DNA from: Desulfurispora thermophila DSM 16022
GTDB taxonomy: Bacteria; Bacillota; Desulfotomaculia; Desulfotomaculales; Desulfurisporaceae
Assembly: GCF_000376385.1 (NCBI RefSeq)
Contig: NZ_AQWN01000005.1
Coordinates: forward strand, 186,001 to 250,000
Length of the DNA stretch: 64,000 nt
Direction of reading: 5' to 3'
Each line of letters starts with the position of its first letter. Positions within the stretch are counted from its first letter, which is position 1. Below are positions 1 through 64,000 of this stretch, piece after piece. The notes beneath the pieces were generated by a model. The model had not been told where the DNA came from, did not search any database, and saw nothing but the letters and a program-made list of their open reading frames with translations. The position numbers and the translations under genes were made by a program.

Positions 1-738
1 CTGGCCCGGGAGAGAAAGATCATCTTCCACACCGATGCGGTGCAGAGCTTTGGCAAGATTCCGGTCAATGTGGATGAACTGGGTGTGGATCTGTTGTCCA
101 TTTCCGGGCATAAGATTTACGGCCCCAAGGGCATTGGTGCCCTGTACATCCGCAAGGGCACCCGCTGGCGCCAGACCTTGTTCCACGGTGGGGCCCAGGA
201 GCGCCTGCGCCGGGCCGGCACCGAAAACGTGCCGGGCATCATCGGCCTGGGCAAAGCGGTGGAACTGGCCATGGCCGAGATGGAAAGCGAGTCGGCCCGC
301 CTGCGGCAGCTGACCGATCGCCTGATTGCCGAAGTCACCCGCATTCCCTATGTGGAATTGACCGGGCACCCGGAAAAGCGCCTGCCGGGCCACGCCAGCT
401 TTGTTTTCCGCTTCATTGAAGGCGAGTCCATGCTCCTGAGCCTGGACATGAAGGGTGTGGCCGCCTCCAGCGGTTCGGCCTGTACCTCGGGTTCGCTGGA
501 GCCCTCCCATGTGCTGCTGGCCATGGGCATCCCGCATGAAGTGGCCCACGGTTCCATTCGCATCACCATGGGCCGCGACAACACCATGGAGGACATTGAC
601 TATTTCCTGGAAGTTATGCCGCCCATTGTGGAAAGATTGCGTTCCATGTCGCCCCTGGACCAGGAAACCGAGTTCGCCATGAACAGTGATTGCGCAGCCT
701 GCAAAGTGAGCGCGGCCTGCAGCAAAGTGCAGCCTTAA
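1..738 (+). CDS. cysteine desulfurase (NifS/IscS type), 5' end outside window
   Basis: PLP-dependent enzyme that removes sulfur from cysteine as a persulfide and passes it to Fe-S scaffold and tRNA thiolation enzymes. The frame is open from base 1, so only the C-terminal part is seen. The PLP lysine lies in SGHKIYGPKG, and the mobile-loop catalytic cysteine in SSGSACTSGS. The tail is unusual in carrying four cysteines in its last 22 residues (CAAC, then AAC). It is followed 46 bp later by a NifU scaffold and then by mnmA, the natural partners for Fe-S assembly and tRNA 2-thiolation. Family assignment is firm; NifS versus IscS subtype is not. Confidence 0.95.
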   Translation: MARERKIIFHTDAVQSFGKIPVNVDELGVDLLSISGHKIYGPKGIGALYIRKGTRWRQTLFHGGAQERLRRAGTENVPGIIGLGKAVELAMAEMESESARLRQLTDRLIAEVTRIPYVELTGHPEKRLPGHASFVFRFIEGESMLLSLDMKGVAASSGSACTSGSLEPSHVLLAMGIPHEVAHGSIRITMGRDNTMEDIDYFLEVMPPIVERLRSMSPLDQETEFAMNSDCAACKVSAACSKVQP

Positions 739-784
739 GAGCGCGTTCCGGCGGGATACAAAAGAGATTTGGGAGGTAAAATAA

Positions 785-1156
785 ATGTACAACGAAAAAG
801 TGATGGATCACTTTGAAAACCCGCGCAATGTGGGTGAAATTCCCGATGCCGACGGTGTGGGGCAGGTGGGCAACCCCACCTGTGGCGATATCATGAAAAT
901 ATACCTGAAAATTAAAGACAATGTGATTGAAGACGTCAAGTTCAAAACCTTTGGCTGCGGGGCGGCCATTGCCACCAGCAGCATGGTCACCGAACTGGTC
1001 AAGGGCAAGACCATTGAGGAAGCGTTGCAGATCAGCAACAAGGCCGTGGCCGATGCCCTGGGAGGACTGCCGCCCAAAAAGATGCACTGTTCCAACCTGG
1101 CGGCCGATGCGCTGCACGCCGCCATCAAGGACTATCTGGAGAAGCAGGGTAAGTGA
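785..1156 (+). CDS. nifU: NifU/IscU-type Fe-S cluster scaffold
   Basis: 123-residue scaffold on which [2Fe-2S]/[4Fe-4S] clusters are built from sulfur delivered by the upstream desulfurase. The three cluster cysteines are visible in NPTCGD, TFGCGAA and KMHCSN. Length matches the single-domain IscU/NifU-N family, with no C-terminal NFU domain. The start ATG has GGGAGG about 7 bases upstream. It sits between the cysteine desulfurase and mnmA (12-bp gap), so the three genes probably form one sulfur-transfer operon. Confidence 0.95.
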   Translation: MYNEKVMDHFENPRNVGEIPDADGVGQVGNPTCGDIMKIYLKIKDNVIEDVKFKTFGCGAAIATSSMVTELVKGKTIEEALQISNKAVADALGGLPPKKMHCSNLAADALHAAIKDYLEKQGK

Positions 1157-1168
1157 GGTTGAAATCAT

Positions 1169-2266
1169 TTGACCGCTGAGCAAACCGGCAAGAGAGTGGT
1201 TGTGGCCATGAGCGGCGGCGTGGACAGTTCTGTCACCGCCGCCCTTTTGCTGGAACAGGGCTACGAAGTGATCGGAGTGACCATGCAAATTTGGGACCCC
1301 GGGGTCACCGAGGTGGCCGGCCAGCATGTGGGATGCTGTTCCCTGGCGGCGGTGGACGACGCCCGCCGCGTGGCCGACCGTTTGAACATCCCTTATTATG
1401 TGCTCAACTTCCGGCAGCTTTTTGCCAAGAAGGTGATCGATTATTTTGTGGACGAATACCTGCGGGGCCGCACGCCCAATCCCTGCATTGCCTGCAACCG
1501 CCACATTAAGTTCACCGCCCTCTTGCAAAAGGCCCTGGCGCTGGAAGCCGATTATGTGGCCACGGGGCATTATGCCCGCATTGTCCGCTCGGGCGGGCGC
1601 TATTATTTAAAGCGGGCGGCCGACAGGCAGAAGGACCAGACCTATGTGCTGTACAACCTCACCCAGGCCCAGCTGGCCCGCCTGCTTTTCCCCCTGGGGG
1701 ATTACACCAAGCCGCAGGTGCGCGAGCTGGCCCGGCGGTACGGCCTGGCCGTGGCCGAAAAGCCCGAGAGCCAGGAGATCTGCTTCATTCCCGATAACGA
1801 CTACCCGGCCTTCATTGCCGGGCGGCGGCCCGACGCCCGGCGTCCCGGGCCCTTTCTGGACCTGCAGGGCAACCGGCTGGGCACCCACCGCGGTATCGCC
1901 TTTTACACCATCGGCCAGCGGCGCGGCCTGGGCATTGCCACCGGCCAGCGCACCTATGTGGTGGAGATCGACCCGCAGCGCAACGCGGTGGTGCTGGGGC
2001 CGCCCGAGGCCATATACGCGCCGGGGCTGCTGGCCGGGGACATCAACCTGATCATGTACGACCGCCTGACTAAGCCGCTGTCCGTGCAGGCCCAGATCCG
2101 CTACAACAGCAAACCGCAGCCGGCCACCCTTTACCCGGAGGGGGAAGATGTCCGGGTGGTCTTTGACCGGCCGCAGCGGGCCATCACGCCCGGCCAGGCC
2201 GTGGTCTTTTACGACGGCGACCTGGTGGTGGGCGGGGGGACAATTGAACGGGTGTTGCGGGAATAA
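1169..2266 (+). CDS. mnmA: tRNA-specific 2-thiouridylase MnmA
   Basis: Adenylates and thiolates U34 of the Glu, Gln and Lys tRNAs, taking sulfur from the cysteine desulfurase encoded just upstream. The N-terminal PP-loop SGGVDSS, the nucleophile cysteine in NPCIACN and the second catalytic cysteine in SQEICF are present, and the C-terminal beta-barrel region GLGIATGQ follows. The 365-residue length is normal. A TTG start at 1169 is chosen because it follows nifU closely and gives the standard N-terminus. In clostridia of this group the nifS-nifU-mnmA order is common, which supports the call. Confidence 0.96.
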   Translation: MTAEQTGKRVVVAMSGGVDSSVTAALLLEQGYEVIGVTMQIWDPGVTEVAGQHVGCCSLAAVDDARRVADRLNIPYYVLNFRQLFAKKVIDYFVDEYLRGRTPNPCIACNRHIKFTALLQKALALEADYVATGHYARIVRSGGRYYLKRAADRQKDQTYVLYNLTQAQLARLLFPLGDYTKPQVRELARRYGLAVAEKPESQEICFIPDNDYPAFIAGRRPDARRPGPFLDLQGNRLGTHRGIAFYTIGQRRGLGIATGQRTYVVEIDPQRNAVVLGPPEAIYAPGLLAGDINLIMYDRLTKPLSVQAQIRYNSKPQPATLYPEGEDVRVVFDRPQRAITPGQAVVFYDGDLVVGGGTIERVLRE

Positions 2267-2348
2267 AGTGTACGGCAGATGCCGTGCATTTTTTTTGTCC
2301 GGCTGGACATAATAGGTAATGAAAAATGCGCCGGGAGGTATGGGGGTT

Positions 2349-2525
2349 TTGTTCTGTCCGGTATGCGGTGGCAGGGCCACCGGCAAGGTGGGCACCGAGC
2401 AGTATTACTGCTGGGACTGCTGTGTGGAATTTCGCAAAAACAAAGAAGGTGTGCAGATCTTCGAGGTGGCCGAGGACGGCAGCCTGGTCTCTCTTGACCC
2501 GCACAATCAAACCATGCTCTTGTAA
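2349..2525 (+). CDS. small zinc-ribbon protein
   Basis: Short protein with two CxxC pairs (FCPVCGG and YCWDCC), typical of a zinc ribbon; function unknown. The frame is open from ATG 2319, but the only good Shine-Dalgarno, GGGAGGT at 2333-2339, lies too close to ATG 2340. It sits nine bases before TTG 2349, which would start the protein right at the ribbon, so that start is preferred. It lies downstream of mnmA on the same strand and may be transcribed with it. Confidence 0.7.
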   Translation: MFCPVCGGRATGKVGTEQYYCWDCCVEFRKNKEGVQIFEVAEDGSLVSLDPHNQTMLL

Positions 2526-2611
2526 TGTATCTCCATGATGTCCGGAAGTGTTTTGGATGTCGAAGTGCTTTGCCGGCAGTGTAATTATAAACTACAGCAG
2601 GGGGGATGGAC

Positions 2612-2788
2612 ATGAACAAAGGTTACTGGCGGGGAGTGCTGGCCGGGGGGCTGCTGGGGGCCATGGCGGCTTTAGCCATGCGGCCGCAGCGCCAGATGGA
2701 CTGGCGGGAAAGGTATGCGCCCGACCGGCCGGAAAAGCAGGCCGAGCGGTTTGTGCGGGGCATCAGCAAGCGGCTGATGGGTGACTGA
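2612..2788 (+). CDS. small single-pass membrane protein
   Basis: About 58 residues. A short hydrophobic, glycine/alanine-rich segment (GVLAGGLLGAMAALAM) is followed by a basic/acidic tail, as in small YtxH/DUF3918-like envelope proteins. No function can be assigned. ATG 2612 is preferred over ATG 2606 because it lies a normal distance from the run of G that serves as the Shine-Dalgarno. A terminator follows directly and closes the mnmA region. Confidence 0.6.
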   Translation: MNKGYWRGVLAGGLLGAMAALAMRPQRQMDWRERYAPDRPEKQAERFVRGISKRLMGD

Positions 2789-2814
2789 GAAGTTCGTTAT
2801 TGATTGTCAACAGG

Positions 2815-2847
2815 CGGGAGGCGAAAGCGACCTCCCGTTTGTTTTTT
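2815..2847 (+). terminator. Rho-independent terminator
   Basis: GGGAGG...CCTCCC hairpin with a GAAA-containing loop, followed by a T-rich run; it ends the nifS-nifU-mnmA transcription unit. Confidence 0.8.
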
Positions 2848-3009
2848 ACAAATATTTATTTCCCTGTCAGTAAATTGAGTGGGTTTAAACAGTACAAAAG
2901 CCAATATCAAAGATGGATATGTCCTGGATGATTTTTAATTAACCACTACTTTGGGCACTTAATTAATAAATATGCATATTACTGCAAATTGTGGCCGGAA
3001 AGCCTAATC

Positions 3010-3039
3010 TTGACATTAATTAGACAATTTCTGTATAAT
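3010..3039 (+). promoter_or_regulatory. sigma-A type promoter of alaS
   Basis: Perfect TTGACA (3010-3015) and TATAAT (3034-3039) separated by 18 bp, about 45 bp ahead of the alaS start. The short leader leaves no room for a T-box. The 160 bp upstream are AT-rich with no gene. Confidence 0.85.
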
Positions 3040-3085
3040 TATAACATATGTCCTGCATATAATAACCGGTTTTGGAGTGATTAGC

Positions 3086-5734
3086 TTGAAACGCATGTCC
3101 GGCAAGGAGATCAGAGAAAGGTTTTTGCAATTTTTCGCTTCCAAGCAGCATGAGATTTTCCCCAGCGCGTCGCTGATCCCGGTCAACGACCCCAGTATTT
3201 TGTGGACGGCGGCGGGCATGGTGCCCTTCAAACCCTATTTCACCGGCGCGGCCATCCCGCCGGTGCGGCGCATCACCACCTGCCAGAAGTGCCTGCGCAC
3301 GCCGGACATTGAGTCGGTGGGCAAGACGGCCCGTCACCACACCTTCTTTGAAATGCTGGGCAATTTCTCCTTCGGCGACTACTTCAAAAAAGAAGCCATA
3401 GGCTGGGCCTGGGAATTTGTCACCCAACACCTGGAACTGCCGGCGGACAGGCTGTGGATCACCATCTACCTGGACGACGACGAGGCCTTCGACATCTGGC
3501 ACAACCAGGTGGGGGTGCCGGCCGGGCGCATTGTGCGTATGGGCAAGGATACCAATTTCTGGGAAATCGGGGTGGGGCCGTGTGGTCCCTGTTCGGAGAT
3601 ATACATCGATCTGGGTGAGGAAAGGGGTTGCGGCAGTCCGGAATGCGGCGTGGGCTGCGATTGTGACCGTTTCCTGGAGATCTGGAACCTGGTCTTCATC
3701 CAGTTTTTCCGCGATGAGCAGGGCAATTACACGCCGCTGGAAAACAAGGGCATTGACACGGGTATGGGCCTGGAGCGGGTGGCTTCCGTGCTGCAGGGCG
3801 TGGTCTCCAACTTTGATACCGACCTGTTCCGGGAGATCATGGATTTTACGGCGGGCATTCTGGGCACGCCTTACGGCTCCTCGCCCCGCGGCGATTTGGC
3901 GCTGAAAGTGATTGCCGACCACTGCCGGGCCGTGACCTTTGCGGTGGCCGACGGGGCGTTGCCTTCCAACGAGGGGCGCGGGTACGTATTGCGCCGACTG
4001 CTGCGCCGGGCCGTGCGCTTCGGCCGCCTGCTGGGCTATCAGGAACCCTTCCTGTACCGGGTTTCCGGTGCCATCATCGACCAGATGGGCGATGTTTACC
4101 CCGAGCTGGTGGCCAATCGCGAGCATGTAACCCGGGTGGTGCGTACCGAGGAGGAGCGGTTTGGCGAAACCCTGGCCCAGGGCACCGAAATACTGAACAA
4201 AATGATTGCCGGGGCCAGAGCGGAAGGGCGGACCGTGTTGAGCGGCCAGGACGCTTTCCGGCTGTACGACACTTACGGTTTCCCTCTGGAGCTGACCAAA
4301 GAGATGGCGGCCGAGCAGGGGCTGGGCGTGGACGAGGCCGGTTTTGCCGCGGCCATGGAAGAGCAGCGGCAGCGGGCGCGCAGTGCCCGGCAGGAGACCG
4401 AGTATATTTCCGAACTGGACGCTCTGTTCAAGGAAGCGCGCGATACTTACGGTGAGAGCGAGTTTGTGGGCTACCAGACGCTACAGGCCGAGGGTAAAGT
4501 GCTCTTTCTGGTGAAGGAAGGCCAGCGGGCCGACCGGGCGGCGGCCGGTGAGGAAGTTTACCTGGTGCTGGATAAAACTCCCTGCTATGCCGAGTCGGGC
4601 GGGCAGGTGGCCGACCATGCCGTCATCACAACCGGTGATGTGCGGGTGGAGGTGACCGAAGTCACCCGGCCGGTGGAAGGGCTGATTGTACACAAAGGCA
4701 AGGTGAAGAGCGGCCTGCTCAAAGAGGGCGATGCTGTGCAGGTGACAGTGGATGCCGCCCGCCGGGCGGCGGTGGCCCGCAACCACTCCGCCACCCACCT
4801 GTTGCACCGGGCGCTGAAAGAGGTGCTGGGCGAGCACGTTAATCAGGCCGGCTCGCTGGTGGAACCCGAGCGCCTGCGCTTCGACTTCACCCACTATGCG
4901 GCGCTCACCCCGCAGGAAATGCGGCGCATTGAGGAACTGGTCAACCGGGCCATTCTGGCCGACCTACCCGTGGAGGTACTGGAGACCGGTCTGGAGCAAG
5001 CGAAGGCCATGGGCGCGGTGGCCCTGTTCGGGGAAAAGTACGGACAGACGGTGCGGGTGGTGAAAATGGGCGACTACAGCATTGAGCTGTGCGGCGGCAC
5101 TCACCTGCAGCGCACCTCCCAGGCCGGGCTGTTCAAGCTGCTGGGTGAAAGCTCCGTCGGGGCGGGCCTGCGGCGGGTGGAAGCGGTCACCGGCGCCGGC
5201 GCGCTGAGCTATCTGTATGAGAAGGAAGCGCAGCTGGAAAGCATTGGCCGCCTGGTCAAGGCGGCGGCTCACGATGTGGTGCAGCGGGTGGAGAACCTGG
5301 TCAAAGCGCACCAGGAACTGGAGAAGGAAGCGGAAGCCCTGCGCGCCCGCCTGGCCAGGTTGGAAGTGCAGGAACTGCTGTCCCAGGTACAGGAAGTGGG
5401 CGGTGTGAAGCTGCTGGCGGCCCGGGCCACGGCGGCGGATATGGACAGCCTGCGGGCCATGGTGGACCTGCTGCGCGACCGCCTGGGCTCGGCCGTGATT
5501 GTGCTGGCCGCGCCGGCCGGCGAGCGGGTGAACCTGGTGGCGGCCGTGACCAGAGACCTGACGGGTCGCGGTCTGCATGCGGGCAAGCTGGTCAAAGAGG
5601 TGGCCGCCGTGCTGGGTGGCGGTGGCGGCGGCAAGCCCGAGATGGCCCAGGCCGGGGGCAAGGATCTGTCCAGGATCAATGAGGCCCTGGACAAAGCCCG
5701 CCGTATTGTGGGTGAGCAATTGAAAACGGCATAA
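3086..5734 (+). CDS. alaS: alanyl-tRNA synthetase
   Basis: Charges tRNA-Ala and edits mischarged Ser/Gly. The class II catalytic core begins with the REIRERFLQFF motif and continues through GRGYVLRRLLRR. The editing domain has HSATHLLH and the distal CGGTH zinc site, and a DHHA1 domain with GGGGGGKPEMAQAGG closes the protein. About 882 residues, full length. The frame is open from GTG 3077, but GGAG at 3074-3077 fits TTG 3086 (8-base spacing) better. It is transcribed from its own promoter. Confidence 0.98.
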   Translation: MKRMSGKEIRERFLQFFASKQHEIFPSASLIPVNDPSILWTAAGMVPFKPYFTGAAIPPVRRITTCQKCLRTPDIESVGKTARHHTFFEMLGNFSFGDYFKKEAIGWAWEFVTQHLELPADRLWITIYLDDDEAFDIWHNQVGVPAGRIVRMGKDTNFWEIGVGPCGPCSEIYIDLGEERGCGSPECGVGCDCDRFLEIWNLVFIQFFRDEQGNYTPLENKGIDTGMGLERVASVLQGVVSNFDTDLFREIMDFTAGILGTPYGSSPRGDLALKVIADHCRAVTFAVADGALPSNEGRGYVLRRLLRRAVRFGRLLGYQEPFLYRVSGAIIDQMGDVYPELVANREHVTRVVRTEEERFGETLAQGTEILNKMIAGARAEGRTVLSGQDAFRLYDTYGFPLELTKEMAAEQGLGVDEAGFAAAMEEQRQRARSARQETEYISELDALFKEARDTYGESEFVGYQTLQAEGKVLFLVKEGQRADRAAAGEEVYLVLDKTPCYAESGGQVADHAVITTGDVRVEVTEVTRPVEGLIVHKGKVKSGLLKEGDAVQVTVDAARRAAVARNHSATHLLHRALKEVLGEHVNQAGSLVEPERLRFDFTHYAALTPQEMRRIEELVNRAILADLPVEVLETGLEQAKAMGAVALFGEKYGQTVRVVKMGDYSIELCGGTHLQRTSQAGLFKLLGESSVGAGLRRVEAVTGAGALSYLYEKEAQLESIGRLVKAAAHDVVQRVENLVKAHQELEKEAEALRARLARLEVQELLSQVQEVGGVKLLAARATAADMDSLRAMVDLLRDRLGSAVIVLAAPAGERVNLVAAVTRDLTGRGLHAGKLVKEVAAVLGGGGGGKPEMAQAGGKDLSRINEALDKARRIVGEQLKTA

Positions 5735-5861
5735 GTCAAAAAAAATTTAAAGGAAAATCCCGGTGCGGGACGAATATATTACTCTACAAAAACTTTGCAC
5801 ATTGCGGCGTTACCGGCCGCCGGGACAGAGCGCGGGCCGGTAATATCAGGGAGGGATGGTC

Positions 5862-6119
5862 ATGTCCGGGGAGCAAATGGAACAGACCATGATGTTCAAG
5901 GTGCGGGGGGAGGATGTCTCTTCCGTCCGGGAAATCATGCAGACAGTCTATCTGGCTTTGAAGCAAAAGGGATATAACCCCATCAACCAGCTTGTGGGCT
6001 ATCTCCTTTCCGGTGACCCTGCCTATATTACCAGTCACAACAATGCCCGTAGCTTGATCCGCAGGTTGGAGCGCGACGAAATCATGGAAGAGCTTTTGAA
6101 AAATTACCTGGAAAAGTAA
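5862..6119 (+). CDS. ireB: IreB family regulatory protein (UPF0297)
   Basis: About 85 residues, matching the IreB/YrzL family, small proteins phosphorylated by the PASTA Ser/Thr kinase in Firmicutes. The family signature [20 protein letters not shown] is clear. An AGGGAGG Shine-Dalgarno fits ATG 5862 better than ATG 5856. alaS-ireB-ruvX-DUF1292 is a conserved order in Firmicutes; here an aldo/keto reductase is inserted between ireB and ruvX. Confidence 0.95.
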
Positions 6120-6130
6120 CGCCTTTGTCT

Positions 6131-6158
6131 GCCCTGCTCCGGCAGGGCGTTTCTTTTG
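6131..6158 (+). terminator. terminator after ireB
   Basis: GCCCTGC-TCCG-GCAGGGC hairpin followed by a T-rich run. Confidence 0.75.
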
Positions 6159-6236
6159 CTGCACTGCGGCGGAGTGTTTTTTTGCTGTGCTTTCCCTCAC
6201 CAGCCCGGGCTTTGCGTAATGTATAGTTGTTAAAAA

Positions 6237-7193
6237 GTGGGTGATAATTTGCAATACCTGCCGCTGGGCAATACCGGCCTTACAGTTTCCCGCCTTTGCT
6301 TCGGCGCCCTGACCATCGGCCCGCTGCAGGCCAGCCTGCCTTTGGCGGAAGGGGTGCGCGTGCTGGAGGCGGCCCTGGACGGAGGCGTGAACTTCATTGA
6401 CACGGCCGAGCTTTATCAGACTTATCCGTATATCCGGCAGGCCGTGCGGCGCAGGCGCCAGCGGGTGATCATAGCCAGCAAATCCTACGCCTACACCTAC
6501 GAGGGCATGCGCCAGAGTGTGCAAAAGGCGCTTAAAGAACTGGACACAGACTACATCGACATTTTTTTGCTGCACGAGCAGGAAGCTCAGACCATCCGCG
6601 GTCACTGGCCGGCGGTGGAATTTTTAATGGATGCCGTGGCTGCCGGTTATGTGCGTTGCATTGGCATATCCACCCACAGTGTGGCGGCGGTGCGGGCGGC
6701 GGCCGTCATACCCGAAATTCAGGTCATCCACCCCATTTTCAACCGCGCCGGAGTGGGAATTAAAGACGGCACGCCCGACGACATGCTGGCGGCCATCCAG
6801 ATGGCGGTAGACCGGGGCAAGGGTATATACGCCATGAAGGCCCTGGGCGGCGGCCACCTGCTGGCCGATGTGCCGGCGGCCCTGGACTTTGTGCTGCGCC
6901 GGCCGGAAATTGCCGCCGTGGCGGTGGGGATGCAGAGCACCGCCGAGGTGGAGTGCAACCTGGCCCTGTTCAGCGGGCGACCGGTGCCCCGGGCGCTGTT
7001 CCAGAAATTGCGCCGTAAGAAAAGGCGCTTGCTGGTGGAGGACTGGTGCCAGGGCTGTGGCAACTGTGTGGCGGCCTGCAGCGCCGGGGCGCTCCGGCTG
7101 GTGGACGGGCGGGCCGTGGTGGATCAGGATCGCTGCCGCCTGTGCGGCTACTGCGGGGCGTCCTGCCCCGAAATGTGTCTTAAGATTATATGA
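6237..7193 (+). CDS. aldo/keto reductase with C-terminal 2[4Fe-4S] ferredoxin domain
   Basis: TIM-barrel aldo/keto reductase (GNTGLTVSRLCFGA at the start, catalytic DTAELY tyrosine, LLHEQ strand), followed at about residues 265-315 by two ferredoxin clusters (CQGCGNCVAAC and CRLCGYCGASC). Such Fe-S fusions are common in strict anaerobes and probably link NAD(P)H chemistry to ferredoxin-type electron flow; the substrate is unknown. The start is uncertain: GTG 6237 or TTG 6249. It overlaps the upstream frame of ruvX by a few bases and may be co-transcribed with it. Confidence 0.88.
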   Translation: MGDNLQYLPLGNTGLTVSRLCFGALTIGPLQASLPLAEGVRVLEAALDGGVNFIDTAELYQTYPYIRQAVRRRRQRVIIASKSYAYTYEGMRQSVQKALKELDTDYIDIFLLHEQEAQTIRGHWPAVEFLMDAVAAGYVRCIGISTHSVAAVRAAAVIPEIQVIHPIFNRAGVGIKDGTPDDMLAAIQMAVDRGKGIYAMKALGGGHLLADVPAALDFVLRRPEIAAVAVGMQSTAEVECNLALFSGRPVPRALFQKLRRKKRRLLVEDWCQGCGNCVAACSAGALRLVDGRAVVDQDRCRLCGYCGASCPEMCLKII

Positions 7194-7207
7194 GGAGAGA
7201 GATACAT

Positions 7208-7630
7208 TTGCGCATTATGGGCCTGGATTTGGGCGACAAAACCATCGGCGTGGCCGTGAGCGACCCGCTGGGCTGGACGGCTCAGGGGGTGACCACACTG
7301 CGCCGCACTGATCTGGAAGGCGATTTGCAGCAACTGGCCAAACTGGTGGAGCAGTATGCAGTGGAGGAGTTCGTGCTGGGCCTGCCCAAAAACATGGATG
7401 GCAGCCTGGGGAAAAGGGCGGAAATGGTGCAGCAGTTTACTGAACTGCTCAAGAAGCGCTTTGCCCTGCCCGTGCATTTGTGGGACGAGCGCCTTTCCAC
7501 CGTGGCGGTGGAAAAGCACCTGCTGGGCGCCGATGTCAGCCGCCGGGGGCGGAAAAAAGTGGTGGACAAACTGGCCGCCGTCTATATCCTGCAGGGCTAT
7601 CTGGACCGGCGGGCACAGGGCCGGGGCTGA
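7208..7630 (+). CDS. ruvX: RuvX/YqgF RNase H-like nuclease (pre-16S rRNA processing)
   Basis: YqgF-family protein, thought to trim the 5' end of pre-16S rRNA and possibly to act as a Holliday junction resolvase. It shows the first acidic motif MGLDLGDKTIGVAVSDP, the glycine-rich LGLPKNMDGS and the catalytic WDERLST. Starting at TTG 7208 gives about 140 residues, the usual length, and places GAGGAGAGA at a normal distance; the earlier ATG 7190 overlaps the preceding stop codon and is less likely. Confidence 0.95.
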   Translation: MRIMGLDLGDKTIGVAVSDPLGWTAQGVTTLRRTDLEGDLQQLAKLVEQYAVEEFVLGLPKNMDGSLGKRAEMVQQFTELLKKRFALPVHLWDERLSTVAVEKHLLGADVSRRGRKKVVDKLAAVYILQGYLDRRAQGRG

Positions 7631-7708
7631 AATTTTGCCGGACGCGCCGGTTTAGCGGAATGCGCGGCGGGACAAAATATTGATGGCACGGTCTCCAATC
7701 TGTTTTGC

Positions 7709-7737
7709 TTGACAGCCGGGCGTTTTTGGTATAAAAT
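7709..7737 (+). promoter_or_regulatory. probable sigma-A promoter of the DUF1292 gene
   Basis: TTGACA at 7709-7714 and TAAAAT at 7732-7737 (17 bp apart; TATAAA overlaps it), 33 bp before the start codon. Confidence 0.7.
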
Positions 7738-7769
7738 ACCGTCAACTTGTGTTAAAGAGGTGATCTATT

Positions 7770-8084
7770 TTGTCCGAGCATGAACACGAGTGCGGCTGCG
7801 GTTGCGGTTGCGCCGAGGAAGAGGAGATTATTACCCTGATCAATGAAAACGGGGAGGAAGAAGATTTTATTCTTCTGGAAGAAATAGAGGTCGACGGCTC
7901 CCGGTATGCCATTCTGGTACCGGTGATGGAGGGTGATGAAGATGCGGAAGAGGCCATCATCCTCAAGTTTGATAAAGACGAGTTCGGCAATGATATCCTG
8001 AAGGATATAGAAGACGACGAGGAATGGGAAAAGGTGGCCGATGCCTGGCAGGAGCTGCTGGAGGACGAGGAAGAGTTGCACTAA
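7770..8084 (+). CDS. DUF1292 (YrzB-like) acidic protein
   Basis: 104 residues, strongly acidic. A His/Cys-rich N-terminus (HEHECGCGCGC) is likely to bind metal, followed by the DUF1292 core EIITLINENGEEEDF. The family is conserved next to ruvX in Firmicutes; its function is unknown. Starts at TTG 7770 after AAAGAGGTGAT. It has its own promoter and is followed by a terminator, so it is probably monocistronic. Confidence 0.88.
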   Translation: MSEHEHECGCGCGCAEEEEIITLINENGEEEDFILLEEIEVDGSRYAILVPVMEGDEDAEEAIILKFDKDEFGNDILKDIEDDEEWEKVADAWQELLEDEEELH

Positions 8085-8103
8085 AAAAGCATATTGCCTG
8101 ACG

Positions 8104-8155
8104 AAAAGCCGGTGTGGGGGCCCTGACCAGGGGGCCGCTTAGAGCCGGCTTTTTT
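8104..8155 (+). terminator. terminator after the DUF1292 gene
   Basis: Outer stem AGCCGG/CCGGCT preceded by A and followed by T, with a second GC-rich hairpin (GGGGGCCC...) inside. Confidence 0.7.
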
Positions 8156-8246
8156 CTTCCGGTGTTTGGCCAGGCTGCCCGGAGGGAACAAAAGTCCCCC
8201 GGGCGGCGTCTTTGCTTTGGACGGCTTTTTAAGGGGGCATTGGGCG

Positions 8247-9752
8247 GTGGCAAAGGGAAGATTCTGGTTGATTTTTGCGCTGGCCGCTCTGCTGGGGGCG
8301 GGTATTCTGACCGGGGTGGGGTACCTGTATCTTCAACAGGCTTTGGTACCCGCGGACAAAATTATCCCCGGCGTGCGCGTGATGGGAGATAGTTTTGCCG
8401 GTCTTACCCGCCCGCAGGCCCTGGCCAGGCTGGCGGCCAGGGAGCGGGAACTGTTGGCAAGGCCGCTTTTGTTTACTTATGGCCAGCGCAGCTGGTTGGT
8501 GTCGCCCCGTAGCCTGGGTATAGACCTGCAGGCCGGGGCCATGGTGGAGCAGGCGCTCAAGATAGGCCATAGTGGTAATATTTGGGAGCAGTACCAGACC
8601 CAGCGCCGGGTGGCCCGGGAAGGGGTGGAGATTGCCCCCCGCCTTTCTTTCCGGGAAAACCTTCTGCAGCAGCAACTGGACGAGATTGGCCGGGAAATCA
8701 CCGAGCCGCCCCGGGACGCTTCCTTCCGGGTGCGCAGTGACGACAGCATAGAGATTATTCCCGGCCGGCCGGGGAAAAAGATTGACCGCGACAGGGTGCT
8801 GGCCGATCTGCAAAAGGATTTGCAGGAGGGGTACTTAAGCAGGCGCATTGAGCTGGTGCTGGTGGAGGCGCAGCCCCGGGTGACCACACAGCAGGTGGAG
8901 GGTTACGGTTTAAGCGGTTTGCTGGCCTCTTTCACCACCCGTTTTGATGCTGCCAATGCCGACCGGTCATACAACATCCGCATTGCTGCCAAAGCCCTGG
9001 ATGACCTGCTGTTGCCGCCGGGGGAGACGGCGTCCTTCAACCAGGTGGTGGGACCGCGCAGTTCGGAAGCGGGTTATAAAAACGCCAAAGTGATTGTGGG
9101 CAACGAGCTGGTGGACGGTTTGGGCGGCGGGGTCTGCCAGGTCAGTACTACGCTGTATAATGCCGCCCTGCTGGCCGGTCTGGAAATAGTCCGGCGCAGC
9201 AACCACTCCCTGCCTGTTTCCTACGTGGCGCCGGGGAGGGATGCCACGGTCACTTACGGGTATATTGATTTTGTCTTTCGCAACAGTACGCCAAACCACA
9301 TCCTGGTGAAGACTTTTACCGGCAACGGCTCATTGACGGTGAAGATATACGGCAACCGGCAATATCGCAAGCAGATCAGCGTGCGCACCAAAATACTGGA
9401 GGTTTTTCCGCCCCAGGTGGTATACGAGCAGGACCCCACTCTGCCGCGGGGTGTGCAGAAAGTGAAGCAGGAAGGCAAACCCGGTTACCGGGTGGCGGCG
9501 GAAAGAGTGATTTATGAAAACGGGCAAAGCCGCGTGGAACCGTTACCCGGCAGCCTGTACCGGCCCATGAACAAAATAATTTTAATCGGTACGGGCAAGG
9601 CCCAGTCTACCGGTGCGGGCAGCGGAGAGCAGGCCGGCGGGGCGGCACAGACGCCGCCGGTCTCCGGCGAGGGAGGGACTCCGGCAACCGGGTCAACGGC
9701 CGGGACCGATGCTTCCGGCCAGGGAGAACTTCTGCCGCCGTCCGGACAGTAA
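8247..9752 (+). CDS. VanW family protein with peptidoglycan-binding and G5-like regions
   Basis: Membrane-anchored envelope protein with one N-terminal TM (FWLIFALAALLGAGILTGVG). A repeat region resembling the PG-binding (PG4/YoaR) domain follows, then the VanW core (NQVVGPRSSEAGY, GGGVCQVSTTLYNAAL), a G5-like segment, and a Gly/Thr/Ala-rich low-complexity tail. VanW proteins accompany cell-wall genes; the reaction is unknown. GTG 8247 is chosen because AAGGGGG lies 8 bases upstream and the TM then begins at once; the open frame runs further upstream without a ribosome site. Confidence 0.88.
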   Translation: MAKGRFWLIFALAALLGAGILTGVGYLYLQQALVPADKIIPGVRVMGDSFAGLTRPQALARLAARERELLARPLLFTYGQRSWLVSPRSLGIDLQAGAMVEQALKIGHSGNIWEQYQTQRRVAREGVEIAPRLSFRENLLQQQLDEIGREITEPPRDASFRVRSDDSIEIIPGRPGKKIDRDRVLADLQKDLQEGYLSRRIELVLVEAQPRVTTQQVEGYGLSGLLASFTTRFDAANADRSYNIRIAAKALDDLLLPPGETASFNQVVGPRSSEAGYKNAKVIVGNELVDGLGGGVCQVSTTLYNAALLAGLEIVRRSNHSLPVSYVAPGRDATVTYGYIDFVFRNSTPNHILVKTFTGNGSLTVKIYGNRQYRKQISVRTKILEVFPPQVVYEQDPTLPRGVQKVKQEGKPGYRVAAERVIYENGQSRVEPLPGSLYRPMNKIILIGTGKAQSTGAGSGEQAGGAAQTPPVSGEGGTPATGSTAGTDASGQGELLPPSGQ

Positions 9753-9898
9753 CGGTCATCGGACGTCAGAGGTATCGGGTTTGGGCTATGACATGGGTAA
9801 CTCCAGCGGAAGTAGCGGTAATATTAGCACAGCCCCCGGCATAAATATGCTGTAGAATGCTTTACGCCTGCAAGGAAAGTTTGGGGGGCTGCTGCCAG

Positions 9899-10666
9899 AT
9901 GAAAAAAATTGTCATTTGCGGCCGCAACGACAGTGGCAAGTCCACGATTCTGGGTGAGCTTTACCGGGGTTTGAAGAGCAGAGAATATCAGCCTCTGGCA
10001 GTGGGATCGGGGATTCAGGACGAAAAACCCTATATCTTAAAAGGCATAGATGTTACTTACCTGACCATTGCCATCCCCGAACCCGGTCGCGATGTGGTGA
10101 GCGATCTGGAAAGAGTAATTTCGGATCACATCAACAAGATTAAAGAAAAAAACCGCTTGATCCAGCATGCCCGCAGGGCACTGGACGAACTGAACAAGGT
10201 GCGTTCCGTGCTGGAATTGGGCAACCTTTCCCAGCGGGATATTCCGGCGGTTTCCGCTCTGCCTGATGTGGTGCTCATTGAGGCCGTGGGCATCAACGAC
10301 GGTTACAAAGCGCCCGAGTGCCGGCAGTTGGCCGATATTCTGATCAGCGTCATCCCGGCCGGAGTGAAGAGCGAGATCATCATGGAGCAGGGCAATATTT
10401 TGCTGGACGAGGCCGACATCATAGTTGTGACGAAAATTGATGAAACGCCGCGCGATGTGGCTTCCACCACCATCAAGCTATTAAGGCGCATTTACCGGCA
10501 CAAGCCCATTATCTCGGTGGTGGCCACCCAGGGTATCCACCTGGATCTGGTGCTGGATGAGGTGGTGCGGCGCCTGCATGAACCCGGCTATTTGTTGGAA
10601 CAGGGCCAGCAAAAAAGCCAGGTGCTCAAGGTGACTTCGCAGAGCAGCGCTTTGCCGCCCGGTTAG
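9899..10666 (+). CDS. P-loop GTPase of the SIMIBI class (UreG/HypB-like)
   Basis: About 255 residues. Walker A is CGRNDSGKST, the DxxG-like region is PDVVLIEAVG and the guanine-specificity motif is TKID. This pattern fits the metal-chaperone GTPases (HypB/UreG/MeaB group), but no urease or hydrogenase gene is nearby, so the partner is unknown. Start ATG 9899 is preceded by GGGGGG at a slightly long spacing. A strong terminator follows. Confidence 0.7.
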   Translation: MKKIVICGRNDSGKSTILGELYRGLKSREYQPLAVGSGIQDEKPYILKGIDVTYLTIAIPEPGRDVVSDLERVISDHINKIKEKNRLIQHARRALDELNKVRSVLELGNLSQRDIPAVSALPDVVLIEAVGINDGYKAPECRQLADILISVIPAGVKSEIIMEQGNILLDEADIIVVTKIDETPRDVASTTIKLLRRIYRHKPIISVVATQGIHLDLVLDEVVRRLHEPGYLLEQGQQKSQVLKVTSQSSALPPG

Positions 10667-10677
10667 AAATACATTTT

Positions 10678-10709
10678 ACCTCCTGGAGACCAGCGCAGGA
10701 GGTTTTTTT
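10678..10709 (+). terminator. terminator
   Basis: ACCTCCTG/CAGGAGGT perfect 8-bp stem followed by seven T. Confidence 0.85.
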
Positions 10710-10711
10710 GT

Positions 10712-10741
10712 TTGAACTGGCAGCGGGACAGGCGTTATAAT
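10712..10741 (+). promoter_or_regulatory. promoter of mltG
   Basis: TTGAAC at 10712-10717 and TATAAT at 10736-10741 with 18-bp spacing. The first possible mltG ATG (10748) lies only 6 bp beyond the -10 box, so the mRNA would be nearly leaderless or a later start is used. Confidence 0.65.
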
Positions 10742-10747
10742 GAAGGC

Positions 10748-11779
10748 ATGAGCGGGCAGAATGATAGATTGGCAAATTGGCACAGAATAAAACTATTAAT
10801 TGCCGCACTGTTACTCTTTGTGCTGCTGGCCTGGTTTGGCTGGCGGCTGGTCCTGGGGCCGGTGGAGGCCCGCGGGGCGAGGCAGGTCAGGGTGCGCGTG
10901 CCGGACAATTGTACCGGCCGCCAGGTGGCGGTGCTGCTCAAGGAGGCCGGTATAATCCGCTCCGCGAGCGCTTTTGTAGTTTACTCCAGGTTGTATAATC
11001 TGGAGCAGCAGCTTAAAGCCGGCTATTATGTTTTTTACACCAACCAATCCCTGCCCGAGATAGCCGGGCAACTGGTGCGCGGTTCCAACGCGCAGCTGGC
11101 CGTGACCATCCCCGAGGGCTACACACTGGCCCAGATTGCCGCGCTCCTGCAGCAGCAGCTGGGCGTGGCGCCCGGTGCTTTCTGGCAGCAGGTGAGCCGG
11201 GGGGAGTTTTCCTATCCCTATTTGCGCGGTTTGCCGTCCGGCCCGCGCCGGCTGGAAGGATACCTGTTCCCCGATACCTATCTGTTCAGCTCGGACATGC
11301 CGGTGCGTGAGGTAATTGCCACCATGCTGCAGCGTTTTGACCAGGTGAACAGAGAACTGGACCTGGAAAAAAAGGCCGCCCGGCGCGGGCTCACCCTGCA
11401 CCAGCTGATCACAGTGGCCTCGCTGGTGGAAAGGGAAGCGCGCCTGGACAGCGAGCGCCCGCTGATTGCCGGGGTTATATACAACCGCCTGCAGAAGGGG
11501 ATGCCGCTGCAGGTGGACGCCACGGTGCTCTACGCCCTGGGCCGGCATAAGGAAAAGGTGTACTATAAAGACCTGACGGTGGACTCGCCTTACAATACAT
11601 ACCGGCACAAAGGGCTGCCGCCCGGTCCCATTGCCATGCCCGGGCGGGCTTCGCTCCTGGCGGCGGCGCAGCCGGCCAGCACACCCTACCTGTACTATGT
11701 GGCCCGCCCCGACGGCAGTCACGCCTTTGCTGCCGACCTGACCACGCACGAGCGGAACAAGCGGATGTACCAGCAGTAG
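10748..11779 (+). CDS. mltG: endolytic murein transglycosylase MltG
   Basis: Membrane-bound lytic transglycosylase that cuts nascent glycan strands. It has one N-terminal TM (LLIAALLLFVLLAWFGW), a LysM-like region (VPDNCTGRQVAVLLKEAG, IPEGYTL) and the YceG catalytic signature LEGYLFPDTY with its glutamate, then VASLVEREA. Full length at about 343 residues. Downstream lie a U32 peptidase and a penicillin-binding protein. The start is uncertain because the promoter -10 lies just upstream; TTG 10769 is an alternative. Confidence 0.93.
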   Translation: MSGQNDRLANWHRIKLLIAALLLFVLLAWFGWRLVLGPVEARGARQVRVRVPDNCTGRQVAVLLKEAGIIRSASAFVVYSRLYNLEQQLKAGYYVFYTNQSLPEIAGQLVRGSNAQLAVTIPEGYTLAQIAALLQQQLGVAPGAFWQQVSRGEFSYPYLRGLPSGPRRLEGYLFPDTYLFSSDMPVREVIATMLQRFDQVNRELDLEKKAARRGLTLHQLITVASLVEREARLDSERPLIAGVIYNRLQKGMPLQVDATVLYALGRHKEKVYYKDLTVDSPYNTYRHKGLPPGPIAMPGRASLLAAAQPASTPYLYYVARPDGSHAFAADLTTHERNKRMYQQ

Positions 11780-11811
11780 ATAAATTTTTATCAATTATGG
11801 TGTGATGATCA

Positions 11812-13047
11812 GTGAACAGACCGCGCAAACCGGAACTGCTGGCACCGGCCGGCGACCTGGAAAAGCTGCAGGCCGCCGTGCTCTACGGTGCCGATGCTGT
11901 CTACCTGGGCGGTAAATCCTTCGGCCTGCGGGCGCGGGCCGGCAACTTCGACCTGGAGGAAATGCGCCGGGGGATTGATTTTGCCCACAGTCACGGCGTG
12001 GCGGTATACGTCACCGTGAACATCTTTGCCCACCAGGCCGATTTAAGGCAATTGCCCGTTTACCTGCGGGCGGTGCAGGAGGCCGGGGCCGATGCGCTGA
12101 TTGTGGCCGACCCGGGCGTGCTGGACCTGGCGCGGGAGATCACCCCACGCCTGCCGGTACATTTGAGCACGCAGGCCAACACCACCAACAGCCGGGCGGT
12201 GCGCTTCTGGGCCGGGCAGGGGGTAAAACGGGTGGTGCTGGCCCGCGAGCTCTCTCTGGATGAAATACGGGAAATCCGCCGGGAGAACGATGTGGAACTG
12301 GAGGTCTTTGTGCACGGGGCCATGTGCATGGCCTATTCCGGCCGCTGCCTGCTCAGCAACTACCTGGCCGGGCGGGACGCCAACCGGGGGGATTGCGCCC
12401 AGGCCTGCCGCTGGCGTTATGCGCTTTGCGAGGAGAGGCGACCGGGGGAATATATGCCCGTATACGAAGATGAGCGGGGCAGCTATATTTTAAGCTCCCG
12501 CGACCTGTGTCTGCTGCCCTACCTGCCGCAGTTGATCGCCGCCGGGGTGGACAGCCTGAAAATCGAGGGCCGGGTCAAGAGCGTGCACTATGTGGCCACC
12601 GTGGTGGCGGTTTACCGGCAGGCCATTGACAGCTACTGGCATAATCCCGCCGCTTTTCAGGTGCGACCCGAGTGGCTGGACGAGCTGGGCAAGGTGAGCA
12701 ACCGCGACTACACCAGCGGGTTTTTGTTGGGCGGGGATCCCGGCGCGCAGCACAATGAACTGGACAATATCTACCGCCGTCCGTACACTTTTGTGGGGCT
12801 GGTGAAGGAGTACGATCCTCCGAGCAGCCGGGCTCTGGTGCAGCAGCGCAACCCCTTCGCCTGTGGTCAGGAGCTGGAGGCGCTGCTGCCGGGTGGTACT
12901 GTGCGCCGCTTCTCATTGGTGGCCATGCATGATGCCGTGAGTGGCGAGTCCATCGGGGCGGCCCCCCACCCCTGTCAGGAAGTCTGGATCCAGACACCTT
13001 TTGAATTGCCGCCCTTTTCTCTGCTGCGCCGGGCAGCGCAGGTCTAA
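11812..13047 (+). CDS. U32 family peptidase-like protein (RlhA/TrhP type)
   Basis: 411 residues. It begins with the family N-terminus PELLAPAGDLEKLQAAVLYG, and the U32 signature region GRCLLSNYLAGRDANRGDC with four cysteines is clear. Members with this layout (RlhA, TrhP) act in prephenate-dependent hydroxylation of rRNA or tRNA bases rather than as true peptidases; which substrate applies here cannot be told. GTG start at 11812, 33 bp after mltG, suggesting one operon. Confidence 0.9.
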   Translation: MNRPRKPELLAPAGDLEKLQAAVLYGADAVYLGGKSFGLRARAGNFDLEEMRRGIDFAHSHGVAVYVTVNIFAHQADLRQLPVYLRAVQEAGADALIVADPGVLDLAREITPRLPVHLSTQANTTNSRAVRFWAGQGVKRVVLARELSLDEIREIRRENDVELEVFVHGAMCMAYSGRCLLSNYLAGRDANRGDCAQACRWRYALCEERRPGEYMPVYEDERGSYILSSRDLCLLPYLPQLIAAGVDSLKIEGRVKSVHYVATVVAVYRQAIDSYWHNPAAFQVRPEWLDELGKVSNRDYTSGFLLGGDPGAQHNELDNIYRRPYTFVGLVKEYDPPSSRALVQQRNPFACGQELEALLPGGTVRRFSLVAMHDAVSGESIGAAPHPCQEVWIQTPFELPPFSLLRRAAQV

Positions 13048-13071
13048 AAAAGCGCCTTTCGGGCAAGACTG

Positions 13072-14817
13072 GTGGGTAAAAATACCAGCCGGGCCGGAGG
13101 GCGAAACAAGTTGCTGCAAGAGGGAAAAAAACAGCAGGCAAGATTGGCTCTGGCGGGAGTGATCCTGGCCATTTTTTTTGCGTTTCTCACCGGGCGGCTA
13201 TATTATTTACAGGTACTGCGCGGACCCGAGCTGGCCCGCCGGGCGCTGGCCATCCAGACCACGAGCTTTGTGCTGGAACAGTTCCCCCGGGGAGACATTC
13301 TGGACAGGAATGGGCTGTCGCTGAGCGGTGCTTACTGGACAAACCGGCTGGTGGTTTTTCCCGCCCTGCTGGCGGATAAAAGTGCTGTCGCGGTAAAATT
13401 GGCGGCGGTGCTGGGTGTGCCGCCGGCGGCTACGGCGGCCTACCTGGAGCGGGGCGGAGTGGGACAGTGGGACTTGCGGGCAGACCAGGTCAGGCAAATA
13501 GACCGTCTGGCCCTGCCGGGTGTGCTGGTGGTTCCTTACCGGGTACGCTACGGAGAACGTCCCCTGGCCGTGCATGTGACCGGTTATCTGGGCCGGGTGG
13601 CCGGTCTGGCCGAACTGGAGAAGTTGCAGCAAAGAAGCCGCTCCTCCTACACACTGGAGGACTATGTGGGGCGGCAGGGGTTGGAAGCGGCCTATGAGAG
13701 CTGGCTGCACGGCCGCCGGGAGCCGGCGGTGGCCCGGGCCTGGCACGACGCCCGGCAGCACTACCTGACCACCCGGCCGGCACAGGTGACGGCCGGGGCT
13801 GCTCCCACGCTGGGACCGGCTGTGCTGACCACACTGGACGCCGGGGTGCAGGCCGTGGTGGAACAGGTGCTGGACAGAAATGTCACCGCGGGAGCGGTGG
13901 TGGTGTTGGATCCCCATAATGGTGATGTGCTGGCCATGGCTTCCCGCCCGGCATTCGATCCCCGCCCGGGTGCGGTGCGGGCGGCAGATGCTATCAGCCC
14001 GGCTGATGGTGTGTTTATCAACCGGGCACTGGCGCTTTTCCCGCCCGGATCACTGTTCAAAATTGTTGTGCTGGCAGCGGCGCTGGAAGAGAATATAGCT
14101 CGTCCGGACAGTGAGTTTTACTGTAACGGCGAGCAAGCCAAACCGGTGCGCTGCTGGTATGCTGCCGGCCACGGCCGGGAAACGCTGGAACAGGCTTTTG
14201 CCAACTCCTGCAACCCGGTTTTTGTGGAACTGGGCCAGCGCCTGGGGGCGGAAAAGATCATCCGCTATGCGCGGGCGCTGGGCCTGGGCCGGCAGGTGCT
14301 GTCCGGCTATGACTACCCTGCCGATCCCCGGCAGGACCTTAAAGCTATTGCCCGACCGTACAACCTGGCCAACAGCAGTGTGGGGCAGGGACCGGTGCTG
14401 GTGACGCCCCTGCAGGTGGCGGCCGCCATGGCAGCTATTGTCAATGACGGAGTCTGGCGTCCCCCCCGCCTGGTTGGCGCTCTGTTGGACGAAGCGGGCC
14501 GGGCCCATCCGCTCAATGCGGGCCGGCCGGAACAGGCCTTAAGCCCGCCCACGGCGGCGGCTGTCCGGCAAATGATGCAGGCGGTGACACAGCAGGGCAC
14601 GGGCCGGGAGGCCTGGCTGCCGGAAGTGGGCACTGCGGGTAAGACGGGGTCGGCCCAGGTGGCGGGGCGAAAGGATGTTTACGCCTGGTTTGCCGGTTAT
14701 GTCCCGCTTAAAGATCCGCGCTACGTGATTGTGGTGCTGGTGGCGGAAGGAAAGAGCGGTGGCGAGACGGCCGCCCCTTTGTTCCGGGAGATCGCCGGCA
14801 GGCTGATAGGGGGCTGA
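13072..14817 (+). CDS. class B penicillin-binding protein (transpeptidase)
   Basis: Peptidoglycan transpeptidase with an N-terminal cytoplasmic tail and a single TM (LALAGVILAIFFAFLTGRLYYL). A dimerisation region contains RGDILDRNG. The transpeptidase domain has the active-site SLFK (SxxK), the SCN motif in FANSCNP and KTG in GKTGSA. 581 residues, typical of FtsI/SpoVD/PbpA-like proteins, but no PASTA domain is present. GTG start 25 bp after the U32 gene. Because the gene is far from a division cluster, a division versus spore role cannot be assigned. Confidence 0.92.
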   Translation: MGKNTSRAGGRNKLLQEGKKQQARLALAGVILAIFFAFLTGRLYYLQVLRGPELARRALAIQTTSFVLEQFPRGDILDRNGLSLSGAYWTNRLVVFPALLADKSAVAVKLAAVLGVPPAATAAYLERGGVGQWDLRADQVRQIDRLALPGVLVVPYRVRYGERPLAVHVTGYLGRVAGLAELEKLQQRSRSSYTLEDYVGRQGLEAAYESWLHGRREPAVARAWHDARQHYLTTRPAQVTAGAAPTLGPAVLTTLDAGVQAVVEQVLDRNVTAGAVVVLDPHNGDVLAMASRPAFDPRPGAVRAADAISPADGVFINRALALFPPGSLFKIVVLAAALEENIARPDSEFYCNGEQAKPVRCWYAAGHGRETLEQAFANSCNPVFVELGQRLGAEKIIRYARALGLGRQVLSGYDYPADPRQDLKAIARPYNLANSSVGQGPVLVTPLQVAAAMAAIVNDGVWRPPRLVGALLDEAGRAHPLNAGRPEQALSPPTAAAVRQMMQAVTQQGTGREAWLPEVGTAGKTGSAQVAGRKDVYAWFAGYVPLKDPRYVIVVLVAEGKSGGETAAPLFREIAGRLIGG

Positions 14818-14919
14818 GGAGCAGGTTTCGCCGTCAGCCTTGTGAAAATGGTGCTTATTGACTGCTTAGTGAAAGTATAGTAGGATAATAGTATAATTTA
14901 AAATGTGGGAGTGTACATT

Positions 14920-15687
14920 ATGCTGGTGAAAGGTGAGCAAATTCGCGCTCTGCGCGAAGAACGAGGCTACACCTTGCAGGATCTGGCCCGCCGGGCCAAC
15001 CTTTCCCTGTCTTATCTGAGTGAAATTGAGCGGGGCTCCAAGCGGCCCTCTTTGAAGACCATTGATAAGCTGGCGGCGGCGCTTAACGTTTCCAAGACCC
15101 AGCTCATTGAGGGTGACCTGGCCGACAGCGGACTTTCCCTGGGCGATAAAATCCGCCTGATGCGTACGGAAAAAAACCTGTCTTTACAGGATCTGGCCAG
15201 CCAGGCCGGTATCTCGCTGTCTTACCTGAGTGAAATTGAGCGGGGCACGGTTTATCCGGCGCTCAATACGTTAAAACGCATTGCCGAGGCGCTGGGAGTG
15301 CCGCCGGCTGCGGTTATGGGCCATGAAGGTTCGCTGGGCCACAAGTTGAAAGCGCTCAGGGAGGAGTACGGACTTACCCAGGCCCAGCTGGCCAATCTGG
15401 CCGGAGTAACGGCCGGGTTGATTGGCCAGATTGAGCAGGGCAAGGTGCAGCCATCTTTAAAAACGCTGGAAAAGCTGGCCGAAGTCATGGGTGTGTCGCC
15501 CTGCTACTTCATCATGGAGCCCGGGGCTGTGGACCAGATGCTCAGCCTGATGAACCCGGAACTGCGGGAACTGCTCATGCACCCCAATGTGCAGGCGGTG
15601 CTCAATTTAATCTGCAACCTGAATGAAAAAGAACTGCAGTTTGTGCTCAACTTCATCCAGCTCTTTAAGCGCTCCGAGCTCAGTTAG
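14920..15687 (+). CDS. regulator with three tandem Xre-type HTH domains
   Basis: About 256 residues. Three successive Cro/C1 HTH domains start near residues 7, 75 and 145 and share SLSYLSEIERG in the first two and LIGQIEQGK in the third, followed by a helical tail. Three HTHs in one chain are unusual and could read a tripartite operator or oligomerise on DNA; the target is unknown. Start ATG 14920 has GGGAG 8 bases upstream. A TATAAT lies at 14892-14897, but no good -35 was found. Confidence 0.85.
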   Translation: MLVKGEQIRALREERGYTLQDLARRANLSLSYLSEIERGSKRPSLKTIDKLAAALNVSKTQLIEGDLADSGLSLGDKIRLMRTEKNLSLQDLASQAGISLSYLSEIERGTVYPALNTLKRIAEALGVPPAAVMGHEGSLGHKLKALREEYGLTQAQLANLAGVTAGLIGQIEQGKVQPSLKTLEKLAEVMGVSPCYFIMEPGAVDQMLSLMNPELRELLMHPNVQAVLNLICNLNEKELQFVLNFIQLFKRSELS

Positions 15688-15767
15688 GAAAAATTAAGAA
15701 TAATTTAATTGTTGGCGAAGCCAATTTATATTATCATAGGAAAATAAAAGCCGAGGGGTGGACAAGG

Positions 15768-15986
15768 ATGTCGTTTTACATTGTGCCCGATATGTGCAAA
15801 GGGTGCGGGGCATGTGCCGGTGTCTGTCCCCACGGCGCCATTGTTTTATTGCCCAAAAGGGCGGCTATTGATCCGGACCGCTGCGATGAGTGCGAAGAGT
15901 GTCTCTTTGTTTGCCCCAACGGCGCTATAACAGGCGGGTTAAGCGATGCCGGACATGGGGAGAATAATACTGTAGCGTCGGGCTGA
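15768..15986 (+). CDS. 2[4Fe-4S] ferredoxin
   Basis: 72 residues with two CxxCxxCxxxC cluster motifs (CKGCGACAGVC and CDECEECLFVC); a low-potential electron carrier of anaerobes. The start ATG has GAGGGG upstream. The 15-residue tail (DAGHGENNTVASG) after the second cluster is not part of the fold. Confidence 0.93.
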   Translation: MSFYIVPDMCKGCGACAGVCPHGAIVLLPKRAAIDPDRCDECEECLFVCPNGAITGGLSDAGHGENNTVASG

Positions 15987-16007
15987 AGTGGGAGGTGGTT
16001 TTGGATT

Positions 16008-16208
16008 ATGCCGATTTATGAGTACATCTGTCGTAAGTGCGAGCATGAATTCACCCTGCTCATGCCTGTGGAGATGCGCGACCAGGCTGTCTGTCCCCGT
16101 TGTGGCGCAAAAGAAGATGTGCAAAGAGTCATTTCCGCCTGCTCGGTCCTAAGCAAGCAGGGAGGATCTTCCTGCCAGCCACCGGCCGGTAGCTGGCGCG
16201 GTGGGTGA
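16008..16208 (+). CDS. FmdB-type zinc-ribbon protein
   Basis: 66 residues starting MPIYEYICRKCEHEFTLLM, the FmdB/YfdX-like putative regulatory zinc ribbon. The Cys pairs CRKC and CPRC bind zinc, and a Cys remains in the tail. The function of the family is not established. The ATG start has GGGAGG about 12 bases upstream. Confidence 0.9.
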   Translation: MPIYEYICRKCEHEFTLLMPVEMRDQAVCPRCGAKEDVQRVISACSVLSKQGGSSCQPPAGSWRGG

Positions 16209-16292
16209 GGGGTGTAAACAGCGAGGCCGGTGGCCTTGCTCCACGCAGTACTCTAATGTTCAACCCAAAATAAATTATAAGGAGAGATGAGA

Positions 16293-16610
16293 GTGGCTCT
16301 GGAACTCAATGAAAGCAACTTTGCGGCAGAAGTGTTGCAGTCTTCCCAGCCTGTGCTGGTGGATTTTTGGGCGCCCTGGTGCGGGCCCTGCCGGACCATG
16401 GCACCGGTCATCGATGAGCTGGCCAGCGAATATGCCGGCAAAGCCAAAGTGGCCAAGGTGAATGTGGACAACAACCAGGGACTGGCCAGGCAGTACGGGA
16501 TCATGAGCATACCCAGCCTGCTGTTCTTCAAGGACGGCAAGGTGGCGGGGCAGGTTGTGGGTGTTACTGCTAAATCGGTGCTGGCCAAGAAACTGGATGA
16601 GCTGTTATAG
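16293..16610 (+). CDS. trxA: thioredoxin
   Basis: About 106 residues with the active site WCGPC and the cis-proline region MSIPSLLFF; a general disulfide reductant. AAGGAGA lies 7 bases before GTG 16293, so that start is preferred to ATG 16287. A terminator follows. Confidence 0.96.
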   Translation: MALELNESNFAAEVLQSSQPVLVDFWAPWCGPCRTMAPVIDELASEYAGKAKVAKVNVDNNQGLARQYGIMSIPSLLFFKDGKVAGQVVGVTAKSVLAKKLDELL

Positions 16611-16620
16611 AAGTACAAAG

Positions 16621-16652
16621 CCCCTTCCCGGCGGAAGGGGTGCAAATTTTTT
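16621..16652 (+). terminator. terminator after trxA
   Basis: CCCCTTCC/GGAAGGGG stem with a T run at 16647-16652. Confidence 0.8.
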
Positions 16653-16667
16653 GGGGGGTTGTGAGCT

Positions 16668-17429
16668 ATGCACCGCATTTTATTTTCCTGGGGCCCCTTG
16701 ACGGTGTACTCATATGGTCTGCTGATGGTGCTGGGCATCCTGTTTGGTACGGCGCTGGCCTACTGGCGGGCCCGGCGCAAGAACTATTATCCGGACGCTA
16801 TTTTAGATCTGGTGCTTTATGTGACAGTGGCCGGGCTGCTGGGTGCCCGTCTCTGGGAGGTCGTGTTCAGCTGGTCCTATTACGGCCAGCACCCGGGCGA
16901 GATACTGGCCATCTGGCGCGGCGGCCTGTCCGTGCAGGGCAGCATCCTGGGCGCCGTGCCCGTGGTGTACTGGTATACCAGGAAGCACGGCATAAATTTC
17001 TGGCGGCTGGCCGATATCATGGCCCCCGGTGTGCTGCTGGGACAGGCCGTGGGCCGGTTGGGCTGTTTTTTAAACGGTTGCTGCTTTGGCGTTCCCACCA
17101 GCGGGTCGCTGGGCGTGGTTTTCCCGCCCAACACGGATGCCTACACCGCGTTGGGCAGCCAGCCCCTGGTCCCCACCCAGCTCCTGGAAGCGGGTTATGA
17201 TTTGCTGGCCATGGGCGTGCTTTTGCTTTTGGACCGGCGGCCTTCCTTTCCCGGTTTTTTGACCACCATGTATTTTATTCTCTACGCCCTGGGGCGCTTC
17301 GTGCTGGAGTTCTGGCGGGCCGACAGCCTGCTTATGGCCGGTGGTCTGAAGACGGCCCAGGTTACCTCGCTGCTCACCGCCGTGGTGGCGCTGGGCGTGA
17401 TGCTCCATTTGCGCCGCCGGAATGGTTGA
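16668..17429 (+). CDS. lgt: prolipoprotein diacylglyceryl transferase
   Basis: Integral membrane enzyme that transfers diacylglycerol from phosphatidylglycerol to the lipobox cysteine of prolipoproteins. The signature GRLGCFLNGCCFG is present, along with the catalytic-region motif ALGRFVLEFWR and about seven hydrophobic segments. 253 residues, full length. The start ATG is preceded by GGGGGG. Confidence 0.95.
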   Translation: MHRILFSWGPLTVYSYGLLMVLGILFGTALAYWRARRKNYYPDAILDLVLYVTVAGLLGARLWEVVFSWSYYGQHPGEILAIWRGGLSVQGSILGAVPVVYWYTRKHGINFWRLADIMAPGVLLGQAVGRLGCFLNGCCFGVPTSGSLGVVFPPNTDAYTALGSQPLVPTQLLEAGYDLLAMGVLLLLDRRPSFPGFLTTMYFILYALGRFVLEFWRADSLLMAGGLKTAQVTSLLTAVVALGVMLHLRRRNG

Positions 17430-17447
17430 TGTCGGAGACAACATTAA

Positions 17448-17665
17448 CCAGGCAAGCATGTGCAACGCTCGCCCGATCGCTCCGCACCGGACTGCACTAT
17501 GGCTTGCGGCGGACTCAGCCGGACCGCCCCAGATTCGCCCTCCTGGCTCAACTGGGGCTGGGCCGGACATCCATGTCCGGCCCTCCGGCTTCGTTGCCGC
17601 CGCTGCACCAAGTGCAGTTCGCCGGTGCTCCGCAGCGGGCTCGCTTATACACATTGCTTGCCTGG
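17448..17665. repeat. 218-bp imperfect palindrome (MITE-like or structured element)
   Basis: Between convergent lgt and aroB is a gene-free stretch of about 340 bp. CCAGGCAAGCA at 17448 is repeated in inverse at 17655-17665. Further in, GCACCGG-ACTGCACT (17484-17498) pairs with its inverse at 17611-17628, and GGCCGGACAT/ATGTCCGGCC forms the centre (17561-17582). The whole unit can fold into one long hairpin. No protein frame is convincing. Confidence 0.65.
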
Positions 17666-17770
17666 CGTCTCGTTTGGCGAACTTGCATAAATAGCTGCAA
17701 CCGGTACTCCAGACGGGCTCGCTCAGGAAAGGCACACCCGCTTCATTTACGTTGGAAATTTTAACCTTGC

Positions 17771-18871
17771 TTATAGCTCGTAGCGGCTGGCCCGCAAAAC
17801 GTCGGCCAGCAGGGCGATGTCGGTGATGTGCTGCAGGACAACGTGACCGGGGAAGGATGCGGGCAGGACAAAGGTCAGGCGGCCCGAGATGATTTTCTTG
17901 TCGTGCTGCATGGCCGTGATCAGGCTGTCCACGGCGATGCCTTCCGGCAGTGTCACCGGCAGGCCGGCCATTTGCAGCAGGTGCTGCAGCCGCCGGGCCT
18001 GCGGCAGGTCCATCATGCCCAGCGCCACGGCCAGCCGGGCGGCCACCATCATGCCGATGGCCACGGCTTCGCCGTGCCGGTAAACCGCGTAATCGGTAAC
18101 CGCTTCCAGGGCATGGCCGGCGGTGTGGCCGAAATTCAAAATGGCCCGCAGGCTTTGTTCGCGTTCGTCCCGGCCCACCACCTGCGCTTTGATGCGGCAG
18201 GATTTTTCCACGGCCACGGCCAGGGCGGCCGGCTCCAGCCGGCCCAGGCGGGACATGTTTTCCTCCAGCCAGACAAAGAATTCCCCGTCGGCAATGACAC
18301 CGTACTTGATCACCTCGGCCAGCCCGGTGCTGATCTCGCGCTTGGGTAGTGTGGTCAGGGTGGCGAGGTCGGCGATCACCAGGCGCGGCTGGTAGAAGGC
18401 CCCGATGATGTTCTTGGCCCCCGGGTGGTTGATGGCCACCTTGCCGCCCACACTGCTGTCCACCTGGGCCAGCAAGGTGGTGGGCAACTGGATGAAGGGC
18501 AGGCCACGCAGGTATGTGGCGGCGAAAAAGCCGGCCAGGTCGCCCACCACACCACCGCCCAGGGCCAGGACGGCGCTCCGGCGGTCCAACCGGGCGGCGA
18601 AAGCGGCATCATAAAGGGCGGCGGCCTGCTCCAGCGTTTTGGCCTGCTCGCCATCCGGGACAAGGGTTCTGGTTACTTTGTATCCGGCCTGCGTGAGTGC
18701 GCTGGCTAAATTTTGCCCGTACAGGGCATCTACGTTCGGATTGGTCACCAGCATGATTTGCCGGCCGATGTCGGCCTGCTGTAGCAGTTCGGGCAACTCG
18801 GCCAGCAGGTGCTGGCCGATGTGGATGGGGTAACTGCGCGGGCCCAGGTCAACGGTTACGGTTGTGCGCAT
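17771..18871 (-). CDS. aroB: 3-dehydroquinate synthase
   Basis: NAD- and metal-dependent second step of the shikimate pathway. Signature regions include ALGGGVVGDLAGFFAATY, PTTLLAQVDSSVGGK and NFGHTAGHALE (metal ligands). About 366 residues, full length. ATG 18871 has GAGAGGT 9 bases upstream. It overlaps aroK and belongs to a minus-strand cluster aroE-aroC-aroK-aroB, transcribed in that order. Confidence 0.97.
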   Translation of the reverse strand: MRTTVTVDLGPRSYPIHIGQHLLAELPELLQQADIGRQIMLVTNPNVDALYGQNLASALTQAGYKVTRTLVPDGEQAKTLEQAAALYDAAFAARLDRRSAVLALGGGVVGDLAGFFAATYLRGLPFIQLPTTLLAQVDSSVGGKVAINHPGAKNIIGAFYQPRLVIADLATLTTLPKREISTGLAEVIKYGVIADGEFFVWLEENMSRLGRLEPAALAVAVEKSCRIKAQVVGRDEREQSLRAILNFGHTAGHALEAVTDYAVYRHGEAVAIGMMVAARLAVALGMMDLPQARRLQHLLQMAGLPVTLPEGIAVDSLITAMQHDKKIISGRLTFVLPASFPGHVVLQHITDIALLADVLRASRYEL

Positions 18872-19412
18872 GAACAAAACCTCTCATTTGCAGCTGGTGG
18901 AGGATTTTCTCCACTGTGCTGTCGGCGTTTTCTCCGGCCTCCACCGGAATGATGATGTCCGCCGCCTGCTGGTAGAGGGGGCGGCGTTCCGCCAGCAGGC
19001 GGGCGGCTGTGGCCGCCGGGTCGGGGCTGGCATTTAACAGGGGGCGGTTTTTTTTGCCGGCCAATCGTTTCAGGAGCAGTTCCAGGGGCGGGTCCAGCAG
19101 GACCAGCAGGCTGCTCCTTTTTAAGTTTTCGATATTGCGCGGGTTTAGGACAACGCCGCCGCCGGTGGCGATGACCGTGTGGCGGGCGGCGGCCAGCTTG
19201 CTTATGAGGAGCGCCTCCTCCCCCCGGAACCTGGCCTCGCCGTATTTGCGGAAAATTTCCCGCACGGGCAGACCCAGCAGCTCTTCGATCATCCGGTCGG
19301 TATCCAGAAATTGCATGTTCAACCGCCGGGCCAGTCTTTTGCCGGCGGTGGTTTTACCGCTGCCCATGAAGCCCAGCAGGGCGATGTTGGTCCTTGCATC
19401 GGGTGTGTTCAT
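18849..19412 (-). CDS. aroK: shikimate kinase
   Basis: Phosphorylates shikimate at O3. P-loop [11 protein letters not shown], the shikimate-binding DTDRMIEE and FRGEEA, and TGGGVV are all present. 187 residues. Its 3' end overlaps the start of aroB and its 5' end touches aroC, showing translational coupling within the aro operon. Confidence 0.96.
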
Positions 19413-20578
19413 GGAAGATTCCTTTCTCCGGTCCGCCGGCGGTAGTCGTTAAAGCGCGCGGTCACTTCGTCCCAGGTGTCGCCGCCCGTCTGCTCCAGCA
19501 CCACCCGGGCGATTTCCCAGGCTACAGCGGCCTCACCCACCACGCAGGCGGCCGGCACGGCGCAGACATCGGAACGCTCTTTGCTGGCCTGCACCGGCTC
19601 TCTGGTCAGTAAATCCACGCTGCGCAGCGGTCGCATCAGTGTGGGGATGGGCTTCATGGCCGCCTGGATGAGCAGGGGCTCGCCGTTGGTCATGCCGCCC
19701 TCCAGACCGCCGGCGTTGTTGGTTTGCCGGTAAAAGCCCCGTTCCGGGCTGTAAAAGATCTCATCGTGTACCTGGGATCCGGGCCGCCGGGCGGCGGCAA
19801 AGCCGGCGCCGATTTCCACCCCTTTGATGGCCGGAATACTCATCAGGGCGGCGGCCAGGATACCGTCCAGGCGCCGGTCGTAGTGGACGTAGCTGCCCAG
19901 GCCGGGCGGCAGGCCGGTTACGGTGATGGCAAAGGTACCGCCCAGTGTATCGCCCTGCTCCCGGGCTTGCTCAATTGCCCCCCGCATGGCTTGTTCCGCC
20001 TCAGGGTCGGCGCAAAAAAGAGGTGAGGATTGAACCGCCCGGCGCAGTTCCGCAGGCGGCAGGTCGAGGGGGGGGATGGAGACGGGGCCGATGCCCGTAA
20101 CCTGTCCGGCCACCTGCACTCCCAGTTCCTCCAGCAGAGCGGCGGCCACCGCCCCGGCCGCCACCCGGGCGGCCGTTTCCCGCGCGCTGGCCCTTTCCAG
20201 CACGTTGCGCATATCCCCATGGCCGTATTTGAGCGCTCCGGCCAGGTCGGCGTGGCCGGGACGGGGAGCGGTCACCCGGCGGGATTCCAGGTCGGCGTCC
20301 CGTGCCGGGGACATAATGGTGGCCCAGTTGGCATGATCCCGGTTGGTGATCTGCAGGCCGACCGGGCTGCCCAGAGTGCGGCCGCCGCGCAGGCCGGCCA
20401 GGATGCTGACAGTGTCCTTCTCTATGCTCATGCGCCCGCCCCGCCCGAAACCGTGCTGGCGGCGGGCCAGAAATTGGTTGATATACTCTTGCGCCAGCGG
20501 CAGGCCGGCCGGCAGCCCTTCAATGATCACCAGCAAGGCCGGGCCGTGTGATTCACCGGCGGTTAAAAAGCGCAACAT
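19409..20578 (-). CDS. aroC: chorismate synthase
   Basis: FMN-dependent last step of the shikimate pathway. It starts [16 protein letters not shown], a typical N-terminus, and contains the signatures [18 protein letters not shown]-type residues and [17 protein letters not shown] 20578 is chosen because AAGGAGAT lies just upstream and upstream codons in the frame do not look coding. About 389 residues. Confidence 0.97.
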
Positions 20579-20594
20579 GGTTTGCCATCTCCTT

Positions 20595-21506
20595 TTATTT
20601 CTGAAGTCCGAAGTCTGACGACTGATGACTGTTGAGCAGCGCCCGGCGCATGGCCGATACGGGTGCCGGTTGCCCCGTCCACAGTTCCCAGGCCAGCACC
20701 CCCTGGTAGAGCAGCATCCCCAGACCGTTTTCAACTCTGGCCCCGCGGGCGGCGGCCTTTTGCAGGAAGACCGTGCAGGGGGGATTGTAAATAATGTCCA
20801 CCACCAGATGGGCAGGTGTTACAAGGTCAAAGGGAAAGGGCGGAAAGCGGTCCCAGTGCGGGTTCATGCCCAGCGGGGTAGTCTGTACTATCAGCGTGGC
20901 TGCCGGCAAGGCGGTGATCCAGGCGCCGGTTACTGACCGGTCATCACCACCATACCAGGGCAGGGTGGCCGTGCGGTTCGGAAAATGGCGGGCGAGATTC
21001 CGGGCCAGGTGCTGGCTTTTTTCCGGGTTGCGGCCGCTGATCCAGAGAAAATCCAGCCCATCTTGCAGCAGGCTGACAGCCACGGCCCGGGCGGCGCCGC
21101 CGTTGCCCAGCAAGATTGCGCATTTGCCGGCCGGGCAAAAATCCAGGTCACGCTGTAAAAAAAGGGCGAAGCCCGGGCTGTCGGTGTTGTAGCCCCTTAG
21201 TTTGCCTTCCCGGTTGAGCACGGTATTAACGGCACCGCTGAGGCGGGCGGACTGATCCAGCTCGTCCAGGTGGGCCAGGGCGGCCTCTTTGTGGGGGATG
21301 GTCAGGTTGATGCCGGGCATGTCCAGGGCCCGCACTGCGGCCAGAGCGTCAGCCAGTGCGGCCGGCTTGACCGGCCAGGCGGCGTAAATCCAATTTAAAC
21401 CGGCCTGGGCAAAGGCGGCGTTGTGCATGGCCGGCGAGAGGGTGTGCTCCACCGGGTAGCCGAACAAACCGGTCACTCTGGTTTTTCCGTTGATGGGTAA
21501 TGGCAT
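20595..21506 (-). CDS. aroE: shikimate dehydrogenase
   Basis: NADPH-dependent reduction of 3-dehydroshikimate. [17 protein letters not shown] at the N-terminus, the catalytic lysine in [10 protein letters not shown], and the nucleotide loop [11 protein letters not shown] are clear. 303 residues. First gene of the minus-strand aro cluster, starting 4 bp after yqeG, so probably co-transcribed with it. Confidence 0.96.
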
Positions 21507-21509
21507 GAA

Positions 21510-22025
21510 TTATCGCCTCCCACTGGCCAGGCGGCGCCGGTACAGGGCCAGCACTATTTTTTCCAGCCGGCGGCTGATCAGCTGGGTGGCCCAGTACTCT
21601 TTGCCGGGCAGTGGTGTAACCAGGATGGTGTAAAGGCCCAGCCGGTTGCCGCCCAGTATGTCTGTAAAAATCTGGTCCCCCACTACGGCTGTTTGTTCAG
21701 GTGTCACTCCCAGCAGGCGCATGGCCTTTAAAAAGGGTTTCTTGCGCGGCTTAATGGCCCGGTGGACAGTGGAGATGCCCAGCTGGCCGGCCAGTGCTCC
21801 CACCCGCTCTGGATAGTTGTTGGAAACCAGACAGGTTTTAAAGCCACGCCGGGCCAGCCGGTCAAAAAAATTGATTATTTCGGGTGGCAGGTGGTCCTGG
21901 TCACGGGGAACAATCGTATTGTCCAGGTCAAAAAGCAGCGCTTTAATGCCGCGTTTTTCCAGTTCCGCCAGGTTGATTTGCTGTACCGAGGCCACGTGCT
22001 GCCGGGGGAAAAGTAGGTTCAGCAT
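21510..22025 (-). CDS. YqeG family HAD-IIIA phosphatase
   Basis: 171 residues. HAD motif I is FDLDNTIV, motif II SNN, the lysine region IKPRKKP and motif III GDQIFTDILG. YqeG phosphatases are conserved in Firmicutes, usually next to aroE or yqeH; the substrate is unknown (PGP-like activity has been proposed for relatives). It is directly upstream of aroE on the same strand. Confidence 0.9.
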   Translation of the reverse strand: MLNLLFPRQHVASVQQINLAELEKRGIKALLFDLDNTIVPRDQDHLPPEIINFFDRLARRGFKTCLVSNNYPERVGALAGQLGISTVHRAIKPRKKPFLKAMRLLGVTPEQTAVVGDQIFTDILGGNRLGLYTILVTPLPGKEYWATQLISRRLEKIVLALYRRRLASGRR

Positions 22026-22084
22026 TGCTTCACCTCAAACTGTTGCTGGGGCAAAATTTTGCCCTTGCTCGCTGTGGACAAACA

Positions 22085-22690
22085 TTACGCCTTAAGGTCG
22101 GGGTACAGGGCGCAAAACCTGTCCCAGTCCGCCGGGGTATTGATGTTGAAAAAAGCCCTGTCCGGTGGGGCGAAGCGGGAGATTTCCTCTGCGGTCAGAT
22201 ACCTCGCCCGCACCCGGGGGAAAAAGCTGGTGATTTTGTAACGACCCTGGTTGAGCGCCTGTTCTATGAAGGGCAGGCAACTCCTGTGATAAAAGGCGCA
22301 GAGGGGCTCCAGGTAATCGCCCACCCGGGGAACGACCAGATCAAAGTTGCTGCAGTTGCAAATGTAGCGGATCAGCTCGGGCGGTACCAGAGGCATGTCG
22401 CAGCCGATGACAAAAACCCCTCGACCGGCGCATAGCTTTAAAGCGGCGTGGATACCGGCCAGCGGTCCGCAGCCGGGAAAAAAATCGTCAATTACCGGCA
22501 GACCGGTATGGTACGCGGCCGCCTGGCTGCCGGATAGGACCACGTGTTGGAAAACGCTGCGTAATTTGTTCAGCATTATTTCCAGCAGGCTCTGTTGCTG
22601 AACGGTGAGTGTGGCCTTATTCCGCCCCATGCGCCGGCTCTGGCCGCCGGCCAGGATCACTCCGGTGATGCTTTGCAGTTGCTCGTTCAT
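22085..22690 (-). CDS. mobA: molybdenum cofactor guanylyltransferase
   Basis: Transfers GMP to molybdopterin to give the guanine dinucleotide cofactor. N-terminal LAGGQSRRMGRNKA is the nucleotidyltransferase signature; GCDMPLV carries the metal-binding Asp; the C-terminus has INTPADW. 201 residues. Its 5' end overlaps the 3' end of cobK by 74 bp in another frame, a long overlap, so co-translation is likely. Confidence 0.93.
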   Translation of the reverse strand: MNEQLQSITGVILAGGQSRRMGRNKATLTVQQQSLLEIMLNKLRSVFQHVVLSGSQAAAYHTGLPVIDDFFPGCGPLAGIHAALKLCAGRGVFVIGCDMPLVPPELIRYICNCSNFDLVVPRVGDYLEPLCAFYHRSCLPFIEQALNQGRYKITSFFPRVRARYLTAEEISRFAPPDRAFFNINTPADWDRFCALYPDLKA

Positions 22691-23516
22691 TTTTCCTCCG
22701 CGCCAGCCAGTCCAACAACTCTGCCTGTGTGTAAACAGTGGGTTGCCGGCTGTTATCAGTGGTTCTTTTTATTAATATAACCGGTATTTGCAGGGCCAGG
22801 GCAGCTTTGATCTTGTTTTCCGTCCCGCCGGTCGGACCGCTGTCGCGGGTAACCACGATACCGGCCCTGTAAGCCTGAAAGATGGCCTGGTTGAAACGGG
22901 TGGAAAAAGGCCCCTGCATAGCCACAATATCGCGGGGCAGCAGGCCCAGATCCTGGCATTTTTTGATAATGTGGTGCTGGGGCAGCACACGGACTATAAT
23001 CCTCCGGCCTTTGAGCAGCGGGGATTTGATGAACATTTCCAGGTTGTGGCTGCCTGTGGTGAGAAAAATATTGCCGCTTTTGGCGGCAGCTTGCCGGATG
23101 GCTTCCTCCCAGGAGTATACCGGCAAAATCAGCGGGCTTTCCGGCAGGGGGGTTTCCTGCCGCTGGTAGCGGCAAAAAACAATATTATTCTCCGCGGCAG
23201 CCCGGGCCAGTTGCCGGGCGTGTTCGCCGTTAGAGGGGTGGGTAGCGTCAATTACGGCGGCAAATTGCTTTTGTTCCAGCAGTTTTTGTGCTTCTGTCCA
23301 GCTTTCCAGCACCAGTTCGGCCTGGCTGGCCAGCTGGCTGCCATAGCCGGACCGGGTGAGCGCCGCCACCGCATAACCATGTTGCTGCAGAACGCTGATT
23401 AGGGCAAAGGATTCACCTGTACCGCAGATAAGCAGGAGCAATTTATCACCACGCCTGTCCGGTTCATAATTATAAACAATTTCTCCTCCGGACAGCATTT
23501 TCCTGCCGCTACTCAC
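22617..23516 (-). CDS. cobK: precorrin-6A/cobalt-precorrin-6A reductase
   Basis: NAD(P)H-dependent reductase of the cobalamin ring pathway. LLLICGTGES near the N-terminus, IDATHPSNGEHARQL and RDSGPTGGTENKIKAA are family signatures. 299 residues, with a GTG start overlapping the sigK stop codon (GTGA). No other cob/cbi genes are in the window. The C-terminal 25 residues are encoded within the mobA overlap and are Arg-rich, so they may be a lengthened tail. Confidence 0.88.
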   Translation of the reverse strand: MSSGRKMLSGGEIVYNYEPDRRGDKLLLLICGTGESFALISVLQQHGYAVAALTRSGYGSQLASQAELVLESWTEAQKLLEQKQFAAVIDATHPSNGEHARQLARAAAENNIVFCRYQRQETPLPESPLILPVYSWEEAIRQAAAKSGNIFLTTGSHNLEMFIKSPLLKGRRIIVRVLPQHHIIKKCQDLGLLPRDIVAMQGPFSTRFNQAIFQAYRAGIVVTRDSGPTGGTENKIKAALALQIPVILIKRTTDNSRQPTVYTQAELLDWLARRKNERATAKHHRSDPGRRPEPAHGAE

Positions 23517-23883
23517 TTTTTGTCGCGGTTTTCTCCAGCCAATAGTTCTATCAGATGCTTAATGGCGCGCTTTTCAATCCTGGAAACATAGGAGCGGGAA
23601 ATATTCAACTCCCGGGCAATTTCCCGCTGGGTTCTGGTGCCGGCCGGCGTCAGCCCAAAGCGCATTTCCAGCACCATTCTTTCCCGCTCGGGCAGCGTGG
23701 AGATCATTGTTAACAGGCGATTGAGCTCCAGCTTGTTTTCCACCAGTTCGCCGACAATCTCTCCATGGGTACCCAGGACATCCAGCAGTATTATTTCGTT
23801 CCCCTCTTTGTCTACGCCCACCGTGTCGTAGATGGAGACCTCAACGCGGTTTTTTTTGTTGCTGCGCAAGAACATCAGAATTT
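23513..23883 (-). CDS. sigK: sigK, 3' part (C-terminal part of sporulation sigma factor K)
   Basis: Encodes region 2.4 to region 4 of the mother-cell sigma factor: EILMFLRSNKK, then DKEGNEIILLDVLG, then the region 4 HTH QREIARELNISRSYVSRIEKR. No start codon with a ribosome site exists at the 5' side; upstream residues come from the inserted element. The missing N-terminal part is found at 62,440-62,779 on the same strand, ending in CVENDMLM. Joining the two across the shared E/D-x-L-M codons restores a normal SigK. The gene is therefore split by an insertion, not dead. Confidence 0.93.
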
Positions 23884-23904
23884 CCGAGAATATGACTGAA
23901 CCCA
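23873..23904. other. left attachment site of the sigK element (attL)
   Basis: Here the sigK codons E-I-L-M meet foreign DNA. The element side carries TATGACTGAACCCA (23891-23904), nearly the inverse of TGGGGTCAGTCATA at the right end (62,419-62,432). On excision the two arms come together as an inverted repeat around the crossover, expected within GAA/GAC (TC at 23883-23884). Confidence 0.75.
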
Positions 23905-23924
23905 AGCAATGTACATAAGCCGAA

Positions 23925-23996
23925 AAAGCCGGAAAATATCCGGCTTTGTTGAAATACAAGATTTGCCGGAGCATACCCCTCCGGCTTTTTTGTTTT
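23925..23996 (+). terminator. two tandem GC-rich hairpins at the element's left end
   Basis: AAAGCCGG/CCGGCTTT (23925-23947) and GCCGGA/TCCGGC plus a T run (23965-23997). The second is a good plus-strand terminator; the first also reads as one on the minus strand. Because arms of both hairpins can cross-pair (all are CCGG based), an attenuator ahead of the next gene is possible. Confidence 0.6.
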
Positions 23997-24076
23997 TGGG
24001 GCCTAATTGCGTAGCCCCGAAAACAAAACGCCACTCGCCAGCGAGGGCGTGTGGCAGAAAGGATGAACTCAAGATC

Positions 24077-25390
24077 ATGTTAACGGAAAATGGAATCATT
24101 GTCAACCAGGAATTAACAGAAGCCAGCAACATTTTACAGGATGGCCGGCGTAAAAACTGGTTCTGGGATTATAACGACATATTTGGCTCTAACCTTTCAG
24201 CCAATGCCATGCTGGTTAGATTATATCTGGCCAGGTGTGCCAATGGAGACCGTCAGGCCTGGCCATCTTTGAATACCATAGCCAGGAACTGCAAAATCAG
24301 TAAGCCAACGGTTATCAAAGCTCTCAGGGAGATGGAGGAAAAAGGTTGGCTGAAAAAGATAATTCGTCAGCGTCCCAGTCAGGAATACGAAACAACAGTG
24401 TACATTCTTCTGGATGCGCCAACTCCCAACCCCAGCCAGGATACAGAAGGCGGCAATGGGGGTAGTAAAGCAGATTTACCACCGGTAAAAAATATCACCA
24501 GTGCACCTGGTGAGGGGGTAGTGAAAAACTGCAGGGGGGTGGTAAACGACGTTTACCACGTAGTAAAGCAGGTTGACCCAAACAATACCCATAGAACAAT
24601 ACTAAAAGATCTAGATCAGGAGGATCTGTTGTTTGCTTCTTCACTACGCTCAGAAGCAAACAACAGCGCAGCGGCAAATGCCGCTGCGGCTGGCAGCCGG
24701 TCCGGTTCAAAAACAGATGCAAAAAATGTCGAAGAGGTAAACAAGAAATTTCACCGTAAAAGCAATCAGTCTGTATCTCAACCTGTAACCATACAACCAG
24801 TCAACAATAGTCCCGAAACCACCGTAGCCGGTAACACAGCAAACCAAAGCGATAGCCGCACACAAGCGGGCGTAGCCAACAAAGTAGTGGTCGCAAATAC
24901 ACCGGTGGTGGATAATACCGACCAGCAACCAGCAATCAATCCGGATAGCCGCTCCGAAACAGCGGGTGGTTCAGACACAGCCGGGGATACAGCCATCAAG
25001 CCGCCCACCAACAAAGAGCTAATTGCCGAACTGACCAGAGAATACCGCAGCATAGAAGGCATAACCCCTGCCAAAGGGGACTACGCCCTCATCGGGGCCT
25101 TGTATAACCTCTATGGGTACGATCAGGTACTGGAAGCCATCAACGAACTCAGGTTGGCCATGTCCATCCAGGAGATCCGAAAGCCGATTGCTTACCTTAA
25201 GGCAGTAACCCGCGCAATGGGAGAGCGCAGCGCAAGCCAAAACCTGCTCTGGTTTGGATCGGAAAATAGCGGGAGTAGTATGCCCAAAATCAGTCAGGGT
25301 AAAAGATATGACCATAATATAACCCAGTGGCATAGCGAGGAAGAAAAGCGCAGAAAAAGAGAATTGCTGGAATCCTTATACATGAATTGA
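24077..25390 (+). CDS. HTH replication-initiator-like protein
   Basis: About 437 residues. The N-terminal winged-helix region resembles HTH_36 replication proteins of phages and plasmids (AWPSLNTIARNCKISKPTVIKALREMEEKGW). A long Asn/Ser/Thr/Ala-rich linker follows, then a C-terminal helical domain (EYRSIEGITPAKGDYALIGA). Likely the element's replication or DnaD-like helper protein; catalytic motifs are absent, so the call is by architecture only. Start ATG 24077 is the first plausible start, though its ribosome site is weak (AAAGGA, long spacing). Confidence 0.65.
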   Translation: MLTENGIIVNQELTEASNILQDGRRKNWFWDYNDIFGSNLSANAMLVRLYLARCANGDRQAWPSLNTIARNCKISKPTVIKALREMEEKGWLKKIIRQRPSQEYETTVYILLDAPTPNPSQDTEGGNGGSKADLPPVKNITSAPGEGVVKNCRGVVNDVYHVVKQVDPNNTHRTILKDLDQEDLLFASSLRSEANNSAAANAAAAGSRSGSKTDAKNVEEVNKKFHRKSNQSVSQPVTIQPVNNSPETTVAGNTANQSDSRTQAGVANKVVVANTPVVDNTDQQPAINPDSRSETAGGSDTAGDTAIKPPTNKELIAELTREYRSIEGITPAKGDYALIGALYNLYGYDQVLEAINELRLAMSIQEIRKPIAYLKAVTRAMGERSASQNLLWFGSENSGSSMPKISQGKRYDHNITQWHSEEEKRRKRELLESLYMN

Positions 25391-25546
25391 TATCTCTGAA
25401 TCGCTGTACATAATGATTGAATCGCATGAGAAAGTTTCGGCGTCTAGTGCTATGTAAAATTAATAAAGCTTGAGGGAAAAAAGAAAAAGGTTGTTTTTGG
25501 AATTGTTATAATGTAAAATAATGTCGAACTTGTATAATACTAAATA

Positions 25547-25641
25547 AACCTGTAACGACAAAGGCAAACCTGTCGAAAGGCAGGGACGCAAAGCCACGGG
25601 CCTAAGTCCGCATTGCGGATATGGTAGCCGGGTTGCCGGTA
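25547..25641 (+). promoter_or_regulatory. cyclic di-GMP-I riboswitch (GEMM-I aptamer)
   Basis: The conserved GEMM-I core is readable in order: AGGCAAACC, a GAAA tetraloop capping P2, GGGACGCAAAGCCACGGGCC then TAAG, a variable P3 stem GTCCGCATTGCGGAT, and ATGGTAGCCGGGTTGCCGG (tetraloop-receptor side). P1 forms between about 25547-25555 and 25632-25640. It senses the second messenger c-di-GMP. It is followed by an intrinsic terminator (25677-25708), giving a transcriptional switch for the CBS/HD gene downstream. Confidence 0.9.
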
Positions 25642-25676
25642 GGTGATTGCAACAGGTAGAGGCAGCAGGTATGTTA

Positions 25677-25708
25677 AGGTGACCGGCTTAGGCAGGGTCA
25701 CCTTTTTT
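25677..25708 (+). terminator. expression-platform terminator of the riboswitch
   Basis: AGGTGACC/GGGTCACCT stem with six T directly downstream of the c-di-GMP aptamer. Confidence 0.85.
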
Positions 25709-25886
25709 GTACCCTTTATCGCTAGCTATTGATGTCAAGTACCCGAGAAGTAGTCAAGTTTTTATGCATCTTTGCTAACGCAACTGATGACGAAAACGAA
25801 ATTAGAATATGATCGAAAAAATAAAATGGGTTATGATGGGTAGATAAATCTTTGTGTTTTTAGGTTGTGGTGGGAGGGATAAGAGA

Positions 25887-26993
25887 ATGTCTGTTTTTAG
25901 GCATAATGGTGTGCCCAGCATAAAAATTGGGGCCTGTATCGAAGAAGCTGTCGATGTAATGATTGACCAGGGATGTTTTGTTCTGCAAGTAACGGATGAG
26001 AAAGGGGATCCGGTGGGTTGGCTGAACTGCCTTGATATTTTGCGGAGCTTTATAAGCGACTCTGGTGTGACAGAGATTGGGAAAAATAGTGTAAGAAATC
26101 TGATGCGTGCAATTGTGAATGATGGCTGCCTGGACGTTGGTAAGGGGCCATTTAATGAAAATTTATGGGATAGAAAGAAAGACAAACGCGCGTACGAAAC
26201 TAGCGGTTTAACTGTTGGTGGTTTGTTATCACAATGGTTGATGCTGCAAGCATTCCAGGCCAAAGCAAAAGAACATGAGTTGAGAAAGAAAGCTGAGGTT
26301 CGGCTTAAACGGCTTTCACGAGCACAACAAAACTTAGAAATGGCTTTGTTATACCTTTTTGCCGACTTTAGGGTGGTAAATCAGCTTAAATCCATAGTGG
26401 AGTACCAGGACGAGTACGATCCGGTTTCGGGAAAAATCAGGGTCCGTGGTGTGATAAAAGCCGGGGGGTACATACACGTAGTAAACATATTACGGCTGAT
26501 GGCGGATTTATGGGGGAAGGGGTTGCTAGATCTCACTGGTATACATAAACAGACGTTAATCAAAACTGCCATTTTTCATGACCTTTCTAAAATTCAGCCT
26601 CAATTGAAGGTGGGGGAAATTGTTAATCCTCTGGAAGCATTTGAGCCGGGGAAAACTCATGCTTTTCGCAGTGCTTCGGTAGCTCACAGGTTATTCAACT
26701 TGGATGAAAATTCAATTTACCTTATCAAATATCACCACCATGCCGAAGAGGAACTACCGAACGATTTTCCACCCGCCCTCTTGCCTATGCACAGGCTTTT
26801 CCGGCTATTGGATGGGCTATCTGCTGGGATAACCCGGCGGGGTTCCAAGGTAAACCTAAAGGTTAAAGGTAGCTTACTGGAAGTGTGGGAGAAGAGTATT
26901 CACCCATCTTACAACCGCCACCTTAAGATGGATTTGTGCTCGGGAATAGTGGAGGTGCAATCGCTAAATCATTGGGCTGACAGTAGATACTGA
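25887..26993 (+). CDS. CBS-domain plus HD-type phosphohydrolase-like protein
   Basis: About 368 residues. The N-terminal part (to about residue 70) resembles a CBS domain; a coiled stretch follows; the C-terminal part has HD-domain features (IFHDLSKI, then KYHHHAEEELP). It could be a nucleotide-sensing phosphodiesterase, but the canonical HD-GYP GYP motif is absent. Start ATG 25887 has GGGAGGG 8 bases upstream. The c-di-GMP riboswitch and terminator upstream imply control by c-di-GMP. Confidence 0.7.
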   Translation: MSVFRHNGVPSIKIGACIEEAVDVMIDQGCFVLQVTDEKGDPVGWLNCLDILRSFISDSGVTEIGKNSVRNLMRAIVNDGCLDVGKGPFNENLWDRKKDKRAYETSGLTVGGLLSQWLMLQAFQAKAKEHELRKKAEVRLKRLSRAQQNLEMALLYLFADFRVVNQLKSIVEYQDEYDPVSGKIRVRGVIKAGGYIHVVNILRLMADLWGKGLLDLTGIHKQTLIKTAIFHDLSKIQPQLKVGEIVNPLEAFEPGKTHAFRSASVAHRLFNLDENSIYLIKYHHHAEEELPNDFPPALLPMHRLFRLLDGLSAGITRRGSKVNLKVKGSLLEVWEKSIHPSYNRHLKMDLCSGIVEVQSLNHWADSRY

Positions 26994-27200
26994 TACCCGA
27001 TAGAAGGATTACCTATTGCACGCCGGTATGGTTTCAAACAGCCAAGAAATGCGAGAGTCCTCTTCAACACTCTTCAACAATTTTTATTATGCCTATGTTG
27101 TGCTTGTGGCTTAGGCATCTAATTTAAAACTATTCTGCCTTGTAGCAAAAGGAAACCTCTTTAGGGAATTGGTTGGATGTTTCCTTTGTGTTGGGTAGCA

Positions 27201-27236
27201 AAAAGTTCCGATAAGACCACTTGTCGGAACTTTTTT
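27201..27236 (+). terminator. strong intrinsic terminator
   Basis: AAAAGTTCCGA/TCGGAACTTTT perfect 11-bp stem with a T run; may work in both directions. Confidence 0.8.
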
Positions 27237-27287
27237 ATTCCATGCCCAAGACCAGAACCGGCAAAAAATGCGGAGGTGATATTCCCT

Positions 27288-28217
27288 TTGAACCTCTCGT
27301 ATCTCAAGAAAATCAATTCCGATAAGTTTATGCTCCCCGAAGCATTGGCAACTTACACAGATTTCCTGAGAAACGGCAACAAAAGTTTGTACACGATCAC
27401 GGGGTACAAACGTGACATGAAGGCCTTCATCAGCTGGCATGTGACCAAACATGGAACCGTGTGCGACATCGCGGCAGTGGCACCCATGGACATAGTTGAC
27501 TACCGGCAGACGCTCATTGCCCGTGGCAAAAAGCCGTCCACAGTCAACCGGGCGCTGGCCGCGATCAAGGCTTTCTTTGCCTGGGCCGTGCGGGCCGGAC
27601 ATATCAAGTACAACCCGGCGGAAGACATACGCCCGGTCCCTGTGGCCGGGGTTGCAGCTCCCGGATGGCTCTCCCGGGCTGAACAACACCGTTTGGTGCG
27701 CACAGTGCAGGAACGAGGCTTGTCGCGTGACCTGGCGATTATAGCACTGATGCTGTTTGCCGGCCTGCGGGTGGGTGAAGTGGTTGCCTTGCGGACCGAG
27801 GACATAGAAATACGCGAGCGCAGCGGTTGGGTGACGGTACGCGAAGGAAAAGGGGGCAAATACCGGCGAGTGCCGCTAAACAAGACGGCCAGGGAGTTGA
27901 TAAGTCCGTACTGGTCGGAAAAGAAATCCGGATGGCTCTTTTCCTCTCCCAGGTGTGGCAAGGAAACAGGCCAAAAGCCGCTTACTACCCGTGCCGTCCA
28001 CATGATGCTGAACAAATATGGCTATATGGCTCGCATACCAAACCTGCACCCGCATATGCTGCGCCACTCCTTTTGCAAAAACCTGCTGGATGCCGGAGAA
28101 GACCTGGCCACTGTCGCGAGATTAGCCGGGCACAGCACACTGGAAGTGACGCGCCGTTATGTGGAACCATCGGCAGAGGACCTGGCTGCCGCGGTGGAAA
28201 TGGTGGCGTGGAATTAG
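27288..28217 (+). CDS. tyrosine recombinase (XerC/D-like)
   Basis: About 309 residues. An N-terminal SAM-like core-binding domain is followed by a catalytic domain with the usual residues: first Arg in FAGLRVGE, a Lys in the beta-hairpin (REGKGGKYR), HMLRHSF (HxxR), GHSTLEVTRRY with the tyrosine nucleophile. TTG 27288 is preceded by GGAGGTGAT. Its relation to the sigK element is unclear because a serine recombinase sits at the border; it may resolve dimers or be left from another element. Confidence 0.88.
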   Translation: MNLSYLKKINSDKFMLPEALATYTDFLRNGNKSLYTITGYKRDMKAFISWHVTKHGTVCDIAAVAPMDIVDYRQTLIARGKKPSTVNRALAAIKAFFAWAVRAGHIKYNPAEDIRPVPVAGVAAPGWLSRAEQHRLVRTVQERGLSRDLAIIALMLFAGLRVGEVVALRTEDIEIRERSGWVTVREGKGGKYRRVPLNKTARELISPYWSEKKSGWLFSSPRCGKETGQKPLTTRAVHMMLNKYGYMARIPNLHPHMLRHSFCKNLLDAGEDLATVARLAGHSTLEVTRRYVEPSAEDLAAAVEMVAWN

Positions 28218-28383
28218 CCAACTGACAATGAACCCAAGAAAGCAGATGGTGCTGATGATTTGGCGCGTTGAGGAGGATTAAGTCGACAAAACAACAATAG
28301 AGTCGACAAAAACAGATATTATTTTTAGCAGGAAATGGAAAATGCATGGAGAAATTTGAACATTGTTGGAGGTATTCAAAATA

Positions 28384-29508
28384 ATGCTCCAATCAAGATA
28401 TGATATTACGAACTTTAACACCATGTTGTTGAGGGCTAATGCAATAGCCCCTTATTATTCGATGTTCCCACTGGATTTTCCTTTAAAGCACTTATCAATG
28501 GCCCACCGTGGACAATGGGTATTAGATCCATTTTGCGGGAGAGGGACCACAAATTATGCAGCCCGTTTATTAGGTCTTCCAACCATAGCAATTGATTCAA
28601 ATCCGGTTGCTGTTGCAATTACCAGATCGAAACTGGTCGATGTTACTCCTGACATGGTTATTCAATTATGTAAAGATATTCTCGCATCCAAACGGAAACC
28701 CAAGGGAATTCCGACAGGACAATTTTGGGATCTTTGTTACCACAAAAAAACATTGTATCAGATATGTCTTATTAGAGAAACCCTTTTGGAAGAAAGTAAT
28801 GAACCGGCTCATGCAGCACTTTTGGGGATTATGTTGGGGATACTGCACGGTGGCTTGAACAAAGGAGTTCCATCGTACCTTTCCAACCAAATGCCGCGAA
28901 CCTATGCGACGAAACCTGTCCCCGCAGTTCGCTATTGGAAAAAACATGGGTTGGAGCCTCCACATGTAGATGTGTTTGAAGTAGTTGCTCGCCGTGTCAG
29001 ATATATTTTTGCCAGACTGCCCCGTCCTGTAGAATATGCTGTTTACTTAGGTGATAGCCGTGAAATCAGAGAATGTAGTATCACACAGAAAATCGATTGG
29101 GTTATAACATCGCCGCCTTATCCAGGAATGCGCACATATTATCCTGATCAGTGGTTAAGAAACTGGTTTGTGGGCGGAAAACCAGATGTGGAATATGTAT
29201 GTAGTTCACAAATTGGGCGATATTCCGGTGCTGAATATATTAAATCGCTAGCCTGTGTATGGCGGGAAGTGGCAAATGTTTGTCGTCCTGGGGCGAAGTT
29301 GGTTGTTAGGTTTGGTGCGTTGCCGAGTGTTGGTCGCAGCCCCCTGGAAGTACTAACAGAATCCCTATCAGAAGCTGCTTGCGGGTGGGTTATCACTGGT
29401 GTAGAGAGTGCAGGTACCGCTTGCAATGGCAAAAGACAGGCAGAGCAATTCAATAGTAAAGCAAAACATCCCATTGAAGAAATTGATGTTGTAGCAACCC
29501 TGGAGTGA
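28384..29508 (+). CDS. DNA methyltransferase (N4-C/N6-A type, SPPY)
   Basis: About 374 residues. SAM-binding motif I is DPFCGRGTT and the catalytic motif IV is TSPPYPG, with motif I ahead of IV and a long intervening region. Methylates an exocyclic amino group in DNA; the site is unknown. Its stop overlaps the start of the NurA gene, so it heads a tightly packed operon with NurA, HerA and a DUF3825 gene. Base composition is AT-richer than the host, consistent with transfer. ATG 28384 has GGAGGT about 13 bases upstream. Confidence 0.85.
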   Translation: MLQSRYDITNFNTMLLRANAIAPYYSMFPLDFPLKHLSMAHRGQWVLDPFCGRGTTNYAARLLGLPTIAIDSNPVAVAITRSKLVDVTPDMVIQLCKDILASKRKPKGIPTGQFWDLCYHKKTLYQICLIRETLLEESNEPAHAALLGIMLGILHGGLNKGVPSYLSNQMPRTYATKPVPAVRYWKKHGLEPPHVDVFEVVARRVRYIFARLPRPVEYAVYLGDSREIRECSITQKIDWVITSPPYPGMRTYYPDQWLRNWFVGGKPDVEYVCSSQIGRYSGAEYIKSLACVWREVANVCRPGAKLVVRFGALPSVGRSPLEVLTESLSEAACGWVITGVESAGTACNGKRQAEQFNSKAKHPIEEIDVVATLE

Positions 29509-30650
29509 TCTTTTTGTTTAAAGCTGATGCGTTGGATGCAGTTAGAGATTCTGTTCGTCGCAGGACAACAGAAGATAAAATCCTCCTTGATGACCTGAGA
29601 TCAGAAGTGCGCCCTTTGCGCAGCCATGTGCAGGTAATAAGGCCTCGTTCAACCACTGCCGTATCGTTAGTAGCCAGTGACGGAGGTAATAACCGGCTAT
29701 TCTTTGACCCTTTCATGATTCAGTTTGTGCGTGTTGTTGACTCTTACGGTAAAGAGTTTTTTGTTGATGCAGTATCGCCAACAACCGACACAGAGGCATT
29801 GAGTAAATCGCAATTTACACCCGAAGGACATCCCAAAACTGCCCTGGGCGTAATGATGCAAGAGCTGGGAGTATCATACTTATGGGAGTTAAGCCACATG
29901 ATTCCAAACACCAAAGAAGCTCCTAGAGAGAGGATAAACCCGTCCTGGGTTATGGTGTACAGGGATCTGTGTGAGTGGGCTGTCTTGTATGAACGCATTT
30001 GTAAAAACACTTTTGCAGCTGACACACTTATTGTGAGAGATGGTTTACTACGCAGCAAAATATTCAGGGGCGATAGCTTTATCAAGTGGCGCAAAAATGT
30101 GGAAGAGTCAATTGTACGCATAGAACGAGAAGACAGACGGCGTGTATATCTGGTCGGAATAGCAAAGCGCAGCAAGGTTCTAACCAGGTATAATCTTGCC
30201 TTAATGGTAGAAAGAATTATGCCACCTGGTGATCCCTGTTTTATAAAAATTCCTCGGGAGATGGAATCCAAGGCCTACATTTGGCCTGAATATGCCAGGG
30301 GGGCTGAAGTAGAAGACTCCGGGGGCGAGGCTCCGAAATTTGTTGCAGGGGACATGTATTTTGTCCGTTTCGGTACTCATTGGGGTGATCCTATCTGGAC
30401 GGTAGACATTCTGAGTTCGCAGAGCGGACGGGCAAACGAAATATTCGGATACCTCCTGGCCGATGCCATAAATGGGTTCCCGATTCCACTCTACCCCCGG
30501 TGCCTGCAAATAGCACATGAATATGCGCAGGTTTCCGGATTTGACATGGAAATACTACAAAATGAAATATTTACAGCGATCAGAGATCTTTTAGAGGAGA
30601 ACAACCGATGGGTACTTGACCAGTTTCAGTTCCATCCGGGAGGGGGTTAG
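29505..30650 (+). CDS. NurA-domain nuclease
   Basis: 381 residues with the NurA features: SLVASDGGNN (first catalytic Asp), LIVRDGLL (second Asp in a DG pair) and a C-terminal DILSSQSG...ANEIFGYLLADA region. NurA proteins are 5'-3' DNA nucleases that work with the HerA translocase. The GTG start overlaps the methyltransferase stop (GTGA), and HerA starts 2 bp after its stop, so a physical complex with HerA is very likely. In bacteria such pairs occur mostly in accessory regions. Confidence 0.8.
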   Translation: MIFLFKADALDAVRDSVRRRTTEDKILLDDLRSEVRPLRSHVQVIRPRSTTAVSLVASDGGNNRLFFDPFMIQFVRVVDSYGKEFFVDAVSPTTDTEALSKSQFTPEGHPKTALGVMMQELGVSYLWELSHMIPNTKEAPRERINPSWVMVYRDLCEWAVLYERICKNTFAADTLIVRDGLLRSKIFRGDSFIKWRKNVEESIVRIEREDRRRVYLVGIAKRSKVLTRYNLALMVERIMPPGDPCFIKIPREMESKAYIWPEYARGAEVEDSGGEAPKFVAGDMYFVRFGTHWGDPIWTVDILSSQSGRANEIFGYLLADAINGFPIPLYPRCLQIAHEYAQVSGFDMEILQNEIFTAIRDLLEENNRWVLDQFQFHPGGG

Positions 30651-30651
30651 T

Positions 30652-32748
30652 GTGAAGCTTTTCGACAAAGATAATGTTGTGGGTATATTCAGAGGCTTTA
30701 GTGAAGGCGGCCTGGAGTTTCACGCTGATCTTGTGCTTCCTTATCGGAATGAATTTCAGAACAGCCCCATGCACGGCCAGTTTATACTAGTGCAGCTGGA
30801 AACCGAAAATGAAGCAGTGCTTGGCAGAGTTGCCTCAATCTCATCCGAAGGTAGGCTTATTTCAAGCGACGGTGAGGACTTTGGTATCAGGGCAGTATTA
30901 GAAGGGCGTCCAATCCCGGAGGATCTACGTGAAAAATATTTGAAGTACAGAGTGAGTATCCGCGTTCTCGGCTTGGTCAGAGTTACCGAAAACCATTTTG
31001 TGTTTGCGCCTTCTCACCGGCGTTTGCCTCACGTTGGCAGTAAAGTAGCTTTTCCATCCGACGATGTGCTTAAAGAAATAGCTGGACATAACCTTGAAGG
31101 AGCTGAAATCGGTCATCTGGCTTATGGCGAGTTTATCTTCGCAGGCGATGACCATCGTATAGCCCTGGAGCCATGGATGCAGGTTCGCTATCCTAAGATT
31201 GTACCCAGATTTAATATAAATAACCTAGTATCCCGTAGAACAGTAGTTTTTGCCAGAGCAGGCTTCGGTAAATCGAATTTAAACAAGCTCTTGTTTGCAC
31301 ATCTATATAAAGAAACACCAACGGTTGAAAAAAGAGGTGGGAAACGTACCCCAGTTGGAACGCTAATTTTTGACCCGGACGGAGAATACTTCTGGCCCGA
31401 TGATAAAAACAGGCCCGGCTTATGCGATGTTCCTGAGCTAGAGGATAAGATTGTTCTTTTTACAAACCGGCGTGGGCCAAGCGAGTTCTATAATTCTTTC
31501 ATTGCTGGCGGTATAAAGTTGGATATACGTAGGCTTCGGCCAGCTCACGTAATATCCATAGCGCTATCCCCGGAGAAGCAAGACCAGCAAAATGTTCGTA
31601 AACTTAAACAGATGAATGATGCAGACTGGGCAAGACTGGTAGATGAAATTTACTTAAATGGAAATAAAGCCGACGAAGAGTTAATCCGGGAGTTGCTTCA
31701 CTTAAGTAATAACCAAGATGCCGAACTAGCAGCGGCAAGAGCTAATGTAACCACTATTGTAAAAATGTTGCATGATCCTTCAAGCTTTATGCTTGATATG
31801 TTATTCCGCTCACTTAAAGCCGGTAAATTATGCATAGTAGATCTGTCTGGGATGAGGGGACAAGCCGGGCTCATTCTATCTGGCCTGATCATCCAAAAAA
31901 TATTTGACCACAATCAGGAAGAATTCACGAAAGCAGAATCCGAGACAATACCGGTTATTGCGGTGGTAGAAGAAGCACAGTCCGTTTTAGGTAACGGCGT
32001 TAGCAATTCAGCAGAGGAAGCATATGTTACGTGGGTTAAAGAGGGGAGAAAGTATGATCTTGGTGCGCTACTAATAACCCAACAGCCGGGTAGTATTCCT
32101 CACGAATTACTCAGTCAAGCCGACAGCTGGTTTGTCTTTCATCTGCTTTCTGCGGGGGATTTACAATCACTAAAGAAAGCAAATGCACACTACAGTGATG
32201 ACATTTTGAGTTCACTTTTAAACGAACCTATTCCAGGACACTGCGTCTTTTGGAGCAGTGTCAGAGGAAAGACTTACCCGTTACCAATCAGGGTGATGTC
32301 TTTTGAAAAAATCTACACAGCTAGAGACCCAGAATACTGTTTACCTCCTGGAAACACCTATGCTCGGATGTTGCAGGAGGAGTTTTCTAAAGCGTATACT
32401 CCAATCCAACTTTTTCAGCAAGATAAGGAGGCTGATGATTCAGGAGAGAACGAAAATCAAGTATATGTAAAAGTAGACCCAACGTCAACATGGTTTAACG
32501 CTGCAGTTGAAGCCGTCCGTAATTCACAGGATTTTGAGAAAATGAAGCGCAATGGAGTTCCGTGGATGGCGATACAAAAAATTATACAAAACTGTATTCC
32601 AGACACGATAGCAGACAGGGAAAGGTTAGCGCACTCTATGGTTTCTAGCGTTTTGAGTTACCTTTGCGGAAATAGTGGCTGGGATACGGAAAAACGTCCA
32701 AAGAGATATGGAGGTGGGGTGGTCACTTATATAATAAAACCATATTAA
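30652..32748 (+). CDS. HerA-like hexameric ATPase/translocase
   Basis: About 698 residues. A beta-barrel N-terminal (HAS) region is followed by an FtsK-HerA ATPase with Walker A ARAGFGKSN, Walker B PVIAVVEEAQ and a later glutamine/arginine region ALLITQQPG. It pumps DNA and feeds the NurA nuclease. GTG 30652 is chosen because GGGAGGGGG lies 4 bases upstream, although the frame is open from TTG 30616. The C-terminal ~120 residues are specific to this protein. Part of the methyltransferase-NurA-HerA-DUF3825 block. Confidence 0.88.
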   Translation: MKLFDKDNVVGIFRGFSEGGLEFHADLVLPYRNEFQNSPMHGQFILVQLETENEAVLGRVASISSEGRLISSDGEDFGIRAVLEGRPIPEDLREKYLKYRVSIRVLGLVRVTENHFVFAPSHRRLPHVGSKVAFPSDDVLKEIAGHNLEGAEIGHLAYGEFIFAGDDHRIALEPWMQVRYPKIVPRFNINNLVSRRTVVFARAGFGKSNLNKLLFAHLYKETPTVEKRGGKRTPVGTLIFDPDGEYFWPDDKNRPGLCDVPELEDKIVLFTNRRGPSEFYNSFIAGGIKLDIRRLRPAHVISIALSPEKQDQQNVRKLKQMNDADWARLVDEIYLNGNKADEELIRELLHLSNNQDAELAAARANVTTIVKMLHDPSSFMLDMLFRSLKAGKLCIVDLSGMRGQAGLILSGLIIQKIFDHNQEEFTKAESETIPVIAVVEEAQSVLGNGVSNSAEEAYVTWVKEGRKYDLGALLITQQPGSIPHELLSQADSWFVFHLLSAGDLQSLKKANAHYSDDILSSLLNEPIPGHCVFWSSVRGKTYPLPIRVMSFEKIYTARDPEYCLPPGNTYARMLQEEFSKAYTPIQLFQQDKEADDSGENENQVYVKVDPTSTWFNAAVEAVRNSQDFEKMKRNGVPWMAIQKIIQNCIPDTIADRERLAHSMVSSVLSYLCGNSGWDTEKRPKRYGGGVVTYIIKPY

Positions 32749-32809
32749 AATGCATTAATTGCTGAAATTACAGAGGTTATCTACGAAGTTTTGAGAAGGA
32801 TGGTGATAT

Positions 32810-33598
32810 ATGATGAGTAATATAGTGGGCCGTGAAAATGAGTTATTCACGTTTGCGTATTGTCCAAGGTTTAAAAAGCAGTTAAGTAAATTAGCGAGTT
32901 TAGCACAGAAAGAAGTTTGGGACTTTAAGATTGAGTCGGAACAGGAGCCTAAGTTTGAGATTTTGGATAATTATATAAAACACACTTTCAAACGAATTAA
33001 ATACGAGTATGATTTGCTACCAGAGGAGAAAAAGCACACAAAGTTGTGTATAGAGAAAGATTATGCTTGCTTTAATACAGGTTTATACACAGAAAATTAT
33101 GAGCAAATATTTGCATTTTTCCAAAAGAATCAGATAACTGATAAACAGGAATGGTGTCTCATAGGTTTTTTTAAGGAAAGTAGTGACGAATTGGTAAAGT
33201 TTTCAAAACTGCCCCAGAGAGCGTCGTATTTTCAGGATATCTCGGACTTGATCTTCGATTATAGGTGTGAGGTACGAATAGATTTAAATCACATTTTGGA
33301 TGAAAATAGAGATAGACTTCCAGAAAGTCTTCGCGATCTTTCAACTCTTACTGGGGCGGTTGAAATAGCTAAAAAAAGAGTAGCTGCTAATTATAAGTTA
33401 GCAATACCACAATATTATGATGGTAGAATCCAGCTTTTAATACCTCTTTGTTCATCTAATAATGAATGTGTTGCCTTAGTAATTCGAAAAGAAAGCGAAT
33501 TTTATGTAGGGAAAACAGTATTGAAAGTTGAATGGGCTTATAATAATGCAAGGCTTATTGCAAGACCGGAAAGTGAATGGTTAAAGCCCATGTGTTAA
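32810..33598 (+). CDS. DUF3825-like protein
   Basis: About 262 residues. CFNTGLYTENYE is the recognisable DUF3825 motif, with a C-terminal WAYNNARLIARPESEWL. DUF3825 domains are found in prophages and defence contexts; the function is unknown. It is the AT-richest gene in the window and lies 61 bp after herA, with its own GGATGGTGATAT ribosome site. It may be the fourth member of the defence-like operon or an independent arrival. Confidence 0.65.
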   Translation: MMSNIVGRENELFTFAYCPRFKKQLSKLASLAQKEVWDFKIESEQEPKFEILDNYIKHTFKRIKYEYDLLPEEKKHTKLCIEKDYACFNTGLYTENYEQIFAFFQKNQITDKQEWCLIGFFKESSDELVKFSKLPQRASYFQDISDLIFDYRCEVRIDLNHILDENRDRLPESLRDLSTLTGAVEIAKKRVAANYKLAIPQYYDGRIQLLIPLCSSNNECVALVIRKESEFYVGKTVLKVEWAYNNARLIARPESEWLKPMC

Positions 33599-33831
33599 CT
33601 ATCAATAAAATTGCCCCATTTTATTTCAAATATAATTGACGAAACTTTAAATGAATTAAGTTGTCAATGGGTTTACAAATATTAAAAACTCTGAAAATAG
33701 CGAAGGCACTCCCGGATTTTAAGCGTTTTAATTATTACGAGACGTGTTCCATAAATGCTGTTTTTCTTAGTTATAAGGTTCCCATAACCTCCTGCTCTTT
33801 TGAGCTTGAGCCGAGCCCCCATATTAAATGA

Positions 33832-34002
33832 GCGAAAATTTTGCCCGCCTTGACAGGTGGCAGCAGCCGGTACAATGGTTTGCGGCGAGGCGGTAAAACC
33901 TTCTCCTTCTCCCCATCGCCGTCGCCTCGCCCACTTATCTGCCAACCGGCTGCTGCCAGTTCCTGTCAAGGCCGAGCGCAGCGAGCCAGGCAAAATTTTC
34001 GC
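33832..34002. repeat. 171-bp palindromic element
   Basis: GCGAAAATTTTGCC at 33832 reappears inverted at the other end (to 34002); next in, CCTTGACAGG and GGCAGCAGCCGGT also reappear inverted (33949-33970), and an inner GCGAGGC/GCCTCGC pair closes it. The right arm has an extra ~14 bp. The unit folds into one long hairpin, as in MITEs or REP-like units. No gene is seen from 33,599 to 34,132 otherwise. Confidence 0.6.
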
Positions 34003-34132
34003 TACTGGCCAAGTACCATTAACATGCTTACAGGTATTGTTCCTTGGGCCCAAAGAGCACAGTCCAGGCAGGAGTCCTCCCCCTGTTGCGCCTGCCCTGA
34101 TGTGGCCTTTGCCTGTTGTAATAGTGAAGGTA

Positions 34133-34669
34133 TTATACTCTGCCTATCCCGGCCAGCCTGCCAATGCATTTTCCATCCTGGCTCATCAGATATCCGGGAT
34201 GTGGAGCATGAACATGCTGCTTCTTACTGGCTTCCCTGTCCAACTCCCAGGCGGTCTTTTCTGCCTCAGGGGTCATGGAATCAAGCCATTTCATGCGTGC
34301 CTTGATTGTGTTCAGTCCATGTCGTTTAAGAATACCATAAACAGCGGTTTCTCCTATTACAATGCCCCCATTTTCCGACCTCCGCAGTTCACTGCTAATC
34401 CTTTTAGGACCATAGGCTGGATACCGCTGTACAAAATCAAGAACCGCCTCTTCTATATCTGGTGGTGTCTGGTTGGGTTTAATCCCGGGGCGCTTTTCTT
34501 TGTCATAAAGGCCGGCTTCTCCTTCTTCTTCAAAGCGATGTAGAATCTTGTAAAGGGTTGTTCTGGATATTTGACACCTTAAAGCTATTTCGCTTCTCGT
34601 AAATCTCCTGGTTCTATCTAGTTCTATGGCTTGCTTTCTGCACCGTAATGCGGTAGGATGAGTATGCAA
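34133..34669 (-). pseudogene. IS481/IS3-like transposase, truncated
   Basis: 178 residues. An N-terminal HTH (RCQISRTTLYKILHRFEEEGEAG) and linker resemble IS481-type transposases, but the frame ends soon after the first catalytic-region residues (GYLMSQDGK), so most of the DDE domain is missing. A GCAAGG-TAACTCC...GGAGTTGCCTTGC inverted pair (34668-34731) and a strong hairpin with T run (34736-34775) lie just upstream. Remnant, not functional. Confidence 0.7.
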
Positions 34670-34840
34670 GGTAACTCCACCTCGTTTGATGGTTTTTCGC
34701 CAATTACCATTTTAAGGGGAGTTGCCTTGCTGCTCAACCATTCAGATGCTCCTGAATGGTTGTTGTTTTTTTCGCGCTTTTTTGTGATATTGTCAACCCT
34801 TATCCAACTTAACACATCTTAATTTATGGATCCATTATAT

Positions 34841-34924
34841 CCTTTTGGGACCGTAGGCTGGATGCCGCTGTACAAAATCAAGGATCGCCTCTTCTGCATC
34901 CGGTGGTGTCTGGTTGGGTTTTTC
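34841..34924 (-). pseudogene. second fragment of the same transposase
   Basis: About 84 bp closely match 34400-34480 inside the first copy (GTACAAAATCAAG and TGGTGGTGTCTGGTTGGGTT shared), so a second degraded copy once lay here. The flanks do not continue the match. Confidence 0.65.
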
Positions 34925-35134
34925 CCCCATGAGCGGCTGGTCAGGGGATGGGGGAATAAGTTAGGTATGGCACCGCCCGAGGTATTCGTCGTCCACTATG
35001 ATCTAAGTGCGGTAGCTCCTACAGGGCAATTACTGCGCGGTGACTATGTAAGGGTGCCCAAAAAAGCCGCTGGGCTTTAGCCCTCGGCGGAGTGTCACGA
35101 AAGAAAAAATCTATAAAAAATCTTCAGGGGTATG

Positions 35135-35390
35135 TTGACAAATTTGTTAAAGTAGCATATACTTTAAGCAAGGTTATCATTTTAGTGATTTAAACGTTTT
35201 TTAAGCTTTGTTTTTTGTATAGGTGTAATTTTTTTAATGATTTAGTGATTTTTGTATGTGTTTTGGGTGTTTTTTACTAAGGGTTTTAGTTTTGAGTTAG
35301 GGTGTACAGTGATCTTTTATTTTTTAGTATTTTTGGGGTTGAAAATGATTTAAAAAAAGGGGTGCTTATATAGCGCTCCTTTTTTGGTTA
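35135..35390 (+). other. promoter, GT-rich untranslated stretch and terminator
   Basis: TTGACA (35135-35140) and TATACT (35158-35163) with 17-bp spacing form a good promoter. A hairpin with A/T flanks at 35353-35385 can end the transcript, giving an RNA of about 215 nt. The stretch between is strikingly poor in C and rich in T and G, with TTTAGTGATTT repeated at 35181 and 35241. No open frame of note. Possibly a small RNA. Confidence 0.5.
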
Positions 35391-35502
35391 TACGCCTAGT
35401 ATGTGCGTTATCTCGTAAGCGTCAAATACTACCCACCTGGAAATGACCGCGCAATCGTAAGATAATTTCCCTCAGAACACCAAACTGAGGGGGGTTATCG
35501 CC

Positions 35503-35640
35503 ATGACACAGGCCGAACGGGAAAAGCTCTGGGAAGCCCGCATAGCCGAATACCGGGCCAGCGGGCAGACCGTCAGAGAATGGTGTGCCAACAACAACAT
35601 CAGGCCGCATCGCCTCTGGTACTCTCTCAGTAAAGTCGCA
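35503..35640 (+). pseudogene. IS66 accessory protein (TnpA), N-terminal fragment
   Basis: Starts MTQAEREKLWEARIAEYRAS and continues with GQTVREWCANNNI, the usual IS66 OrfA N-terminus, then loses similarity after about 45 residues. Confidence 0.75.
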
Positions 35641-36156
35641 ATATCTTTAAATATCTCGTCATTTCAGCCATTTTCAATTTTTATGGCGTCAATCAGGAGT
35701 CATATAATAGTATTAGTGTTAATATATGGTATTAGATATCAGCAATATACCAGGGGTTTTATGGATAGTAGATTTCGCGCACTGATGTTCTCCACTTTTT
35801 AGCCCTGGTGGTCTACCTTCTCATGTCTCCCGGGATACCAGTAAGCAGGCCGGTTCCAGACTTTCCTTCGTCCAACCTCCCCAGGGGTGGAGGCCTTTAT
35901 GCTGGCTGACAGGATCATATGTGCCCTTACGTACAAGTTTTTGGCTCTCCGCGCTGCGTTATTGTCAATGTGCGGTTTATCATTACGGCTTAAGGTGTTG
36001 TTCCGTAATTAACGGCATCTTCCGCTTTGTTTTCTGATGGACGGAAAGGGGGTCGGAACAGTCATTTTGTCTTGACTGGCAAGCTTTACAGCCTGGAGTT
36101 GGTGATACTGCTCTGCTTTTTCACGGCAGTGCTGCTTATTGGTGCCGGTTCGATTT

Positions 36157-36534
36157 TTATGCCGCGGCCTGTTTACCTGCTGTTGGTTTGTTGTTGTTCA
36201 GCATTGCCGGGTGACTTAAGGGGATAACCATACCGCTGTCGTAGGTTATTTTCTTGCGTCCCAGGGCAAAGATGATGCGCAGCACCAGGGCTACCCGGAA
36301 GAGGGTGCAGCGCAGTTTTGCTCTGCCTCGTTTGCTGATCTGGGTTTGTCCTTTGTGATTACCCGAGCTGTTTTCCACCAGGTTCAGGCCGGCCAGTTTG
36401 ATTAGCTGCCGGGCGCTATTATAGTTGTCCAGGTTGCCTACTTCGGAGATGATGGTTGCTACTTGCACGGTACTCATGCCGGGTATGGTCAGCAGGTAGC
36501 TGGCATGGGGGATTTCTTTTAGCATTTGCGCCAA
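36157..36534 (-). pseudogene. IS110-family transposase, C-terminal fragment
   Basis: Contains the Transposase_20 region (LLTIPGMSTVQVATIISEVG and QLIKLAGLNLVENSSG). The N-terminal DEDD nuclease domain is missing, so it is inactive. IS110 elements normally carry a bridge RNA next to the gene; none can be recognised in this scrap. Confidence 0.8.
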
Positions 36535-36569
36535 TTCCTCAATTCCTGTTATTTTTAATTACAGGAATG

Positions 36570-36926
36570 CTGCCCAAAAGTACTTTTGGGCAGGCGATTA
36601 GCTATTGCCTTGGCCAGTGGGAAAAGCTCACCGCCTTTTTGCAGGACGGGCGGCTGGAGCTGGATAATAACCGCAGTGAGCGTTCCATCAAGCCCTTTGT
36701 GATCGGCCGGAAAAACTGGCTGTTTGCCAACACTCCGCGGGGTGCCCGGGCCAGTGCGATTATATACAGTATCGTGGAGACGGCGAAGGAGAACGGGTTG
36801 AATCCCTTCCAGTACCTGTGCTACCTGTTTGAAAAGTTACCCAATGTGGATACACAGGATGAACAGGTCCTCGATGAGCTGCTGCCCTGGTCGGACAAAC
36901 TGCCCGCTGATTGCCGGGTCAAGTAG
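36570..36926 (+). pseudogene. IS66 transposase (TnpC), C-terminal fragment
   Basis: Carries RLELDNNRSERSIKPFVIGR, KNWLFANTPRGARASA and the C-terminal SIVETAKENGLNP region of IS66 transposases. The catalytic part upstream is absent; coding-like sequence begins about 36570. The right terminal repeat follows at 36974. Confidence 0.85.
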
Positions 36927-37101
36927 CCTTTAGCATATTACAGCCCCTACCTTGCTGGCAAGGTTGGGGCTGTTTGACGCTTACAAATAAGCTTAGTTGG
37001 CGGTTAGTGACGGCTCACCAGAAGCTATTCCGGAGAGGTGTCACAATGTCGCAAAATGTCGAATCATCCCTAAAACACAAAAACCCGCCTCTCAAGCGGA
37101 T

Positions 37102-38124
37102 TCAAAAAGGCAGATCATCATCTGAAAAATGCTCTGCTACTGGAGCGGGCTCAAGACCTGCTTCTACCTTTGCGTATTCTTGCACTACTTCCTCCCACGT
37201 CATCAGTAGCCCAAGCTCCAGCAATCTAGTCGGGTTACCACAATACTCACAGTACCGGGCATCACCGGGGTTTACCTTTCCACATTTTGATGGCCATTGA
37301 TTATCCGGTTCATTTGTACATGTGTTATACAGGTGTGTACCACACATTCGGCAATAGGAAGCATGTTCCGATATCTTTGTGTTGCCGCAGTTTGGACAGG
37401 ACAGAAACCTACCATTATTATCAGTCCCTACATAAGGCAATTTTTGTTTAATATGTACCACCTCCTGCAATCGTTTTTCAGGCCCAATAAACCGCTCACC
37501 AATACAGTTTGTACATACCGGTACCTGTTGCAAAAAAAGCTCAAACTGCTTCTGCATCCAATGATCATCGTCAAAATCCCCTGCTCTGAAACTGCGTCGT
37601 ATCTCAATACTCCTAAGATTAGCCGTAGATTTGGAGACCTTGCAAACCCGCATTATATCTGCGGGTTTGTTTATCTGTAGAGCCCGCAGTATAGGCATAG
37701 GCATTAGTAGTTCTGCTGCAAAAATCTCCGCTTCTCGCTCTAGAACCCAGTATTCTGCATCAGTCAGACCACCGCGCGAAAGGCGGGTCTGCTTAAAATC
37801 CTCCAAATGGTTAAGTACGATGTGACCAATTTCGTGGGCAATGCTGTATGGAATGCGCAATAAATATGCTCGCTCATTGTAGATAATTTTGTACTTGCCA
37901 CCACCTAACCAGTAATATAGGTCACTGTCCAGACCGGCAAGTATTTTTGACCGCGGTACTCCCGACATTTTTGCTACCTGTCCAGTAGTGAGTACATGCC
38001 AGCCGAACTTATGAGCTACGTCTATAGGATTTACCGGTAGCCAGCAGATACCAGCTTTCCGTATAAATTCCCGCGCCTTTTTGATGACCCACATCTCACG
38101 TGGTTCGTCAGGTATCCTTTTCAT
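37102..38124 (-). CDS. ImmA/IrrE metallopeptidase with C-terminal zinc ribbons
   Basis: About 340 residues. The HEIGH zinc-protease motif lies in SIAHEIGHIVLNH, with EREAEIFAAELLMP following as in ImmA. The C-terminal third adds several Cys pairs (CTNC, CPNCGN, CRMCGT, CEYCGN), uncommon in plain ImmA. ImmA proteins cut Xre-type repressors to induce mobile elements. It overlaps the 3' end of the Xre gene upstream, the classic immR-immA arrangement. Start chosen at ATG 38124 (GGATGAAGAAA ahead); ATG 38133 is also possible. Confidence 0.87.
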   Translation of the reverse strand: MKRIPDEPREMWVIKKAREFIRKAGICWLPVNPIDVAHKFGWHVLTTGQVAKMSGVPRSKILAGLDSDLYYWLGGGKYKIIYNERAYLLRIPYSIAHEIGHIVLNHLEDFKQTRLSRGGLTDAEYWVLEREAEIFAAELLMPMPILRALQINKPADIMRVCKVSKSTANLRSIEIRRSFRAGDFDDDHWMQKQFELFLQQVPVCTNCIGERFIGPEKRLQEVVHIKQKLPYVGTDNNGRFLSCPNCGNTKISEHASYCRMCGTHLYNTCTNEPDNQWPSKCGKVNPGDARYCEYCGNPTRLLELGLLMTWEEVVQEYAKVEAGLEPAPVAEHFSDDDLPF

Positions 38125-38467
38125 TTTCTTCATCCTTGAAAGCCTCTGGAAATAGTACCCTGGCGATGTCAAGCCACTTTTCCCGTTGTTCTGGGGTCAT
38201 TCGCTCACCAGCCCTGGCAATCTTGCGTATATCAGGGGGAAGCTTCAATTTTCGGTTGATACGTGAGTTATCATTGCGGCCAAGGAGGTAGTCAACGCTA
38301 ACGCCAAAATAGTCTGCTATCCTCTCAAGGGTGGTATGATCTGGTGTGCGTTCGCCCGTTTCATATTTTGATATGGCCCAATAGGACAAACCCAGATGAC
38401 TTGCCAGATCATCTCTGCTTATTTTTTTATTTTCCCTAAGTTGTCTTAAACGTTCTGAAAAGGCCAC
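38108..38467 (-). CDS. Xre-family repressor (ImmR-like)
   Basis: About 119 residues. HTH: RLRQLRENKKISRDDLASHLGLSYWAISKYETGERTP spans it, followed by DYLLGRND and an acidic C-terminal tail. Starts at GTG 38467 after AGGGGTG. Overlap with the ImmA gene suggests that ImmA cleaves it. Divergent promoter DNA with GGAC-N5-GTCC operators lies upstream, so it likely controls its own and the opposite gene. Confidence 0.85.
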   Translation of the reverse strand: MAFSERLRQLRENKKISRDDLASHLGLSYWAISKYETGERTPDHTTLERIADYFGVSVDYLLGRNDNSRINRKLKLPPDIRKIARAGERMTPEQREKWLDIARVLFPEAFKDEENEKDT

Positions 38468-38543
38468 TTTATCCACCCCTGAAAAGAGTATAGCACACAA
38501 TGTCCAAACCAAGTATTTATTAGACGAAAAGGGAAAACGCATG

Positions 38544-38598
38544 TTGACACTGGACGAGTAGTCCAGTATAATGCAGATAAACAAAGGACAAAGCGTCC
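38544..38598 (+). promoter_or_regulatory. promoter with operator fully inside the -35/-10 spacer
   Basis: TTGACA 38544-38549 and TATAAT 38567-38572. The 17-bp spacer is exactly the palindrome CTGGACGAGTAGTCCAG (38550-38566). A second GGAC-N5-GTCC site follows at 38586-38598 and a third, CTGGACTAAGTGTCCAG, at 38806-38822 after the gene. Expected operators of the adjacent Xre proteins. Confidence 0.8.
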
Positions 38599-38614
38599 AA
38601 GAAAAGTGGTTGCA

Positions 38615-38805
38615 ATGAAATATATATTGCGAGAAACCAGGAAAGCAAAAAACTTTTCTGTACGTGATAGTCACCAAACTAAATATATCCACATCTCTCT
38701 ATTACAAGATTGAGCAAGGCGTTCGTAACCCAAGTTTATTACTGGCGAAGGCGATAGCTGACAGCCTGGGTAGCACTGTTGATGAGCTTTTTTGTGCCCA
38801 ATAAC
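38615..38805 (+). pseudogene. Xre-type regulator broken by a one-base frameshift
   Basis: Frame 1 reads MKYILRETRKAKNFSVRD and then goes off; shifting one base after the GAT codon continues VTKLNISTSLYYKIEQG then VRNPSLLLAKAIADSLG and ends FCAQ. Together they form a normal small Cro-like HTH of about 63 residues, divergent from the ImmR-like gene and downstream of an operator-controlled promoter. Unless a sequencing error, the Cro arm of the switch is lost. Confidence 0.7.
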
Positions 38806-38864
38806 TGGACTAAGTGTCCAGTGATTAGTTTCAATTCCCTTCAGGTAGACTGTTTGACATTCTC

Positions 38865-39154
38865 CCCATGCCTAAAGGCAGGGGATTCTGAAAGCCCCTT
38901 ACCAGGCAAGCAGGAGATCCGCAGTTCATCTGCAAGCGCAACCACTCACATCCCTGCAGGCGGTGCCCCCGCCTGAAAAACAAAACTAACCTGACAGAGC
39001 AAGCAGCAAAATATTTCGCGCAGCATTCACATCCCGGTGCAACACCAGCCCGCAAATTGTACAACTGGCGGCAAAGCTCCAGCCAGGTGTCCAGGCGAGC
39101 AACCTGTTCACTGTTGGGGTATATTCGATAGCGGAAGGTTTTGAGCAAACTCAA
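38865..39154 (-). pseudogene. TnpB remnant (IS200/IS605 type)
   Basis: The N-terminus FRYRIYPNSEQ is followed by an internal deletion. The C-terminal CGLVLHRDVNAARNILLL, typical of TnpB, survives in another frame. The element's end hairpin CCCC-ATGCCTAAAGGCA-GGGG is at 38865-38885. Inactive. Confidence 0.75.
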
Positions 39155-39172
39155 TCACTCTTTTTCTGGTTC

Positions 39173-39499
39173 TCAATATATTGCTTGATATTGCTTGATA
39201 ATTTCCAACGGTGCACCGCCAACAGTAGCGACGAAATAACTATTAGTCCAGAGTGATGGCAACCGTCTGAGATGAGGAAATTCCTGGCGCAAAATCCTAG
39301 AAGACAATCCCTTGATCTGCTTGAGCAGGCGATGGACACCGAACTGCGGGTCTACGTCTACAAGCAAATGCACACTGAAGAACCATATCTGCTTGTGACT
39401 TGATAAATTAATTGTTTTAACCTTGTATCCACACCATTTACCAGCACCTTGCGCCGGTACTTGGGACACCAGAAACGTGGTGTTTACAAGAATAGACAA
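39173..39499 (-). pseudogene. IS200/IS605 Y1 transposase (TnpA) remnant
   Basis: VHLLVDVDPQFGVHRLLKQI and LWTNSYFVATVGGAPLE are conserved TnpA segments. The N-terminal part is replaced by unrelated sequence, the HUH motif has lost its first His (SVH), and the catalytic helix region is interrupted. A CCCC...GGGG hairpin near 39589-39606 may be the other end of the element. Confidence 0.75.
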
Positions 39500-39615
39500 T
39501 ACTATTGTTTACTCGAAAACTCATAGCAAAATTATACCACTGAAGGAGTTGGTGGAATATATGCAAATCAAAATTGCGCACCTTATATCCCCGAGCCTTT
39601 CGCAGGGGCTTTACG

Positions 39616-39837
39616 GTGCGGTTCGGTAAAGGAATATCCGCAAAAAGATTAGCAGAGATACTTGGTGTTAGTAAGGCAATGGTAAGTCATTATGAAAGCG
39701 GGCGATATAAGCCTTCAGCTAAAGTAATTATTCGGCTGGAGCGCTTCTTCGGCATTCCGGCCGGTGAGTTGCTGGCCGAGAGTGATGCGGAAGAAGACTA
39801 CCGCCGCCTGGGGTCGTCGGAGCGGCCCACCAGGTAG
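39616..39837 (+). CDS. Xre-family HTH protein, N-terminus possibly cut by an IS end
   Basis: About 73 residues: KGISAKRLAEILGVSKAMVS then HYESGRYKPS and LERFFGIPAGELLAE. GTG 39616 is the best start; the DNA just upstream looks like an IS200/IS605 end, so the first helix may have been replaced. The C-terminus FFGIPAGELLAE is shared with the Xre protein at 40108, so the two are paralogues. Its 3' end overlaps that of the convergent Xre gene. Confidence 0.6.
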   Translation: MRFGKGISAKRLAEILGVSKAMVSHYESGRYKPSAKVIIRLERFFGIPAGELLAESDAEEDYRRLGSSERPTR

Positions 39838-40022
39838 TCCAGGGAGACATCGAAGAAGTCGGCAATACGGATTGCAGCATCAAAGCTGATCGGTTGCTTG
39901 CAGTTTTCAATATCACTTAACGAACTTTTACGCATTCCGATAGCGTTACCGAGTTGTTCGAGAGTAAGGTTGTTAGCTTTTCTTAGTTGTCTGAGTCGCA
40001 TAGAGAATACTTTAGAAATCAT
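39798..40022 (-). CDS. Xre-family HTH regulator
   Basis: 74 residues: RLRQLRKANNLTLEQLGNAI, SDIENCKQPIS, VSLDYLVGRSDD; a compact repressor. Divergent from the Xre gene at 40108 with two identical operators between them, the layout of a two-repressor switch. Start ATG 40022. Confidence 0.8.
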   Translation of the reverse strand: MISKVFSMRLRQLRKANNLTLEQLGNAIGMRKSSLSDIENCKQPISFDAAIRIADFFDVSLDYLVGRSDDPRRR

Positions 40023-40039
40023 GGGTAAACCCCTTGACT

Positions 40040-40091
40040 GTTCGGAATATCCGAACTAAAATAAAATCGGGTAGGTTCGGAATATCCGAAC
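40040..40091. promoter_or_regulatory. two copies of a 17-bp perfect palindromic operator
   Basis: GTTCGGAATATCCGAAC at 40040-40056 and again at 40075-40091, 35 bp centre to centre, between divergent Xre genes. Clear repressor sites; the spacing is near three helical turns plus. Confidence 0.85.
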
Positions 40092-40107
40092 TGGCTGGAG
40101 TGGTTAT

Positions 40108-40320
40108 ATGGGATGTCGTCACAATCTTATCAAAGCAAGAAAAAGAAAAAGCCTTAGACAAGTAGATGTTGCAAGGTTAATTGGTTTAGCAAAATCAACT
40201 TATTGTGAGATTGAGCATGGTCACCATAATCCTTCCTGGGAAGTAGCGCAGCGGCTGGAGCGCTTTTTCGGCATTCCGGCCGGTGAGTTACTGGCTGAGA
40301 ATGATACAGAAGAAAATTAG
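40108..40320 (+). CDS. Xre-family HTH regulator
   Basis: 70 residues: RKRKSLRQVDVARLIGLAKS, then EIEHGHHNPSW and LERFFGIPAGELLAEN. Lies 17 bp after the second GTTCGG operator. C-terminal half is nearly the same as that of the gene at 39616. Cro-like partner of the gene at 39798. Confidence 0.82.
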   Translation: MGCRHNLIKARKRKSLRQVDVARLIGLAKSTYCEIEHGHHNPSWEVAQRLERFFGIPAGELLAENDTEEN

Positions 40321-40354
40321 AAAGAAGCGTGCCGCCGAGATTGGGTAGCGAAAT

Positions 40355-40930
40355 TCACTTAATCCTGCGGATATGAGCAGTTTCCATTTGCAGCACATCC
40401 ACCTTGGCTTCAATGCGCTGCAAAGTGCTCATGATTTGCTGATTAATGTCCAGCTGAAGTTCCCGTGCATCGAACAGGGCGCGCACCTTTTCCGTGAGCT
40501 CAAATTCCATACGGGACTGCGACTGGCGAAGCTGCTCAATTTCGCCCAGGGTGCGGCGCATATGATTGACAAGGATATTCTGGCCGCCCTCAAGGGAAGA
40601 AATGCGTTCTGACATGGAGGTTATATGTGTTTCCAGTTGGGATTGGGTTTCTTTCAGAGAGGCAATTTGGCCCTCCATACGGGCCTGGCCCTCTTCGATG
40701 AAGGTAATACGGTCTTCCAGGCGGGATTGGCCTTTTTCGAGGGAAGCCATGTTTGTTTCCAGGCGGGATTGGGTTTCAGCCAGGCGGGTCTGGCCTTCCT
40801 CAAGGGAGATAATCCGGCCTTCCAATCTTGACTGGCCATCTTTAAGAGACTGCACTTCGGTTTTAATATTTTGCACATCGGACTTAATGGCTACCAGTTC
40901 GCCGAGGATTTTATTCAGGATTTCTTCCAC
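40355..40930 (-). CDS. coiled-coil protein with repeated SLEEGQ/SRLE units
   Basis: About 191 residues, almost all predicted coiled coil. A repeating unit of roughly 14 residues is visible (GQSRLEGRIISLEEGQ, ETQSRLETNMASLEKGQ, DRITFIEEGQARMEGQ, ETQSQLETHITSMSER). GTG 40930 has AAGGAG just upstream. It overlaps the 3' end of the Xre gene that precedes it, so the two are coupled. Similar Xre-coupled coiled-coil proteins occur in Pelotomaculum-type genomes; the function is unknown. Confidence 0.7.
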   Translation of the reverse strand: MEEILNKILGELVAIKSDVQNIKTEVQSLKDGQSRLEGRIISLEEGQTRLAETQSRLETNMASLEKGQSRLEDRITFIEEGQARMEGQIASLKETQSQLETHITSMSERISSLEGGQNILVNHMRRTLGEIEQLRQSQSRMEFELTEKVRALFDARELQLDINQQIMSTLQRIEAKVDVLQMETAHIRRIK

Positions 40931-41258
40931 CGGAGCATTCTCCTTTCTCAGCATTGAGCTGGCCGGCCCACTCTTCGGCGGCAGCCAGCAGAATCGCCCG
41001 CTGGCGGGGGGTAAGCTGTTTGGCCAGTTCGACAAGACGGCGGATGTCAGGGGGGAGGGGATTATCAATGTTAAAAAAATCCATCATGGTTATACCAAGG
41101 GCCTGACAGATAGCTTCTAAAACCTGTACATCAAGTTTTCTTTCATCGTTTTCTAGCTTACTTATCATTGATTGTGACAAACCGATTAATTTGCCTAATT
41201 TTTCCGCTGACAGCTTTTTCTCTTTTCTAAGTGAACGAATCCTCTCCCCGTAATTCAT
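40911..41258 (-). CDS. Xre-family HTH regulator
   Basis: 115 residues: RIRSLRKEKKLSAEKLGKLI, SMISKLENDERKLD, then a helical tail with LTPRQRAILLAAAEEW, similar in style to the tail of the ImmR-like protein. Divergent from the Xre gene at 41424; operator palindrome lies between. Coupled to the coiled-coil gene. Confidence 0.82.
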   Translation of the reverse strand: MNYGERIRSLRKEKKLSAEKLGKLIGLSQSMISKLENDERKLDVQVLEAICQALGITMMDFFNIDNPLPPDIRRLVELAKQLTPRQRAILLAAAEEWAGQLNAEKGECSGGRNPE

Positions 41259-41374
41259 GGCACTACACCACGCAAGAAAATAATGTTTTATTCAATATTG
41301 TACTAAAACAGAGATTTTACCACAATCAACCCAGGAAAGTAGTCCTATTCGTACTAAATAAGGCATATCGAGTC

Positions 41375-41406
41375 TTGAATAATAGTACATTATGTACTAA
41401 TATAAT
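41375..41406 (+). promoter_or_regulatory. promoter with palindromic operator
   Basis: TAGTACATTATGTACTA (41383-41399) immediately upstream of TATAAT (41401-41406); TTGAAT at 41375 is a weak -35 with 20-bp spacing. Half sites GTACTA are also seen near 41299 and 41350. Confidence 0.75.
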
Positions 41407-41423
41407 ATTGGGAGGATACCTCT

Positions 41424-41639
41424 ATGTTAGGCAAACAAATCAAGCACTACCGAAAGCAAAAGAATTGGTCACAAGAACACTTGGCTAGCGTAGCCGGGTT
41501 AAAACAGGTAATTATCAGCCGTATTGAAAGAGGAATAAGAAATGTGACGGCTGATGAACTCCAAAAACTTGCCCACGCCCTGGGCGTATCTGTGACCGAC
41601 CTGTTGGAGGATGACCGAGCCAGAGCTGCCAGTGAATAG
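41424..41639 (+). CDS. Xre-family HTH regulator
   Basis: 71 residues: LGKQIKHYRKQKNWSQEHLA, IISRIERGIRNVT, LGVSVTDLLEDD. ATG 41424 after GGGAGG. Third divergent Xre pair in 4 kb, with its own operator. Confidence 0.85.
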   Translation: MLGKQIKHYRKQKNWSQEHLASVAGLKQVIISRIERGIRNVTADELQKLAHALGVSVTDLLEDDRARAASE

Positions 41640-41703
41640 CTATTGCTATATTTTACCACAACATTAACTAAAAAGGAAAACAAAACCCCGACGGCAGGCT
41701 GGC

Positions 41704-41817
41704 GGCTGCTGGTGAAGCAGCAGCCGGGGGCGTGCCGCCGAGGTTGGGTAGCGAAGCCGGGCGCACCCAGTGCCGCAAACAGTACGGCTAATTAGCCGGG
41801 GCACAATTGGGTGGCGC
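41704..41817. repeat. hairpin-rich non-coding stretch
   Basis: From 41,640 to 42,112 no gene is supported. GGCTGCTG/CAGCAGCC (41704-41725) is one hairpin. A nested one runs 41761-41817: outer ACCCA/TGGGT and GCGC ends, TGCC/GGCA, and a perfect inner palindrome CGGCTAATTAGCCG. A 26-bp segment at 41730-41755 also occurs at 40327-40352 with one difference. Could be an RNA or a replication site. Confidence 0.45.
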
Positions 41818-42112
41818 TCGGTGGACCTGACCTGGTGGTAAAACGGCGTCTCTTGGCCCGGAGGCGTCGAGGATGTTCTTTGACATACCGCGTCGGGCCG
41901 CGCGGGACGCGCAGGAGGGAAGAAGGCCCGGGCTGTGGTATCACGCACTGCGCGGCGCATATATACGCGTTTAAGTATGTATGCGTGTTTCATACCGAAA
42001 CTATTGCACAGGGTACGTGTGTCCTTTTTTGGGGAGTTGAAAAGAATGCACTGCTCTGTCGCCAGTTTTTTGGGAGTTAGTGCCATCAAAAGGTTGGCGA
42101 GGGGGTGGTGTT

Positions 42113-42532
42113 GTGTCGTACTGGAAAGACGGGAATAAAGTGCGCTTATATATGGATGTGAACAAAGTAAGAGATATCTACGAAAAACAAGGTACATCTG
42201 CAGCAAAGTTCTATGTACGAAAAATATTACGCTGGAAAATAACAGCTAATGAACTACGGGAATTACTCGGCGTACCCAAACAGGACATCCGTCTATCCCA
42301 GGAGGTCCATTGTCTAGCCTGGAACACATGCGGCTGGGGTGGTACATACTCACCAATTGGCTATAATCCTGCCGATGCAAAAACGCCCAGGCCGGCATAT
42401 CCGGAGGGACCGCCGGAGCCGGAAAATCAGGACGAGCATCAATCAGGTCAGATCATGGTCAACGAAAAAATGACACGCCTCCTGGCAGCCGGGCTGGTTA
42501 CCAGGGGGCAGAGGCTACTAATAAGTGGCTGA
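42113..42532 (+). CDS. hypothetical protein
   Basis: About 139 residues; not recognised. The N-terminal half has a helical region (VRKILRWKITANELRELLG), and the C-terminal half is Pro/Glu-rich (PAYPEGPPEPENQDEHQ). GTG 42113 is preceded by AGGGGGTGG. Followed by a strong terminator. Confidence 0.5.
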   Translation: MSYWKDGNKVRLYMDVNKVRDIYEKQGTSAAKFYVRKILRWKITANELRELLGVPKQDIRLSQEVHCLAWNTCGWGGTYSPIGYNPADAKTPRPAYPEGPPEPENQDEHQSGQIMVNEKMTRLLAAGLVTRGQRLLISG

Positions 42533-42541
42533 ATGGTCAGC

Positions 42542-42575
42542 ACACGCCGGGTTTGGCCCGGCGTGTTCGATTTTC
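42542..42575 (+). terminator. terminator
   Basis: ACACGCCGGG/CCCGGCGTGT perfect 10-bp stem, then T-rich sequence. Confidence 0.75.
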
Positions 42576-42626
42576 AGGCAGCTTCTCACGTTATCTGCCT
42601 CATGATATAATCAAAACCAAAAGAAG

Positions 42627-43499
42627 GTGATCCCCCTGGAGGCTGAAATCACCTATCACAACACCGACATTGTCATGAAAGCCGCCTGCCGCATCTTCCA
42701 GCAGGACGCCCTCAAATTCCTGGGGTTAGACCTGCCCGCCATCATTGACCTGGCCCCCACCGAGATGCCCGTGCTGGAAGCCAAAGAGACCCGCACCGAC
42801 TTCATCTTCCAGCTGGCCGATGACAGCCTCCTGCATCTGGAATTTTAAACCACGGCCAGCCTGGATGACCTGTACCGCTTCCTGCTTTACGACGCCCGCC
42901 TGATCTACCACACCCGGAAAATCATCCGCACCGTGGTTGTCTACGCCGGGGAAATTAGCCGGGCTGCCGACACGCTGCTTAAAGGTACGGTTGACTACCG
43001 GGTGCACAACGCCTACCTGCACGGTTACGACGGCGACGCTATCTACCAGCGGCTGCAGCAAAAGGCAGAGAAAGGCGACCCCTTTACGCGGCAGGAGATG
43101 TTGGAGCTGATCTTCCTGCCCCTCATGAAAAGCAGCGCAGACCGCTCCGAAATGGCCATCAAAGCTGCCGAACTGGCCAAGGCTAACGAAACACCGGAAA
43201 CACCGTTCCTGCTGGGAGCAATCATAGCCATCAGCGACAAATTCATGGAGGAAGACGCCAGGAGAAAACTTTTGGAGGTGCTCAAGATGACCAAGATTGA
43301 GCAGTGGATTAGAGAAGAAGCCCGGGCGGAAGGCTGGATGCTGGGTAAACAGGAGGGTTTAGCTCAGGGCGAACTCAAAAAAGCCCGGGAAAGCGCCCTG
43401 GCCGCCCTGCGCAAAGGCTTAGACCCGCAACTGGTCAGCGAAATCACCGGCCTGCCCCTGGAAGACGTTCTGGAACTGCAAAAGAAAACATTGCAATAA
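42627..43499 (+). pseudogene. Rpn-family nuclease interrupted by one in-frame stop
   Basis: Recombination-promoting nuclease/transposase_31-like PD-(D/E)XK protein. The first 73 residues end in RTDFIFQLADDSLLHLEF, then TAA at 42846-42848, and the same frame goes on with TTASLDDLYRFLLYD to a full C-terminus with a helical GEL/KKARESAL tail. The lost residue is probably the Gln of the catalytic D...ExQ motif (CAA to TAA). Otherwise the frame is intact, so this is recent decay, a sequencing error or readthrough. Start is uncertain (GTG 42627 or a CTG at 42636). Confidence 0.75.
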
Positions 43500-43513
43500 C
43501 CTACCCAAACACC

Positions 43514-43545
43514 ACCACCGGGAAAACCGGTGGTTTTTGCTTTTC
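43514..43545 (+). terminator. terminator
   Basis: ACCACCGG/CCGGTGGT stem with T-rich tail. Confidence 0.75.
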
Positions 43546-43595
43546 AGTAGGAAAAGGGGAGGGACAAGAACCAAAACAGAAAGCAGGTGCAGACC

Positions 43596-44102
43596 ATGAT
43601 CAAGAACCCGGCCTTTGGAATATATGTAGCCGACGATGAAAGCTATACGCCCGAACCCTACGACCCGCGCGTCAACGTGGAGGCCGAAGCCCTGGCCAGA
43701 CTTCAAACAAAGAAAAAGAGTGCTGCAGAAGGACCGGCAGGCGATTCATTTGCAATGTGGACCGACAAAAACGGCACAACCGTAATCATCTACGACGAAG
43801 ATGGCAGGCCGACAAAATGGACCAGCCCGCCATCGCCCTGCCGCGGACCGGCCATAGAGTGGCTATGTGACGGATACGTGCCAACCTGCCACCCCTATCA
43901 GCCGGTAAGCGAGGACCTGGTGCGCCAGGGCTATGCGCCGGCTGGTTGCAAAGCGTACAGAAAGTGCGCCAGGAACTGGACCAAAGAAGAAATCGCAATA
44001 CCGGACCAAAAACGAAAATGGGGGGAAGAAAATGAGGCCGTTGGAACAGGTACGCAAAGAACTGGCAAGGGAGCAAGAAAAACTCGTCGCAATCCCCTAT
44101 GA
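43596..44102 (+). CDS. hypothetical protein
   Basis: About 168 residues; not recognised. Starts MIKNPAFGIYVADDESYTPE; a WTDKNGTTVIIYDEDGRP segment looks like a small beta domain, and four Cys lie in the second half (CRGP, CDGY, CHPY, CKAYRKC). Its 3' end overlaps the Spo0E-like gene in another frame. Confidence 0.5.
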   Translation: MIKNPAFGIYVADDESYTPEPYDPRVNVEAEALARLQTKKKSAAEGPAGDSFAMWTDKNGTTVIIYDEDGRPTKWTSPPSPCRGPAIEWLCDGYVPTCHPYQPVSEDLVRQGYAPAGCKAYRKCARNWTKEEIAIPDQKRKWGEENEAVGTGTQRTGKGARKTRRNPL

Positions 44103-44202
44103 TCCATCTCCCGAACCGTACCAGAAACTGCTCCACCAGAGCCAGGTAGTTGACCGGTTGATTGTGGAGTACATGCGGTTGCTAATGGCGGAAGCCAAAT
44201 AA
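44032..44202 (+). CDS. Spo0E-like sporulation phosphatase
   Basis: 56 residues. Two predicted helices and the motif HQSQVVDRLIVEYMR match the SQxxD signature of the Spo0E family, small phosphatases that dephosphorylate Spo0A~P and so hold back sporulation. ATG 44032 follows GGGGGAAG. It overlaps the upstream hypothetical gene. Presence on the sigK element recalls the rapE gene in the B. subtilis skin. Family call rests on the motif and size. Confidence 0.65.
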   Translation: MRPLEQVRKELAREQEKLVAIPYDPSPEPYQKLLHQSQVVDRLIVEYMRLLMAEAK

Positions 44203-44269
44203 TGCTGCCTGGAAGAATCAAAAGAGTATCCTGCATGAATTGCTACTGGCTGGAAAGGGGGTGTGAAAG

Positions 44270-44755
44270 CTGGGAACCAGAAGAAGCAGACTCAGAAACT
44301 GCACATTAACACTGGCGCTGCTGACGACAGTCCTAACTGTTACACCACCGGCAGTGCCGCAGGCGCAGGCCCGGGCAGCCCCGGCGCCTGTCACAGTAGC
44401 CATACAGCAAGATAACCCGTTAACAACCCAAAATCAGAGCGTGAGCACAAACAAACAGGGCGGCAGCAGTACAGCGGGTATACCTCCTGTTGAACCGGGA
44501 GAGTTTGGCCGTCGCATAAATACTGCCTTAAGCCGTGGATACAGCGCAGCCACGCCGGTAGTAGAAACACTGGCCAAAATATCCCTGGGGCTGGGCGGTC
44601 TGACTGCACTTGGGGCCTGGGTATTCGGTATATCGCTGTTACGCCGGGTGGCCGCTTCCCTCCTGGGCGTGGCGATTGGTATTGCAATGTTTTACGGTGC
44701 ACCATATATCGTTGCCATAGTGAAAGGCTTGAGCAAATGGATTGCAGGCAATTAG
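44270..44755 (+). CDS. secreted/membrane conjugation-type protein, CTG start
   Basis: About 161 residues. An in-frame signal peptide (RRSRLRNCTLTLALLTTVLTV) precedes QAQARA, then a low-complexity segment and two C-terminal TM segments (ISLGLGGLTALGAWVFG, LLGVAIGIAMFYGAPYI). Starting at the GTG near 44354 would lose the signal, so a CTG at 44270, 8 bases after AAAGGGGG, is inferred; a TGA sits directly upstream. It precedes the VirB2-like gene and probably belongs to the same secretion set. Confidence 0.55.
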   Translation: MGTRRSRLRNCTLTLALLTTVLTVTPPAVPQAQARAAPAPVTVAIQQDNPLTTQNQSVSTNKQGGSSTAGIPPVEPGEFGRRINTALSRGYSAATPVVETLAKISLGLGGLTALGAWVFGISLLRRVAASLLGVAIGIAMFYGAPYIVAIVKGLSKWIAGN

Positions 44756-44798
44756 TCCATCCTAACCGAAAGTAAAAATCCTGTAGCGAAAGGAGGTA

Positions 44799-44843
44799 GC
44801 ACCGTTTCCTCCCCGTGGCTAAAGCCAGGGGTCTCCACGGTGC
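44799..44843. repeat. solo IS200/IS605-type end hairpin between a Shine-Dalgarno and its gene
   Basis: A hairpin of CCCC-GTGGCTAAAGCCA-GGGG (44811-44831) is enclosed by GCACCGT/ACGGTGC (44799-44843). The inner 21 bp are identical to the left end of the IsrB transposon at 48209-48229. AAAGGAGGT (44789-44797) lies before it and the pilin ATG (44855) after it. No transposase or IsrB gene is attached. Confidence 0.8.
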
Positions 44844-44854
44844 GATTGGTGCTG

Positions 44855-45214
44855 ATGAAAAAGGTGCTGATGAAAAAGGCGCAGAATGTTTGGACAGGTA
44901 CCGGTGTAATGCTGGGAACCGCGCTGGCGGCCAATGCGGCCTGGGCCGGGCCGATAGCGGAAAAAAGCGCGGACGACGTATCAAATAAGGCGGTACAGGT
45001 GATCCAGAACATAGCCGGTCCCCTGGGTAGCGCCGTAATTTTCGGCTCAGTGCTCATTGCGGCCATAAAAATCATTGCCAGCTCTGGGAATCCGGTGAAG
45101 CGGGCGGAAGCCCTGGGCCAGATTCCGTACATCCTGATTGGCGGCTGCATCCTGGGCGGCGCAATGCTCTTGGCCGGATTTATCATCGGCACTGGGAAAC
45201 AGTTGGGGTCGTAG
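44855..45214 (+). CDS. VirB2-like pilin subunit
   Basis: About 119 residues. A signal peptide (WTGTGVMLGTALAANAAWAG) is followed by two hydrophobic segments (GPLGSAVIFGSVLIAAIKII and GGCILGGAMLLAGFIIG), the layout of VirB2/TrbC-type pilins. The start region has a tandem duplication of GGTGCTGATGAAAAA (44850-44879), which gives two candidate ATG starts (44855, 44870). The hairpin upstream lies between its ribosome site and ATG. Confidence 0.7.
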   Translation: MKKVLMKKAQNVWTGTGVMLGTALAANAAWAGPIAEKSADDVSNKAVQVIQNIAGPLGSAVIFGSVLIAAIKIIASSGNPVKRAEALGQIPYILIGGCILGGAMLLAGFIIGTGKQLGS

Positions 45215-45226
45215 GGGGTGAAAAAG

Positions 45227-45355
45227 GTGAATATATGCCCGGATTGTGCGAATTATGGCCTGGAATGTGCTGTAGGAACCAGTGAATCCAAATGTCCTTA
45301 TTTTACCCCACAGGAAGAAATTGAGTTCGAGGTTTTCGAGTTTGAGGAGGAGTGA
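45227..45355 (+). CDS. small Cys-rich acidic protein
   Basis: 42 residues from GTG 45227 (AGGGGGTG lies 6 bases upstream); GTG 45218 is an alternative. ICPDCANYGLECAVG and SKCPY give four Cys for a metal knuckle, and the tail EEIEFEVFEFEEE is highly acidic. It fills the gap between the VirB2- and VirB3-like genes and ends 3 bp before the next start, so it is probably a true operon member. Function unknown. Confidence 0.6.
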   Translation: MNICPDCANYGLECAVGTSESKCPYFTPQEEIEFEVFEFEEE

Positions 45356-45358
45356 GAC

Positions 45359-45643
45359 GTGCGGCGCTGGCCGGTAGCGTTCGACTTGTCGGGTCATGAA
45401 AGCCTGATTGGCGGCTTTCTCACGCTTCAGCAGCTGGTATTCATCATGGGCGGCGGCCTCCTGGCTGTCGCCTCGTTTATTTTTCCTATGGTGATAGCTA
45501 TACCGTTGGCGGCGATGTGGATTTTGGCAGGCGTTTATCTGGCGTTCGGGCGGCTCAGCAGGGGCCGTCCGGCTCCCGAGGCGCTGTGGGCCTGGTGGCG
45601 ATACCGCCAGTCGCAGAAGCTCTGGAAGGGAGGGGTACAGTGA
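45359..45643 (+). CDS. VirB3/PrgI-like membrane protein
   Basis: 94 residues with two adjacent hydrophobic segments (LVFIMGGGLLAVASFIF, VIAIPLAAMWILAGVYLAF) and a basic C-terminal tail, as in VirB3 and PrgI proteins that sit next to VirB4 in type IV secretion loci. GTG start. Its stop overlaps the next start. Confidence 0.65.
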   Translation: MRRWPVAFDLSGHESLIGGFLTLQQLVFIMGGGLLAVASFIFPMVIAIPLAAMWILAGVYLAFGRLSRGRPAPEALWAWWRYRQSQKLWKGGVQ

Positions 45644-46386
45644 ATATCGGAACCACTATCACGCTGGCCACGCTGGGAGCCAGCGCTCTGGCCGGCGCCG
45701 GGATCTGGTGGTACCTGCGCCGGGAGGGGCGGGCGCAGAGTGAGGACACGAAAGTGCGGGAGAAAGACCTCCCAGGGCAACCCGCTCCGCTGCGGCAGTG
45801 GCTTGGCGTCCAGACAGTGCGGGACGGGGTGATTGTGTTGGACACACCCGGAACATACGCCGGTGTGGCCCGGCTTGCCGCGCCGGACATCGCTCTGTTG
45901 GGGATCGCTGAGCAGGAAGCGCTGGAGACCGCGCTGGTGGCTGCCATGCGCGGGGTGCGCTTTCCTGTGCAACTGATCGCCGTCTCGGAAGCCGTGGACA
46001 CCCGTGCCCTGGTAGCCCAGTCTATGGCCCATGTCACCGGGCTCCCTCCGGCCCTGGCTGAGCTGGCTACCCGACGGGCCGAGTACCTGGAGGCCGTGTT
46101 TGCCCACCAGGGTGCACAGGCCCGGACGGCGTACATCGCCACACAAGTATCCACTGCGAAAGGCCTGGCGGCCGCCCGGGCCGAGCTGGACGCCCGCTGG
46201 CATTCGCTGGGCACAGCGCTGCGGGGGGTGCGGGTAGAACTGCGACCACTGGGCAGTGCGGCTATACTGGATTTGCTGGCTCACATGCTGCGCCCGGGCA
46301 GCGCATGGCGGCCCAGTGTGGGGATAGAGAAGGGTGTGTTATGTGACTTTCATGTCCAGGCCCGGGCAGCGCGGGAAACGGCGTAG
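45640..46386 (+). CDS. membrane-anchored conjugation protein
   Basis: About 248 residues; an N-terminal TM (TITLATLGASALAGAGIWWYL), then an alpha/beta soluble domain (TPGTYAGVARLAAPDIALL). This resembles the small accessory proteins lying before VirB4 in Firmicute T4SS loci (TraC-N-like), but no known name can be given. GTG start overlapping the VirB3-like stop, 16 bp before virB4: one operon. Confidence 0.55.
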   Translation: MNIGTTITLATLGASALAGAGIWWYLRREGRAQSEDTKVREKDLPGQPAPLRQWLGVQTVRDGVIVLDTPGTYAGVARLAAPDIALLGIAEQEALETALVAAMRGVRFPVQLIAVSEAVDTRALVAQSMAHVTGLPPALAELATRRAEYLEAVFAHQGAQARTAYIATQVSTAKGLAAARAELDARWHSLGTALRGVRVELRPLGSAAILDLLAHMLRPGSAWRPSVGIEKGVLCDFHVQARAARETA

Positions 46387-46401
46387 AGGGAGGATGATTG
46401 C

Positions 46402-48264
46402 GTGAACCTGTTTCGCAGGAAGAAGGCCCCGGAGGATCCGGGGCACCCTGACATTCCATACGACTTCCCGGTGACTGCACTGGCTGAACCCGATGCCATG
46501 TGTGTGTATCCAGAGCACATACGCCTGCATAACCACTATGTGCGGGTGTATGTGGTGGAGAACATTCCCCGCATGGTCTGGCTGGGGTGGATAGAGCAAC
46601 TGGCCATCGGCGGTGTGGTAGTGGCTTCCTACCTGGAACCGCTGCCGGACCGGGAAGTGATCTCCCGGCTCACGAAGCGTGAAACCCAGGCTGCCAGCCA
46701 GCTCATCCTGGCCCAGAATCGCGGCCACATAGCCCGCATACCAGAATACGAACAGGCCGTGGCCGAACTGCGCGCCCTGCGCACGGCGGTGCAGGTGGAG
46801 CAGGAAGCCGTTTTCAGCGCAGGCCATGTGGTAGCAGTGTACGGGAAGGATCCTGAAGACCTGGACCAGCGCTGCTCCTATGTGCAGGACGTAGCAGCGC
46901 GGGCCGGTATCTTTTTACGCACGGCTACCTGGGAGCAGGCCGGAGCTTTCCGCGCCTGTCTGCCGCTGGCTATCCCGCCCCCGGTTCCGCTGCGCACCCT
47001 GACCAGCGGTGCGGCCAGCACCTGTCTGCCCGTGGTATGGGCCGGTGAAATGCATGGCAGCGGAATACTGCTGGGGCGAAACATCAGCACCGGTGCGCCG
47101 GTGCTTCTGAACCGGTTTTTCCGGCGCTCCACAGGCGCGGAAAAGCCGAACCCGCATATGTTTGTGTCAGGTGCACCGGGCGGTGGAAAGTCTGTCACCG
47201 TACGTCTTCTCACCCTGCTGGAAGCCGAGCAGGGGGTGAAAGCGTTCATTATCGATCCGGAGAACGAGTATGTGGAATTTGTGCGCGCCCTGGGTGGCCA
47301 GTCCATCTTCCTCTCTCCCGGCCAGTCGTCCGGTATGAACCTGCTGGATGTGGGAATCGAGGGGGGTGGCCGGGTGGGTATCATATCGAAAGTGGCCGAT
47401 GTTGCGGCCTGGCTTTCGGCCGTATATGCTCACGCCGGCGGCCAGGGTCTGGATATGGCTGCCCAGGCCGCTATCGAAGAGGCGCTGCGGGACACCTACA
47501 CCGCCGCCGGTATCACCGAAGACCCGGCCACCATGGTGGGGCCGGGGGGTATATACAAACCCATGCCTACACTGTCAGACTTCGCAAAACGGTTGGCCAA
47601 GCTCCCTGCCGGGCGGGATGTGGCGCAGGCTATGACACCACTGCTGCGGGGTGGCAGCATGGGATATTTTGATTGTCCCACCACCGTCCATCTGGCTGAC
47701 ACTCCAGTGATCGGTGTACATCTGAAAGCACTTTCAGGTGACTTTCCGCGTCTGGTGGCCATGTTTGCCCTGCTCTCCTGGGCGCTTGGGGGTTTTGCGC
47801 TGCGGGGTAGCGATGCGGTGAAGAAAAGCGTGGTGGTGGACGAGGCCTGGATGTTCTTGCGGTACCCGGCAGTGGCGCAGCACCTGGAAGCGCTGGCCCG
47901 CCGGGGCAGAAAACACGGTTGCGCTCTCACCATTGCCACACAACGTTTCGAGGAATTCGCTGCCAGCCCGGAAGGGCGGGCAGTGATCGAAACATGCCCC
48001 ATCCGTCTCACACTCCGCCAGGAAGACCATGCCGCCCAGGCCGCGGTAGACTATTTCCACCTTTCCGGTGGGTGCCGGGACTTTCTGACCACCGCCCAGG
48101 CCGGCCAGGGTATTCTGGTGGTAGACGGCCGGGTGTCGGCAGTGCAGGTGGAACCGGCCCCGTTTGAATGGGACATAGTGGGCACAAAGGTGGTGGAACG
48201 GTCAACAACCCCGTGGCTAAAGCCAGGGGCTTGCAATGGCGGTAGCAACGCAAGTGTTGACTAG
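46402..48264 (+). CDS. VirB4-like type IV secretion ATPase, C-terminus rewritten by a transposon
   Basis: 620 residues. Walker A is VSGAPGGGKSVTV and Walker B SVVVDEAWMFL; the N-terminal VirB4 region precedes. It powers pilus assembly and substrate transport at the membrane. The last ~18 codons (from 48209) lie inside the left end of the IsrB transposon, so the native C-terminus has been replaced; function may survive because this region is variable. A GTG start after GGAGGATG. Confidence 0.9.
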   Translation: MNLFRRKKAPEDPGHPDIPYDFPVTALAEPDAMCVYPEHIRLHNHYVRVYVVENIPRMVWLGWIEQLAIGGVVVASYLEPLPDREVISRLTKRETQAASQLILAQNRGHIARIPEYEQAVAELRALRTAVQVEQEAVFSAGHVVAVYGKDPEDLDQRCSYVQDVAARAGIFLRTATWEQAGAFRACLPLAIPPPVPLRTLTSGAASTCLPVVWAGEMHGSGILLGRNISTGAPVLLNRFFRRSTGAEKPNPHMFVSGAPGGGKSVTVRLLTLLEAEQGVKAFIIDPENEYVEFVRALGGQSIFLSPGQSSGMNLLDVGIEGGGRVGIISKVADVAAWLSAVYAHAGGQGLDMAAQAAIEEALRDTYTAAGITEDPATMVGPGGIYKPMPTLSDFAKRLAKLPAGRDVAQAMTPLLRGGSMGYFDCPTTVHLADTPVIGVHLKALSGDFPRLVAMFALLSWALGGFALRGSDAVKKSVVVDEAWMFLRYPAVAQHLEALARRGRKHGCALTIATQRFEEFAASPEGRAVIETCPIRLTLRQEDHAAQAAVDYFHLSGGCRDFLTTAQAGQGILVVDGRVSAVQVEPAPFEWDIVGTKVVERSTTPWLKPGACNGGSNASVD

Positions 48265-48419
48265 ACCATACGCTCCGGCGGGCTACAAGTACCCTGGGAT
48301 GCACGCCCTAGTTCCAGGCTCTACGGCAGAACCGCTGAATGCCATGTTGAGCAATCAACTAAGCCTGCCGGGCAAGGTCGAAGGGCACTAAACTCCTGTC
48401 GGAAGGAGAACGAATACCG
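48209..48419 (+). ncRNA. putative omega RNA of the IsrB element
   Basis: About 190 bp without a frame between the left-end hairpin and the isrB start, the usual place of the IscB/IsrB guide RNA (HEARO/omega RNA). Several G/C-rich pairing segments are visible (GCCTGCCGGGC, CTCCTGTCGGAAGGAG). In this family the guide is the sequence just outside the left end, here the 3' end of virB4 at about 48190-48208. Confidence 0.6.
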
Positions 48420-49385
48420 TTGAAAATTCCAGTCGTACATCTTGATGGGACACCGCTCATGCCCTGTTCACCGGCTAAAGCCCGGAAACTGCTCAGGGCA
48501 GGCGCCGCACAAAAGAAATGGACCAGGGCCGGGGTGTTTTACATTCAACTAACTACCCCGACTGGAAAAAACACACAACCATTAATAATGGGCATTGACC
48601 CTGGAGCCAAATACGACGGAATATGCATTGCCAGCAGACGGCAGATGCAGATATCGGGAATGCTTGTAGTAAAAAACCGCATAGCCAAAAAGATGGAACA
48701 ACGCAGGAATATGCGCAGAGCCCGGAGATGGCGAAATTGTCGGAGGCGACCAGAGCGATTTAATAACAGGACAAGGCCTGAAGGGTGGCTGCCGCCGTCA
48801 ATCAAAGCCAGAGTAGATACCCGCATCGCACTTATCGACAGCCTGCTATCAATCTACCCGGTAACAGAATTTGCAGTAGAAGACACCAGGATTGACGGCA
48901 ATAAACTCAAAAACAAAGACGGCAGGCAATACCTGACCTGGGTCATGACCGGCAAAACCAGGCTGTACAACCACTTAAAAGAAAAAGGTGGACTGACCCT
49001 GTACTTGCCGGAGCAAACAGTCCGGGCACGGGAAGTGTGCGGCCTTATCAAAACACCCGGGAAAGGCGAGCTGGTATTTACCTCGCAGGCAGTTGACGCC
49101 CTGGCTTTGTGCTGGCTAAAAGCAGGGACAGAAAACTTGTCTGTAATCAGCTTTATGGCCTGGCGCAGGCCGGAAATATCCAGGAGACAACTGCACCGGT
49201 TTGAGCCGGAGAAGGGTGGAAAAAGAAAGCCCTACGGTGGCAGTCGGGTTCTGGGTATACGAAAGAACACAGTTGTCTGGTATAGAGGAAAACTTTACCG
49301 GACAGGAGGTACCACCAAAGGCAGATTGAGCCTTCACTCTTACATAGATCGTAAAAAGCTACTCACCCCTAAGGGGCAGTTGTAC
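48209..49385 (+). mobile_element. IsrB-type (IscB-like) transposon of the IS200/IS605 group
   Basis: Left end: 21-bp hairpin CCCC...GGGG at 48209-48229, same as the solo end at 44811. Right end: CCCCTAAGGGG palindrome at 49366-49376, inside the fused frame. It holds no transposase and only the RuvC protein gene and its RNA region, as usual for non-autonomous IscB/IsrB units. Inserted between virB4 and a radical SAM gene. The exact right boundary is inferred. Confidence 0.7.
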
Positions 49386-50192
49386 AAATCTATAGGTGAT
49401 GATGATACAGTATATTTTGATTGTATGCCGGAAGTGGCGCGAAAAACATTAATCAACTCCACAAAAGTAGAATATTGTACCTACGCTCTAAATCACATTG
49501 AAGGCTGCGCTCATGGCTGCAAATTCCCCTGCTATGCTATGATGATGGCCAAGAGGTTTGGCAAAATCAAAACATACGAAGACTGGCTGCGTCCCAAGAA
49601 GATAAGCAATATATTTGCCATATTAGAAAAAGAGATTGAAAAATACGCAGGCAAAGTTAAATGCGTCCACCTTTCGTTTATGACTGACCCGTTCATGTAC
49701 AAGCACCCCATGCTTAACAGGTATTCCCTGAACGTAATTTACCGTCTCAACAAGCACGGAATATATGTCACAACACTGACCAAGGGCATATGTCCTAAAG
49801 AATTGGCAGACACAAAATATTTTGATACCAGAAACGAATACGGAATAACCCTGGTTTCGCTCGATGAAAAATTTCGGAAAGAATTTGAACCATTTGCTGC
49901 TCCCTACAAAGAGAGGATCGCAGCGCTTAAATACCTGCATGACTGCGGCTGCAAAACATGGGTGAGCATGGAGCCATATCCTACCCCAAATTTAATCGCT
50001 CAGGACATAAGGTTGATCTTGCAGGAAATAGCATTTGTAGACAAAATTGTTTTTGGTAAACTGAACTACAATGTAAATTCTGAGAAATTCCAGAACAACA
50101 CTGACTTCTACCAAGAGCAGGCAGAAGTTGTGATCAACTTTTGCGAACAGAACGGGATTGAGTATCACATCAAAGAGGGTACAATATGTTAG
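48420..50192 (+). CDS. IsrB-like RuvC nuclease fused in frame to a radical SAM protein
   Basis: 590 residues. Residues 1-~320 are IsrB-like: PLMP motif (TPLMPCSPAKARKLLR), RuvC-I GIDPGAK (Asp60), Arg-rich bridge helix (~90-112), RuvC-II FAVEDTRID (Glu154), no HNH insertion, RuvC-III SQAVDALAL (Asp226), and a C-terminal PYGGSRVLG...GRLSLH region. Residues ~336-590 are an SPL-like radical SAM protein with CAHGCKFPC (a CxxxCxxxC spacing, not the usual CxxxCxxC) followed by TDPFMYKH and WVSMEPYPTP. The junction at about 316-335 falls at the transposon's right end. Met336 (49425) could start the radical SAM part alone, but no ribosome site is seen there. Confidence 0.85.
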   Translation: MKIPVVHLDGTPLMPCSPAKARKLLRAGAAQKKWTRAGVFYIQLTTPTGKNTQPLIMGIDPGAKYDGICIASRRQMQISGMLVVKNRIAKKMEQRRNMRRARRWRNCRRRPERFNNRTRPEGWLPPSIKARVDTRIALIDSLLSIYPVTEFAVEDTRIDGNKLKNKDGRQYLTWVMTGKTRLYNHLKEKGGLTLYLPEQTVRAREVCGLIKTPGKGELVFTSQAVDALALCWLKAGTENLSVISFMAWRRPEISRRQLHRFEPEKGGKRKPYGGSRVLGIRKNTVVWYRGKLYRTGGTTKGRLSLHSYIDRKKLLTPKGQLYKSIGDDDTVYFDCMPEVARKTLINSTKVEYCTYALNHIEGCAHGCKFPCYAMMMAKRFGKIKTYEDWLRPKKISNIFAILEKEIEKYAGKVKCVHLSFMTDPFMYKHPMLNRYSLNVIYRLNKHGIYVTTLTKGICPKELADTKYFDTRNEYGITLVSLDEKFRKEFEPFAAPYKERIAALKYLHDCGCKTWVSMEPYPTPNLIAQDIRLILQEIAFVDKIVFGKLNYNVNSEKFQNNTDFYQEQAEVVINFCEQNGIEYHIKEGTIC

Positions 50193-50252
50193 CAAACACA
50201 GAGAGACGCGCGTCGGTATATCCGGCGCTTTTTAGTTGGGGGTGAGAACACA

Positions 50253-50576
50253 GTGGCAATGCAAGCAGAGGAAAGAGTGAACCTGGATGCCATATGCCTT
50301 GCCGCCGTAAAGAGATGGGGGCCGGCGCAACTCATTATCCTGCTGGAAGAGTTGGCCGAACTGCAGCAGTCGCTGGTGAAATATTTGCGCTACGGCAACC
50401 AGTACCTGGATGACATAGCGGAAGAAGTAGCAGATGTGCAAATCATGCTTCACCAGTTAACACTCATGCTGAACCTGTCTGACCGCATTTCTGAAATGCG
50501 TGAAGAAAAACTGAAGAAGCTGAAAGCCATTCTAGACAATGATCACGATAGCACTATGGGTGGTATTCATGGTTAA
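50253..50576 (+). CDS. MazG-like NTP pyrophosphohydrolase
   Basis: About 107 residues. EELAELQQSLVKYLRYG and EEVADVQIMLHQL give the ExxE...ExxD metal-binding pattern of all-alpha NTP pyrophosphohydrolases. Such enzymes clean dNTP pools and are common in phages and ICEs. GTG start at 50253 with GGGGGTGAG upstream. Its 3' end overlaps the next gene by 8 bp. Confidence 0.8.
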   Translation: MAMQAEERVNLDAICLAAVKRWGPAQLIILLEELAELQQSLVKYLRYGNQYLDDIAEEVADVQIMLHQLTLMLNLSDRISEMREEKLKKLKAILDNDHDSTMGGIHG

Positions 50577-51312
50577 CCTACATCCCCAGTACGAAACAAT
50601 ATACCTGCTCTCGCAAATACAAAATGTCAGAGGCCGGCGCTACAATATTGGCCTGCACCAGGATGAGCAGGTCATCAAAGGGTACTGCTACGAAGAGACT
50701 ACCGCCGGCTTTTTTCGGGCCTGGGTGCTCAACGAAATGCATGTAGCAATACTCAAAGCAGCCAACCAGTTAATAGTAGCCGGGGCAAACATGCTCGCAC
50801 AAAAAACAGGCCTTGAACATGGCGAAGTAACTGAAATCCTGGAGGAGTGTGTGACGCATGGCATACTTTGCGAAAACCAGGTGCGTTTTCGCAGCGCAAA
50901 TGACGGTGAAAACATCTTCGAAGCAAAAACATGGTCTTTGTATATAGTAGACACCGGCGGCATCCATGCCCTCAAAGACGCCGGCATACCCTATAGACGA
51001 CTGCCATACACAACAAGCATTGACCAGCGCCTGCGCATCTACCGGCGGAACATTTACTTGGTCAAGGAAAACGCAGGTGAGCAAGAGAAAAATATCATCT
51101 TCCTGGAAGACATGCTGGACGGAAACGGCAATCTGGGCACACCACTTTTGCTGGAAACGCTGAAACTGGAAATTCCCACGGTAGTGCTCTACGACAGCAC
51201 AATAGCCAGGATCCTTGACGTACAAAAAGCCGTTGGATATTTAATCGAACAGCTACGCTCACACAATCTACAGGTATATGATATTGCGGAAAACATATCA
51301 AAAACCACTTGA
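50569..51312 (+). CDS. hypothetical protein
   Basis: About 247 residues; not recognised. N-terminal half suggests a winged helix (NQLIVAGANMLAQKTGLEHG, EILEECVTHGIL), followed by an alpha/beta part. Start ATG 50569 overlaps the MazG stop, so translation is coupled. It is the last gene before a 1.2-kb gene-free stretch. Confidence 0.5.
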   Translation: MVNLHPQYETIYLLSQIQNVRGRRYNIGLHQDEQVIKGYCYEETTAGFFRAWVLNEMHVAILKAANQLIVAGANMLAQKTGLEHGEVTEILEECVTHGILCENQVRFRSANDGENIFEAKTWSLYIVDTGGIHALKDAGIPYRRLPYTTSIDQRLRIYRRNIYLVKENAGEQEKNIIFLEDMLDGNGNLGTPLLLETLKLEIPTVVLYDSTIARILDVQKAVGYLIEQLRSHNLQVYDIAENISKTT

Positions 51313-51344
51313 CAGTATAACAGAACGCATATACCATAATTACC

Positions 51345-51370
51345 AAAGCGGTACAGGCCGCTTTAAATTA
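51345..51370 (+). terminator. weak terminator-like hairpin
   Basis: AAAGCGG/CCGCTTT stem followed by TAAATTA; the T run is poor. Confidence 0.35.
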
Positions 51371-51439
51371 GACAAAAATCTTGTGTGCATAAACAACACA
51401 ACTAACCAGATGCCGACTTCTATGTGTTGCGACTCCAGC

Positions 51440-52582
51440 AACAAGTAGAAGGTGTTGCAGGGCGTGATACCCTAGAGTATGTCTCCGACACAAGCGATGA
51501 GCGGGAAGCGTAATCCCTACACCTGAGTCAAAGCGATGAGCAAGACTCATTCCGCGAAGCGATGAGCAAGCGGAACGCCTGAAAGTAGGCGCAAAGAGAG
51601 GATGTAGGACGTAATACCCTGGGAGGCATATTCGACATAAGCGATGAGCGGGAAGCGTTGCTCAGCCTGCGACAGCCTGGACCAAGAGCGATGAGCGCGG
51701 TCCTTCCTCGCGAAGCGATGAGCAAGTGGGGCACCCTGGACCCGGGTGTTAGAAGCTGCGGAAAGGCTTTTGCAGAATGCGGGCACGATACCCTAGGACG
51801 CAAGTCCGACACAGGCGTTGAGCGGGAAGTGTAATAATTAAATATCCGCAACTGCAAAAAAACCGGTGGGTGAAAAAGGTTTCGTTCCTGCCGCAGCGAG
51901 AAAATGGGGCAGTGCATATTCGAAGCGTTGAGCAAGGATGTGCCGGTCTGGCCGACCAAACAAAGCCCGCTGACCCTTAGAAAAGCGTGGGCAGGCCGGA
52001 GGCAGCCTGCGGGAGACACGCGGTCAGTGTGAAACGAGAACGGCCCGAAGCCGGTACAAATCAGGTGCGGCAGGCCTGGTACCGGCCGACTCGAATAGCT
52101 GCCGTACCCCCGATAGGGTTGCAAGCTTTGGTCGTCAACATTGGCGACCCACAAGGCAGGTGGGGCTTGCAAAACTGGGGGGCTCCCACAGAGAGGGGAG
52201 TACTGCCTGTCACACGTTCGGGGCTCCCCGGCCCAGCAGCAGAAAGGGGAGGCTGCTCCACCCACCAGAGCAGTCTATCAGCAGGGTGACCTGCTGAAGG
52301 AGAAAGAAAGCCCCTTTTGCGGGGCGAGAAAACTAATGAAAAAACCCTTCTAAACAGGGTGGAAATCAATCAAGTATAAACATTCGTCCCATAGGGGATG
52401 GATGGAAAACCCGAACGCACAACTCCCTAAAATGGGATAAAACAACAAAAACAGAAAAGTGCAGGCCTCCGGCAATCAGCCGGTTAATCAGGTGTGCACC
52501 GAGAAAGAAACAAAGAGCATTCGCTAAGAGTATTCTGGAAAAGACAGGAATAACTCTTAGTAATGCTCTTTTGCGCTTTTTT
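51440..52582 (+). ncRNA. candidate large structured RNA with repeated loop motif
   Basis: No gene is supported from 51,313 to 52,658. Eight copies of GCGATGAGC/GCGTTGAGC (51494, 51533, 51559, 51641, 51688, 51715, 51815, 51925) each sit in a hairpin loop whose stem differs: TGAGTC/GACTCA, TTCCGC/GCGGAA, GGACC/GGTCC, CCTCGC/GTGGGG, CATATTC/GGATGTG and others. A ~57-nt unit (ATACCCTxGG...CGACA...GCGGGAAG) repeats at 51461, 51607 and 51781. Downstream lie TTGCAAGC/GCTTGCAA closing a branched junction, CCGGTAC/GTACCGG, and a GTGA-capped CAGCAGG/CCTGCTG hairpin, ending in a strong terminator. Frames seen in it are artefacts of the repeats. The 5' end is not known. Confidence 0.65.
52513..52582 (+). 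terminator. long terminator closing the structured RNA region
   Basis: AGAGCATT/AATGCTCT, CTAAGAG/CTCTTAG and TATTC/GAATA stack into one hairpin, followed by T-rich sequence. Confidence 0.75.
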
Positions 52583-52658
52583 AAGGCAAACAGCCCGCCC
52601 GGGCGATACGAGCGTCCGGTGGGCAAACCCGGACAAAACATGGGAAGGAGTAGTAAGC

Positions 52659-52922
52659 ATGGCTTATCCGGGATATAATAATCTCGGGGTGATTACCATG
52701 GCCATTACCAAAGAAGCCATTACTAAAGAATACGTAAAAGCACTCATCGACCGGTTGAATGACGAACAAATTCAGGCATTATGGGTTATTCTCAATTCCA
52801 TGGCCTGGCCTGTAGAAAAAATAACTCCTGAAGAAACAGCGGAAATCGAAGAAGCATTTGCCGAAATAGATGCAGGGAAAGGAATATGTGCCGAAGATGT
52901 CTGGAGGGAACTGGGTGTTTAA
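52659..52922 (+). CDS. putative antitoxin
   Basis: About 87 residues from ATG 52659 (AAGGAG 9 bases ahead), or 74 from ATG 52698 (GGGGTGAT ahead). ALIDRLNDEQIQALWVILN and the acidic EETAEIEEAFAEIDAGKGI resemble antitoxins paired with RelE. The next frame, overlapping its stop, is a RelE remnant, which supports the call. Confidence 0.6.
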   Translation: MAYPGYNNLGVITMAITKEAITKEYVKALIDRLNDEQIQALWVILNSMAWPVEKITPEETAEIEEAFAEIDAGKGICAEDVWRELGV

Positions 52923-53020
52923 AATAATCCTTTCCCAAAAAAGCTGCGCGGCAGTTTAAGTCTTTGGAAAAAAGAACATTGGAAAGAATCAAAGCTGCAA
53001 TAGAAACATTGCAGAAATAG
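52915..53020 (+). pseudogene. RelE-type toxin remnant
   Basis: GTG 52915 reads VFKIILS, then a one-base shift leads to KKAARQFKSLEKRTLERIKA and ends at TAG after AAIETLQK. RelE toxins typically continue with catalytic C-terminal strands, absent here. Frameshifted and truncated, so the antitoxin is left alone. Confidence 0.6.
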
Positions 53021-53099
53021 TCCACCGTAGTAAGGCATACCGCAAATAAGCAAAGCCGGGCGCACTTACCGGCCTAACCCAAACCAAGGAGGTGATTGG

Positions 53100-53810
53100 G
53101 TGCAGGCCGGTGGGCCTGTACCCGGAAAAATGCAAAGATTGCTGAACGCACTGGTGAAGGAAGTAGCCGCAGCTCCTCAAAAGCTGGAAGAAATGTGGCA
53201 ACGCAAACTGGAAGTAGAAAGCCGCATCATCACCACTGAAACCGGCAGCGAAGAAAGCCATGCCCTGTGGAACCAAATACACCAGCTGAACAAACAAATC
53301 GAGGCGGCCAAAATTCGTCACAGCTCATACACTGCCATACTCAACCTCTATGCCGCACTCGTTAACGCCGGCATGGCAGAAAGCGCGCAAGTAGTGCTGG
53401 AAGCTCTGGGCGCAAACAAATCATCATCCAGTACACCATCACCCGGAAACAACACCGGTGCGGGCGAAAATAACGGTACCGTACAGCAGGAAAAAGCCCA
53501 GGAAAAGCAGCAACCCCAGCAGAACCAGCATAACAAGAGCAAACAGCAAAACGGTCAACAGAGCCAGAACAGCGATACCGAAAACCAGAAAAGCGAAGAA
53601 AGCACCGGCCAGTTTCTCATCAAAGAAATCAAGCCGGGCAAAAAAGAAGGCACAATATGGGCCATTGCCGTAGCAGCAGATGGAACCGAGTATAACATCT
53701 GCTGCAAAAACGGAGTAGCCCAGAAAGCCAGCGAAAATATCGGTAAACAGGTATCCATTATGTATCGCCAGATGGACAAAAACAAACTGTTTGCCGCGAA
53801 AATCCAATAA
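53100..53810 (+). CDS. hypothetical protein with Gln/Asn-rich linker
   Basis: 236 residues; N-terminal helical part (LLNALVKEVAAAPQKLEEMW), a long Ser/Pro/Gln/Asn-rich linker, and a C-terminal ~60-residue beta-rich domain (FLIKEIKPGKKEGTIWAIAV, ICCKNGVAQ). The pattern suggests a DNA- or RNA-binding OB-like domain tethered to a helical module, but no family is recognised. GTG start after AAGGAGGTGAT. Confidence 0.55.
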   Translation: MQAGGPVPGKMQRLLNALVKEVAAAPQKLEEMWQRKLEVESRIITTETGSEESHALWNQIHQLNKQIEAAKIRHSSYTAILNLYAALVNAGMAESAQVVLEALGANKSSSSTPSPGNNTGAGENNGTVQQEKAQEKQQPQQNQHNKSKQQNGQQSQNSDTENQKSEESTGQFLIKEIKPGKKEGTIWAIAVAADGTEYNICCKNGVAQKASENIGKQVSIMYRQMDKNKLFAAKIQ

Positions 53811-53888
53811 AACCCGACACAGGAACAGTGCGCCCAGGGTGAAGTTAAATACCCTGCTGTAAAGCGCCGGCCAGTGTTCGGAAAAAAA

Positions 53889-53960
53889 AAGAGGACGCTA
53901 AAAGGAGAACAGGTGAACCATAAATCACCTGGTAACCCCTTGCGTCCTCTTTTGCTTTTA
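53889..53960 (+). terminator. branched terminator
   Basis: AAGAGGACGC/GCGTCCTCTT outer stem with a CAGGTGA/TCACCTG hairpin inside, followed by T-rich sequence. Confidence 0.75.
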
Positions 53961-53991
53961 TCAAAAGCACGCCATTAACAACTGCAACATT

Positions 53992-54300
53992 GGGTTTGGT
54001 GGTATAACCCGGACGCAACCCTTTCCGGAAGGCCTCTCACATGGAGGCGTGTGAGGCCAGAAAGAAAGGGGGTGGAAACGTGTTGCTGGTTGAGCTAATT
54101 CAGCTGCTGACAGCAGCAATAAACCTGCTGGCAAAGCTGACTGAACTCAAGCAAGCGTCCACCGCCAAGAAAAGGAAAAAGCGTTAGGCAAAGAACCTAA
54201 CGCCCGAAACATTAAATACCCCTAAAAAACCACACGCCTCCACCCCTAAAAGGGGAGTGCTTGATTAAATTATATCCGCCAACGGAGATTTAATCAAGCA
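53992..54300 (+). ncRNA. structured cassette A around a 35-residue peptide gene
   Basis: 5' hairpin GGGTT-TGGTGGTAT-AACCC (53992-54010); then ACGCAACC and a stem CCCTTTC (54019-54025)/GAAAGGG (54064-54070) that covers the peptide's Shine-Dalgarno; GGAGGCGTGTG (54043-54053) is perfectly complementary to CACACGCCTCC (54231-54241) after the gene; a 3' hairpin TGCTTGATTAAAT/ATTTAATCAAGCA closes it (54258-54300). The same plan with different stems recurs at 57,893-58,190. Confidence 0.65.
54080..54187 (+). CDS. 35-residue hydrophobic peptide with basic tail (copy A)
   Basis: From GTG 54080: a hydrophobic helix containing LIQLLTAAINLLAKL, then TAKKRKKR. A paralogue at 57,968 shares IQLLTAA-N-LLA and the basic tail. 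Size and layout resemble type I toxin or holin-like peptides. AAGGGGGTG is its Shine-Dalgarno, which is base-paired upstream, so translation is probably gated. The stop codon lies within a CGTTAGG/CCTAACG hairpin. Function inferred only. Confidence 0.65.
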   Translation: MLLVELIQLLTAAINLLAKLTELKQASTAKKRKKR

Positions 54301-54361
54301 CAGTAAAAAACAGCTGCAGTAGGACTAAACACCAAGCAAAGCAAACAACCATGGGAACCAT

Positions 54362-54432
54362 GGGCGCAACCGAGCCCGAACCATTCTAAACCGAAAGGAG
54401 GGAATGGGGCGGGCCGGATGCCCGCCCCGGAA
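54362..54432 (+). repeat. 71-bp leader repeat, copy 1: Shine-Dalgarno, hairpin, start codon
   Basis: Identical over 71 bp to 55,305-55,375. AAAGGAGGG (54394-54402), then hairpin GGGGCGGG-CCGGATG-CCCGCCCC (54406-54428), then ATG at 54435. Without the hairpin the ribosome-site spacing would be about 9 nt. Confidence 0.85.
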
Positions 54433-54434
54433 CA

Positions 54435-55298
54435 ATGCCAGAAAGACCCGGAAACAACAATACGAAAAACCAGGAGAAAGCCAGCGCCGTACTGGCCAAA
54501 TTGATACTCGCCTTCCAAACCGGTGAACTACCTGCAGCCATTGCCCAGACCGTGATCACCGGCCCCGGCAGGCCCAGCGCCCGCTGGAGCCTGGGCAACA
54601 GGATCATCATGTTCCTGGCGGGTACCGAGGATGCCCGGGGCTTCCAGCAATGGCAGCAGGTAGGCCGGCGGGTGAAAAAAGGAGCCAAAGCCTTCTACAT
54701 CCTGGCGCCCACCACTCGCACAGTGCGAACCAGGGTGCGGGAAGTGGATCCGGAAACCGGCGAGGAGGTCGAACGCGAAGTGTGTCGGCAGATCATCACC
54801 GGCTTTCGGTATGTGCCAGTCTTCCGTTATGAGGACACCGAAGGCGACCCGCTGCCCTCCTGCAAGCCGTCGCAACCGCCGCCCCTTATGGATGTGGCCC
54901 GTCGTTTCGTCAACGACATCCGCTACGAGCCGTTTATGGGCGGTTGGTACGGCGCTTTCTCCCCCGGGCGTAGCCAGATTGTACTCGCTACCCACGACGC
55001 CCACGTCTTTTTCCATGAGCTGGCCCACGCCGTGCACCACCAGGTGCGGCCTGGCGGCCTGCAGGGTGGCCAGCAGGCAGATCAGGAGATCGTGGCCGAA
55101 GTGGTGGCCTGCGCGCTCTGCGAGCTCTACGGCTACCAGGGCTACCTCTGGCACGGCTGGCAGTATATCCAGCACTATGCCTGCGATGGGGAGAAAGCGC
55201 TGCGCCGGATCATGGCCGTGTTGGCTGAGGTAGAAAAAGTACTGTTGACAATACTGGACATTGCCGAACCGACAAACCAGGAAGAAAAAATCGCTTAA
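54435..55298 (+). CDS. ArdC-like anti-restriction protein (ssDNA-binding plus metalloprotease-like domain)
   Basis: 287 residues. The N-terminal domain resembles ArdC N-terminal ssDNA-binding proteins (RWSLGNRIIMFLAGTEDARG, GRRVKKGAKAFYIL). The C-terminal part has the zincin motif HELAHAVHH. ArdC proteins protect incoming conjugative DNA from host restriction. Expression lies behind the leader with the hairpin between ribosome site and ATG. Family call is good; anti-restriction activity is by homology. Confidence 0.78.
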   Translation: MPERPGNNNTKNQEKASAVLAKLILAFQTGELPAAIAQTVITGPGRPSARWSLGNRIIMFLAGTEDARGFQQWQQVGRRVKKGAKAFYILAPTTRTVRTRVREVDPETGEEVEREVCRQIITGFRYVPVFRYEDTEGDPLPSCKPSQPPPLMDVARRFVNDIRYEPFMGGWYGAFSPGRSQIVLATHDAHVFFHELAHAVHHQVRPGGLQGGQQADQEIVAEVVACALCELYGYQGYLWHGWQYIQHYACDGEKALRRIMAVLAEVEKVLLTILDIAEPTNQEEKIA

Positions 55299-55304
55299 AA
55301 ACCA

Positions 55305-55375
55305 GGGCGCAACCGAGCCCGAACCATTCTAAACCGAAAGGAGGGAATGGGGCGGGCCGGATGCCCGCCCCGGAA
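55305..55375 (+). repeat. 71-bp leader repeat, copy 2
   Basis: Same 71 bp as copy 1, here upstream of the gene starting at ATG 55378. Confidence 0.85.
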
Positions 55376-55377
55376 GC

Positions 55378-56109
55378 ATGAAAAAGATTCTGGTGCAACG
55401 CAGGGATGGAGAGATATACCATACCATGTTTAAGTCGATTGCTGAAATGGTTGCTGAAAATAGCAACCCCGAAACATCCTGCATTAGGTGGGAAAATATT
55501 GTCAGAATTGAAGAGAGTGCCGCTATCCCTTGGCGTCTTGTATGGGAGGGCGAAGATATCAAGTACCAATTAGAAGTGAATCCCGAGGACGTTTGTGTTT
55601 TTGCCGAAGTGGAGCTTTTGAGACTCTGGAGAAACATATGCACTATCAATGGGATAGAGCTTGAAGAATTTCTGAAGAAAAAACCGTTTACCGACATTAT
55701 GCGTCGAGTGTTTGAGGGAAATGAATACTTCTCAAGCGTTATCAGAGAAGTATCTTTCTATACAACCGTACCCGATGAGACTATTAAACGCATGATGGGT
55801 TTCGGGAAAATCGAAAAACAGCTTCTAGACCGTCTTGAGCGAGCTCTAGTTGGTATACGTGAGTCAACATCTTTTTCTGTGCGGTTTTACAACGGATGCG
55901 AGGAATTACTGCGCAGGTACTATCCACGGTATACCATTAAGCGCTACAGATCCGGATTTGTGGATGTCAACTTACGCATGTGGGTTCCAAAAGGTGGCGA
56001 AGCGGAAGCAAAACACTACATCACACCTTCCTACGCAGGATTTTCCCTCGCCACAGCCCTGGCCTGCGCGCTACAGTTCGCAGAGCAGATCAGAACCGAA
56101 ACCGATTAA
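55378..56109 (+). CDS. hypothetical protein
   Basis: 243 residues; not recognised. N-terminal beta-rich part (LVQRRDGEIYHTMFKS), a middle helical part (VPDETIKRMMGFGKIEKQLLDRLERAL) and a C-terminus ending SLATALACALQFAEQI. AT-richer than its neighbours, so perhaps a later insertion behind a duplicated leader. Translated from the hairpin leader. Confidence 0.5.
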   Translation: MKKILVQRRDGEIYHTMFKSIAEMVAENSNPETSCIRWENIVRIEESAAIPWRLVWEGEDIKYQLEVNPEDVCVFAEVELLRLWRNICTINGIELEEFLKKKPFTDIMRRVFEGNEYFSSVIREVSFYTTVPDETIKRMMGFGKIEKQLLDRLERALVGIRESTSFSVRFYNGCEELLRRYYPRYTIKRYRSGFVDVNLRMWVPKGGEAEAKHYITPSYAGFSLATALACALQFAEQIRTETD

Positions 56110-56143
56110 TAAAAACCGACAATCGCATAAGGAGGGAGCAGGG

Positions 56144-57163
56144 GTGCAAGCACACCGCCATCCGCAAGAAAAATTCAGGAGAGTCAGCCGTGCCCGCCCC
56201 TGCCCCATCTGTGGCAGGAGCGACTGGTGCGGCTACAACAGCTACCTGGCCAGCTGCATGAGGGTGGCCGAAGGCAGTTTCAAGAGCATTCAACTGTCCA
56301 ACGGCCAAATAGCCTACCTGCACTGGCTCACCCAGCCGGACCATGCCGCAGAAAATACCCAATCTAGAGAAACCAATCAAGCCACAGAACAAAAGACAGA
56401 CCTCGCCTCAGTAGAAACACGGGATAGAGTATACAAGGACTTCCTCAGTCTCCTTGGCCTCTACCCTCAGCACCGGCAGGTTCTCCTGCGCCGGGGACTG
56501 AGCGAGAGCGAAATACAGGTGGCAGGCTACAAAAGCACACCACAGCAGGCACCATGGCAGATCTGCCAGCGCCTAATAGAGCGCGGTCACAACTTGAAAG
56601 GTATACCCGGTTTTTATCAGAAAACCGGACCGCGCGGCGTCAGATACTGGACATTCGACGGTCGATCCGGATACTTCATCCCCATCCGGGACCAACACGG
56701 CCGCATCCAGGCCCTGCAGCGGCGCATGGACGACACCACCGCAGGCAAATACCGCCTCTTCAGCGGCCACACCGACCATGGCGGCTGCTCCTGCGGCACA
56801 CCGGCGCACATCGCCCGTCCCTCCCGGCTGCAGGACCATCGCATCTGGATCACCGAAGGGCCGCTGAAAGCCGACATAGCCGCCGGGCACCTCGGGGCAG
56901 TAGTTATAGGTGCCTTAAGCGCCCAATCCTGGCAGCCGGTGCTCACCGCGGTAATGCAACTGAACGCAAAAGAAATAGTCCTGGCATACGACCAGGACTG
57001 GAAAACCAACCTGCGGGTCTACCAGGCCATGGCGACTCTGCGCAAGGAACTGAAAAAAGCAGGCCTGGCCGTCAATATGGCCAACTGGGACCGGCAGCAC
57101 AAAGGAATAGACGATGCCCTGGTGGCCGGTGTAGCCATACGGGTCACAGCTACAAGGGTCTAA
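56144..57163 (+). CDS. toprim-domain protein (DUF3854/primase-like)
   Basis: 339 residues. Zinc-binding N-terminal region with CPICGRSDWCG and SCMRV, as in CHC2-type primases. A central part FIPIRDQHGRIQALQRR and a C-terminal toprim domain (ITEGPLKADIAA with the conserved Glu; LAYDQDWKTN with the DxD-like acidic pair) follow. Probably the element's primase or a replication helper; no helicase domain is attached. GTG 56144 has GGAGGGAG upstream and puts the zinc region near the N-terminus. Confidence 0.75.
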   Translation: MQAHRHPQEKFRRVSRARPCPICGRSDWCGYNSYLASCMRVAEGSFKSIQLSNGQIAYLHWLTQPDHAAENTQSRETNQATEQKTDLASVETRDRVYKDFLSLLGLYPQHRQVLLRRGLSESEIQVAGYKSTPQQAPWQICQRLIERGHNLKGIPGFYQKTGPRGVRYWTFDGRSGYFIPIRDQHGRIQALQRRMDDTTAGKYRLFSGHTDHGGCSCGTPAHIARPSRLQDHRIWITEGPLKADIAAGHLGAVVIGALSAQSWQPVLTAVMQLNAKEIVLAYDQDWKTNLRVYQAMATLRKELKKAGLAVNMANWDRQHKGIDDALVAGVAIRVTATRV

Positions 57164-57186
57164 AAAAAGGAAAGCGAGGAGTCAAA

Positions 57187-57426
57187 ATGACCGAGAAAAC
57201 CAAAACCGACTTCCTGAACAAAGTGGCAATGCAGGTGGAAATCAACCGCCTGGTCCACGGCGACAAAGAACTTTCCTTGACGGAATGGTCCCTCATTGTG
57301 GCTGAGCACATGGGTCACCTCATGGCGGCCCTGCGCCAGAATGACTATGCCCAGATCGAGAAAGAAATTCTGCACATGGCAGCTCCCTTAATGGAGATGC
57401 ACGAAAAGTTGCTGCAAAAAAACTGA
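57187..57426 (+). CDS. small helical hypothetical protein
   Basis: 79 residues: DFLNKVAMQVEINRLVHGDK, then EHMGHLMAALRQNDYAQIEK. All helical, perhaps MazG-like in its Glu/His pattern but not enough to name. ATG 57187 with GAGGAG upstream. Its stop lies at the start of the third hairpin leader. Confidence 0.5.
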   Translation: MTEKTKTDFLNKVAMQVEINRLVHGDKELSLTEWSLIVAEHMGHLMAALRQNDYAQIEKEILHMAAPLMEMHEKLLQKN

Positions 57427-57466
57427 AAGGAGGGAACGGGGCGGGCGCAAAGCCCGCTCCGCGGAC
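57425..57466 (+). repeat. variant hairpin leader, copy 3
   Basis: GAAAGGAGGG (57425-57434), hairpin GGGGCGGGC-GCAAA-GCCCGCTCC (57438-57460), ATG at 57467. One stem pair differs from copies 1-2 (G-C becomes G-U), and the loop differs, yet the Shine-Dalgarno and distances are kept. Confidence 0.8.
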
Positions 57467-57772
57467 ATGAGTAAGCAGAGTAAGCAGAATAAGATCAAGA
57501 TACAAGTGCAAGTGCACGGCAACCTGCCCCAGGCCGAAATCGACCACTGGGTAGCCGATGCCGTAGAACGCTGGGCGAGAAGAGGCAGAGAACTGGAAAA
57601 GATCATCATCCGCGAAGTACCGGGGACCGACGAATTAGACATTACCGAAATACCTGTACCCCTGGGGAAAATCGTCCGCATCCGCCGCATAACCGGCTAC
57701 CTGGCCGAAGTTGACCAGTGGAACGCAGCCAAAAAAGCCGAATTAGCCGAGCGCATTCCGCATACAGGTTAA
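57467..57772 (+). CDS. small protein resembling the C-terminus of anaerobic RNR (NrdD-like)
   Basis: 101 residues. The C-terminal IRRITGYLAEVDQWNAAKKAEL resembles the end of class III ribonucleotide reductase (ITGYL...QWN.AK.AE), but the catalytic glycyl-radical region and zinc cysteines are absent. Small proteins like this occur in clostridial ICEs; function unknown. Starts behind leader copy 3. Confidence 0.6.
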   Translation: MSKQSKQNKIKIQVQVHGNLPQAEIDHWVADAVERWARRGRELEKIIIREVPGTDELDITEIPVPLGKIVRIRRITGYLAEVDQWNAAKKAELAERIPHTG

Positions 57773-57892
57773 AACAAACTGTTGCGGAGATAACTACACT
57801 CCATTATCTGTAGAGGAACGGGCCGCCTTTATCATTGAGAAGGCGTTGAAGCAAGAAAACCAGCTGAAAGCCAATTAAAAAAATCGAAAAAT

Positions 57893-58190
57893 CGGTTTGG
57901 TGGTTATCCGTAACGCAACCTCTCTTGCCGCCCGGTGCGGGGGTGTCGGTGGTGAAGAGAGGGGGTGATGCCGATAGTAGACATAATCCAGTTGCTGACG
58001 GCAGCATTAAACCTGCTGGCCAGTATATTGAGATTATGCGGCGTTGCCCGCAAGCAAAAGAAAAAGGCTAGGTAAAAATACCTAACCCAAGCACCAGTTA
58101 ACCTAACCCAAAACCACCCGCCCCCATCTTAAACGGGGGGTGATTTAAGCTTATTTTACCCGCCGTAAGGCCATAAAGTCAATAAGCTTA
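57893..58190 (+). ncRNA. structured cassette B around a 35-residue peptide gene
   Basis: 5' hairpin CGG-TTTGGTGGTTAT-CCG (57893-57910); then ACGCAACC and a stem CCTCTCTT (57919-57926)/AAGAGAGG (57955-57962) that covers part of the Shine-Dalgarno; peptide gene; short hairpin TAGGTA/TACCTA at the stop; 3' hairpin TAAGCTTA(T) with its inverse to 58190. Cassette A has the same order and the same loops with different stem bases. Confidence 0.65.
57968..58075 (+). CDS. 35-residue hydrophobic peptide with basic tail (copy B)
   Basis: MPIVDIIQLLTAALNLLASI, then LRLCGVARKQKKKAR. Paralogous to copy A, matching at the IQLLTAA, N and LLA positions. GGGGGTG is its Shine-Dalgarno. Possible membrane-acting or leader peptide; see cassette entries. 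The frame is intact in both copies, which suggests selection. Confidence 0.65.
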   Translation: MPIVDIIQLLTAALNLLASILRLCGVARKQKKKAR

Positions 58191-58193
58191 CCG

Positions 58194-58625
58194 GCTCCGG
58201 GCGCTTATGCCCGGAGCAAGCCCGCACAAAAACACCCATGGCCACAAGGGCCACATTACAGCTCCGAGCTGCCTTTTACTTGGGCAGCCACCGCGTAAAG
58301 CGGTCATGGAGCAGTGCTCTGCGCTCGGAAACGAGCGCAGCGTGCAATGCACGCGAAGAGCACATAAGTGCTAAACTCCCAAAAAGCCCGCCAGTGCTGC
58401 GGGCAGTTGCGCGGGAGGTCTGTATAAGTGCCGCACAAGTGGCACATATGCGTGCAGCGCAAACGGCGCAGGCCGCATGACCGCGCAGACAGCTGAATAG
58501 GGGCGACATGCAGCACATCTGTGGTTGCCGGCACGCGCCGGCAGGCGAGTGGCGGCAACCACAGATGCACGGGGCGCGCCCCGTCTCAGGCGCCCGCCGG
58601 AGGCGGGTGCGCTGAGACGGGGCCG
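58194..58625. other. dense cluster of long hairpins, candidate RNA or oriT-like site
   Basis: No gene is supported from 58,076 to 58,838. GCTCCGGGC/GCCCGGAGC (58194-58217); a branched unit GCTCC...GGAGC (58261-58312) with two inner hairpins; TGCTCT...AGAGCA (58315-58362) enclosing GCGCTCG-GAAA-CGAGCGC and GCGTGC-AAT-GCACGC; ATCTGTGGTTGCC/GGCAACCACAGAT (58517-58565); GCCCCGTCTCAG/CTGAGACGGGGC (58578-58623). GNRA loop and branched layout favour RNA, the position near integrases also allows a transfer or replication origin. Confidence 0.55.
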
Positions 58626-58838
58626 GCAGACCCCGCAGGAATACGCGCAGCGCAAGGACTTCCGGCAATGCTTTCTCAGAGAAATGGCAGAAAAAAACCG
58701 GAAGGTACTCCTTGGGCCTGGGTTATTATTGTCTTTTTCAGCTGTGCCGTGTGGGACAAGACTACCGGGGCGGAAGCCGTGAAACGCCGGCCGGGATGAA
58801 TGTCATCTTTAACGAAAAAAGATCAGGAGGGATCAGTC

Positions 58839-59681
58839 GTGCGCTGTGAGTGGCAGGAGACGGATAACCCGGTATATAACCGCCTCATGAAACAGTTTGT
58901 TGAGCGTGTTGCCAGATATGCTCGGGGCAGTAGTTATGGTTATCGCCAGGCGAAGTTCTTGAAGTTTAAATTGTTTCTGGAATACACCAGCGAATGGTAC
59001 GACCTGCAGGACATCCGTAATATCCAGCCCAAGCACGTGGCGGCATTTATCAGGCGCAGGAAAGAGAAAGGTATTTCCAGGTCAACCATTCTTAAAGATA
59101 TTTCGTATATACGCTTTTGGCACAAAATGATACCCCGTGCCCAGTATGCCATCCCGGACAATGAGCAGCTATTTTATCTGGCAGACAACATGAACAAAAA
59201 CCTTTGCGATGAATTTCGAGACAATTATCGCCTGAAAGGTTACCAGAAAAACGATGGAGCGCACAAAAAGTACGGTCCACTGGCCAACATTGCCCCTACC
59301 GGCCAGGGAAGCTACAAAAACCTGCTTAACCAGCTAGACAAGGTATACCGAAAACTCCTGCACAGCAAAGACAGGGGAGTGAGCCGGGATACATTGCAGC
59401 AGTACCGTTACAAGACTTGCAAAATCCTGGCTTTTTTAGCTGAGCAATTCAAACTGCAGAAAATGGTCAACGTTTCCGAAAAGCACCTGCAGGCTTATAT
59501 CGAACACCGCCGGGCAGGCGGTGCAAAGGCAAAGGACACCGCAATAAAGCAGGAAATCAGTGCTTTGAAATATTTCCTGCAGAATATGGAACAGTGGCAG
59601 AAAAAGGAAGAAAAGAGAATGCGGAAGCTGAGACTGTCACAAAACATAGACGGTGCGGATGCTGCTGCGGTATCGCAGTAG
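58839..59681 (+). CDS. integrase-like protein with two core-binding domains and no catalytic domain
   Basis: About 281 residues. Two copies of the phage-integrase SAM-like domain are seen: residues ~1-110 (SYGYRQAKFLKFKLFLEYTS, KHVAAFIRRRKEKGISRSTI) and ~165-265 (LLNQLDKVYRKLL, KHLQAYIEHRRAGGA). No Arg/HxxR/Tyr catalytic set. The second domain is very similar to that of the integrase just downstream. GTG 58839 has AGGAGGG 7 bases ahead. Likely a DNA-binding partner of that integrase. Confidence 0.7.
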   Translation: MRCEWQETDNPVYNRLMKQFVERVARYARGSSYGYRQAKFLKFKLFLEYTSEWYDLQDIRNIQPKHVAAFIRRRKEKGISRSTILKDISYIRFWHKMIPRAQYAIPDNEQLFYLADNMNKNLCDEFRDNYRLKGYQKNDGAHKKYGPLANIAPTGQGSYKNLLNQLDKVYRKLLHSKDRGVSRDTLQQYRYKTCKILAFLAEQFKLQKMVNVSEKHLQAYIEHRRAGGAKAKDTAIKQEISALKYFLQNMEQWQKKEEKRMRKLRLSQNIDGADAAAVSQ

Positions 59682-59696
59682 TGGTAGGTGGTACCA

Positions 59697-60611
59697 GTGG
59701 CTAAAAATGGTAAAAATGGTACCTATAAAAACCTGGAGGACCAGTTTAAAAAGGCTTTTCGTCAGGCTAAAAAAGCAAGCGATGGCATGGTCAGTGTCAA
59801 AAGCATCTACCGCTACCAGGAAAGTATGAAGAACTTCATGGCATTTTGCGCTGAACAGTTCTATTTGCAAAAACTGGCTAAAATTCAAGAAAAGCATTTG
59901 CGGGCCTACATTGAACATCGCCGAGCGGAGGGCACGGCGGAGAAAACCATCAAAAATGACATTGCAGCCATTCGGTTCTTTCACCGGTATATGGATGCCA
60001 AATACAAACTACCGGACAATAAGGCCCTGGGACTTATGTCCACGCCGAACGGGGGTAAAGACAGGTCCTGGACGGACCGGGAATACCATAAGATGCTCAA
60101 ACTGGCCCGCACTGCCGGTCGGGAGGATGTGGTCTGTGCAATGCGCCTGGCACGGTACGCAGGCCTACGCCTGCACGAGATCACAAGACTATCCCGGCGG
60201 GATGCTGAGCGGGCAATTGAGCGGGGAGAAATGACAGTTAAAGGAAAGGGCGGCAAGGTCAGAGATGTTCTACTCAGCCCACGGGCCGCCCAGGCCCTCA
60301 AAGATGCCTGCCGCCTGCTGCCGGAGGAAGAAAAACTCTTCGTCCGCAAAGGTGAAAAAACACACCTGGTGAACCAGCGTATTCAGGGCTTCATCCGCAG
60401 GCACAGAAACAAAGTGGCCGAAAGCGGCCGCGGCGTTCGACTCACCATGCATGGTCTGCGCCATACATATGCACGCGAACTGTACTTTGCCCAGGTCCGC
60501 AGGTGGGTTATCAAGGGGCGGCGCAAATACGACCGCAGGGCCATGTATGAGGTATCAAGACAACTGGGGCATGGCAGGTGGGAGGTAACAAGAATATATT
60601 TGGGAGGGTAG
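59697..60611 (+). CDS. tyrosine recombinase
   Basis: About 304 residues. N-terminal core-binding domain (KHLRAYIEHRRAEGTAEKTI) and a catalytic domain with Arg in YAGLRLHEI, beta-hairpin Lys (VKGKGGKVRD), HGLRHTYA and LGHGRWEVTRIYLGG (Tyr nucleophile). Follows the catalytic-less paralogue by 15 bp. GTG 59697 preferred. Terminator downstream. Confidence 0.85.
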   Translation: MAKNGKNGTYKNLEDQFKKAFRQAKKASDGMVSVKSIYRYQESMKNFMAFCAEQFYLQKLAKIQEKHLRAYIEHRRAEGTAEKTIKNDIAAIRFFHRYMDAKYKLPDNKALGLMSTPNGGKDRSWTDREYHKMLKLARTAGREDVVCAMRLARYAGLRLHEITRLSRRDAERAIERGEMTVKGKGGKVRDVLLSPRAAQALKDACRLLPEEEKLFVRKGEKTHLVNQRIQGFIRRHRNKVAESGRGVRLTMHGLRHTYARELYFAQVRRWVIKGRRKYDRRAMYEVSRQLGHGRWEVTRIYLGG

Positions 60612-60642
60612 ACCGGGAAATCGCCCGGTTTTTTCTTTTTTT
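60612..60642 (+). terminator. terminator after the integrase pair
   Basis: ACCGGG-AAATCG-CCCGGT hairpin with a long T-rich tail. Confidence 0.85.
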
Positions 60643-60696
60643 CAACGGCAAGTGAGCATTATTTACCAGGAAAGTGAGGGTCGAGAGCGGCATAAC

Positions 60697-60936
60697 ATGG
60701 CAACAAATGCAAAGGAGTGTGATGCTTTTATGTCACAAAAAAGAAAGTGCGGTAACCTCATTGAGGTCGAGGTAGTATATGCGGGAAAAGACGCTACTGC
60801 TTTAGATCGGGTTTACAAATACATGGCCCAAAAAATGTTAGAGAGGAAAATGGTAGAAAGGGTGAAAGGTAGTTGCGGGCAGCAATCTACATCAGGGTCA
60901 GTACTGACGATCAGGTCAGACACGGGTACAGCTTAA
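60697..60936 (+). CDS. small protein overlapping the recombinase start
   Basis: About 79 residues from ATG 60697, or 68 from ATG 60730 (AAGGAG about 12 bases ahead). NLIEVEVVYAGKDATALDRVYKY looks like a real small domain; the C-terminal ~20 residues overlap the recombinase in another frame. Similar small proteins sit ahead of large serine recombinases in clostridial elements; role unknown, perhaps a directionality factor. Confidence 0.5.
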   Translation: MATNAKECDAFMSQKRKCGNLIEVEVVYAGKDATALDRVYKYMAQKMLERKMVERVKGSCGQQSTSGSVLTIRSDTGTA

Positions 60937-62387
60937 GCGACCAGCGCGAGGCCTGCAGTAAACGTGCAAAGGATCTGGGTGCCGCGACAATTATGGAATT
61001 TGCAGATGAAGGAATATCCGGGGCTATTCTTAATCGCCCCGGTTTGACTTCATTGCGCGAGGCTGTACGAGAAGGGCGCGTGGATGTGATAGTGGTGCGT
61101 GACCCGGACAGGTTGTCGCGCAAACTAAGCCACCAGTTATTATTAACCGAAGAATTTGAAAAAGCGGGAGTTAAGTTAGAGTTTATAGACTTTGAGTGGC
61201 ACAATACCTCGGACGGCAGGCTCTTTTATGCTATTCGCGGTGCCATTGCTGAGTATGAAAAAGAAAAAATTCGCGAACGGACAATCAGAGGTAAAGACCA
61301 AAAAGCTATGCTGGGCGGTATACCGATAAATTTTTGCGCCTACGGTTTTGAATATAATCCCGAAAATGGCCAAGTAACAATTAATGAAAAAGAAGCTGCA
61401 GTGGTCAAAGATATATTTCGATGGTTTGTTATTGAGGACATAGGCTATAACGGTATAGCAAAAAGGCTTAACACTACAGGTATACCGACCAAAAAAGGTA
61501 GAAAATGGCATAAACAGGTTATTGCCCAAATAATAAGAAACCCCGTTTACAAAGGAAAGTGGAAGTATAAAAACTACTTTATAAATGTGCCGGCTATTGT
61601 TTCAGAACAGTTATGGGAAGAAGCACAACAGCGCGCCAAAGATGCTAAAAGGTTATGGTCTGGCAAAAAACGTCTCAATTACCTACTTACTGGTATTATA
61701 ATGTGCGGGGATTGCGGTAATTCCATGTGTGGGGCGTTTGTCACCTGGTGGGGGCGTAGAATAAAGCGCTATACATGCTACAGGGGAACAGAAGGAGTTA
61801 CAAACATAGGATGTAAACCATTGAAATACGTTATGGCTGAACCAATTGACCGGGCAGTTTGGGAACAGGTATGCGAATGGATTAAAGACCCGCATAAACT
61901 TGCTGAAAGCGTACAAAACAGCATAGATAATACCGAAATCCTGGCTGAGCTTAAGAGAATAGACAAGCACCTTCAAGATTGCGAGAAAGGGAGAGAGGCT
62001 ATATTAGATGCTTTGGCATCCGGGTTATTGGAATTGGATCATACGGTTAAAAACAGGCTTACTTCAATAAAAAACAGAAAACAGCAATTGGAAAAGCGCA
62101 AAGAGGAACTCGAAGCAGCTTTAAATCACCGCCTAAATATAAGCGACACGCTGAATAATGCGCTAGAAATTGCGCAATCTTATGTTGATAGACTGGATAG
62201 TCTGTCATTTGAAGAAAAAAAAGCTATTATAAGGCAACTGGTGTCTCAGGTAATTGTCGTTGGTCGTAATAGCCCACCGGGAGCAAAACGAAAAACAAGG
62301 CTTAAAATAACCATAGTCACCAGATTCCCTGAAATAGCCATACAAAAAACCCCAAAACACGGCAAGGGTAAAGAGGATATGGTTTAG
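60873..62387 (+). CDS. large serine recombinase, probable sigK element excisionase
   Basis: 504 residues. Catalytic resolvase domain with the Ser nucleophile in YIRVSTDDQ, DEGISG and VRDPDRLSR, then the recombinase domain (RNPVYKGKWKYKN) and a zinc ribbon with CGDCGNSMC, followed by a coiled-coil region. Same layout as SpoIVCA and other skin excisionases. The gene ends 32 bp from attR and points to it. TTG start with AAAGGT close upstream. Mother-cell expression is expected; no SigE promoter was identified. Confidence 0.92.
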   Translation: MRAAIYIRVSTDDQVRHGYSLSDQREACSKRAKDLGAATIMEFADEGISGAILNRPGLTSLREAVREGRVDVIVVRDPDRLSRKLSHQLLLTEEFEKAGVKLEFIDFEWHNTSDGRLFYAIRGAIAEYEKEKIRERTIRGKDQKAMLGGIPINFCAYGFEYNPENGQVTINEKEAAVVKDIFRWFVIEDIGYNGIAKRLNTTGIPTKKGRKWHKQVIAQIIRNPVYKGKWKYKNYFINVPAIVSEQLWEEAQQRAKDAKRLWSGKKRLNYLLTGIIMCGDCGNSMCGAFVTWWGRRIKRYTCYRGTEGVTNIGCKPLKYVMAEPIDRAVWEQVCEWIKDPHKLAESVQNSIDNTEILAELKRIDKHLQDCEKGREAILDALASGLLELDHTVKNRLTSIKNRKQQLEKRKEELEAALNHRLNISDTLNNALEIAQSYVDRLDSLSFEEKKAIIRQLVSQVIVVGRNSPPGAKRKTRLKITIVTRFPEIAIQKTPKHGKGKEDMV

Positions 62388-62418
62388 CAAGCAAATATAA
62401 TGCCAGATTGTCAATGCA

Positions 62419-62440
62419 TGGGGTCAGTCATAAGCATGTC
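62419..62440. other. right attachment site of the sigK element (attR)
   Basis: Element side TGGGGTCAGTCATA (62419-62432), then the crossover region before sigK codons (TC at 62439-62440 is aligned with 23883-23884). Confidence 0.75.
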
Positions 62441-62779
62441 ATTTTCCACACAGCGGCAGGCGTATGTGGCCAGGCGGGTACCCTTATCAGGGCGGTAGGT
62501 GTCCAGCGCTTTCAACAGACCGATGGTGCCGATGGAAATCAGGTCGTCGGCCAGTTCGCTGCCCAGGTCGAATTTTTTGACCACGTGCGCCACCAGACGC
62601 AGGTTGTGCCTGGTCAGGATATCGCGCGATTCTTTGTCGCCCTGTAGCATTTTTTCAATGTAACGGCTTTCTTCTTCTTCAGAAAGAGGATGGGGAAAAG
62701 CGTTGGTGGTGATATAGGAAACCAGCAACGTCAAACCGCTGGTGAACAGCGTTAGTAATGTCCAAATACCGGCCAGCAT
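62440..62779 (-). CDS. sigK: sigK, 5' part (N-terminal part of pro-sigma-K)
   Basis: Starts [20 protein letters not shown], a hydrophobic pro-sequence like that of pro-SigK which is removed by SpoIVFB, then [13 protein letters not shown]. Regions 2.1-2.3 follow: [39 protein letters not shown]. Coding ends at the junction; the reading runs 9 more codons into the element before a stop. ATG 62779 has AAGGAGGG about 13 bases ahead and matches family length better than ATG 62809. Confidence 0.93.
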
Positions 62780-62941
62780 GGAGTATTCAGTACCCTCCTT
62801 CCCGCTCATTGCTTACATAGTATTGATGGTTTATTTTATCGGTGCCTGTCTTTAAGTACCGGGGAGTATTTTCAGGCCACTTCTTTTCTATTGCTATTTT
62901 GCATACTGATTAACAAACAGGTGCGAAAGGGGCGGCTGGGG

Positions 62942-63679
62942 ATGCGCATTTACATCTGGCGACGGCAGAAGATAGGGAAAACGATCTTGCTGGCCCTGGG
63001 GGTGCTCTTGCTGGCGCTGGCCTGCTGTAAGTATTGGCGTGCGTCACTGCCGGCCAGTGCTCCTGTTTACTGCGGTGATCCGGGTGTTCCTCATGTGGCA
63101 TTGACAGTAAATGTTTTCTGGGGCGAGGAATATTTACCGGCCATGCTGGATATTATGCAAAAATACAATGTGCGCGCTACCTTTTTCCTGGGCGGCAGCT
63201 GGGTGAGAAAGTTTCCCGCCCTGGCCCGGAGTATTGCTCAGGCCGGTCATGAACTGGGCAATCACAGCTATTCCCACCCTTATCCCGACCGGCTGTCCCG
63301 GGAAGCCAACCAGAAAGAGATCCTGCGGGCAGAAGAAGAAATCTTCCAGGCCACAGGCCAGCGCACCAGGCTCTATGCTCCCCCTTACGGGGAAAAGGGG
63401 AAAGCGGTGCTGGATGCAGCGGCCGGTTTGGGGTATACCACCATCCTGTGGTCGGTGGATACTATTGATTGGCAGCGGCCTTCTCCCCGGATCATCACCC
63501 GGCGGGTGTTGGATAAGGTTCATAACGGGGCGATTATCTTGATGCACCCCACTGCTCCCACTGTGCAGGCTTTGCCGGAGATAATCAGCGGCCTGCGGGC
63601 CAGAGGGTATATACCGGTGACCGTCTCGCAACTTCTGCAGCGCGGGCAGACGCGGGAACAGAATGCTGGACGGCACTGA
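62942..63679 (+). CDS. ylxY: polysaccharide deacetylase family protein (YlxY-like)
   Basis: About 245 residues with an N-terminal TM (TILLALGVLLLALACC) and a NodB fold: ALTVNVFWGEEYLPA, HELGNHSYSHPYP, LYAPPYGEKG, WSVDTIDW. The first metal Asp of the usual TFDDG motif is replaced (TVNVFWG), as in YlxY proteins, so it may be inactive or altered. It is followed by an M16 peptidase, as ylxY is in Bacillus. ATG 62942 is chosen over earlier starts by the TM position. Confidence 0.85.
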   Translation: MRIYIWRRQKIGKTILLALGVLLLALACCKYWRASLPASAPVYCGDPGVPHVALTVNVFWGEEYLPAMLDIMQKYNVRATFFLGGSWVRKFPALARSIAQAGHELGNHSYSHPYPDRLSREANQKEILRAEEEIFQATGQRTRLYAPPYGEKGKAVLDAAAGLGYTTILWSVDTIDWQRPSPRIITRRVLDKVHNGAIILMHPTAPTVQALPEIISGLRARGYIPVTVSQLLQRGQTREQNAGRH

Positions 63680-63795
63680 GAGTGTTAGAGCCGGTCTATA
63701 TGCCGTCCCGAAATGTTTGCCGGCAGATCGTATAGAAGTAGGGAAAAGTATGGTATAATACGTCAGGTAACCAGTTTGAGGAGGAAGAAAGAAGG

Positions 63796-64000
63796 TATGA
63801 TTAAGACTACACTGCTGGATAACGGTGTACAGCTTTTAACCGAAGATATTCCCCATGTTCGTTCCGTGGCCATAGGAGTCTGGGTCAATGTGGGATCGCG
63901 GGATGAGGAGGACCGGGTGGCCGGTATCAGCCACTTTATTGAACACTTGATGTTCAAGGGGACCGAAAAACGCACGCCCCGGCAGATTGCCGAGGCGCTG
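63796..64000 (+). CDS. M16 family zinc peptidase, 3' end outside window
   Basis: First 68 residues: TTLLDNGVQLLTEDIP, GVWVNVGSRDE and the inverted zinc motif HFIEHLMFKGTEKR. Processing-peptidase-like family. ATG 63796 is preceded by GAGGAAGAAAG. TATAAT occurs about 45 bp upstream (near 63750) without a good -35. Confidence 0.92.

What the first reader, a model, noticed from the sequence alone, without database searches (positions are those of the whole stretch)
48420..50192. IsrB-type RuvC nuclease fused in frame to a radical SAM protein
The RNA-guided nuclease part (PLMP, RuvC-I/II/III all with acidic residues, no HNH) runs straight into a complete SPL-like radical SAM domain. The join coincides with the transposon's right-end palindrome CCCCTAAGGGG, so it most likely arose by insertion before a radical SAM gene whose own start was lost or bypassed. 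If translated as one chain, it would couple a guided DNA-binding/nicking protein to a radical enzyme; SPL relatives act on DNA (spore photoproduct lyase). The Cys spacing CxxxCxxxC is also unusual.
Basis: partly seen in the sequence, partly recalled or inferred. Interest (0 to 1): 0.8.

Follow-up and report, generated by a model that had tools for sequence, protein, structure and literature searches.

The report
Broken mobile element inside defence-like gene
The apparent IsrB-radical SAM fusion is a truncated IsrB mobile element stuck in a methyltransferase-like/radical SAM gene, so the two halves meet in frame by accident and the join is not a new kind of enzyme.

Summary
The 590-codon ORF is real in the assembly and both halves are correctly named. 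It is best read as an insertion-deletion relic. The genome holds a second IsrB copy, 1144/1145 bp identical, which continues into a normal IsrB C-terminus and right end. The window's copy stops after residue 307. What follows is not a radical SAM gene with a lost start: it is the tail of TcmP (three-Cys-motif partner) plus the radical SAM domain of a one-chain TcmP-rSAM protein, entering exactly at the break. The N-terminal part of that TcmP lies on another contig, C13, cut off by the same IsrB left end. Two relatives carry, in one unbroken order, VirB4, the C13 genes, then the gene after the rSAM. So the window lacks about 41 kb, collapsed at the IsrB repeat. The truncated IsrB lacks the residues matching DtIsrB R323, Q326 and strand beta7, each needed for activity. 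None of 114 rSAM loci carries IsrB; 102 have TcmP adjacent or fused. CxxxCxxxC is the family norm, and CCCCTAAGGGG is not the transposon end. A conserved, unclassified ~0.9-kb candidate structured RNA at 51440-52350 looks more interesting.

The parts
48200..49341 (+). IsrB element copy, left end to break point; identical to the copy on contig C13 (the one mismatch of the BLAST alignment lies in the left flank)
   Evidence: BLASTN 1144/1145 over window 48197-49341; divergence exactly after 49341
48201..48393 (+). HEARO / omega RNA of the IsrB element
   Evidence: Rfam RF02033, full model 1-211, 75.9 bits, E 1.2e-15, gathering score 83
48209..48229 (+). CCCCGTGGCTAAAGCCAGGGG hairpin, the element's real terminal palindrome; a second one lies beyond the intact copy's stop at C13:214-234
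48420..49340 (+). IsrB coding part, residues 1-307, truncated in the TAM-interacting domain
   Evidence: PF14239 5e-49; 8dmb 5e-57; intact copy is 342 codons
49341..49424 (+). tail of TcmP / linker of a one-chain TcmP-rSAM protein (YIDRKKLLTPKGQLYKSIGDDDTVYFDC)
   Evidence: own-genome search with L053: its residues 352-641 match from C5:235341 = window 49341; alignment
49366..49376 (+).
   Evidence: sequence; position against the break
49425..50192 (+). three-Cys-motif (CxxxCxxxC) SPL-like radical SAM domain
   Evidence: PF04055; 48-54% identity to four standalone relatives; Foldseek to spore photoproduct lyase E 1.7e-7
50253..50576 (+). MazG-like gene directly after the rSAM; with TcmP-IsrB-rSAM it seems to be cargo not seen in the two colinear relatives
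   Evidence: phrog_2245 1.6e-22; no match to it in G095 or G099 regions
46402..48200 (+). VirB4-like conjugation ATPase; real left neighbour of the OTHER (intact) IsrB copy, whose insertion sits at the VirB4 stop
   Evidence: NF045971 4.7e-49, below its cut-off; relatives end at the matching residue; VirB4 is followed by the C13 VirB6-like gene in 5 of 6 relatives

Best explanation
The ORF is a relic. A conjugative element carried a one-chain TcmP-rSAM gene (methyltransferase-like TcmP plus a CxxxCxxxC radical SAM domain, a candidate phage-defence pair). An IsrB element inserted into the TcmP part at about codon 161. Later the right end of the element (35 IsrB codons plus its terminal hairpin) and about 187 codons of TcmP were lost, joining IsrB codon 307 to the TcmP tail. 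The frame is kept by chance (1 in 3). A second, intact IsrB copy sits at the end of VirB4 about 41 kb upstream. The assembly joined the left flank of the intact copy to the right flank of the truncated one, so the window shows VirB4-IsrB-rSAM. If translated, the chain should be a nicking-dead IsrB stub followed by an rSAM domain without its TcmP partner.
For: Shown: the two IsrB copies share 1144/1145 bp and diverge at window 49341, which is also the end of contig C13; C13's first 95 bases equal its last 95. C13 starts with the normal IsrB C-terminus and ends with TcmP residues up to the IsrB left end (TIGR04474 5e-24). That is the only TcmP in the genome. A natural one-chain TcmP-rSAM (L053) matches the genome only at its residues 18-164 (C13, ending at the IsrB left end) and 352-641 (C5, starting at the break); E limit 10. 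G095 and G099 run VirB4 - C13 genes in order - W_50539. VirB4 is followed by VirB6 in 5 of 6 relatives. Some joinings of the flanks of the intact copy restore a VirB4 stop where relatives stop. rSAM loci: TcmP adjacent 94, fused 8, none 11, no flank 1, IsrB 0, of 114. Loss of the R323/Q326/beta7 equivalents. AlphaFold: the 590-aa chain gives pTM 0.49 with residues 249-334 below pLDDT 50; the natural TcmP-rSAM chain L051 gives pTM 0.88.
Against: No reads were available: neither the IsrB|TcmP-tail join nor the 41-kb collapse was checked by coverage. Both halves are free of stops and frameshifts, as a used protein would be; but the IsrB copies are so alike that there has been little time for decay. 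The AlphaFold alignments are shallow (26-27 rows), and a two-module chain is expected to have lower pTM. Inferred, not shown: the order insertion-then-deletion, loss of nicking activity, and that the ancestor was one chain rather than two genes (the tail aligns best with one-chain proteins, but tails of non-fused TcmP look similar by eye).
Confidence: 0.9

Rival explanations
1. The chain is translated and works as a guided enzyme: IsrB with its omega RNA brings the radical SAM domain to chosen DNA.
For: Open frame across the join; omega RNA present; PLMP and RuvC motifs intact; the rSAM half resembles spore photoproduct lyase and keeps its conserved residues.
Against: Residues equivalent to DtIsrB R323 and Q326, and strand beta7, each shown to be needed for cleavage or nicking (PMC9581776, passages), are gone. 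No other such fusion in 114 rSAM loci or 28 other IsrB loci. The join falls inside the TcmP gene, not at a domain border.
Confidence: 0.03
2. The IsrB-to-rSAM junction is itself an assembly chimaera and no such ORF exists in the cell.
For: The junction coincides with a contig end, a 95-bp terminal overlap and a 1.1-kb repeat.
Against: A contig end at that very base implies that the assembler saw two continuations there, one being the rSAM side. The TcmP halves on either side of an IsrB copy also call for a copy joined to the rSAM side.
Confidence: 0.06
3. The 41-kb segment was really excised by recombination between the two IsrB copies (deleted chromosome plus a circle), so VirB4-IsrB-rSAM is a true arrangement in part of the culture. 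This concerns the left flank only and is compatible with the relic reading of the join.
For: C13 ends overlap, as those of a circle would; two direct IsrB repeats 41 kb apart invite recombination.
Against: The same pattern arises from a repeat collapse without any biology. The ancestral order in two relatives is the undeleted one.
Confidence: 0.15
4. The rSAM domain is still made on its own from an internal start (ATG 49425, Met336, or TTG 49380), as an orphan enzyme.
For: Standalone rSAM relatives begin within a few residues of Met336.
Against: No good Shine-Dalgarno sequence precedes ATG 49425 (read in the sequence); its TcmP partner is broken.
Confidence: 0.2

Closest known systems
DtIsrB (Desulfovirgula thermocuniculi IsrB, PDB 8dmb)
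   Same: PLMP domain, RuvC, bridge helix, no HNH, HEARO-type omega RNA upstream; detectable homology over residues 2-294 (2-320 for the intact copy)
   Different: The window copy lacks everything after residue 307: TAM-reading Arg/Gln and strand beta7; the intact sister copy on C13 carries the matching Arg314/Gln317
TcmP (TIGR04474) with its three-Cys-motif radical SAM partner; PADLOC candidates PDC-M30 and PDC-M41
   Same: Same gene order (TcmP then rSAM), same C-HGC-PC motif, in part a single chain; weak PADLOC matches for both genes
   Different: Here TcmP is split by IsrB and about 187 codons are missing
Spore photoproduct lyase (PDB 4fhg and others)
   Same: Nearest solved radical SAM fold by Foldseek (TM-score about 0.55 on the target)
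   Different: Only 14% identity; Cys spacing CxxxCxxxC; partner TcmP; no NCBIfam rSAM cut-off reached

Membership tests
IsrB | PLMP domain and RuvC I-III acidic residues without HNH | tested here: met
   PF14239 and 8dmb matches; motifs read in the sequence; no HNH model matched
IsrB | HEARO/omega RNA directly upstream | tested here: met
   RF02033 full length, E 1.2e-15, though below the gathering score
IsrB | complete TAM-interacting domain with Arg323/Gln326 equivalents and strand beta7 | tested here: not met
   ends at residue 307, about DtIsrB 316; the intact copy aligns R314 and Q317 to R323 and Q326
IsrB | omega RNA-guided nicking activity | not testable with these tools
   needs biochemistry
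TcmP / three-Cys rSAM pair | CxxxCxxxC motif in the rSAM | tested here: met
   window has CAHGCKFPC; 112 of 114 loci have the motif, with seed bias
TcmP / three-Cys rSAM pair | TcmP directly upstream or fused | tested here: met
   TcmP tail in the window and TcmP N-part on C13; both are remnants of a broken gene
TcmP / three-Cys rSAM pair | anti-phage activity | not tested
   only weak PADLOC candidate matches
Spore photoproduct lyase | CxxxCxxC cluster motif (spacing recalled) | tested here: not met
   spacing is CxxxCxxxC
IsrB-radical SAM fusion as a conserved architecture | same join in other genomes | tested here: not met
   0 of 114 rSAM loci with IsrB, 0 of 28 other IsrB loci with rSAM; junction 32-mer absent from viral contigs

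The most novel reading that the evidence does not exclude
The accidental join is translated as one chain and has gained a use: an IsrB stub that still binds its omega RNA delivers a radical SAM domain to nucleic acid.
Probability: 0.02. Interest if true: 0.75.

Novelty: new member of a known kind. Interest (0 to 1): 0.14.

Why it matters
It removes a tempting but false lead (a guided radical enzyme) and shows that the window is missing about 41 kb of a conjugative element. It gives a case of an IsrB element breaking a candidate defence gene. For other scans it is a warning: an in-frame fusion at the end of a repeated mobile element should first be checked against the other copies in the genome.

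Tried and rejected
Rejected: the fusion as a conserved architecture; the CCCCTAAGGGG palindrome as transposon end; Met336 as a conserved gene start; unusual Cys spacing.

Led nowhere: plasmid collection with the element plus rSAM DNA, no match; junction 32-mer in viral contigs, none; PDB by sequence for the rSAM half, only chance hits; papers with 'three-Cys-motif partner' and 'radical SAM' together, none. 'Three-Cys-motif partner' alone gave three papers; in the two I looked into (passages only) TcmP is named once each, in a table. 'PDC-M30' gave two papers (listing only). 'Phage defence candidate' with PADLOC gave four (listing only), and one search gave only listings. The IsrB structure paper PMC9581776 was read as passages, and the IsrB search as a listing.

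Limits of the counts: one search found 325 relatives and kept the best 80; one search gave 29; the five loci L011-L015 were chosen as the closest of the list. The 28 other IsrB loci are those of the list that were held as loci, not all its matches. Rows dropped: L166 and L188 were left out of the alignment for folding (L166 wrong frame guess; L188 left out by choice). Three of the eight one-chain ORFs (L055, L065, L120) show only part of TcmP. The motif count accepts C...C...C anywhere in the ORF.

Full report
Observation. The ORF 48420-50192 is there: 590 codons from a TTG. Its first part is IsrB: RRXRR 5e-49, and DtIsrB 8dmb 5e-57 over residues 2-294. A HEARO RNA covers 48201-48393. Its last part is a radical SAM domain.

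A second IsrB copy. In the window's own genome (19 contigs, window = C5:186001-250000) the chain has one other strong match, IsrB residues 1-307 at the end of contig C13, and a short match at the start of C13. At the DNA level the copies share 1144 of 1145 bases over window 48197-49341. C13 ends at exactly that last base, and its first 95 bases equal its last 95. From there C13 runs on into a normal IsrB C-terminus (342 codons in all) and a second CCCCGTGGCTAAAGCCAGGGG hairpin. A relative at 67% identity (L160) has the same C-terminus. So the window's copy is the altered one.

What was lost. Using the PLMP prolines to set the numbering (P17 and P20 in PMC9581776, passages), the intact copy's Arg314 and Gln317 align with DtIsrB Arg323 and Gln326. 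These read the TAM, and alanine at either removed cleavage; deletion of strand beta7 (341-353) abolished nicking. The window chain stops being IsrB at residue 307, about DtIsrB 316, and so lacks all three. Loss of activity is an inference by analogy.

What IsrB is joined to. The close rSAM relatives L011-L015 all sit directly after TcmP or a TcmP-like C-terminal ORF. Among 114 loci (80 from genome contigs, 29 viral, these 5) TcmP is adjacent upstream in 94, in the same chain in 8, not found in 11, and 1 has no flank; IsrB is found in none. Three of the one-chain proteins (L051, L053, L055) align with the window from the first 1-3 residues after the IsrB break, and L065 from about residue 14 by phmmer; the multiple alignment shows the shared TcmP tail. 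A search of the own genome with L053 gave only two matches: its residues 18-164 on C13, ending where the IsrB left end begins, and 352-641 from C5:235341, which is window 49341, the first codon after IsrB. Residues 165-351 were not found at E up to 10. The TcmP family model finds one place in the genome, the same N-terminal piece.

Gene order. On C13 the intact IsrB is followed by a VirB6-like gene and the rest of a conjugation system, and the contig ends with TcmP and the IsrB left end (gene names on C13 other than TcmP and the Rpn nuclease are my reading of the translations, not family searches). VirB4 is followed by that VirB6-like gene in 5 of 6 relatives fetched; the sixth contig ends. 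VirB4 of the relatives stops where the window's VirB4 runs into IsrB; some joinings of the two flanks of the intact copy give a VirB4 stop there, but the exact right end is not fixed. In G095 and G099 the order is VirB4, then C13 genes in C13 order, then C13_39019, W_50539; G095 continues with W_52563, W_53100 and W_55850. So 41,375 bases belong between the window's VirB4 and its rSAM, and TcmP-IsrB-rSAM is cargo between C13_39019 and W_50539. Whether the window's order is an assembly collapse or a real deletion in part of the culture cannot be told without reads; collapse is simpler.

Structure. The natural TcmP-rSAM chain L051 gave mean pLDDT 87 and pTM 0.88. Foldseek found methyltransferases of the RlmJ/DUF519 kind and spore photoproduct lyase. 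The 590-residue chain gave pLDDT 74 and pTM 0.49, with 249-334 below 50. Its halves match DtIsrB (6.8e-24) and spore photoproduct lyase (1.7e-7) apart. The alignments were shallow, so this is supporting evidence only.

Mechanism, as inferred. An IsrB element inserted into TcmP, its left end (48200/48201) cutting TcmP after about codon 161. Later its right end and part of TcmP were deleted. In-frame joining needs only a 1-in-3 chance, because each side already carries an open frame. Near identity of the two copies says that this is recent, which explains why nothing has yet decayed. TcmP-rSAM pairs are weak matches to PADLOC phage-defence candidates PDC-M30 and PDC-M41; their function is untested here.

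Verdict. The finding is ordinary in kind: a mobile-element copy broken inside a gene. Its use is as a warning about fusions at repeat ends and as a pointer to a missing 41-kb stretch. A better lead lies 1.2 kb downstream: a 0.9-kb stretch without a convincing gene, with similar sequence in four other genomes of the order and no Rfam match.

Noticed in passing
window 51440-52350 (+), core about 51840-52130: Candidate large structured non-coding RNA of a conjugative element. AGCGATGAGC occurs exactly 6 times at 51493-51723. Fold energy z -5.2 against 20 shuffles; the same stretch in relatives gave z -1.1 (G095) and -2.8 (G099). Homologous DNA (62-65% over 185-248 nt) in G045, G095, G099, G039, no Rfam match. 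13 of 65 predicted pairs have a two-sided change, but the covariation term is +1.8, so covariation is not established. It follows W_50539 in G095 and G099.
   Followed up: partly
window about 48200-49341, against contig C13 (L004-L006): About 41.4 kb of the conjugative element (VirB6-like, topoisomerase-like, VirD4-like, Tad-like genes by my reading) is missing from the window at the IsrB repeat; relatives show the full order.
   Followed up: yes
window 44774-44859: 86 bp identical to the right end of the intact IsrB copy with its flank, without IsrB: a right-end relic in the conjugation operon, just before another gene start.
   Followed up: partly
L004:17013-17104 (C13): A 92-bp piece of the IsrB C-terminal coding region (98.9% identical) abuts a broken Rpn-family nuclease gene, starting at the same CTCTT where the window copy breaks.
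   Followed up: no
L051, L053, L055, L065, L097, L115, L120, L129: TcmP and the three-Cys radical SAM protein occur as a single chain in 8 of 114 loci, four of them (L051, L053, L055, L065) in archaeal records; a possible route to the function of this pair.
   Followed up: partly
window 25553-25640 (+) and 17635-17477 (-): c-di-GMP-I riboswitch (92 bits) and TwoAYGGAY RNA (63 bits).
   Followed up: no

Follow-up and report, generated by a model that had tools for sequence, protein, structure and literature searches.

The window, a 64,000-nucleotide stretch of Desulfurispora thermophila DNA, contains at positions 51345-52575 what looks, from its sequence, like an independently transcribed, highly structured large non-coding RNA gene of a conjugative element, with its own promoter and terminator. 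This RNA presents one loop on many hairpins whose stems are unrelated. We consider, with a probability of about one half, that it may be a platform or sponge offering multiple binding sites to a single RNA-binding protein encoded by the element, working in a CsrB-like manner but unrelated to CsrB.

The RNA unit and its loop array

The features delineated in the window are as follows:

50539..51312, plus strand: gene of a 257-aa winged-helix protein, directly upstream of the RNA
51309..51337, plus strand: promoter TTGACA, 17 nt, TACCAT, overlapping the stop codon of the 257-aa gene
51345..52575, plus strand: structured RNA, a predicted transcript with its start taken from the promoter and its end from the terminator
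51461..51516, plus strand: module copy 1, loop GCGATGAGC at 51494-51502
51524..51549, plus strand: hairpin TGAGTC/GACTCA, loop at 51533-51541
51550..51575, plus strand: hairpin TTCCGC/GCGGAA, loop at 51559-51567
51607..51663, plus strand: module copy 2, loop at 51641-51649
51679..51703, plus strand: hairpin GGACC/GGTCC with a short stem, loop at 51688-51696
51706..51731, plus strand: hairpin CCTCGC/GTGGGG, loop at 51715-51723
51781..51837, plus strand: module copy 3, loop GCGTTGAGC at 51815-51823
51914..51943, plus strand: last array hairpin, GCATATTC/GGATGTGC, loop at 51925-51933
51942..52097, plus strand: conserved 3′ core with helices Ha, Hb, Hc and Hd, matched by covariance model R1
51985..52021, plus strand: hairpin Hc, outer arms GCGTGG/ACACGC, inner arms GCAGG/CCTGC, purine bulge GGGAG; its loop pairs with 52041-52044 (pseudoknot)
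52512..52575, plus strand: intrinsic terminator

A sequence-only reading had described a gene-free RNA unit at 51440-52582. Its gene-free character was borne out, none of the ORFs across the stretch giving a Pfam match at E 0.01 (the longest, 245 aa, lies on the opposite strand), but its start was moved about 100 nt upstream, the −35 box lying at 51309. The minimum free energy of the window RNA has a z-score of −7.3 relative to dinucleotide shuffles. As far as its sequence tells, it thus combines a long conserved RNA structure with a lack of coding capacity, as expected of a large ornate RNA of a mobile element. The earlier description of such an RNA closed by a terminator is supported by homologues that share promoter, terminator and covariation.

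Eight copies of GCGATGAGC/GCGTTGAGC are found within 51494-51933, every one on the plus strand and, as had been claimed, in hairpins. Only one further copy occurs in the 64 kb, for 1.2 expected, and nine copies were reached in none of 100 shuffles. The four 14-nt loops said to sit on unrelated, fully pairing stems are present as described. When the 3′ flanks were swapped among the eight loops, equal pairing was obtained in 0.08% of shuffles; over 52 such loops from ten RNAs, the mean stem measures 5.1 bp versus 2.9 bp after swapping (0/2000). The hairpin at 51679-51703 is a further carrier of the loop, beyond those singled out before. The larger repeat unit noticed at 51461, 51607 and 51781 aligns as a triplicated module, which explains the eight loops and the length of 1.2 kb. 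Since the relatives mostly have five loops in 0.5-0.8 kb, the window copy is an expanded member of the family.

The apical consensus over the family is GC-GNNRA-GC, with GAUGA and GAAGA as the commonest loops and three to eight loops per RNA, five as a rule. Loops of the same RNA are homogeneous, with 4.54 of 5 identical versus 3.93 after shuffling, a value reached in 0/5000 shuffles. They change in concert between RNAs, and the stems vary freely. Gene conversion hardly accounts for this uniformity within an RNA, since the flanking stems are unrelated. Shared descent of similar RNAs adds to the likeness, and the sequence comparison shows selection for a single loop type per molecule.

GNRA-like loops are common as plain caps and are also classical elements of RNA-RNA docking. 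In one relative (G077), hairpins 1-4 end in the tetraloops GUGA, GAGA, GAGA and GAGA, and hairpin 5 retains GAUGA. Such a substitution would be expected if the third base of the pentaloop were extruded from a GNRA fold, and the GNNRA loop probably does adopt a GNRA-like fold of this kind. In the GACAA loop of P22 boxB, the looped-out base touches the N peptide (PMC12550061). A K-turn was ruled out, loops such as GAAAA lacking the UGA.

Relatives, covariation and the 3′ core

RNAs with this loop type, designated class 1, amount to 25 in 23 genomes with the window included, that is 24 related RNAs in 22 further genomes. Within the order, 24 RNAs occur in 22 of 113 genomes (G077 being counted by eye), and one more was found outside it, in G478. 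This spread is a lower bound, because a sample of the phylum was searched and some members, including the window RNA, escape the strict pattern. A blastn search against 100 related genomes matched just the 42-nt core, in three genomes. The core pattern is carried by Desulfotruncus alcoholivorax DSM 16058 and Desulfotruncus arcticus DSM 17038, and also by Peptococcaceae BRH_c4a. More relatives were collected through the upstream 257-aa gene, two through the covariance model and the rest through the S1 gene and an array pattern. With the pattern reversed as a control, the order yielded no match and 398 genomes of the phylum a single one. Requiring exact 8-mer arrays proved too strict, nearly all known members being missed, and this detector was set aside.

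Several candidates were discarded. A match of covariance model R2 in G319 (E 6e-4) lies inside coding sequence, and the pattern matches in G392 and G493 are short tandem repeats. In IMG/VR, 37 matches to the array pattern were obtained, none with the conserved junction motif, and they were taken as chance matches or tandem repeats; relatives of the 257-aa protein were not found there either. Plasmid and phage records contained no similar DNA.

Members share a common layout: promoter, 5′ domain including a hairpin with the loop UGGAAG, loop hairpins, junction GACC...GGGCAA, 3′ core Ha-Hb-Hc-Hd, and an intrinsic terminator that precedes ssb or a toxin-antitoxin type gene. The promoter consists of TTGACA, a spacing of 17-18 nt and a weaker −10 box, and lies about 120-200 nt ahead of the first loop. 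It is at the expected place in all extracts except four. One of these (L077) begins past the promoter, which is visible in the longer sequence, and another (L083) was cut short from G077, in which the box can also be seen; in the remaining two (L097 and L106, both from G021) the box is absent.

The sequence-only reading had inferred covariation from stems within the one molecule, and comparison of homologues extends this. We predicted a structure from a single relative (L075) and projected it onto a sequence-only alignment of seven RNAs. Double changes were observed at 34 of 88 pairs, versus 17.1 in shuffled and 8-11 in slid controls. Paired cells amounted to 88.7%, against 81.5% (shuffled) and 39-43% (slid), and the covariation score was 0.357 compared to 0.208 for shuffles. 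Since related sequences can exceed shuffles through descent, the slid control is the one that matters.

Model R1 was built from five sequences, the window included. In the 3′ core, the arms of Hc, read by eye, are paired in 128 of 130 cells over 13 sequences; as this choice of arms is biased towards pairing, the test on seven RNAs carries the weight. The Hc loop pairs with the strand preceding UAAGC/UAACC, in the variants AGGGA/UCCCU, GGAC/GUCC, GGGC/GCCC, GGGU/ACCC, GUGC/GCAC and AGGC/GCCU. Swapping these partners gave an equal match in 0.02% of shuffles, or 0.84% with one RNA per close group; the window pseudoknot itself has 3 bp only. Model R2, built from one subgroup, detects members of two others at E values of 5e-5 to 0.005, which supports common descent.

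Genomic setting and further loop classes

Over 26 loci, the usual gene order is topB - 127 aa - TraG/VirD4 - S1 protein - 220-aa winged helix - (257 aa) - RNA - ssb - 88 aa - ardC - radC - DUF3854 - integrase. The RNA thus usually lies between the topB-TraG-S1-wHTH transfer operon and the ssb/ardC/radC genes of conjugative elements. The window is an exception: VirB4 and an RRXRR gene are found upstream, and the S1 and 220-aa genes lie on another contig of the same genome (L076). In G047, about 14 kb separate the operon from the RNA. G021, which lacks the 220-aa protein, harbours two copies (L159, L160) with three loops in another kind of element, where a tyrosine recombinase and a 229-aa protein resembling a coiled coil are encoded next to them.

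This location, where leading regions begin, raises the possibility that the stretch works as single-stranded DNA during transfer, as an oriT, a single-strand origin or an Frpo-like promoter. In other elements, ssb is preceded by Frpo promoters (PMC11541004), and the window stretch resembles Frpo/ssi in being structured at the start of an ssb region. It is, however, several times longer, with its own terminator ahead of ssb. Pointing into the unit, and with terminators standing ahead of ssb, the conserved promoter would probably not drive ssb. G.U cells outnumber A.C cells (40 vs 20) and the plus strand folds better than the minus strand in both close groups, neither being decisive because single-stranded DNA of the same strand would look similar. 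Altogether we regard a role as single-stranded DNA as improbable.

The RRXRR gene, whose IscB/IsrB-like domain (no HNH seen) is fused to a radical SAM domain, is recorded at 48420-50192 of the window and at 2550-3471 of L076. The second copy shares its first 60 residues and is found where contig C13 of this genome ends, next to S1 and wHTH genes; the gene may therefore be mobile or mark an assembly joint. With this gene 1.3 kb upstream, the RNA could be thought of as a guide for its product. However, among the 26 loci the RRXRR query matched the window only, and the Rfam model found no HEARO structure beside the gene; a guide function seems very improbable.

The 257-aa protein is linked to the RNA in 15 genomes. 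It was dropped as an obligate partner because two element families, f9 and f13, lack its gene but possess the RNA. Among 113 genomes, 22 encode the 220-aa protein, and a class 1 RNA accompanies it in 21 of them; in the 22nd, the locus stops at a contig end. As its gene neighbours the RNA in one operon, linkage may explain this joint occurrence. The structural model of the 220-aa protein shows a winged helix and a second domain, and the closest solved folds, weak matches, are DNA-binding winged helices.

Two further loop classes were found at the same place. Class 2 loops, on hairpins such as AAAC-UGC-GUUU, occur where the 220-aa gene is missing and a protein of a distant clade is present (G029, G061, G028 and the second element of G024). 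Class 3 goes with a divergent 220-aa protein (E 1e-28; G015 and the second element of G045) and is a compact stretch with three hairpins around GCUUGCGGGC, known from two sequences (L189, L190) whose MFE fold is not clean. Two group II introns are present in a related element of G015 (L079). We tentatively propose a new class of non-coding RNA with a swappable display: one recognition loop would be carried on a single scaffold by many hairpins, and the loop type (GC-GNNRA-GC, AA-YNSNG-UU or GC-UUGCGG-GC) would be exchanged as a set at the same fixed site of related conjugative elements, in step with a winged-helix protein able to read RNA loops. We hold this to be rather less likely than the platform reading itself.

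Known RNAs and possible roles of the array

No match was obtained at gathering thresholds when 51345-52575 and the homologous stretches were compared with the 4,227 families of Rfam, and permissive E-values gave nothing credible for the stretch and three relatives. The loop array had not been recognised in the sequence-only reading, and indeed the GOLLD, ROOL, OLE and HEARO models suggested there gave no covariance-model match. We found no description of such an RNA in the open-access literature. Elsewhere in the window, Rfam identified a c-di-GMP-I riboswitch (RF01051, 25553-25640) and a TwoAYGGAY RNA (RF01731, 17477-17635, minus strand). ARAGORN reported a tRNA-Tyr with anticodon ata at 33359-33444, inside the ORF 32810-33598; this call is probably false.

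The likeness in size and setting to GOLLD and ROOL that had been pointed out holds for the mobile element, the carrier being conjugative instead of a phage. All are ornate non-coding RNAs of 0.6-1.2 kb with pseudoknots, but the window RNA matches neither model and shows one loop on many hairpins. The array principle is known from CsrB. CsrB and RsmZ, which act as sponges, likewise display the same loop on an array of hairpins with variable stems; they have repeated GGA loops, whereas the loop here is GC-GNNRA-GC, alongside a large pseudoknotted core. The boxB hairpins of phages lambda and P22 share GN(N)RA/GNR(N)A pentaloops with it, GAAGA and GAAAA occurring in both, but boxB is a single short hairpin in a message and not an array in a separate RNA. 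Among the large structured RNAs of mobile elements, the RNA represents a new family.

Words complementary to the loops are not in excess in the RNAs (7 vs 11.9 expected), and the window contains no complementary loop sites. Kissing or antisense pairing through the loops is therefore unsupported; probably, the loops contact a protein or take part in three-dimensional docking. The same result, together with the terminator that ends the unit, weighs against a regulatory RNA that would act in cis or through antisense contacts with the element's messages; despite the nearby transfer and establishment genes, we consider this role still less probable than one as single-stranded DNA.

The main rival is an assembly made of RNA only, in which the RNA would form an oligomer, its GNRA-like loops docking into receptors within their own copy or an adjacent one. 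GOLLD and ROOL form RNA-only cages held by A-minor and kissing contacts (PMC12286853). The size, ornate fold, pseudoknot and mobile-element setting of the window RNA resemble theirs, GNRA loops are suited to docking, and no protein partner is obligate, G021 lacking the 220-aa protein. However, no repeated receptor motif was noticed, kissing by base pairs lacks support, and a loop number varying from 3 to 8 is odd for a fixed cage. Such an assembly appears possible, if unlikely.

The platform or sponge reading rests on the presence of one loop per RNA on unrelated stems, from which we infer a single partner that reads the loop, and on the lack of anti-loop excess, which argues that this contact is not made by base pairing. 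The hairpin array would gather or titrate one RNA-binding protein of the element; as first candidate we regard the winged-helix protein of 220 aa encoded in the upstream operon, given its joint occurrence with class 1 RNAs and its absence or divergence where other loop classes occur. Against this reading stand the possible linkage, the G021 copies without this protein, its weak likeness to DNA-binding folds and the use of GNRA-like loops as caps and docking elements. By sequestering or scaffolding the protein, the RNA could set how far the transfer genes are on.

To our knowledge, very few large structured bacterial RNAs have been described, and a role is known for hardly any. For the present RNA, a gene neighbourhood is available along with culturable hosts and a candidate protein partner. 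The same loop on many unrelated stems, replaced as a set, is a natural experiment that allows a direct test of what the large RNAs of mobile elements bind. Should the sponge reading be true, conjugative elements of sulfate reducers and their relatives would control their transfer by a CsrB-like principle that arose independently.
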